Of a DNA stretch of 33,871 nucleotides, positions 1-33,871 are shown piece by piece. The position numbers were made by a program, and so were the translations under genes. Origin of the DNA: Bacteroidota bacterium (GTDB taxonomy: Bacteria > Bacteroidota > Bacteroidia > NS11-12g > UBA955); contig CANFXY010000015.1 of assembly GCA_947451105.1 (NCBI GenBank), positions 1 through 33,871 on the forward strand, in the 5' to 3' direction. The notes beneath the pieces were generated by a model. It worked only from the letters and a program-made list of their open reading frames with translations, was not told the DNA's origin and made no database searches. The number at the start of each line of letters is the position of its first letter. Positions within the stretch are counted from its first letter, which is position 1.

Positions 1-945
1 GGGGGTACTGTAAGTTCTTACAATTGGACCTATGGAGATGGCAATAGTTGCGGCTGCTACAAACCTAAAAATTTCTATACGAAAAACGGCAATTACCAAG
101 TATGTGGAAGAATACAAGATGCAAATGGTTGCAAAGATTCATTGTGTGTAACAGTGAATGTGAATTGTACAAATCCATGTGATTTAAGTGAAATAGGTAT
201 TTATTCATTTGACACAGTAAGTTACAATTGCAATGAGTACGAGTTTGTCTCTTTTGTAAGTCCTAATGCAAAGCGCATCGTATGGGAATTTGGCGATGGA
301 GATTCCTCCAATAGTAAGTATTCCTTGCATACATTTAATAAAAATGGGAATTATAAGGTTAGACTAATAGTACAAGATTCAATATCATGTGGAGACACCG
401 CCAATTTAGATATAACAATCAACTGTGATCAAAAGGCACCATGTGATTTTAAAATCAATAAATTGGACACAATCACTAAAGGGAATTGCAAAACCAAAGG
501 TTTTGATTTGAATTGTAACAAAACACCTAAAGAAGTAAAATGGAGTTTTGGAGATGGTAATTTTGAAACCTCTGGAAAACAAACCCAACACACCTATAAA
601 GACACTGGTATTTATGCGTTGTGTGCTATTGCAATAGATAGTGTTGGTTGTTCGGATACCATTTGTATTAGTTTGAAAGTTCAATGCCCAAAATCAAGTG
701 GTTTTGATTATTTTGATTTAGATAGAACAAGGATTTATCCATCACCATTTACAAGTCATTTATCGGTAGTCATTGCGTCGGATGCCACCATTTCTGTACT
801 TGATCAAAAGCAATCACTTGTTTATGAATCAGATTTTAAACTTGGAATTGCTAATCTAGATTTAAGCAAATTAAGCAATGGCCTTTATTTTATATCAATA
901 AAGACTGCCGAAACGGTTCAGTTCTATAAAATTATTAAGGAGTAG
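1..945 (+). CDS. PKD-domain repeat secreted protein with C-terminal T9SS type A sorting domain (5' truncated by window edge)
   Basis: Frame 1 is open from base 1 (GGTVSSYNWTYGDGNSCGCY...), so the listed TTG at 142 is internal. Repeated PKD-like motifs (WEFGDGDSSNS, WSFGDGNFETSG) and a C-terminal tail 'RIYPSPFTSHLSVVI...LSNGLYFISIKTAETVQFYKIIKE' typical of Por secretion sorting tails. Confidence 0.85.
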   Translation, partial: GGTVSSYNWTYGDGNSCGCYKPKNFYTKNGNYQVCGRIQDANGCKDSLCVTVNVNCTNPCDLSEIGIYSFDTVSYNCNEYEFVSFVSPNAKRIVWEFGDGDSSNSKYSLHTFNKNGNYKVRLIVQDSISCGDTANLDITINCDQKAPCDFKINKLDTITKGNCKTKGFDLNCNKTPKEVKWSFGDGNFETSGKQTQHTYKDTGIYALCAIAIDSVGCSDTICISLKVQCPKSSGFDYFDLDRTRIYPSPFTSHLSVVIASDATISVLDQKQSLVYESDFKLGIANLDLSKLSNGLYFISIKTAETVQFYKIIKE

Positions 946-946
946 T

Positions 947-1561
947 TTAAACACTATAGGGAACCCTAGCAGTTAGAGATCTGCCTAGAGTTATTTCATC
1001 GGTGTATTCCAATTCGCTACCAACGGAGATTCCTTTGCTTATTGTGCTTATTTTGAGGTTGAATTTTTGTAGTTTTCTTGCCAAATAAAATGCAGTGGTA
1101 TCACCTTCAATATTGGCATTTAATGCAATAATAATTTCCTCAGCTGGATTTTCATTTAAACGGTTTACAAGGGCTTCTATATTTAATTCTTCGGGACCAA
1201 CACCATCAATTGGTGAGATTAATCCACCTAGAACATGGTAAAGGCCGTTAAATTGAGCAGTGTTTTCTATTGCCATTACATCCATCATGTCTTCAACAAC
1301 ACAGATCATGCTTTTGTTGCGGTTTACGCTGTTACAGATGCTGCAAATGGGTGTATCGCTAATGTTACAACACACAGTACATTGCATCAACTCCGTTTTT
1401 AATTTAAATAAAACATTAGAAAGATTTTCGGCTTCCTCATTGGGACGCTTCAATAGGTACATTACCATTCTTAAGGCACTTCGTTTACCAACTCCTGGAA
1501 ATCCAGAAAGTGCTTCAACTGCGTTTTCTATTGTTTTTGAAGAAAAATTCAAATCGAGCAA
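947..1561 (-). CDS. recR: Recombination mediator RecR
   Basis: N-terminal NFSSKTIENAVEALSGFPGVGKRSALRM helix-hairpin-helix, C4 zinc finger CTVCCNISDTPICSIC, Toprim-like region. Start is TTG at 1561 or, more likely by family resemblance (MNFSSK), TTG at 1552; no ATG is available nearby. Confidence 0.93.
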   Translation of the reverse strand: MLDLNFSSKTIENAVEALSGFPGVGKRSALRMVMYLLKRPNEEAENLSNVLFKLKTELMQCTVCCNISDTPICSICNSVNRNKSMICVVEDMMDVMAIENTAQFNGLYHVLGGLISPIDGVGPEELNIEALVNRLNENPAEEIIIALNANIEGDTTAFYLARKLQKFNLKISTISKGISVGSELEYTDEITLGRSLTARVPYSV

Positions 1562-1574
1562 AATTACAAAATTA
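1559..1574 (-). promoter_or_regulatory. Tandem duplicated -7 box upstream of recR (TAATTTTGTAATTTTG)
   Basis: Two adjacent identical TAATTTTG octamers on the minus strand. Confidence 0.4.
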
Positions 1575-1658
1575 TTCGAAGCAGTTGGGCTGAAATAAGT
1601 GTAATTTTTGCAATGGGTATATATTTCAGAATAATGATGAATTTAGATTTCAGAAACA

Positions 1659-2234
1659 CTAGTATATAAAATCAAATCTACCTGAGATGTTTTTCAAATA
1701 ATTAGTAGAATTAAAATTATAAGTAAATTCTGTATCACAGAATACTAAATTGTATGAGCTGTTCCATGAGTTGTACTTCACATGTAGATAGTATATCCCT
1801 GTTCCTGTTGATGTTGCATATAATTTTGTACTGCCCAGGCTGTTTCCGTTTAATTCCAAATAGGCATTGTAATTCTTTACGGAAGATGCTGATCCACAAA
1901 TAGTAAAATTATTGCTTTTTTCAGGAATAAAAGGGGCCAATGAGATGGTCATTTCATCATTCTGACTGCTTGTGTAGGTAAGCGTTAACTTGTCATTTAT
2001 GAGCGAAATTACTGGATTGCTTGATCCAAAACTAAGATCGAAATTTAATAAGGCGGGACAGAAGGTTTCATTAACACCAGGATTGCAATTCGGGTTGGTA
2101 TATGCTGGCCCAACTGGCGTAATTACGGTATTGTTTGCTTTAACCGTTGCTGGTCTTGAATCTTGGATGTTGTCACAAGATTGGTAAATGATTGAAATAC
2201 TAAGCAGGAAGGTAAAAAGTTTCATATTATTCAT
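1659..2234 (-). CDS. Hypothetical secreted lipoprotein
   Basis: Signal peptide with lipobox-like SIIYQSCDN; no recognised domain. Confidence 0.6.
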   Translation of the reverse strand: MNNMKLFTFLLSISIIYQSCDNIQDSRPATVKANNTVITPVGPAYTNPNCNPGVNETFCPALLNFDLSFGSSNPVISLINDKLTLTYTSSQNDEMTISLAPFIPEKSNNFTICGSASSVKNYNAYLELNGNSLGSTKLYATSTGTGIYYLHVKYNSWNSSYNLVFCDTEFTYNFNSTNYLKNISGRFDFIY

Positions 2235-2237
2235 GAT

Positions 2238-2981
2238 TTAAAATGCAGCACCTACTCCAATTGAAAAATTAAGTGTTCGCGCTTTGGATAGATAAAAGTT
2301 AAGGTTTGTTTCGTTGTAATCTTCAATATTATTGTAATTATGATAATTAGAAGTTGACCAAAAATTAAAAGGCAGGTTAAAAGCAATACTTTTTTGAATA
2401 AAGATATTTTTATTTATGAAGCGTTTGCTACCAAATTCTAAATTAAATGACGATGTGTATTGTGTCTTGTATTGTGAATTTCCATTTGGATTTGGACCAA
2501 TCTTATAACTGAGGTTGTCCTCTGTGATCTTTTGTAAATTCAGGGTGTAACCTATTTTAGTGTAAAACCCCATTGGAGCGATAGAGCCACTTAAAAGATT
2601 GTAATAAGATTTTGAAATCGATAGATAGGTGTTGTTATAATTGATGTATCCATAATAAGAGGAAGGATAAACGGAATTGTCCAATATTAGATAATTTCCT
2701 CTTTCTTCAAAAGGGTAGTATGCAGAGTCACCTATACTATTTTTACTGCTGCCAAATCCGATGGTAAAAGAACTTCGTCTATTAATAACCCTTTCATAGG
2801 TTAACCCTAAACTTGGCCTTATCAACTGTCTAAGCAGGTTTTCTGATAAGGCAAAATTTGGTTGAATTTTGATGGATGCAGCATTTTTGGAGCCTAAATA
2901 TCCGGGTACACTTTTTCCGTTATAAGCAAATGAAAATAAACAACTTGAAAAACAAATGAGCAATATGAATTTTCTAATCAT
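2238..2981 (-). CDS. Hypothetical outer-membrane beta-barrel-like protein
   Basis: Signal peptide MIRKFILLICFSSCLFSFA; alternating aromatic/polar strands; 8-bp overlap with the upstream M48 gene. Confidence 0.55.
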   Translation of the reverse strand: MIRKFILLICFSSCLFSFAYNGKSVPGYLGSKNAASIKIQPNFALSENLLRQLIRPSLGLTYERVINRRSSFTIGFGSSKNSIGDSAYYPFEERGNYLILDNSVYPSSYYGYINYNNTYLSISKSYYNLLSGSIAPMGFYTKIGYTLNLQKITEDNLSYKIGPNPNGNSQYKTQYTSSFNLEFGSKRFINKNIFIQKSIAFNLPFNFWSTSNYHNYNNIEDYNETNLNFYLSKARTLNFSIGVGAAF

Positions 2982-5256
2982 TTCGTTTGGTTTTTAATTG
3001 GTGAAAAAGAGAATAAATCTGACTATTCACGTAGTCATTTCTTTTGTATTTCATGTTTAATCGATTGCTGCTAACATATATAATTTTGCCGGATTCAATA
3101 TCAAAAACTACAGAAGATAGATAAAGTCTATGTTTTTTATGCAGTTGAGCATATAAATATAATGGGAACACAGGGAAGGCAATTGCACTGTAAACAAAGG
3201 CTATGGCATTGAATTCTTGGTTTTCGATGGTGTATGTTATGCCTGAAATGCAAATTTTAGAGCAAGTTTTTTCTTTTGTAATATTTGTAGCCTCTCGTGA
3301 ATTAAAGAGCTCTAAATCTGAAGCTGAGTTGTTGATTCTCTCAGTAAGCCATTCCATTATGATGGCGTATTGGTTCATGGTTTCTGTGCTAAGATGTTCT
3401 TTATCTAATAAATTTAAAGCTTGCGCATTGATGCCATTTAGTTGTGCCATTTCCATAAATTTATTGGAAAGTATTAACTCTTGTTGTTCGTTAAATAGTA
3501 GGTTTTGTTTTGTTTCCCTACCATAAATTGTTTTACTAAATGATGGGTTAATAATGATTAAAGAATCTATTCCGCCAGCAGATCCAAATTTCTTTTGTTT
3601 TCTCCAATCCTTTCTATCTGAAAAGACGCTAAATTCTTCCTCTTTTTTTACTTCCTCATCTTTATCCCTAAATTTATTATATGAAGCTTTAAATTGTTCT
3701 TTAAATTCTTTGTTTTTGAAAAATTCAACAAATGCATACTGATAATATTGTTTGAAATTGCTTGTTGAGCTTTCTTCGTCTACTTCCGCATTCTCTTGCT
3801 CTTGTTTTTTCTTTTTGAGCTTCAACTTATCTACCTTACTAAGCCCTGAAGTGTTTACATTGTTGGCTGTGTCAATTTTTGAAATGGTGTCTTTTTGCTC
3901 TTTAAATTTACTTAAACTAAAGCTGCTGTTTTTGAATAGGTCATCACAGGCCAATTCAAAAAGTTTTTTTGCAAAAGAATCATTCTTGTTGTTTTGATAG
4001 GCTTTCCATGTTTCTCTAATGCTTAAGATACTAAGTTCATCCGCATTTAATTTATTAAAGAAAAATGAAACGCTATAATAAGCCCCCTCATCTGTTTGCT
4101 TAAATTCTTCGTTTTTGCTGTTTTCGTCTGAATTTGAATTATTTTTTGCTTTCTTCGCTTTAGCATAAATACAGTATGCTGTTACAATAGTTGAGAAGTT
4201 GGTATCATGGTATATATTCCTATATAAATAAGACAAATAATACGCTTTTTTATATTGTGCGTGGTTGAATAAAATATAGAAAAGTTCTATTCTAGCTTGT
4301 TGTTGAATTGATTTAAAATAGTCTTCTCCCAAAACATAAAGCGCTCCATCTTTTTCTTCATCTTCAAGAATGGATTCAACTTTTGTTTTTCTTTTTCTGA
4401 TATTAGGATGGGTTGATTCTTCATCATCTTCAGCCTCATCAGCGCTGATTTCTTTGCCTTTTTTAGGTAAATAATAGACTGGAAATTTATATGAACTGTC
4501 TTGGAACTCTTTTATACTCCATTCAATTTCATCATATGGTAAATATGAGAACAACAACATATCAAAGCTGCTCAATGCTGCTTGTTTGTTGTAGGGTGTT
4601 TTCAGGTACAGTTTGACCCCTTCAACATCCGCTTCAAATTCGTTGTCTTTGGAATAACTATAAATTTCTTGTATGCGTTCATCAAAATCTAAGACTTTAA
4701 ATTTACCTTTTCCTTCTAAAACATCATTCTTCCTTTTGTAACTTTCTAAGCTATGCTTTTGGGTGTAGTGTGAAATTTCATGGCATAGGATATACGCCAG
4801 TTGTGCTTCGTTTTCCAGCTGACTAACTAGTCCAACGGTGACGAAAATTATTCCTTGATTGGTAGAAAAGGCATTGACACTGTATGATTTTAAAACATAA
4901 AATCTTAACTCTTTTCTAAGCTTAGGATTCTTTTCTAAAACTTTGTCAGCAACTTTATTAATATATATACTAAGGGCGTCGCCATATAGCACTTTGCCAC
5001 TGAATAGGATTTCGTCGATACTGAAGTTTGAGTTAACAGCAAATTCGTTTTCTAGTCTTTTTTCGGTTCGGGAAATATTCTTTTTAGATATTTTGCTTTT
5101 GTCGGTCTGAACCTTTTCTCCACTTAATTTTAAGAAATCATCGGGAATTTCTCCCGCACATCTCAAAGCATGGTATTGGATTTGGTTTTGACTTTGTACG
5201 GAGACGAAAATAAACAGGTAAAAACAAAGAATAATTATTCTCTTTATTAGTTTCAT
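2974..5256 (-). CDS. M48-family metallopeptidase with long C-terminal extension
   Basis: HExxH motif in LCHEISHYTQKHS and downstream E in NEFEADVEGVKLY. ORF is open to 5328, but a signal peptide begins at ATG 5256 (MKLIKRIIILCFYLFIFVSVQSQ). Confidence 0.8.
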   Translation of the reverse strand: MKLIKRIIILCFYLFIFVSVQSQNQIQYHALRCAGEIPDDFLKLSGEKVQTDKSKISKKNISRTEKRLENEFAVNSNFSIDEILFSGKVLYGDALSIYINKVADKVLEKNPKLRKELRFYVLKSYSVNAFSTNQGIIFVTVGLVSQLENEAQLAYILCHEISHYTQKHSLESYKRKNDVLEGKGKFKVLDFDERIQEIYSYSKDNEFEADVEGVKLYLKTPYNKQAALSSFDMLLFSYLPYDEIEWSIKEFQDSSYKFPVYYLPKKGKEISADEAEDDEESTHPNIRKRKTKVESILEDEEKDGALYVLGEDYFKSIQQQARIELFYILFNHAQYKKAYYLSYLYRNIYHDTNFSTIVTAYCIYAKAKKAKNNSNSDENSKNEEFKQTDEGAYYSVSFFFNKLNADELSILSIRETWKAYQNNKNDSFAKKLFELACDDLFKNSSFSLSKFKEQKDTISKIDTANNVNTSGLSKVDKLKLKKKKQEQENAEVDEESSTSNFKQYYQYAFVEFFKNKEFKEQFKASYNKFRDKDEEVKKEEEFSVFSDRKDWRKQKKFGSAGGIDSLIIINPSFSKTIYGRETKQNLLFNEQQELILSNKFMEMAQLNGINAQALNLLDKEHLSTETMNQYAIIMEWLTERINNSASDLELFNSREATNITKEKTCSKICISGITYTIENQEFNAIAFVYSAIAFPVFPLYLYAQLHKKHRLYLSSVVFDIESGKIIYVSSNRLNMKYKRNDYVNSQIYSLFHQLKTKRND

Positions 5257-5314
5257 GTAGGTTAGGAAAGTAAGCAACAATATTAAATCAAATTTAAACC
5301 ACCAACAAATTGGT

Positions 5315-6463
5315 TTATGGCCTGTCAAAAAAATACTCTATTCCTTTGGTATCAATCACACCTACATATCCATTATATACGATAAATGCGAATCCATTGT
5401 TAAATTTATAGGCCATAGAATATTTAGGTTTAATAATGGTTTGGCAATTTTTATTGACATAGCCCCAATTGCCTTCTTTATCTCTAAATGGCAAAAGGCC
5501 ATTTCCAAATTCGCCTACTTGTGTAGGCTTTTGTTGAAATTGTCCTTGCACATAATAGTTGCTGTCAACTATCCTAATGTCAGACATATAATATCCAATT
5601 GCTCCAATAAATAAGGAATCTTTTAAATGTCGAGCACTCGCATATAGGGGAGAAGTTCTTTTGTTCTTGTCAATAAAGTAGTAGTCCCAACCTATTTCAT
5701 TCTTGGTTTTAATAATTGCTTTGCCATCAATAAATTCTTTTTCAAAAGCGATATACTCTGAGTAATTGAGCGAATCAATAATAAAATGACTTAACATAAT
5801 TTTACCTGTGCTATCAATAAATTCTAGATAAGTAGTCTTAATTTTTTCTCCAATTGAATTTCTTTGTTTTGTAACATAAACTGGCGCTAGTCCTTCGCTA
5901 AATATTCCAGCTGCTTGAATAGAATCCGGCAGGGAAAGTGTTTGGCCAAATCGATTGATGTAAAAGTATTTTCCTTTAGAAATTGCAAGCAGCATACCTG
6001 ATTTAAAATAAAGGCTAGAGGTGTCGAAGTCAGGCTTTCTAATCCAATTTCCCTCAAGATCAATTATTCCTAATTTTTTATTTAATGCCACGACAGCCAA
6101 ACCTTCCGAGAAGTTTTCGGCAGCCTCATATGCTTGGTTTATTGCCACATTCCCTGAATCATTGATAAAATAACAATTTCCGGAAGCAAATAAAACTGGA
6201 CAACGGTTATTTACAAAACTTCCGTAGTGTTTTATTGCCGGTGTAACGGTGTTCCCAGCTTTGTTTATTCCATAATAAAAAGAGTCTTTTTTAACGAAAG
6301 CAAGGTTGTTGGTGAAAAAATCAGCAAAGTCATACTGAGCCTTAATTTTGATTACCCTGTTAGTATCGCAATAACCCCATTGCTTATTTATTCTAAATGG
6401 AATGAGTTGTCCAAAACAAGAGTAGGAACAAAGGAGTATTATGAAACAAAAGATTAAGCGCAT
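5315..6463 (-). CDS. WG-repeat-containing secreted protein
   Basis: Signal peptide plus repeats such as KQWGYCDTNRVIKIKAQYDFA and GNWGYVNKNCQTIIKPKYSMAYKF. Confidence 0.75.
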   Translation of the reverse strand: MRLIFCFIILLCSYSCFGQLIPFRINKQWGYCDTNRVIKIKAQYDFADFFTNNLAFVKKDSFYYGINKAGNTVTPAIKHYGSFVNNRCPVLFASGNCYFINDSGNVAINQAYEAAENFSEGLAVVALNKKLGIIDLEGNWIRKPDFDTSSLYFKSGMLLAISKGKYFYINRFGQTLSLPDSIQAAGIFSEGLAPVYVTKQRNSIGEKIKTTYLEFIDSTGKIMLSHFIIDSLNYSEYIAFEKEFIDGKAIIKTKNEIGWDYYFIDKNKRTSPLYASARHLKDSLFIGAIGYYMSDIRIVDSNYYVQGQFQQKPTQVGEFGNGLLPFRDKEGNWGYVNKNCQTIIKPKYSMAYKFNNGFAFIVYNGYVGVIDTKGIEYFFDRP

Positions 6464-6500
6464 TTAATTATAGTAGACAAGTTTTTTGGTAATTCGTTGC

Positions 6501-6902
6501 TTATTTTTTGTCTGAACATATTTCAACCAACACGCCATTTGTGCTTTTTGGGTGAGCAAATGCTATTTCTTTACTGTCAGCGCCAGGTTTTGCCGATTTA
6601 TGTATCATTTCAAATCCTTCTAATTCTAAACGTTTAATTTCATTGTTTGTGTCATCAGCGGCAAAAGCAATGTGGTGAATGCCTTCCCCTTTTTTTTCTA
6701 TGAATTTAGCTATTGGGCTTTCCGGATTTGTGGCCTGTAACAACTCGATTTTGGTTTCGCCAATCATGAAAAAACTAGTAATAACCCCTTCGCTTTCAAC
6801 AGATTCTGATTTGTAAGGTTCGCAATTTAACAGTTTGCTGAATAGTTTATTTGATAGATCAATGTCTTTTACTGCAATTCCGATGTGCTCAATTTTATTC
6901 AT
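6501..6902 (-). CDS. mce: Methylmalonyl-CoA epimerase (VOC superfamily)
   Basis: MNKIEHIGIAVKDIDLSNKLFSKLL...GEGIHHIAFAADD...NGVLVEICSDK, typical glyoxalase-fold epimerase. Confidence 0.88.
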   Translation of the reverse strand: MNKIEHIGIAVKDIDLSNKLFSKLLNCEPYKSESVESEGVITSFFMIGETKIELLQATNPESPIAKFIEKKGEGIHHIAFAADDTNNEIKRLELEGFEMIHKSAKPGADSKEIAFAHPKSTNGVLVEICSDKK

Positions 6903-7028
6903 TCAACAAAATTGAATGAAAACCTGCGCAAAACCAAATTGAAACTTAACTGTTTGATTGACTGTAACTCAAAGTTTGTATAAAAGAAAGTTATAGATAG
7001 GCTCAATATTGATTTTTACATTTTTTAA

Positions 7029-7058
7029 TTGAGATTTCTCAACTTTGACTTACATTTG
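7029..7058 (+). promoter_or_regulatory. Bacteroidetes-type promoter of the isc operon (TTG -33 at 7029-7031, 19-nt spacer, TACATTTG -7 at 7051-7058)
   Basis: Match to TTG-N19-TAnnTTTG upstream of iscS ATG at 7087. Confidence 0.65.
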
Positions 7059-7086
7059 CACATTAGAATTAGTCTAAATAAGAATT

Positions 7087-8301
7087 ATGTTAAACCTGCC
7101 AATATACTTGGATAACAATGCTACCACGCCAATGGACCCTAGGGTTTTGGAAGCAATGTTGCCATATTTTATCGAAAATTTTGGAAATGCTGCGAGTAGA
7201 AACCACGCGTTTGGATGGAAAGCCGAAGAAGCCGTAGATTATGCTAGAGAGCAAATTGCATCTTTGATTAACGCTGATTCTAAAGAAATAATTATTACCA
7301 GTGGTGCAACAGAGTCAAACAACTTAGCATTGAAAGGTGTTTTTGAAATGTATGCTGAAAAAGGCAATCATTTTATCACAGTTGAGACAGAGCACAAGGC
7401 GATTTTAGATACCTGTAAGCACCTCGAGAAATTGGGCGCTGAAGTTACTTATTTACAAGCTGCTGAAGATGGATTAATAACAGTTGAGCAAGTTGCGGCT
7501 GCGATTAAACCAAATACTGTCTTAGTTACTGTGATGTATGCAAACAACGAGATTGGAGTTATTCAGCCAATAAAAGAAATTACAGCTTTGTGCAAAAGCA
7601 AAGGGATATTGTTTCATACAGATGCCACGCAAGCAGTTGGTAAGATAAAAGTGGATGTTATTGCTGATGGTATAGACATGATGAGTTTTTCTGGCCATAA
7701 AATGTATGGACCGAAAGGCGTAGGCGTTTTATATGTGAGAAGAAAGAATCCAAGAGTAAAAGTTACAGCACAAATGGATGGCGGCGGACATGAAAGAGGC
7801 ATGAGAAGTGGTACTTTGAATGTACCTAGCATTGTTGGTCTTGGAAAAGCGTGTGAGTTATGCCGCTTAGAAATGGATGTTGATACCGCAAGGATTAGCA
7901 AAATGAGAGATAGATTAGAACAGGAATTGCTCGTTATTGAAGAATCTTATATCAACGGAAATACAGAACACAGACTGCCACATGTGAGCAATATGTCATT
8001 CAAGTATGTCGAAGGCGAAGGCTTAATCATGGGCGTTAAAAATATTGCTGTTTCTTCAGGCTCAGCTTGTACAAGTGCCAGTTTGGAGCCTAGCTATGTG
8101 TTAAAAGCTTTGGGATTAGATGATGAGTTGGCGCATTCTTCATTGCGGTTTGGATTGAGCCGTTTTACAACTGATGAGGAAATAGACTATGCGATTAACC
8201 ACGTAAAAGAAGCGGTAAATAAGTTAAGAGAAATGAGCCCATTATGGGAAATGTTTAAGGAAGGAATTGATCTGAAAACAATTCAATGGGCTGAGCACTA
8301 A
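7087..8301 (+). CDS. iscS: Cysteine desulfurase, IscS type
   Basis: [20 protein letters not shown]..., PLP Lys motif [16 protein letters not shown], active-site loop [21 protein letters not shown]. Confidence 0.95.
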
Positions 8302-8335
8302 ATAAATTTTAAAAAACAAAAAAACAAATACGATC

Positions 8336-8752
8336 ATGGCATATTCAGATAAAGTAATAGACCACTACAGCAATCCAAGAAACATTGGAACGTTAGATAA
8401 ATCAAGCAAGCAAGTTGGAACTGGTCTTGTAGGTGCTCCAGAATGCGGAGATGTAATGAGACTTCAAATTGAAGTTGATGAAGTTACAGGAATAATTAAA
8501 GATGCTAAATTTAAGACCTTCGGTTGCGGCAGTGCAATTGCCTCTTCAAGTTTGGCTACTGAATGGTTAAAAGGAAAATCTGTTGATGATGCATTGAAAA
8601 TTGACAATATGGATATTGTAGAAGAACTAGCCCTACCTCCTGTTAAAATTCACTGCAGTGTATTGGCTGAAGATGCAATCAAGTCGGCTATCAATGATTA
8701 CCGTGTAAAAAATGGATTAAGTCCAATTGAGGATAACAAAAAACATTACTAA
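8336..8752 (+). CDS. iscU: Fe-S cluster assembly scaffold IscU
   Basis: MAYSDKVIDHYSNPRNIG, GAPECGDVM, FGCGSAIASSSLATEWLKGK, LPPVKIHCSVLAEDAI. Confidence 0.95.
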   Translation: MAYSDKVIDHYSNPRNIGTLDKSSKQVGTGLVGAPECGDVMRLQIEVDEVTGIIKDAKFKTFGCGSAIASSSLATEWLKGKSVDDALKIDNMDIVEELALPPVKIHCSVLAEDAIKSAINDYRVKNGLSPIEDNKKHY

Positions 8753-8764
8753 TAGTTAAAAATT

Positions 8765-9100
8765 ATGTCAGCAGGAATCACTATTTCGGAAAATGCTACC
8801 AAGAAAGTGCACCAATTAATGTCTGAAGAAAAAATGGGACCGGACTATTTTGTTAGGGTTTCAGTTAAGGGTGGAGGTTGCAGTGGATTAAGCTATGATT
8901 TGGATTTTGACAATGAATCTAAGGAGTCTGATCAAGAATTTATAGTAGGCGATGTTAAAATAGTATGTGACTTAAAGAGTTATTTATATTTAGCGGGTAC
9001 TGAATTAGATTTTACAGACGGATTAAATGGTAAAGGGTTCAACTTTATTAACCCAAATGCTAAAAGAACATGTGGCTGCGGAGAAAGTTTTGCAGTTTAA
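8765..9100 (+). CDS. iscA: HesB/IscA-family Fe-S carrier
   Basis: GGGCSGLSYDLDF and C-terminal NPNAKRTCGCGESFAV. Confidence 0.93.
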   Translation: MSAGITISENATKKVHQLMSEEKMGPDYFVRVSVKGGGCSGLSYDLDFDNESKESDQEFIVGDVKIVCDLKSYLYLAGTELDFTDGLNGKGFNFINPNAKRTCGCGESFAV

Positions 9101-9112
9101 GTACAAATAAAT

Positions 9113-9844
9113 ATGTTGAGAATCTTTAAAAAGCTAAGTATTGTTCTTGGCTTTTTTATTTTACATACAAATGCAAATGCGCAATATGTATACAGGTATA
9201 AGCCTTATTTGGATCCTGCATTTGCAATTGGTAACGGTATTGTATTAACGGGAAGTTTATTGGCTCAAAAGCATGTAGCACCCTTGGAAGACAAAATTAT
9301 TTTGGCACTCGATAAGCAAAATGTGAATCGATTTGATAGAATAGCCTGCTCCCAATGGAGTCCCCAAATTGCAAAAGTAAGTGATGGGCTGGCTATAGGT
9401 ACTGGACTAATGTATTCGTATTTTTTATTTAAACCTGAAACGAATAAAGAAAGCATCAACATAGCAGGGGTTGCTTTCCAGAGTTTGTTGTTGTCTCAAT
9501 CGCTTTCAAATGCTTTAAAATTAGGCCTGAGAAACCGACCTTATTTATACAACCAGACCGTGGGTATGGAAGAAAAAAGAAAAGTGGATGCAAGAATGTC
9601 ATTTTTTTCTGCGCATACTTCAACTGTTTCATCCTTATGCTACAGCTTCGCTTTGGCTCACAATGCTTATTTCCCTGGTAAAAAACACACTGGAATTTGG
9701 ATTGGGGCAATAACAATTCCAGCTATAGAAGGATTTCTTCGGGTAAAAGCCGGGAAGCACTATCCTAGTGATGTTATTGCTGGCTACTTGGTTGGTTTGG
9801 GTTCATCATTAATCATGCATTATTTGCATACACAAAGACAATAA
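9113..9844 (+). CDS. PAP2-superfamily phosphatase
   Basis: PAP2 motifs KLGLRNRPYLY, SFFSAHTSTVSSLCYSFA, RVKAGKHYPSDVIAGYLVG. Confidence 0.85.
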   Translation: MLRIFKKLSIVLGFFILHTNANAQYVYRYKPYLDPAFAIGNGIVLTGSLLAQKHVAPLEDKIILALDKQNVNRFDRIACSQWSPQIAKVSDGLAIGTGLMYSYFLFKPETNKESINIAGVAFQSLLLSQSLSNALKLGLRNRPYLYNQTVGMEEKRKVDARMSFFSAHTSTVSSLCYSFALAHNAYFPGKKHTGIWIGAITIPAIEGFLRVKAGKHYPSDVIAGYLVGLGSSLIMHYLHTQRQ

Positions 9845-9845
9845 A

Positions 9846-9869
9846 AAAAGCCCCTATCTAGGGGCTTTT
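9846..9869. terminator. Bidirectional intrinsic terminator
   Basis: AAAAGCCCC-TATCTA-GGGGCTTTT perfect inverted repeat between convergent genes. Confidence 0.88.
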
Positions 9870-9890
9870 CTATTAATTTTTTAGTGAATT

Positions 9891-10424
9891 TTATTTAGCA
9901 CTTGCTTTTATGTTCCAAACTGCTTTTACATTAAGGCTTTTAGCACTTAATACAGCTGAATTTGTTCCTTTAATTCTATAAGTAAAGGTGTTGGATTTAA
10001 TGTAATTCGCCAAATTCTCGGAATTATTAATGTCTAAACTTATTGAATTTTGGTTGTCAAGAATAGGATTTTTAGAAGCGATGAGAACTTCAGGGTTTCC
10101 ATCTGCAGAAAGATAAAATTCAATATTTTCAATGTCATTAAAATTTGAAATAGAATCATTTGTGAATGAAATCACAACTGATTTTAATTTTAACTCATCC
10201 AATAAATCCAAAGAGGTGTTGTTCTTTTCTAATTCAGTTTTTAGTGAAGAAGTTAGGACAGATTCCCCAAAAGTTTGAGGGCCTACATTGTTGAGTGCAA
10301 CTGTTTCAATGGTCGTTTCGGTAGGGTAGTCAAAATTCACAGTGGTGATTTTACTTAAGCATCCGCCCATGCCAATAAATGAGCTTAATAAGAGTACAGA
10401 GAATAATTTGATTGTGTTTTTCAT
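9891..10424 (-). CDS. Hypothetical lipoprotein
   Basis: MKNTIKLFSVLLLSSFIGMGGCLSK lipobox. ORF track starts at 10445, but that start lies inside a TAACTTTG -7 box (10452-10445), so ATG at 10424 is preferred. Confidence 0.6.
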   Translation of the reverse strand: MKNTIKLFSVLLLSSFIGMGGCLSKITTVNFDYPTETTIETVALNNVGPQTFGESVLTSSLKTELEKNNTSLDLLDELKLKSVVISFTNDSISNFNDIENIEFYLSADGNPEVLIASKNPILDNQNSISLDINNSENLANYIKSNTFTYRIKGTNSAVLSAKSLNVKAVWNIKASAK

Positions 10425-10444
10425 GATAATTTTTAAAATTGACA

Positions 10445-10452
10445 CAAAGTTA
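10445..10452 (-). promoter_or_regulatory. -7 box TAACTTTG of the 9891-10424 gene
   Basis: Plus strand CAAAGTTA; about 20 nt before ATG. Confidence 0.45.
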
Positions 10453-10491
10453 GGGAAAATATTAATTTTCCAAGCCCAATAGAATATGATT

Positions 10492-10938
10492 CTAATTAGG
10501 TAATAATTCTCTTAGGGCTTCATTGATAGATTTTCCATCAGTTTTACCACCCAACTGTTTCATTGCTAATGGCATTACTTTTCCAACTTCTTTCATACTT
10601 GTAGCGCCGCTAGCTTCAATTATCTTCTTTAATTCAGCAAGCAGTTCATCCTTGCCCATAGCTGCCGGTAAATACGTTTCTATAACCTTTAACTCTTCTT
10701 GTTCCTTTTGGGCCAAATCTGTTCTATTTTCTTTTAAAAATATCTCAATACTATCTTTACGTTGTTTAGCCATTTTTTGCATGGCTTTAATGGCAATTTC
10801 ATCCGATATTTCTTTAGTGCCTGTTTCGGTTCCCGCCAATAAAAAAGCTGATTTGATAGCTCTTATAGCCCTTAATCCTACCTCATCTTTTGCTTTCATC
10901 GCATCGATGAGGTCTTTATTTATTTTTTCAACTAACAT
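10492..10938 (-). CDS. GatB/YqeY domain protein
   Basis: INKDLIDAMKAKDEVGLRAIRAIKSAFL...KIIEASGATSMKEVGKVMPLAMKQLGGKTDGKSINEALRELL. Confidence 0.9.
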   Translation of the reverse strand: MLVEKINKDLIDAMKAKDEVGLRAIRAIKSAFLLAGTETGTKEISDEIAIKAMQKMAKQRKDSIEIFLKENRTDLAQKEQEELKVIETYLPAAMGKDELLAELKKIIEASGATSMKEVGKVMPLAMKQLGGKTDGKSINEALRELLPN

Positions 10939-11724
10939 TTACTTATTAATTAATGATTTGTCAAGGAAGAAATCAAAACTATCACCTCTCAAACCCAATC
11001 TTAATGTTTCAAGCGCTATAAGTTCAGATGGGGCAATATTTCCTAGGTTGATGTTGGCGCCGTATAGTTTAATAAACCAAACTTGTTGTGCTTTTAGCGG
11101 TGCTTCCCATATTATTTTTTCCAAAGGAATTTTTCTAATTATTTCTGCGACTAAACCAGAGCGAACTTCACCCGAACCTCTAAATACGCCAACAGTTCCA
11201 CTTTCGCGTGCTTCTGCAATAACTTTCCAAACACCAGCTTGAATTTCTTTTTCCATCATATCAATCCACTCATATGGAGGAATAATTTTTTCAGCATCTT
11301 TAGAACCTACTTCTGAGATAACTGTAAAGTCTTTAGCTAGAGTTCTGATGTACTCACATTTTTTGTCGTGTTCAATTTCCATTGAACCATCGCTAACCTC
11401 AACATGATCAACTCCGTAATAGTCTAATACCCTTCTATAATCATCAAATTGATTTCTTATTGCATATGCCTCGAAAAGTGTACCGCCAAAATATACTTTG
11501 AATCCGGCCTTTTGATAATGGCCAATTTTTTCTTTTAGTTTTGGTGTAACATATGAAGTGCCAAATCCAAGTTTTAATAAATCGATAAGATGGCTTCCAT
11601 GCTCAATTAAATCTAGAGATTCTCTGATGCTTAGACCTTTATCCATAACCATTGTTAAACCATATTCTCTTGGTTGAACTGGTCTTTCAGGCAGTTGTGT
11701 TAGTTTAAATATATCGTTGTTCAT
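10939..11724 (-). CDS. Phosphosulfolactate synthase-like protein (ComA family)
   Basis: REYGLTMVMDKGLSIRESLDLIE..., LKLGFGTSYVTP, VEVSDGSMEI, ISEVGSKDAEKIIPP; whole-length resemblance to ComA TIM-barrel family. Confidence 0.82.
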   Translation of the reverse strand: MNNDIFKLTQLPERPVQPREYGLTMVMDKGLSIRESLDLIEHGSHLIDLLKLGFGTSYVTPKLKEKIGHYQKAGFKVYFGGTLFEAYAIRNQFDDYRRVLDYYGVDHVEVSDGSMEIEHDKKCEYIRTLAKDFTVISEVGSKDAEKIIPPYEWIDMMEKEIQAGVWKVIAEARESGTVGVFRGSGEVRSGLVAEIIRKIPLEKIIWEAPLKAQQVWFIKLYGANINLGNIAPSELIALETLRLGLRGDSFDFFLDKSLINK

Positions 11725-11730
11725 TTTCAG

Positions 11731-13173
11731 TTATTGGTAAATTTGTATTAAGTTTTTGAACTCTTCATCTTCATCGATTAGAGTGTGACAAAACAATTTA
11801 ACACTCTCTAAAGTGTCTTCAAAATTATGAATTAATCGTGACATGATTACCTCTTTGTTTTTATTTGAAGGATTTTGATCGTATTTTATGATGCTAAGAA
11901 CACAATTTAAGTCATCTCGACACTCTGGAATGGCTTGAATTTCAAATATTAGGTCTTCCAACAAATTATCCATTTCAGAAATGTACAAAACCGATGCAAG
12001 CTCCTTCCAATTCTCAACTATAAGTTCCTTATTGTCAAACTTTAATTCATTGTAAATTGCTTCTATTTCCTCACGTCTTTCTAAATCAGAAAAGCAACTA
12101 AGTATACCTTTTAAGGCAGCGAAATCGCTTTTGTCTTCTTTGTAAACTTTTTCAAAATAGGGAAGTGCTTTTAATGCCTGTTTTTCTGTAAGAAATGAAT
12201 ATCCTATTAGATAATTATATTCAGGTAAAATATCTTCAAGGCCCTGTGCCTTTTTTATGTAGTTTCTTGCCAAGCCAGGCTCTTCTATTCCTAAATAACA
12301 CCTAGCTATGCAGATGAAAGGATAAACATCTCCATTGTTCTTTATACATTGTAAATAGTTTTCAATGGCTTTATTGTATTCACCTTTGTTTTCGTATAAA
12401 CCTGCCAAATTAAAGAATGCATTTTTTGAATCTTTATTTGCTAAACTTGAGTATTCATAGGCTTCAAGTGCCAGTTCCTTCAAATCGGTCATTTCATAAA
12501 TTCTACCCAATTGATACCATGCTAAATGGGAATATGGATTAGAATCAATTATCTTTTTGAAGTACAAAGTAGCCTGATCAAATAAACTATTGCTTATGAA
12601 ATTTAATGCCAATTGGTTAAATAAAACCTCGTTTTCTGGAAATCTTTTCAAGCCTTTTTCAATGATCTTATTTGCTTTAGCTACTTCTTCATTTTGAGAT
12701 AAGAGTTGTGCATAGCTGTTATATATGTCAACCACAAATTCCTCGTCTTCAAATTCAGCAAATTCTAAAGCAAGAATAAAAGATTCTTCGGCTTCGATCG
12801 GCCGGTCTAAATCACACATTATTTCACCTTCCATTTTGTGAATTACCGCATTGTATGGTTCAGAAGATTTGGCAAGTAAAATTAACTTTAGTGCTTCTTG
12901 ATAATTACTTCCCATACAAAGTATACTGGCTTTCTCAACTAAGAAATCAACTTTGTTGGGGTACAAATACAGACCATGGTTAATAATGGCCATTTGCTCT
13001 TTGTGTTGATTGTTTAAGAAAAAATGATAAGATAGCGCCTCTATTTCTTCTTCACTAAAAAATATTGATTGATCAGAATTTAATTGATTGAATTTTTTGA
13101 GGGATTCATCAATATCTGTTTGACTGAAAAAGTCCTCACTCCCTGCTTCATTATCATCAAAATCGTCAAACAT
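11731..13173 (-). CDS. Tetratricopeptide repeat protein
   Basis: Multiple TPR units (LAWYQLGRIYEMTDLKELALEAYEYS, NAFFNLAGLYENKGEYNKAIENYLQCI); acidic N-terminus. Confidence 0.85.
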   Translation of the reverse strand: MFDDFDDNEAGSEDFFSQTDIDESLKKFNQLNSDQSIFFSEEEIEALSYHFFLNNQHKEQMAIINHGLYLYPNKVDFLVEKASILCMGSNYQEALKLILLAKSSEPYNAVIHKMEGEIMCDLDRPIEAEESFILALEFAEFEDEEFVVDIYNSYAQLLSQNEEVAKANKIIEKGLKRFPENEVLFNQLALNFISNSLFDQATLYFKKIIDSNPYSHLAWYQLGRIYEMTDLKELALEAYEYSSLANKDSKNAFFNLAGLYENKGEYNKAIENYLQCIKNNGDVYPFICIARCYLGIEEPGLARNYIKKAQGLEDILPEYNYLIGYSFLTEKQALKALPYFEKVYKEDKSDFAALKGILSCFSDLERREEIEAIYNELKFDNKELIVENWKELASVLYISEMDNLLEDLIFEIQAIPECRDDLNCVLSIIKYDQNPSNKNKEVIMSRLIHNFEDTLESVKLFCHTLIDEDEEFKNLIQIYQ

Positions 13174-13189
13174 AATACAATATAATAAA

Positions 13190-13197
13190 CAAAAGTA
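13190..13197 (-). promoter_or_regulatory. -7 box TACTTTTG of the TPR-ComA-YqeY unit
   Basis: Plus strand CAAAAGTA, about 16 nt before ATG at 13173. Confidence 0.45.
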
Positions 13198-13258
13198 GGA
13201 ATTGATAATCCAACTTATTCCATAACTTATTCACTACAAATATAAGTTAAAGATCACG

Positions 13259-13266
13259 TATTTTTG
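13259..13266 (+). promoter_or_regulatory. -7 box TATTTTTG abutting the M1 peptidase start
   Basis: TATTTTTG-CATTA-TTG; no clear -33 TTG at the expected spacing. Confidence 0.45.
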
Positions 13267-13271
13267 CATTA

Positions 13272-16166
13272 TTGAAACATCTTTTTTTAATTTATAGTTT
13301 GTGCTTTATAGCATTGAATTCTTGGGGTTTAACTGTTAGAAAACAGGCAAATTGGCAACAAAAAACAAGAATGAACATAGAGGCTTTATTGGACCCTGAA
13401 AACAAAGAGTTAAAAGCACATGTAGTTCTTCATTATGAGAACAATTCTCCAGACACATTAAATTTTCTTGAGTTTAACGTTTGGGGCAACGCTTTTAGAG
13501 ATCAAAATACAGCTTATGCTAAGCAATTGTTAAGTCAGGGCAAGGATGGTTTTTATTTTAGTTCAAAAGATGAAAAGGGGTTTATAGACTCATTGAAATT
13601 TTTTGCAGGTGTTGCATTGAAATTTATATCGGACAGTGCAAACCCAGAGCGTATAGTCGTTGTTTTAGAAAAACCTTTGTTGCCCAAACAAACATTAATT
13701 TTAAACTATACTTATCACTATAAAATCCCTAAATTAATGTCAAGGGGAGGTTTTAGTAAAGATATTTTAGCATTGACCCAATGGTATCCAAAGCCTGCAG
13801 TATATGATGTCAACAAATGGAATTCTATGCCATATTTGGAGCAGGGAGAATTTTACAGCGAATATTGTGAAAATATCTCGGTTAAAATAAAATTGCCAAG
13901 GGAATATGTTGTTGCGGCAACCGGAAATTTATCTGAAAGTAAAAATTCTATTGGAAATCAAGGTATGAAAGAACTTGTTTACACAGAAAATAACGTCCAT
14001 GATTTTGCCTTTTTTGCCAGTAAAAAATTTAATTTGATGAGCCAAAAAGTCAAGTTGAAGAACGGTGATTCGGTTCTGATAGAATTGTACACAACGGATA
14101 CATTTACAAATGAAAAAAAATACGCCAAAAACAGCAATGTGTTAACTTTTATTGAAGCTGCACTTAATTCTTTCAATACCATTGGACGTTATGCATACAA
14201 AACGTGTAAGGTTGTCATTGGACCCCAAAATGCTGGAGAGGGTATGGAATATCCCACCATTACAATTTGCAAGGACAATAGTCCAGAAACTATATTTCAT
14301 GAAATTGGCCATAATTGGTTCTACGGAATGATTGGAAATAATGAACGGGTTTATCCTTGGATGGATGAAAGTTTAAATACATATTTTAGCACTAAGTTTG
14401 TTAACCTGTTCAATCGTAAAATTTCCAGAGATTTTTTAAATGACTCGTTTTTTTATCAAAAGCAGAAAAGCGCTGAATACGCTTTAAATCATAGTTCTTT
14501 ATTGGCCGTTCAATTAACAGAAAGTCATGGGTTTCGGCAGTCTGTATCATTGCCATCTGAACAATTTTATAGTTATAATTATGGGGGTTTGTTATACGCA
14601 AAAGGACCACTTTTATTCGCTTATTTAAATCAATTTTTAGGTGATAGTGTATTCATGGCTTGCAATAATTATTATTTTGAAAAATGGAAATTTAAACATC
14701 CATTACCTAATGATATGAAGGTTTGTTTTGAAGCGGTATCAGGTCAAAATTTAGATTGGTTTTTTAACGAATTGTTAGTGACCAATAAACCTATTGATGT
14801 TGTATATAAACATGGTAGTTATTTTATTAAAGGCCTGCCATTATTGGATTCTATTTGGGCTAAACAACGGACCATAAATCCAAATCCTTATGGCTTTTTA
14901 CCTGAGCATAATTTCAGTAATAATGGACAGAAGAAAACGCTTTTGTCATTTAGATTTCCATTAGGATTGCCTTCTTATCATGCATTAATTAGTTTGGATT
15001 TAATGCCAGTTTTAGGGTATAATTATTATGATAAATTATATGCAGGTTTTGTGTTTAACCACCATTTTTTAAATGTTAAAAAGCTTCAATTCATAGCCAT
15101 GCCTTCTTGGTCATTTACTCAGAAAAAGTTGATAGGTTATGCAAGGATTTCAGGCAATATTTACAATGGAAACAAGCAATTATCTGGTATTTCATTGGGT
15201 GCGCAAGGGCAAAAGTTTTCTTTACCTATGCCCTCACGCATCAATCAATATTATAAATTTAATCCATTCTTAAAATTTAATTTTGTTTCTAAAGGCATCA
15301 ATAGACAATTAGAAGAAAAGTACTTAATTCTAAATTTCGTTAATACGGGAATAATTCAAAAAACATATCTAGATTCAAAAGACAGCATAAATCAATTTTT
15401 TAGTGATTTTAATTGGAATTGCTTGAGAACTACTTATGTGTATGATAACCACCATCCAATAAATAGAATTGGATTCAAATTGAATGCCGAATATGGATAC
15501 AATTATTCCATTGGAAATGCCAATTTACAATATGCCAAGACGTGGTTAAACCTCGTCTATAAGTATAAATATGATAAGGGCAAGAAGTTCTTTCGAACAG
15601 AGTTTTTTGGTGGACTATTCTTGAAAAAATCCAATGGATTAAACAATGGATTGGATGTAAGAATGTTTAGTGCAGCCAACAATGGAAGCAATGATTATTT
15701 GTTTCAAGAAGCTTTACTTGGTCGCTCAGAGATTAGTAGTGGCAATATTCTTTTAAGTAAACAATTGATTTCAGGGGGAGGCAATATGAGGAATTTAATA
15801 CCCGTTTCTTCAAGTGATCGATGGATGCTTGCATTAAACAATGATGTTAATTTGCCTGGCATTATTCCTCTAAAATTGTATCTAGACCTGGCATATTTTG
15901 GTTATGCAAATAGAACGAATCTACCGATAGTATTGACTAAACCAGAACTGTATTATACGGCAGGATTGTCCCTAGAACTGTTTAATAACGCCTTAGAAAT
16001 ATTTGTTCCTTTGGTTTATTCAAAACAGTTTAAAGATAATAGTTATTGGAACTATAATGTATTTAATTCCATTGGATTTAAATTGAACTTGAACCAATTG
16101 GAGCCAGCTAGATTGGCAAGGAATTTTATTTTAGAAAATAAACTTAAAATTCAAGACAGCTTATAA
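13272..16166 (+). CDS. M1-family metallopeptidase with C-terminal beta-barrel-like region
   Basis: HEIGHNWFYGMIGNNERVYPWMDESLNTYF zinc motif; GEGMEYPTI in place of GAMEN; signal peptide MKHLFLIYSLCFIALNSWG from a TTG start. Confidence 0.85.
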   Translation: MKHLFLIYSLCFIALNSWGLTVRKQANWQQKTRMNIEALLDPENKELKAHVVLHYENNSPDTLNFLEFNVWGNAFRDQNTAYAKQLLSQGKDGFYFSSKDEKGFIDSLKFFAGVALKFISDSANPERIVVVLEKPLLPKQTLILNYTYHYKIPKLMSRGGFSKDILALTQWYPKPAVYDVNKWNSMPYLEQGEFYSEYCENISVKIKLPREYVVAATGNLSESKNSIGNQGMKELVYTENNVHDFAFFASKKFNLMSQKVKLKNGDSVLIELYTTDTFTNEKKYAKNSNVLTFIEAALNSFNTIGRYAYKTCKVVIGPQNAGEGMEYPTITICKDNSPETIFHEIGHNWFYGMIGNNERVYPWMDESLNTYFSTKFVNLFNRKISRDFLNDSFFYQKQKSAEYALNHSSLLAVQLTESHGFRQSVSLPSEQFYSYNYGGLLYAKGPLLFAYLNQFLGDSVFMACNNYYFEKWKFKHPLPNDMKVCFEAVSGQNLDWFFNELLVTNKPIDVVYKHGSYFIKGLPLLDSIWAKQRTINPNPYGFLPEHNFSNNGQKKTLLSFRFPLGLPSYHALISLDLMPVLGYNYYDKLYAGFVFNHHFLNVKKLQFIAMPSWSFTQKKLIGYARISGNIYNGNKQLSGISLGAQGQKFSLPMPSRINQYYKFNPFLKFNFVSKGINRQLEEKYLILNFVNTGIIQKTYLDSKDSINQFFSDFNWNCLRTTYVYDNHHPINRIGFKLNAEYGYNYSIGNANLQYAKTWLNLVYKYKYDKGKKFFRTEFFGGLFLKKSNGLNNGLDVRMFSAANNGSNDYLFQEALLGRSEISSGNILLSKQLISGGGNMRNLIPVSSSDRWMLALNNDVNLPGIIPLKLYLDLAYFGYANRTNLPIVLTKPELYYTAGLSLELFNNALEIFVPLVYSKQFKDNSYWNYNVFNSIGFKLNLNQLEPARLARNFILENKLKIQDSL

Positions 16167-16179
16167 TTTATCTAACAAA

Positions 16180-16210
16180 AAAAACCGTCAGCGATTAGCA
16201 GACGGTTTTT
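16180..16210. terminator. Bidirectional intrinsic terminator
   Basis: AAAAACCGTC-N11-GACGGTTTTT between the M1 gene (+) and H1-like gene (-). Confidence 0.85.
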
Positions 16211-16232
16211 AAGAGAGGTTAAAAGTAATATC

Positions 16233-16586
16233 TTACTTTTTAGCTGATTTTTTAGCTTTCGCTTTAGGAGCAGCTTTTTTAGCTTTTGCTTTAGGCGCAG
16301 CTTTAGCCTTTGGAGCAGCTTTCGCTTTTGCTTTAGGAGCAGCCTTTGCTTTAGGAGCAGCTTTAGCTTTAGCCTTTGGAGCGGCTTTCGCTTTAGGAGC
16401 AGCTTTCGCTTTTGCTTTAGGAGCGGCTTTAGCCTTTGGAGCAGCTTTCGCTTTCGCTTTAGGAGCAGCTTTTGCTTTAGGAGCAGCTTTAGCTTTAGCC
16501 TTTGGAGCAGCTTTAGCTTTTGCTTTTGCTTTCGGTGCTGCTTTTGTAGCTTTTGCTTTTGCAGCTGGTTTTTTTGATGTTGCCAT
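16233..16586 (-). CDS. Lysine/alanine/proline-rich histone H1-like low-complexity protein
   Basis: 117 aa: 44 Lys, 54 Ala, 14 Pro, no acidic or aromatic residues. Core is (AAPKAKAK-AAPKAK)x5. Resembles eukaryotic H1 tails, Chlamydia Hc2 and Bordetella/Pseudomonas AKP-repeat proteins. Confidence 0.8.
   Translation of the reverse strand: MATSKKPAAKAKATKAAPKAKAKAKAAPKAKAKAAPKAKAAPKAKAKAAPKAKAAPKAKAKAAPKAKAAPKAKAKAAPKAKAAPKAKAKAAPKAKAAPKAKAKKAAPKAKAKKSAKK
16257..16511 (-). repeat. Two-level tandem repeat inside the H1-like gene (42-bp units; two ~126-bp blocks 16257-16385 and 16386-16511)
   Basis: Aligned by eye. The blocks differ by 6 substitutions plus one extra Lys codon; all 6 substitutions are synonymous. 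Confidence 0.88.
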
Positions 16587-16612
16587 ATTTATAAATATTA
16601 AATTGGGTTTTT

Positions 16613-16996
16613 TTATTTGTTTAGATCTGCGTGCATATCACCATAATCAATGGTGATTTCTTCACCTGCTTTTATGTTTTTTAATGCCTTGTAAATCATT
16701 ACGCCGTCTTTTATTTTTTTTATGTAATCTGCATTCGGTTTTACTGAATGGTTGTACAAAGATCCAAAACCTAAAACGATGGCAACATTTTTTTTACTGG
16801 TATTCCAAACGAATGTATAGTTTTCTAAAATGTGTCCAACCAAAGCTTGATGTTCTTTATAACTCAACTCGATTACAGGGCAAATTTCAATAACATCACC
16901 TTTCTTTAAAACTTTAGATGTAAACACACCGCGACCCTTGTGTCCTGCATTGGATACAAATAAATTTGTATTGCTAATATTATACTCCTTTTTCAC
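16613..16996 (-). CDS. SET-domain protein-lysine N-methyltransferase (minimal SET)
   Basis: SET motifs in order: GHKGRGVFTSKVLKKGDVIE, GFGSLYNHSVKPNADY, IKAGEEITIDYGD. Confidence 0.87.
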   Translation of the reverse strand: MKKEYNISNTNLFVSNAGHKGRGVFTSKVLKKGDVIEICPVIELSYKEHQALVGHILENYTFVWNTSKKNVAIVLGFGSLYNHSVKPNADYIKKIKDGVMIYKALKNIKAGEEITIDYGDMHADLNK

Positions 16997-17014
16997 TCAA
17001 TTTATTTAATGCAT

Positions 17015-17022
17015 CAAAAATA
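17015..17022 (-). promoter_or_regulatory. -7 box TATTTTTG upstream of the SET/H1-like unit
   Basis: Plus strand CAAAAATA 18 nt before SET ATG. None seen in the 26-bp SET/H1 gap. Confidence 0.45.
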
Positions 17023-17195
17023 TGAAAGTTTCTCAAACTATTGCTACTTCTATAATATATCTATTCACATTTTATCAAATGAACAAAAAATATAAAGTCA
17101 AATAAGTTGACTAATTAATTTTATTTTCAAATGTTTTTTATTGAGTTATTGACATTGCAAAGTTGAAATTAATCTGTAATGATACCTGTATTGAA

Positions 17196-17711
17196 CTAAA
17201 AACTATTATTTACGTTTTTAACCATTACAAAATCGTTCATCAAGTATGATTCTCCAATATCGAAATCTTCAACAGATTCGATTGTAAATCCATTTTTAAA
17301 ATAGAAATTTATTGCCTTGAAATTTTGGCGATTTACTGTTAGTCTTATTTTGTAGTTATTGACTTCTTGTGTGACCTTAATTTCATTTTCTATTGCTTGT
17401 ATTACGAATGTGCCAACACTTCTTCTATGCTGCTCTGGTAGAAGATAGAATTTATGAATAAAGTAAATTCCATTGTGATCTTTACTTAATGACAAGAAGC
17501 CTAGAACTTCTGATTCAAATTTTACGAAATAAAAAATTTGACCATTTAGGATTTGTGTTTTTAATGAATCATTTGAATAAAATTTATTCATCATGTATTC
17601 AATTTGATCCATAGTTATAATTTCTATATAATATTTCTTCCAAATCAATTCAGCCAGTTCAGTAATTTTTGAAAGCTCTTCCTCTTTTGTTTTCACCAAT
17701 TTTATTTCCAT
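17196..17711 (-). CDS. GNAT-family N-acetyltransferase
   Basis: FVKFESEVLGFLSLSKDHNGIYFIHKFYLLPEQHRRSVGTFVIQAIE...INFYFKNGF; GNAT fold with a degenerate Q/RxxGxG (RRSVG). Confidence 0.75.
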   Translation of the reverse strand: MEIKLVKTKEEELSKITELAELIWKKYYIEIITMDQIEYMMNKFYSNDSLKTQILNGQIFYFVKFESEVLGFLSLSKDHNGIYFIHKFYLLPEQHRRSVGTFVIQAIENEIKVTQEVNNYKIRLTVNRQNFKAINFYFKNGFTIESVEDFDIGESYLMNDFVMVKNVNNSF

Positions 17712-17732
17712 TTGAACTTAATGTTTCTTGCA

Positions 17733-17740
17733 CAAATATA
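17733..17740 (-). promoter_or_regulatory. -7 box TATATTTG upstream of GNAT 17196-17711
   Basis: Plus strand CAAATATA, about 21 nt before ATG. Confidence 0.4.
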
Positions 17741-17806
17741 ATTTTATTATCGTTTCAAACTTTCAAGTATTTTAGATAGAAAAGTTATATTAATTTTTGA
17801 ATGCTT

Positions 17807-17814
17807 TATTTTTG
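17807..17814 (+). promoter_or_regulatory. -7 box TATTTTTG upstream of GNAT 17840-18298
   Basis: 25 nt before ATG. Confidence 0.4.
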
Positions 17815-17839
17815 AATCAAAATAATAAACCAATATATA

Positions 17840-18298
17840 ATGAATAAGGTAGAGTGTAAATTGTTGGAGTTTGGATCTGAGAACTATAAAAAAAGTATTG
17901 ATTTAAGAAGACAGGTGTTAAGAAAACCTTTAGGATTGGATTTTACTTCTGATGATTTAATTACTGAACATGATCAGTTTCATTTTGCATTGTTTTACAA
18001 CAATGAATTGCAAGCAATACTTTTGTTAAAGACGATGAAAGACATTAATCCAGGGGTTTTAAAGATGAGGCAAGTTGCTGTTAATCCTGAATTTCAAAGC
18101 AAAGGATTCGGCAGTATTTTGGTAAAATTCTCTGAACATTGGGCAATCGAAAGTGGGTATAAGTCCTTCGAATTACATGCTCGAATTACAGCAGTAGAAT
18201 TCTATAAGAAGTTAAATTACGAAGAAATTGGAAGAGAATTTTTAGAAGTAAATATACCTCACATTAAAATGATTAAAAATCTAATTAGCGAAAGATAA
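17840..18298 (+). CDS. GNAT-family N-acetyltransferase
   Basis: LKMRQVAVNPEFQSKGFGSILVKFSEHWAIESGYKSFELHARITAVEFYKKLNYEEIG; intact QxxGxG. Confidence 0.85.
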   Translation: MNKVECKLLEFGSENYKKSIDLRRQVLRKPLGLDFTSDDLITEHDQFHFALFYNNELQAILLLKTMKDINPGVLKMRQVAVNPEFQSKGFGSILVKFSEHWAIESGYKSFELHARITAVEFYKKLNYEEIGREFLEVNIPHIKMIKNLISER

Positions 18299-18398
18299 GC
18301 TTACAGGATTAGTTTGAACCTCATGGATAGATAATCAATTTTAAACCTTTTTTTTCTTTTCCTCATCTGATTTTTGTTCTCAATTTGCTGATTTTTCT

Positions 18399-18406
18399 TA
18401 AATTTG
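18399..18406 (+). promoter_or_regulatory. -7 box TAAATTTG of the M16 peptidase gene
   Basis: 24 nt before ATG 18431; overlaps the ORF-track TTG start, arguing against that start. Confidence 0.45.
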
Positions 18407-18430
18407 GCATCCTTTTATTATTTTATTGAA

Positions 18431-21355
18431 ATGAAAAAAATCAGTCTGTCATTGCTTCTTTTGCTCGCTATAGGCATTAAAGCTCAAGTTAACTATGCCA
18501 CTTATGGCAAGAATACACACGGCAAGTATACATATACCGTGGTGTCTGGTGATCCAACAAAATCTAGGTGGTATGTGCTTCCAAACGGTTTAACCGTAAT
18601 TTTAGCGGTGAACAAAGACCAGCCAAGAGTTCAAACTTTGGTAGCAACAAAAGCAGGTAGTAAAAACGATCCTTCCGATAACACCGGATTGGCGCACTAT
18701 CTTGAGCATATGCTGTTCAAAGGAACTGATAAATATGGTTCCTTAGATTTTGCGAAAGAAAAAGTTTATTTAGATCAAATCGATGCGCTCTATGAATTGT
18801 ATAACAAGACAAAAGATGACACCAAACGTCGTCAGATTTATAGACAAATAGATAGTATAAGTGGCTTGGCTTCAAAGTATAGCATTGCCAATGAATTTGA
18901 TAAGATGTGTCAGGGTATTGGAGCCCAAGGTACCAATGCTTTTACAAGTGTTGAACAAACGGTTTATGTTAATGACATTCCATCTAACAGAATTCACCAA
19001 TGGCTAGAAATAGAAGCAGAACGTTATAGAAATCCAATCTTGAGATTGTTTCACACCGAATTAGAAGCAGTGTATGAAGAGAAAAATATTTCTTTAGACA
19101 ATGATGGTGAAGAAGCTTTCGAAAAATTATATGCTAGTTTGTTTCGCTCACATCCCTATGGCACACAAACAACAATTGGAACGGTTGAACATTTGAAAAA
19201 TCCGTCTTTAATTAAAATCAGAAATTATTTTAATACCTATTATGTGCCAAATAATATGGCCATTATCATGGTAGGTGATTTCAATCCTGAAGATGTAATT
19301 GAAATGATAGACAAACATTTTAGCTACATGCAATCTAAACCTGTTCCTGCTTTTTCTTTCAAACTTGAGCAACCAAGAGGCAGGCCAGATAGTATTAGTG
19401 TGGTGGGTCCGGATGCTGCAAATATTATGATGGGTTGGCGCTTCGATGGTGTATCAACTAAGCAAGCTACAATGGTAAGGTTGGTTGATTTGATTTTAAG
19501 CAACAGCAAAGCGGGTTTGATAGACTTAAATCTTGTAAAAGATCAAAAAGTATTATCTGCTAGTTCATCACCTGATTTTATGAAGGATTATAGTGTGCAC
19601 ATTTTTACGGGTAAACCAAAAGAAGGTCAATCGCTAGAAGAGGTGAGAAACTTATTGTTGGAGCAATTAGACAAGATTAAGAAAGGTGAGTTTGATGAAG
19701 AATTATTAAAAGGAATTATCGCCAATAATATGGTTGAGGACATCAACAAATTTGACAACAACGATGGTGTTGCCTATTCTTTGTTGGATGCTTTTGTAAC
19801 CGAAAGACAATGGAGAGATGTGCTTAATATTAATTTTGAAATGAGCCGCATCAAAAAGCAAGAGATTATCGATTTTGTTAATGAGTATTACACCAATGGT
19901 TATTCAATTGTATACAAAAGAACTGGAGAAGACACCAAACAAGAGAAAATTGAAAAGCCAAGCATCACAGAGGTGGAGTTAAACAGAGATAAATCTTCTC
20001 AATTTGTAATTGACATATTAGAGGAAGAAACCGATAGCATTCACCCTGTTTATTTAAATTTTGATAAAGATATAGATAGAGGTAAAGTAGGTAAAGCCGA
20101 CTTGTTGTACAAATTGAATGATAAAAATCAATTGTTCACTTTGTATTATGTTGTTGATATGGGTAAGTTAAATAACAAAAAATTACCTTTTGCTTTAGAA
20201 TATTTACAATACTTAGGAACAGATAAATTTACAGCATCAGAATTGAGTATGAAGTTTTATAAGCTTGCTTGTAATTTTGGCATCTCTACTGGTGAAAAAA
20301 GAAGTTATGTTTATTTAAATGGTCCTCAACAAAATTTCAATGAAGCCTTAGCTTTATTTGAAGATCTTTTATTAAATGCAAAATCAGATGCATCTGCACT
20401 TAAAGACTATGTTGGAAGGATTTTAAAATCAAGAAGTGATGCTAAGTTAAACAAACGTTCAGTGTCTTCAGCATTAAGTACCTATGTTTTATATGGTAAG
20501 GTTAATCCAAGAACTTACACACTTAGCAATGCTGAATTAAATGCTATGACTGCTTCAGAATTGGTGGCTTTAATCAAGAACCTTTGCACGCACAAACATC
20601 AAATTATGTACTTTGGTCCAGAATCAAAAAGCAACATTGAAACCGCTTTAATTGCGAAACACAAAATGCCAACTGATTTTATTGCTACGCCAGCTGCTTA
20701 TGAATTTAAACCTTTGACCTATTCAGCTAATACGGTCTTCTTTACCCATTTTGAAATGGTTCAAGCCGAGATCAATTGGAGATCAGGTGCTCAAGTTTTT
20801 GACATCAACAAAATGCCAAGTATCCGTGCTTTTAACGAATATTTTGGCGGCGGTATGAGCAGTGTTGTTTTCCAAGAAATTAGAGAATCAAGAGCATTGG
20901 CATATTCAACTTATTCTGTATACAGTCAAGCCTCTGAGAAAGGAAAATTTGATGTTGCGCTTGCTTACGTTGGAACACAGGCAGATAAATTAAACGATGC
21001 AATTACAGCTATGAATGAGTTGTTAAATAACATGCCGAGCAATGAAGAAAGTTTTAATCAAGCAAAGCAATCTATACTAAGCAGTATTGAGGCTGAAAGA
21101 ATTATTAAAGGTGACGTGTTCTTCTCATATTTAGGGGCTTTGGATATGGGTATCAATTACGATCATAGAAAAATGCTATATGAAGCCATTCAGAAAATTA
21201 CTTTTAACGATGTAAAAGCTTTTCAAGAGCAAAACATCAAAGGAAGAAAATGGGCTATTGCTGTTGTAGGATCTAAAGACAAGATTAAAGAATCAGATTT
21301 GAAGAAATATGGTGAATTAAAACTTGTTACTTTAGAAGAGATTTTCGGGTACTAA
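18431..21355 (+). CDS. M16-family (insulinase-like) zinc peptidase, two-domain
   Basis: Inverted zinc motif HYLEHMLFKGT, second-half domain; signal peptide MKKISLSLLLLLAIGIKAQ from ATG 18431. Confidence 0.92.
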   Translation: MKKISLSLLLLLAIGIKAQVNYATYGKNTHGKYTYTVVSGDPTKSRWYVLPNGLTVILAVNKDQPRVQTLVATKAGSKNDPSDNTGLAHYLEHMLFKGTDKYGSLDFAKEKVYLDQIDALYELYNKTKDDTKRRQIYRQIDSISGLASKYSIANEFDKMCQGIGAQGTNAFTSVEQTVYVNDIPSNRIHQWLEIEAERYRNPILRLFHTELEAVYEEKNISLDNDGEEAFEKLYASLFRSHPYGTQTTIGTVEHLKNPSLIKIRNYFNTYYVPNNMAIIMVGDFNPEDVIEMIDKHFSYMQSKPVPAFSFKLEQPRGRPDSISVVGPDAANIMMGWRFDGVSTKQATMVRLVDLILSNSKAGLIDLNLVKDQKVLSASSSPDFMKDYSVHIFTGKPKEGQSLEEVRNLLLEQLDKIKKGEFDEELLKGIIANNMVEDINKFDNNDGVAYSLLDAFVTERQWRDVLNINFEMSRIKKQEIIDFVNEYYTNGYSIVYKRTGEDTKQEKIEKPSITEVELNRDKSSQFVIDILEEETDSIHPVYLNFDKDIDRGKVGKADLLYKLNDKNQLFTLYYVVDMGKLNNKKLPFALEYLQYLGTDKFTASELSMKFYKLACNFGISTGEKRSYVYLNGPQQNFNEALALFEDLLLNAKSDASALKDYVGRILKSRSDAKLNKRSVSSALSTYVLYGKVNPRTYTLSNAELNAMTASELVALIKNLCTHKHQIMYFGPESKSNIETALIAKHKMPTDFIATPAAYEFKPLTYSANTVFFTHFEMVQAEINWRSGAQVFDINKMPSIRAFNEYFGGGMSSVVFQEIRESRALAYSTYSVYSQASEKGKFDVALAYVGTQADKLNDAITAMNELLNNMPSNEESFNQAKQSILSSIEAERIIKGDVFFSYLGALDMGINYDHRKMLYEAIQKITFNDVKAFQEQNIKGRKWAIAVVGSKDKIKESDLKKYGELKLVTLEEIFGY

Positions 21356-21372
21356 TAACAAACTTTATCAAC

Positions 21373-21404
21373 AAAAAAGGCTATCCATTTGGATAGCCTT
21401 TTTT
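21373..21404. terminator. Bidirectional intrinsic terminator
   Basis: AAAAAAGGCTATCC-ATTT-GGATAGCCTTTTTT. Confidence 0.88.
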
Positions 21405-21425
21405 TATTTTTAAATGGGAAAAGTA

Positions 21426-21851
21426 TTACAATCTTCCCCAAGGAATACCTGCAAAAATTAACACTAGAGCAATTCCAAAGAAAATAAGACTGGTCTTTTT
21501 AACTTTAGCTGCAGTATCTGAATTTTTTACTTTACTGTATCCAATGTGTACAAGGGTTATTGCAGTCAGCATTAAAACAAAATGCTCTACAGCAATTTTT
21601 CTTATTTCGCCGTTTTTCATAACATGGCCCATGCCTTCTGAGAAGGCTTTAATTCCATAGCCACTATCTCCAAAATACAACAACAATCCAACCAGCAATT
21701 GGATGTCGCAAAAAATCATAAATACCAAACCTGGTAGTTTGCTTGATTTGCTTAAAGAATTGTTTAATAGAGGAATGACAATTGCCATTAAACCGGCAAC
21801 CAATACCAACCAACGGGTATGTGAGTGTGTGCTAACTAATAATGAGTACAT
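21426..21851 (-). CDS. Small integral membrane protein (cytochrome b-like, four TM)
   Basis: THSHTRWLVLVAGLMAIVIPLL..., several hydrophobic helices, conserved-looking His residues. Confidence 0.6.
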   Translation of the reverse strand: MYSLLVSTHSHTRWLVLVAGLMAIVIPLLNNSLSKSSKLPGLVFMIFCDIQLLVGLLLYFGDSGYGIKAFSEGMGHVMKNGEIRKIAVEHFVLMLTAITLVHIGYSKVKNSDTAAKVKKTSLIFFGIALVLIFAGIPWGRL

Positions 21852-21868
21852 AAATTGATTTTGAATTA

Positions 21869-21876
21869 CAAAAGTA
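21869..21876 (-). promoter_or_regulatory. -7 box TACTTTTG of the membrane protein gene
   Basis: Plus strand CAAAAGTA, 17 nt before ATG 21851. Confidence 0.4.
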
Positions 21877-21914
21877 ATTTAAAGCACTAAAATGGAAAGA
21901 CTTTTTTTAGATAA

Positions 21915-23669
21915 TTATTTAACTGACTGGCTAATAATGGAATGGATCTGTTCAATGATTTGGATCTTACCTAATCCTTCATTTTGATAAAGAATCTCCA
22001 TGCTGCCATGGCCCACGAAATGGTCTTTAATGGCAATTGAATGAATTTTTGCCTTTCCATTTGTCTTTGAAGCCTCTAACATAATTGTGCTAGCAACACC
22101 GCCAATTCCTTGACCTTCCTCAATAACTATTATGTCCTTGTATTGATTGAAAATATGATTTAATAACTCAATATTTAATGGTTTTACAAACCTTAAATCA
22201 TAATGGGAAATATTTAACTCTTCTGCAATCTCAATACATCTATTGCCTATGGTACCGACACTAATTATAGCAGTGTTTTTATTGTTTTCCTTTAAAGTGA
22301 CAGAACTGCCTATCTCAAGTGCTTCAAACGGGGTCTCAATATATTCTTCATCGGCTTCTCCTCTTGGATAGCGTATAATTATAGGCCCTTTTTTATAAAG
22401 TGTTGCTGTATAAATTGCATTTCTTAATTCTATTTGATTTCTTGGTGAAATAATGCACAAATTAGGTATGGTTTGCAGAAATGCTAAATCAAATACGCCA
22501 TGGTGTGTTGGGCCATCTTCACCAACTAAACCGGCTCTATCAATCGCAAAAATTACAGGTAAGTTTTGCAATGCCACATCATGTATTAATTGGTCGTATG
22601 CCCTTTGTAAAAAAGTAGAATACAAACAACAAAATACAGTCATACCAGAGGCCACTAAACCAGCTGAAAACGTAACAGCATGTTGTTCTGCAATGCCAAC
22701 ATCAAAAACCCTATTAGGGAATTTTTCTTGCATAAAATGCAAAGAACTTCCCGATACCATAGCAGGTGTTACGGCAACAATATTCTCATCTTTTTGAGCA
22801 AGTTCTAATAATGTTTTACCAAATATATCTTGGTACTTAATTCTAGAATCTTTTGGTTTGGTGTTTTTCCCAGATAATTTATCAAATTTAGAGGTGCTAT
22901 GCCATTTTGTTTGCTCCAATTCAGCAGGTTCATATCCCTTGCCCTTTGTGGTTTTGATGTGAATAATCTTCGGCCCGTTTATGGATTTGCTCGCTTCCAA
23001 AGCGGCCAACAATTCATTTAAATTGTGACCGTCAATTGGTCCAAAATATTGGAATCCTAAATCGGTAAAAAAGTTCTCTTTTTTAAAGTCTAATTGTTCG
23101 AGATATTCTCCAAGTGCTCCTTGACTTGGGTCAATTCCAATATGATTGTCATTGATGATTATACAAATATTGCATTTTGAGGTGCCTGCATTGTTTAGTG
23201 CTTCAAACGCTTGACCAGCGCTTAAGGCACCATCACCAATAACTGCAATATGTTGTCTGTTTATGTTTTTTAGAAGCGCAGCTTGAGCATAGCCTAATGC
23301 AGCAGATATTGAAGTTGATGAATGGGCAGTGCCAAATGGGTCATAATTGCTTTCTGACATTTTTGGAAATCCGCTGATTCCATGAAATTGCCTTAACGTA
23401 TGAAAAATATTTTTTCTTTTCGTTAAAATTTTGTGCGCATAAGCTTGATGACCCACATCCCAAATTAATATATCTTTTGGGGTATCAAAAACTTTGTGAA
23501 GGGCAACCGTTAATTCAATGACACCAAGATTTGCTGCAAAGTGTCCGCCATATTCAGCAATCTGTTCAATGAGATAATTTCTTAACCAAATTGCATAATC
23601 ATTGAGAGAACTAATTGGAAGTTCTTTTAATTGTTGGGGACTATCTATTTCTTCAAAGCTTTGAATCAC
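21915..23669 (-). CDS. dxs: 1-deoxy-D-xylulose-5-phosphate synthase
   Basis: GDGALSAGQAFEALNNAG, DVGIAEQHAVTFSAGLV, DRAGLVGEDGPTHHGVFDL; GTG start. Confidence 0.94.
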   Translation of the reverse strand: MIQSFEEIDSPQQLKELPISSLNDYAIWLRNYLIEQIAEYGGHFAANLGVIELTVALHKVFDTPKDILIWDVGHQAYAHKILTKRKNIFHTLRQFHGISGFPKMSESNYDPFGTAHSSTSISAALGYAQAALLKNINRQHIAVIGDGALSAGQAFEALNNAGTSKCNICIIINDNHIGIDPSQGALGEYLEQLDFKKENFFTDLGFQYFGPIDGHNLNELLAALEASKSINGPKIIHIKTTKGKGYEPAELEQTKWHSTSKFDKLSGKNTKPKDSRIKYQDIFGKTLLELAQKDENIVAVTPAMVSGSSLHFMQEKFPNRVFDVGIAEQHAVTFSAGLVASGMTVFCCLYSTFLQRAYDQLIHDVALQNLPVIFAIDRAGLVGEDGPTHHGVFDLAFLQTIPNLCIISPRNQIELRNAIYTATLYKKGPIIIRYPRGEADEEYIETPFEALEIGSSVTLKENNKNTAIISVGTIGNRCIEIAEELNISHYDLRFVKPLNIELLNHIFNQYKDIIVIEEGQGIGGVASTIMLEASKTNGKAKIHSIAIKDHFVGHGSMEILYQNEGLGKIQIIEQIHSIISQSVK

Positions 23670-23673
23670 CTTG

Positions 23674-23681
23674 CAAAAATA
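23674..23681 (-). promoter_or_regulatory. -7 box TATTTTTG 4 nt before the dxs GTG
   Basis: TATTTTTG-CAAG-GTG on the minus strand. Confidence 0.45.
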
Positions 23682-23762
23682 GGTAAAATGGGGGTTTTTA
23701 TTAAATTTCTCGACTATTCTTAGTATAACTTTGGGGCCTTCTATAACCGAACAAATTCCTTT

Positions 23763-23792
23763 TTGTCAAATATCCGATAAATTGTACTTTTG
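23763..23792 (+). promoter_or_regulatory. Promoter of the E1 gene (TTG -33 at 23763-23765, 19-nt spacer, TACTTTTG -7 at 23785-23792)
   Basis: TTG-N19-TACTTTTG, then CACT-ATG. Confidence 0.65.
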
Positions 23793-23796
23793 CACT

Positions 23797-26193
23797 ATGT
23801 CACCAACTATGGCACAAGACAAACAAAACATGGATTTTGAAGCTTTTAAAGCTGAGGTATTAAGCGATTATAAACTGGTTTTTGAAAGCCGTCAGGCAAG
23901 TTTATTGGGCAGAAAAGAAGTATTAACGGGAAAGGCCAAGTTTGGAATTTTCGGTGATGGTAAAGAAGTGGCCCAAATTGCAATGGCTAAAGCCTTTAAA
24001 AAGGGTGACACAAGAAGTGGATACTACCGCGATCAAACCTTTATGTTTGCCACAGGTATGAACACTATACAACAATTCTTTGCCCAATTGTATGCCCATA
24101 CCGATGTAGATGCTGAGCCTAATAGTGCCGGCAGAAGTATGAATGGCCATTTTGGATCCAGACAATTGGATAACAATGGGAATTGGCTTCCACAAACCGA
24201 CCGTTTTAATTCATCTTCAGATATTTCTCCAACTGCAGGACAAATGCCAAGGTTGTTAGGCCTAGCATTGGCCTCAAAATTATATAGACAGAATACCGAC
24301 TTACACCAATTCACTGATTTTTCACAACAAGGTAATGAGGTGGCATTTGGAACGATTGGAAATGCCAGTACCAGCGAGGGTGGATTTTGGGAGGTTATCA
24401 ATGCTGCTGGGGTTTTGCAAGTTCCAATGGCGATGAGTGTTTGGGACGATGGATATGGTATATCCGTACCTGCAAAATATCAAACTACTAAAGAAAATAT
24501 CAGCACTCTTTTGAAAGGCTTTCAAAGTGGGTCTGATGGATTAGGCGTTGATATATATAATGCCAAGGGATGGGACTACCCTGAGTTGTGTAAGGTTTAT
24601 CAAGAGGCAATAGAACATTGCAGATCATTGCATAGACCGGTTTTAATTCATATCAATGAGGTTACCCAACCTCAAGGGCATAGTACCTCAGGTTCGCATG
24701 AGAGATACAAGTCAAAAGAAAGACTTCAATGGGAATTAGATTTTGACTGTGTTAAAAAAATGCGCGAATGGATTGAGGAAAATAAATTGGCAAGTGCTTC
24801 AGAATTAGATAAAATTGAAAACGAAGCAATCGATTATGTGAATAATTGTAAAAAGAATGCTTGGGAAGCTTTTTTAGCGCCAATGAAGAAGGATTTGGCG
24901 GAAACGTTAGAATTGCTCTCCAAAATTTCTCATCCTTCAGCTGAAGAAGCCATTAAAACGCTAAAGTCTACAAAAGATGCTATTAGAAAAGATCTAGGCA
25001 TGGCAATTCAGAAGGTTCTAATTGCAACAATTTCTAGTAATGTTGAGGGCAGAACCCAATTAAAAGATTATTATGAAGTATTTATAAAGGATAATTATGA
25101 CAGATACTCTTCTCATTTACATAGTGAATCAAATTCAAGTGTTGATTCATTTGCTGAAATTAAAGCTGAATATGCAGAAGAAAAATTAGTAGATGGTAGA
25201 GAAGTGGTTTTAGCTTGTTTTGATGCTGCTTTGGCGCGCGATCCTCGAGTATTCGCTTTTGGAGAAGATGTTGGAACTATTGGAGATGTAAACCAAGGAT
25301 TTGCGGGTATGCAAGAAAAGTATGGAGAGATTAGAGTTTCAGATACTGGCATTCGTGAGTTAAGTATAATAGGACAGGGGATAGGCGCTTCATTGAGGGG
25401 ACTTAGACCTATAGCAGAAATACAATATTTAGATTACTTGCTGTATGCACTTCAAATAATGAGTGATGATATAGCGACGTTACAGTATAGGACAAGAGGC
25501 GGTCAGAAGGCGCCTATTATTATAAGAACCCGCGGGCATAGATTAGAGGGTATTTGGCATAGTGGATCTCCTATGGGTATGATTATTCATGCTGTAAGGG
25601 GTATGCACGTATGTGTTCCAAGAAATATGACGCAAGCAGCAGGTATGTATAATTTACTTTTGAAGGCTGATGAACCTGCTCTAGTAATAGAATGTCTTAA
25701 TGGATATAGATTGAAAGAAAATATGCCAAGTAATATTGGTGAATTTACAGTTCCATTGGGCGTTCCGGAAATACTATGCTCGGGAAGTGATGTTACCATA
25801 GTTGGTTATGGAAGTACGCTTCGTGTCATTCAAGACGCTATAAAGAAACTTGAAGAAATTGGCATTAGCTGCGAGTTAATAGACGTTCAGACTTTATTGC
25901 CTTTTGATACCAATCATAAAATAGTTGAATCAATTAAGAAAACGAACAAAGTTGTATTTATTGATGAGGATGTTCCAGGGGGCGCAACTTCATATATGAT
26001 GCAAAAGGTATTGGAAGAACAAGACGCTTATCTTTATCTTGATGCCAAGCCTATAACGATAACATCTAAGGCGCATAGACCAGCATATGGAACGGATGGA
26101 GATTATTTCTCAAAACCAAATGCAGAGGAAATCTTTATTCGTATTTATGAGTTGATGAATGAATATAACCCAAGCAAGTATTCTAGTTTCTAA
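23797..26193 (+). CDS. 2-oxoacid dehydrogenase E1, fused alpha-beta subunits
   Basis: TPP-binding alpha domain (GNEVAFGTIGNASTSEGGFWEVINAAG) followed by a transketolase-like beta domain (VFAFGEDVGTIGDVNQGFAGMQEKYG...IIGQGIGASLRG). Start ATG 23797 or 23809; the ORF-track TTG 23731 lies upstream of the promoter. Confidence 0.9.
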   Translation: MSPTMAQDKQNMDFEAFKAEVLSDYKLVFESRQASLLGRKEVLTGKAKFGIFGDGKEVAQIAMAKAFKKGDTRSGYYRDQTFMFATGMNTIQQFFAQLYAHTDVDAEPNSAGRSMNGHFGSRQLDNNGNWLPQTDRFNSSSDISPTAGQMPRLLGLALASKLYRQNTDLHQFTDFSQQGNEVAFGTIGNASTSEGGFWEVINAAGVLQVPMAMSVWDDGYGISVPAKYQTTKENISTLLKGFQSGSDGLGVDIYNAKGWDYPELCKVYQEAIEHCRSLHRPVLIHINEVTQPQGHSTSGSHERYKSKERLQWELDFDCVKKMREWIEENKLASASELDKIENEAIDYVNNCKKNAWEAFLAPMKKDLAETLELLSKISHPSAEEAIKTLKSTKDAIRKDLGMAIQKVLIATISSNVEGRTQLKDYYEVFIKDNYDRYSSHLHSESNSSVDSFAEIKAEYAEEKLVDGREVVLACFDAALARDPRVFAFGEDVGTIGDVNQGFAGMQEKYGEIRVSDTGIRELSIIGQGIGASLRGLRPIAEIQYLDYLLYALQIMSDDIATLQYRTRGGQKAPIIIRTRGHRLEGIWHSGSPMGMIIHAVRGMHVCVPRNMTQAAGMYNLLLKADEPALVIECLNGYRLKENMPSNIGEFTVPLGVPEILCSGSDVTIVGYGSTLRVIQDAIKKLEEIGISCELIDVQTLLPFDTNHKIVESIKKTNKVVFIDEDVPGGATSYMMQKVLEEQDAYLYLDAKPITITSKAHRPAYGTDGDYFSKPNAEEIFIRIYELMNEYNPSKYSSF

Positions 26194-26198
26194 TTAAA

Positions 26199-27251
26199 CT
26201 AAAATTCTTCTTCTTCGCTTGTTTCGCTTAGTTTAATTACGCGCTTTTTGGTGTATTTGTTTCTAATGAAAATATATACACCACAAAGTGTAACGGTGAA
26301 AATAAACAAGATACTTAGTTGTGCCGATAGTCGTCCTTGCAGCGGAAGCGCTATAACAATGATGGATACCAAGGCTTGCAGTGAAGCATAAATCATTGCA
26401 ATATTTACATGTTTATATTTGCCAACGTGAACCAGTTTTTTGAATAAGAAATCGCGGTGTGGAACAAATATATTTTCCCTTAATAACAGCTTGAAAATAA
26501 CAGTTAGCCCAGCATCTATTCCAAATACAGAGAACAATAAAAGATATGCGAAATTGCCGGTCTTAAAAATTAAATTCATCATTAAATAAAGGATAATAAA
26601 AGCAAGCGTAATACTTCCTGTGTCACCAGCAAACACAATTGCCTTCCGCCTTAAATTTAAGCCTAGGAAGATAGAAATTCCAATTATATAAGTATATAAG
26701 AATTCATTTTTGATAAATGTAATTTCGTTGCCTTGTAAATCTACAGAATTGGAATTTAACCACAGGAAACTTAGCATTATAACGAGCGTAGTTAAGCCCA
26801 ACATGCCATTTATGCCATCCATGAAATTGAATGCGTTTAAAACCCCTATACCTAAAATAACAATTGCAATAATCAAAGGCCATTTTTCAATTAATACATA
26901 ACTAAAAGGCAGTTCTATAGCCATTAATACCAATGCAAAGATTTGAAAAATTAGTCGAATGAAATGTTTGATGAAAAATAAATCATCCATAAAACTCACC
27001 ATTCCAATTAAGAGCAATCCAATAATAAAATAACCCTTTAACGTATAAGGAAATGCAATGCTGTATACCAAAAGACCAAACAAAACAAAAATCCCAAAGC
27101 CTGTTATAGTTCTATTTACGTGGGAACTTCTTCCAACAGGGTGGTCATATATTTTATAGAAATGCGCAATCTTTATATACATCAAAGTGAATATAATAAA
27201 GCACACAGGTGCAATCAAATAGTAATAAAATTCGAGTGCTGTTTTATTCAT
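26199..27251 (-). CDS. MraY/WecA-family UDP-sugar:undecaprenyl-phosphate sugar-1-P transferase
   Basis: NAFNFMDGINGMLG, SFMDDLFFIKHFIRLIFQ, VFAGDTGSITLAF; multi-TM. Confidence 0.85.
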   Translation of the reverse strand: MNKTALEFYYYLIAPVCFIIFTLMYIKIAHFYKIYDHPVGRSSHVNRTITGFGIFVLFGLLVYSIAFPYTLKGYFIIGLLLIGMVSFMDDLFFIKHFIRLIFQIFALVLMAIELPFSYVLIEKWPLIIAIVILGIGVLNAFNFMDGINGMLGLTTLVIMLSFLWLNSNSVDLQGNEITFIKNEFLYTYIIGISIFLGLNLRRKAIVFAGDTGSITLAFIILYLMMNLIFKTGNFAYLLLFSVFGIDAGLTVIFKLLLRENIFVPHRDFLFKKLVHVGKYKHVNIAMIYASLQALVSIIVIALPLQGRLSAQLSILFIFTVTLCGVYIFIRNKYTKKRVIKLSETSEEEEF

Positions 27252-29121
27252 ACATTTTTTCTATCCAAATTTTATAGCGTTCTTCTATCACTTTTCTTTT
27301 CTGCTTCAAAGTTACGGTCAATTCTCCAGTATCTACAGTGAAAGGTTTGCGTTTTACAACAAAATCTCTAATTCTTGCATAATTGGACAATGATTGAGAT
27401 AATTTTTTAATGTCTTCTTGAATCCAATTCTTGATTTTTTCATCCTCAATAACATCTGCCTCATCCTCGAAAAATTGTTTATTGAAACCAAAAAAATCTT
27501 TCAAATGTTCCTCTTTAGGGATAACGATAGCCGTTACAAATTCTTTCTTGTCACCAATAATAAAAATTTGTTCTATTTTCTCACTTTGTAAATAGGTGTT
27601 TTCAATTGGGGTCGGGTAAATATTCTTGCCTAAACTGGTTTTGAGCATGTTTTTATATCTATCCGTTATCTTTAAATAACCCTTTTCAAATTTACCAATA
27701 TCACCTGTGTGAAACCACCCTTCTGAATCCATAACCAAAGCTGTTTCGCTTGGATTGTTGTAGTATCCCAACATGATGTTCGGGCCTTTGCATAATATCT
27801 CTCCTTCGGCGCTTTCGAAATCAGGTTTAAAGCTGTCGTAGGTTTGAATGGTGATTAATTGTTTGGTTTCTATATCCTGAATTGCAACCTGCTGCCTAGG
27901 GGCAACGCGGCCGCTTGTTCCATGGATTTGTCGATCAAACTCGTTTACAGTTACGAATGGGGATGTTTCGGTTAATCCGAAACCTTGCTGGCATCTAATT
28001 CCTATATTTCCAAAGAACTCGCCTACATGCTGTGGAAGAGCTCCACCACCTGACACCAGAAGTTTTAACTTACCTCCAAGTTTTGCTTTAATTTTACTAA
28101 ATACTAATTTTTCAGCCAACTTGAGCTGCATTGACAATAATGGACCAATAGATTTTTTATCTTCTTTTTTAAGTCTATACTGCTCTCCTACACTAAGACT
28201 CCATAAAAATATTTTTGCCGCAATACCACCTTTAGCAAGAGCGTTTCCTTTAATTCTAGCCTCAAGTCTTTCTAACAATCTCGGAACACATGTCATGATG
28301 CTAGGTGTAGCCTCTGTGAAATTTTGAGAAATCTTTTCAATGCTTTCAGCAAATGCAATTTGAGCGCCAATGAAGGTAGGCAGATAATATCCCGCCATAC
28401 GCTCATAAACATGACTCAATGGTAAGAATGAAAGAAATCTATCCTCACTATTCACAGACGGACAGAGGTCTTTTGCATCATAACAATTGCTCATAAAGTT
28501 ATAATGGCTCAACATAGTGCCTTTAGGAACACCTGTTGTACCGCTGGTGTATATAAGCGCTGCTAAATCATTGTGTTGAATGGTAGGCAGAATTTTATTG
28601 ATTTCGGACTCTAAACCAGGCCACAATTCTTCACCTTTTATTTTTACTTTTTCAATAGAAATGATTTTTTCACTTTCGCTATTGGATTCAAATGTTGTGA
28701 ATACCTTTTGAATTTTTGGACATTGGGTTTCTACTTTTTGAAATTTCTTTAACAAAAAAGGATTGCCAATCAAAACGGCAATACTCTCACTGTCATTTAG
28801 AATAAAGGCAGTTTCATCAGGTGTTAGAGTCGGGTATATAGAAACGTTTACTGCTCCTAATTTTTGAAGCGCTTGGTCAAAATAAATGAATTCAGGACAG
28901 TTGTCTAAAATTATAGAAAGTTTATCTCCTTTTTTTACGCCAATATGGTGAAGATAAGCAGCCCATTTATTAATATTTTCAATCGTTTCCTTGTAGGTAA
29001 TGTTTTTATATTCGTTTCCTACTTTCTCCATTAAAAATACATGTTCTGGTTTGTGTATTTTAAATGCAGAGTTTAATAGAAATTCGTGAAGCGATCCAAA
29101 ATCAGGGTCTTTTATTTCCAT
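27244..29121 (-). CDS. AMP-dependent long-chain acyl-CoA synthetase
   Basis: AALIYTSGTTGVPKGTMLSHYN, GFGLTETSPFVTVN, GWFHTGDIGKFEKGYLKITDRYKNMLKTSLGKNIYP. Confidence 0.92.
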   Translation of the reverse strand: MEIKDPDFGSLHEFLLNSAFKIHKPEHVFLMEKVGNEYKNITYKETIENINKWAAYLHHIGVKKGDKLSIILDNCPEFIYFDQALQKLGAVNVSIYPTLTPDETAFILNDSESIAVLIGNPFLLKKFQKVETQCPKIQKVFTTFESNSESEKIISIEKVKIKGEELWPGLESEINKILPTIQHNDLAALIYTSGTTGVPKGTMLSHYNFMSNCYDAKDLCPSVNSEDRFLSFLPLSHVYERMAGYYLPTFIGAQIAFAESIEKISQNFTEATPSIMTCVPRLLERLEARIKGNALAKGGIAAKIFLWSLSVGEQYRLKKEDKKSIGPLLSMQLKLAEKLVFSKIKAKLGGKLKLLVSGGGALPQHVGEFFGNIGIRCQQGFGLTETSPFVTVNEFDRQIHGTSGRVAPRQQVAIQDIETKQLITIQTYDSFKPDFESAEGEILCKGPNIMLGYYNNPSETALVMDSEGWFHTGDIGKFEKGYLKITDRYKNMLKTSLGKNIYPTPIENTYLQSEKIEQIFIIGDKKEFVTAIVIPKEEHLKDFFGFNKQFFEDEADVIEDEKIKNWIQEDIKKLSQSLSNYARIRDFVVKRKPFTVDTGELTVTLKQKRKVIEERYKIWIEKMYE

Positions 29122-29123
29122 AC

Positions 29124-31100
29124 TTATAGACTATTTAATGTTGCGAAGTTATTCGAAAAAAAGACTTTTACAAGACAATTTAAGTCATTCTGCCAATGGT
29201 AATTTAAAGCATAATTGAAATTGATACCAGAAATTAGCTGAGCGTCTAATTTTCTATTACTTAACTCTTGACCTATGCTAAATACCCCCTGAGGGATTTT
29301 TGGTAAAATATCTTGGTTTTGTTCTCCATGATAGGATACCCAAGTCATTTTACCTAAGAAACACCTGCGCCAGTTCCGAATAATTAACATTAAAAATTTA
29401 GGTTTAAATATTAAAATTGGAATTATAAATATAAAAACCGCACACATAATTAAATCCAAATATCGCTTCTTTTTTTGAACCTCTTTGCTGCTAAGCGCCG
29501 GGTCAATGTTTACACTGTAAAATTCGCCCGTAGTGTTTTTGGAGTTGCTCCCAATAATGTGAGCGCCCATTTCAGGCATGATTTTATATTTTATGCCTTT
29601 TGCATTGGTTTGCCCCATTATATCCATGATTTCCGCACTTGATATATCTTTTGAACAGAAAACAATTTCATTTGCCTTATAAATCTCTATAAGCAGTGAT
29701 AAGTTTTTTATACTTCCAACCCAATCGCCTTTGGCACTCTCATTTTGGGGTTTGATAAAGCCTAATAATTTAAATCTGTTAGGATAGTTTAGTAAGATGT
29801 TTTTAACGCGTTCGCACTCATCTTTATTTCCTACAATTAACACCTGAGACATCTGACTGGCGGATGTGTCAAAATGCTTGAATTTAATAAAGTGGTATAC
29901 AATTCGAATAAAAACGCAGGCAAGTAAACTCCATGTAGATCCAAGTAATATTAATGCTCTGGAAAATCTTAAATTTTCTGGCAATAAGGCATAAATAGCA
30001 AGTAAAATGAAACTTCCTAAGAAAACACCTTTGATTGTCTTGCCTAATTTAAAGGGCTCTTTGTATCCACCTAAAATATAAATTCCACTCAGCCACATTA
30101 AAATATAAATCGGGACATGCACTTTTAAATAAATGGGTGGGTAAAAACCACCAACCACAAATTTATTGTAGATTTCCCAATACCTCATTATTCCGTAATA
30201 CCCTATAAAAATCAACAGAAAGTCAAAAGCAAAAATTTTAAATGCATGAATTGTGCGCATCAATAATGCCAAGGTGGCGCGCGCAAATATTGCCAACTTA
30301 ATGCATAAACTAAACCACCAGCCTTGTTGCTTTGTGAAATGCTTATCTGCAAACTTGGCCATTGCTAGATAAAATATTTTTACATAGTTTACACTGTGCT
30401 TCTTTGTGCTTTCTCCTTTGTAGTGTATGATTGTTGTATCTGCAAAATAGTAGTTGTTATATCCCGCTTTAACAATCCTGTAACTTAAATCAATGTCTTC
30501 ACCGTACATGAAAAATGATTCATCCAATAAGCCCACTTGTTCAAGTACAGACTTTTTTATCATCATAAAAGCACCGCTAAGGATGTCTGCTTTATTGGTT
30601 TCAAACTCATTTAAATAACTTAAATGATAGGCACCAAACCTCTTTGATTTCGGAAATAGTTTGGCCAAACCAGACATTTTGTAAAAGGCTACTGACGGGG
30701 TTGGTAATCCACGCTTAGATTCAGGAAGAAAGTCTCCACGTCCATCAATCATCCTTACCCCTAATGCACCTGCATCTGGAGTATTGTCTAAGAAATGAAC
30801 GGTCTTTGTTAAAGTGTCTTCTGCTACAACTGTATCAGGATTTAGCAAAAGTATATTTCTGCCTTTGGAAATTAGTATGCCTTGGTTATTTGCCTTGCTA
30901 AAACCTGAATTTTCAGTGTTAGCAATTAGAATAACTTCTTTGAATTTTTCACTTACCATGGCGCATGATTCATCTGCAGAATTATTATCTACCACTATGA
31001 CTTCTATCTGAAGATTATGAATCGCCTTATAAACGGATAACAATGTTTGCTCAAGTAAAGCTTTCACATTGTAATTAACTATAATAATTGATAAATCCAT
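29124..31100 (-). CDS. GT2 glycosyltransferase fused to a TM/Rossmann polyprenyl sugar-phosphotransferase-like region
   Basis: N-term SIIIVNYNVKALLEQTLLSVYK...LLNPDT...GLLDESFFMYGEDIDLSYRI. Then TM helices, QVLIVGNKDECERVKNILLNYPNRFKLLGFI Rossmann-like segment, KKKRYLDLIMCAVFIF. Confidence 0.82.
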   Translation of the reverse strand: MDLSIIIVNYNVKALLEQTLLSVYKAIHNLQIEVIVVDNNSADESCAMVSEKFKEVILIANTENSGFSKANNQGILISKGRNILLLNPDTVVAEDTLTKTVHFLDNTPDAGALGVRMIDGRGDFLPESKRGLPTPSVAFYKMSGLAKLFPKSKRFGAYHLSYLNEFETNKADILSGAFMMIKKSVLEQVGLLDESFFMYGEDIDLSYRIVKAGYNNYYFADTTIIHYKGESTKKHSVNYVKIFYLAMAKFADKHFTKQQGWWFSLCIKLAIFARATLALLMRTIHAFKIFAFDFLLIFIGYYGIMRYWEIYNKFVVGGFYPPIYLKVHVPIYILMWLSGIYILGGYKEPFKLGKTIKGVFLGSFILLAIYALLPENLRFSRALILLGSTWSLLACVFIRIVYHFIKFKHFDTSASQMSQVLIVGNKDECERVKNILLNYPNRFKLLGFIKPQNESAKGDWVGSIKNLSLLIEIYKANEIVFCSKDISSAEIMDIMGQTNAKGIKYKIMPEMGAHIIGSNSKNTTGEFYSVNIDPALSSKEVQKKKRYLDLIMCAVFIFIIPILIFKPKFLMLIIRNWRRCFLGKMTWVSYHGEQNQDILPKIPQGVFSIGQELSNRKLDAQLISGINFNYALNYHWQNDLNCLVKVFFSNNFATLNSL

Positions 31101-31254
31101 TTATGACTCTTTGTGCAATTAAATGGCGAAGCTAATAATTTTTTTAATATTCAAGCACATTGATACCAGGAAGAATGGATAATTAATGTTGAATACTTAT
31201 GATTTAACGTGAAATCTATGGCTTGCTTAGGTTTTTTCGCGGCAAATTGCCCCA

Positions 31255-32277
31255 TTATTTAATAAGAAAATCGGCACTCTGTTTCATTACTTTGCCGAAA
31301 ATGTAATCTTGAATTTGAACAACTTCTTTTCCGTTCTCATTGATAAATGCATAGAAGGTTTCAATATCAAATTTCAATGGATTTCCTTGTTCGTCAAATT
31401 GTATGTTAGAATCGCGTTTAATGCCTTTTTTATAGATTCTCAAACTGCATAATTTGTCTTTTTTATCCCAAACTTTAATTAGCAATATTGGCTTAGTCTT
31501 GTAAATAGAGTCAATTTGTGCAGCAGTTAAATCAATTGGAAAACCTTCAAAAGATAAGTTCTCCCATAATTTTAAATACGTTTTTAAATGGTTTAAATTA
31601 ACTTCGATATTGTTTTTTAGCAGAATATTTTCTGAATATAAAAGTGGTTCAGATCCTGAATTGTCAATGCTAAAAGATGATTTATTGTTTTCAAACCAAT
31701 TCAGTTCAATTTTTTTAATTTCTGAGTCTTTAAGCGCGAAAATATTTTTACTTCTCCAACCATCTTTCTTAGTGAAAAATCTTGCGTTTAAAAAGCCATT
31801 GAAACCTGGAATATGACAAACATAAGGCTCTTGGCCATTTTCCATCATAAAATAAGTGCCCATCTCATCACTTGTATTGCCACCTACATAAAATACTTTC
31901 GATAGATTGCCGTTTTCATAAATTTCAACCTTAGTGCCATTAAGTGCTAGGTCTTTCTTAACTGGGTTGATTTCATGTTTTGAAACTGGTCTTTTCACAC
32001 GTATTTTTTTTAATCCATCAAATAAGATTTCAAGTTGATAATTGCTGGCAACAAAGCTGTCATTAACAGTCCAATTTTCTTTGTCTTTTTTAGTTAATAA
32101 GACATATTCTTTGGTGAATTTGTTGCTTAAAAAAACTTTGTCAATTTTATCTGTTGATTTAAATTCAAATTCTCTTTCATCATTTGAAAGTGTATTGCCA
32201 TTGTCTCTTCTCAAGAAGAAAAATAACAGTAAAATGGCAATAATAGAGCCAAGTAGAATGATGGTTTTCTTATTCAT
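31255..32277 (-). CDS. DUF4340-type protein
   Basis: N-terminal TM anchor, then KIDKVFLSNKFTKEYVLLTKKDKENWTVNDSFVASNYQLEILFDGLKKIRVKRPVSK... typical of the DUF4340 family. Confidence 0.7.
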   Translation of the reverse strand: MNKKTIILLGSIIAILLLFFFLRRDNGNTLSNDEREFEFKSTDKIDKVFLSNKFTKEYVLLTKKDKENWTVNDSFVASNYQLEILFDGLKKIRVKRPVSKHEINPVKKDLALNGTKVEIYENGNLSKVFYVGGNTSDEMGTYFMMENGQEPYVCHIPGFNGFLNARFFTKKDGWRSKNIFALKDSEIKKIELNWFENNKSSFSIDNSGSEPLLYSENILLKNNIEVNLNHLKTYLKLWENLSFEGFPIDLTAAQIDSIYKTKPILLIKVWDKKDKLCSLRIYKKGIKRDSNIQFDEQGNPLKFDIETFYAFINENGKEVVQIQDYIFGKVMKQSADFLIK

Positions 32278-32326
32278 AAAATTAACTAATAATAGTTTGA
32301 CAATTCAAACGAGTAGATAGCTGCTG

Positions 32327-33817
32327 TTAACGGCTATAATTTGGCGCCTCTTTAGTTATTTTTATATCGTGGGGATGGCTTTCTTTTATGCCAGCATTAC
32401 TGATTTTAACAAACTGGGCTGTTTGAAGATCTTCAATTGTTGCAGCGCCGCAGTAGCCCATTCCAGCTCTAAGTCCTCCCACATATTGGTATAAAACTTC
32501 TCCTACTTTACCTTTGAAAGGCACAGTTCCAACTATACCTTCTGGCACCAATTTAGAAATTTCTTCTTCGGCATCTTGAAAGTATCTGTCTTTACTTCCT
32601 TCTTTCATGGCTTCAATACTTCCCATACCTCGGTATGACTTAACCATTCGGCCTTCGTATATGCTTGTTTCTCCCGGGCTTTCTTCAGTCCCTGCAAATA
32701 AACTACCTGCCATAATGGTGCTTGCACCTGCAACGATTGCTTTAACTAAGTCGCCACTGTAGCGAATGCCTCCATCAGCGATAATTGGAACACCTGATCC
32801 TTGAATGGCTGCAGCACTGTCCATAACAGCAGATAATTGAGGAACCCCAATTCCAGCTATAATTCTTGTGGTACAAATACTTCCTGGTCCAACACCAACT
32901 TTTATGGCATCTGCTCCAGCTTCTACTAATGCTTTAGCTGCATCACCTGTTGCAACATTGCCAACAATAACATCCAATTTTGGAAATGCTTTTTTGATTT
33001 TTTTAAGTTCAGTAACAACACCTTTTGAGTGGCCGTGTGCGGTATCTAAAGTAATCACATCAACTTCTGCATCTACTAATGCCTTAACTCTTTCAAGCGT
33101 GTCTGCGGTAATTCCGACTGCAGCACCTACCAATAATCTTCCGAAGTTGTCTTTACAAGCTTTTGGATGGCTTTTTACCTTTTGAATATCTTTATAGGTT
33201 ATTAGGCCCATTAATTTGCCTTTCTTATCTACAATTGGAAGCTTTTCAATTTTATGTTTTTGTAATATTGCCTCTGCTTTAACCAAATCAGTTCCAATTT
33301 CACTTGTAACCAAGTTTTTCTTGGTCATAACATCTTTGATTTTTTTGCTGGTGTTCTTTTCAAATCTTAAGTCCCTATTGGTAATGATTCCTATTAATTG
33401 ATGTTTGGCATCGATAATTGGAATTCCACCAATATGATTGTCTTTCATTAATTTTAGGGCATCTTTAAGGGTACCTTCTCCAGTTAAGGTAATTGGATTT
33501 TGAATCATTCCACTCTCACTTCTTTTTACTTTCACAACTTCTTTTGCTTGTTGTGCAATAGTCATGTTCTTGTGGATGATACCAATTCCGCCCTCTCTTG
33601 CCATAGCAATTGCCATGGTGCTGCCGGTTACAGTATCCATTGCAGCAGAAATGATCGGAATATTGATGTAAATATTGCGTGTTAACTTGGTTCTAGTTAC
33701 AACATCTCTTGGCAAGATTTCACTGTAACGCGGTAAAACAAGAACATCGTCAAAAGTTAGGCTGTCGCCTTTAATTTTGTTCGAGAAGTCAATTGGGGAT
33801 TTTTTTGGACTAGCCAT
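32327..33817 (-). CDS. guaB: IMP dehydrogenase
   Basis: [18 protein letters not shown], tandem CBS domains, [25 protein letters not shown] 33817 (MASPKKSP) preferred over the ORF-track start 33859, which lies upstream of the -7 box. Confidence 0.95.
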
Positions 33818-33846
33818 GCAAATAATTGTTATTGTTATTTGCGGTG

Positions 33847-33854
33847 CAAAAGTA
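33847..33854 (-). promoter_or_regulatory. -7 box TACTTTTG of guaB
   Basis: Plus strand CAAAAGTA, 29 nt before ATG; the -33 region falls at the window edge. Confidence 0.45.
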
Positions 33855-33871
33855 CACAAATAAATCTAAAA

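Follow-up and report, generated by a model that had tools for sequence, protein, structure and literature searches.

Two small genes lying side by side in the window, which is the whole 33,871-nucleotide stretch of DNA analysed here, raise the question of whether a non-pathogenic member of the Bacteroidota methylates a nucleoid protein of its own. The idea of bacterial self-chromatin being regulated by lysine methylation rests on few in vitro cases, mostly from pathogens or archaea, and a conserved unit that places a candidate substrate beside the enzyme makes the question directly testable with two small proteins. The upstream gene specifies a predicted SET-domain lysine methyltransferase (SET-A) and the downstream gene a lysine/alanine/proline protein (AKP). 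The first-pass annotation had described them as two minus-strand ORFs, a 127-aa SET protein with three ordered motifs and a 117-aa K/A/P protein, 26 bp apart; both the coordinates and the motifs were right (Table 1).

Table 1. Coordinates of the SET-A/AKP locus in the window and of the tandem-SET loci discussed in the text
Feature	Position	Strand	Basis
Terminator hairpin 3' of AKP, bidirectional, shared with convergent M1 peptidase gene	16180-16210	.	Fold z=-4.7 and -4.9
AKP, Lys/Ala/Pro protein, 117 aa, ATG start, net charge +44, presumably disordered	16233-16586	-	Composition and orthologues
SET-A/AKP gap, 26 bp, genus-conserved AKP leader (core ACCCAATTTWAAT...ATAAAT directly before ATG)	16587-16612	-	Genus comparison
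SET-A, SET-domain protein lysine methyltransferase (predicted), 127 aa, GTG start	16613-16996	-	Pfam SET, genus alignment, AlphaFold2 model and fold matches
Bacteroidota-type -7 box TATTTTTG upstream of SET-A	17015-17022	-	Motif TAnnTTTG
Chitinophagaceae-type tandem-SET loci L127, L133, L140, L144, L150, L153	about 3160-4420 in each		

The SET-A and AKP genes

The SET-A ORF carries GRGVF, YNHSVKPNA and GEEITIDYGD in that order, and the Pfam profile PF00856 covers the protein full-length (profile positions 1-105 of 105) with 61.2 bits against a cut-off of 22.4 (E=1.4e-16). Its SAM-site GxG motif (K20-G21-R22-G23), NH motif (N82-H83) and catalytic tyrosine (Y118) are invariant across the genus and near-invariant over 80 relatives; in the alignment of the 14 genus SET-A proteins KGRGVF, NH and EITIDYG do not vary. 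The AlphaFold2 model has a pLDDT of 90.5, the last residues being modelled poorly, and the nearest solved folds are Schizosaccharomyces pombe Set7 (TM 0.83) and the chlorovirus vSET (TM 0.75), which are the best PDB matches by sequence as well as by fold. Further PDB matches are to Suv4-20, SET8 and MLL, all of them histone lysine methyltransferases. SET-A comprises one SET domain, with neither a pre-SET nor a cysteine-rich post-SET part; no post-SET segment was found at its C-terminus, and no signal peptide or additional domain within its 127 aa. Judged by sequence and model it is a complete minimal SET domain of the vSET/Set7 type and, by class, an enzyme of the histone-methyltransferase type whose catalysis is predicted. 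The Pfam score and the two nearest folds bear out the original assignment of a real SET domain of the lysine-methyltransferase type. Like PBCV-1 vSET (PDB 3kma) and S. pombe Set7 (PDB 5h6z), SET-A is a single minimal SET domain; the substrates of those two enzymes are eukaryotic histone H3, and SET-A is ~30-34% identical to them in the fold alignment. A second genomic SET gene, SET-B, is a divergent paralogue (L073 = G000:C81, SET at 7537-7854) which is present in 10 of the 17 genus genomes, and no AKP gene was found beside it at G000:C81.

AKP consists of 38% K, 46% A and 12% P, with no acidic, aromatic or Cys residues. Searched against Pfam and NCBIfam it gives no hit at E<=0.1, neither to an H1, Hc1 or Hc2 model nor to any other family. 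Its Lys/Ala/Pro composition resembles that of the H1 C-terminal tail, and AKP is H1-like in composition only; the term used at first pass stands in that sense. A likeness between its TKAAPK and TKAARK, the histone H3K27 site, was dismissed as a likely effect of composition.

The AKP proteins of the window and of a second species (G010) are identical (0 amino-acid changes), and the 24 nucleotide substitutions between the genes are all at third positions and all synonymous. Among random changes 27% would be expected to be synonymous, giving P~2e-14 if the substitutions are independent, and since exchange between repeat units likewise yields synonymous change this test is supporting and not decisive. 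Between the SET-A genes of the same two species 22 codons differ, 17 of them synonymously. On these sequence comparisons coding constraint appears to act on both SET-A and AKP.

Over the 14 genus genomes the gap between the two genes measures 24-48 bp, and the leader core is recognisable in most. A TAnnTTTG box stands 22-27 bases before the SET-A start in 10 of 14 genus loci, no -7 box was found in the SET-A/AKP gap, and a GC-rich hairpin followed by a T-run occurs at the same position in other genus loci as the terminator of the window. Given a -7 box before SET-A, none in the gap and a terminator after AKP, the two genes are likely co-transcribed as a two-gene operon. All three signals had been pointed out previously and were found again, and the view that co-transcription is likely agrees with them and with the tight conservation of the pair.

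Conservation of the pair within the genus

The genus sample consists of 17 genomes, environmental MAGs of uncultured Bacteroidia, and SET-A was found in 14 of these. Adjacency in relatives had been suggested as a check on the pairing, and within the genus it was confirmed: the order SET-A to AKP and the short gap recur at 13 of 13 intact loci, and at the fourteenth (G016) a contig ends inside AKP and another contig begins with the end of AKP, presumably of the same gene. The pair is kept wherever the locus is visible (14/14 genomes), with SET identity down to 67%, and its recurrence at the 13 intact loci and the contig-cut one argues that the pairing is not due to chance. The drafts without SET-A (G003, G005 and G007) are 82-85% complete and are missing a well-conserved nearby gene too; as the whole neighbourhood is absent from these drafts, their apparent lack of SET-A is uninformative.

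The AKP orthologues, which lie immediately 3' of SET-A in 13 genomes and are split in the fourteenth, vary from 59 to 126 aa. In 13 of 13 species AKP is in frame and devoid of acidic or aromatic residues, and its start region, C-terminus, leader and terminator are conserved in the genus. Matches to the repeated (APKAKA) DNA pattern were obtained in 15 of 70 family genomes, all 15 belonging to this genus and the matches falling mainly in the AKP gene; no (APKAKA)n arrays were found by this search in the other 13 genera of the family. Tails of ribosomal protein L20 or of RsfS account for the lone match in G005 and for a few isolated additional ones. A family-wide search for SETs in the other genera returned just two, in G022 and G464; the two are divergent and lack AKP.

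The flanks of the pair are less constant. Upstream of SET-A there is a GNAT gene in many genus loci, a purQ-like gene in G004, G006, G011 and G014, and unrelated genes in G001, G002 and G016; downstream of AKP the M1 peptidase gene is retained except in G016, where xerD comes next. Because the upstream genes vary and the downstream gene of G016 differs, flank synteny alone does not explain retention of the pair, and the unit retained through the flank changes is SET-A plus AKP. In the window two GNAT acetyltransferase genes lie just upstream of SET-A (17196-17711 on the minus strand and 17840-18298 on the plus strand), an arrangement kept at roughly half of the loci in the genus.

SET genes outside the genus

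Relatives of SET-A at 35-50% identity are widespread, occurring in Saprospiraceae, Chitinophagaceae, Algoriphagus and several candidate phyla. In a tree of 83 rows the genus SETs constitute one clade with modest base support (93/53), and the Algoriphagus SET is the sister of the genus SET-A clade (98/97 for both together). Since the genus SETs form one clade, the SET-A/AKP pair probably arose in a single old event in the genus. A scan of ~135 SET loci outside the genus, in Bacteroidota and further phyla, looked for K/A/P genes and found no AKP-type gene adjoining SET, and this SET group has no recurrent neighbour across most lineages. Most relatives of SET-A are without a lysine-rich neighbour, which suggests that in other lineages enzymes of this group act on different substrates. 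The candidate "bacterial chromatin-modification unit" of the first-pass annotation therefore survives as a pair kept within this genus and, given the ~135 outside loci without an AKP-type neighbour, not as a general rule.

Lysine-rich partners of other kinds do occur, and a looser scan brought out two such pairings. At both loci of Algoriphagus, a cultured genus, a hydrophilic lysine-rich protein of 94-97 aa and no known family starts 5-6 bp after SET (L090:4373-4657, L091:4372-4665), and at six Chitinophagaceae-type loci (Table 1) a lysine-rich protein of 86-138 aa with a signal peptide, possibly exported, is encoded immediately before two tandem SETs. These partners are unrelated to AKP. Counted post hoc, with thresholds set after the data were seen, lysine-rich neighbours came to 7/98 against 3/237 control genes (p=0.008). 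Two of the three hits in the control set turn out to be those SET partners again, just two lineages contribute, and we regard the enrichment as a lead only.

Searches of plasmids, phages and viral contigs gave only distant SETs (26-51% identity, matches often partial), so there is no sign of the SET-A/AKP pair being mobile. SET genes were seen in the huge uncultured phages LR756501.1 (735 kb) and LR745208.1 (485 kb), and the 19-kb plasmid LC810154.1 has two SET places. One Bacteroidia SET protein (L185:1348-2022), which has a post-SET motif, carries its own Lys/Ala/Pro H1-like tail at its end.

Candidate substrates of SET-A

The most probable reading, with chances that we judge about even, is that SET-A methylates AKP, thereby tuning a nucleoid-binding polycation. 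SET-A would transfer methyl groups from SAM to lysines, as a minimal enzyme of the vSET/Set7 type, and AKP would serve as its dedicated substrate; AKP itself would be a disordered polycation that coats or compacts DNA, and perhaps RNA, in the manner of the histone H1 tail. The target lysines would lie in the A-K-A and A-P-K repeats, where methylation would leave the charge unchanged, remove hydrogen-bond donors and add bulk, and by this means the cell could tune the DNA affinity, condensation or turnover of AKP. As the charge of lysine is left in place, DNA binding may be little affected. Action of SET-A on AKP is favoured by retention of the pair through changes at its flanks, by the restriction of the arrays to this genus, by the operon signals, by the histone methyltransferases nearest to SET-A, by the precedents given below and by the lysine-rich protein that closely follows the Algoriphagus sister SET. 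Against it weigh the probable single origin of the pair, the lack of a post-SET segment and the many proteins of the genus with similar lysine tails, and the linkage of the genes points to co-expression, not to catalysis.

The cpnSET protein of Chlamydia pneumoniae reportedly binds and methylates the H1-like Hc1 (Murata et al. 2007, reviewed in PMC3980110), and cpnSET with Hc1/Hc2 resembles the present pair in combining a bacterial SET with a lysine-rich H1-like protein. The host of cpnSET is an obligate intracellular pathogen, whereas the genus carrying SET-A/AKP belongs to the non-pathogen Bacteroidota; linkage of the cpnSET and Hc1 genes is not mentioned in that review, whereas the SET-A and AKP genes are linked, and AKP is a purer K/A/P repeat than Hc1/Hc2. 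Go1-SET of Methanosarcina mazei methylates the chromosomal protein MC1-alpha in vitro (Manzur and Zhou 2005, reviewed in PMC3980110) and, as proposed here for SET-A, is a prokaryotic SET with a chromosomal protein for its substrate, although Go1-SET is archaeal and MC1 is folded. AKP shares with AlgP and further H1-like proteins of bacteria (PMC9239181) the character of a low-complexity Lys/Ala/Pro polycation and the lack of a globular H1 domain; a SET neighbour of AlgP is not reported in PMC9239181, and the repeats prevent a judgement of sequence relationship between AlgP and AKP. In the open-access literature we found no paper on a SET/H1-like gene pair in Bacteroidetes, and a conserved two-gene SET/AKP unit in non-pathogen Bacteroidota appears to be new.

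Several other explanations of the locus have to be weighed. SET-A may have an unrelated substrate, such as a ribosomal or stress protein, and AKP may be co-transcribed with it yet serve a separate function, for example RNA or polyphosphate binding. The wide distribution of this SET group without an AKP-type neighbour, or a recurrent one in most lineages, is consistent with this, as is the action of the H1-like AlgP on polyphosphate granule spacing (PMC9239181), but the pair survives changes on both flanks and the sister-clade SET of Algoriphagus also has a lysine-rich protein just downstream, and we consider the explanation possible though doubtful. A role like that proposed for NUE and other nucleomodulins, in which SET-A would be secreted or injected and would target chromatin in a eukaryotic host or predator, is highly improbable. 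Effectors exist among other bacterial SETs (PMC3980110, PMC2904774) and the closest solved relatives of SET-A act on eukaryotic histones; SET-A, however, has no signal peptide or extra domain and is coupled to the gene for a bacterial polycation, the genus is one of environmental MAGs, and nothing in the window suggests secretion. We give next to no credence to AKP as a simple-repeat expansion behind SET-A yielding no functional protein: its repeat number varies widely, and exchange between its repeat units could produce purely synonymous differences, yet in all 13 species it has kept its frame and its lack of acidic and aromatic residues, and both ends of the gene, the leader and the terminator are conserved.

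The remaining explanation concerns other lysine tails of the genus, which are rival or additional candidate substrates of SET-A. The C-terminus of DNA topoisomerase I (TopA) is (KA)n-rich in all 16 genus genomes that yielded the protein (L273-L288, the window's genome being L285), with 1-6 AKA steps per tail (median 4-5; G008 is weak, with one step), whereas 13 relatives outside the genus have KK-type tails with 0-1 AKA steps. That TopA can end in a lysine-rich tail is known from elsewhere (PMC7398561). APKAKA is also present in some of the L20, THX and RsfS tails, which are mixed lysine tails; L20 of the genus has an additional C-terminal tail of ~70 aa, and the THX and RsfS tails are lysine-rich in some members (L229-L238, L226 and L224). 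SET-A might be a writer for this whole class of tails, with AKP its extreme member and the TopA (KA)n tail, perhaps L20, THX and RsfS too, also or mainly methylated. The genus-specific AKA richness of TopA, the shared APKAKA motif and the many equivalent sites on low-complexity tails favour such a writer. We nevertheless think it unlikely: the L20 tails mix acidic with basic residues and are nothing unusual among Bacteroidota, the TopA tail is also present in G003, G005 and G007, where SET-A was not found (though these assemblies lack the SET region), and the TopA, L20, THX and RsfS genes have no physical link to SET-A. A broader proposal, to which we give a rather low probability, is that bacterial vSET-type enzymes repeatedly gain dedicated lysine-rich disordered partners encoded alongside them, with a nucleoid polycation as the partner here and genus-wide (KA)n tails, that of TopA among them, as targets of the enzyme; if true, a non-pathogenic bacterium would have its own equivalent of histone-tail methylation. 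Beside AKP, the TopA (KA)n tail found in the same genus offers a second candidate target, one tied to DNA supercoiling.
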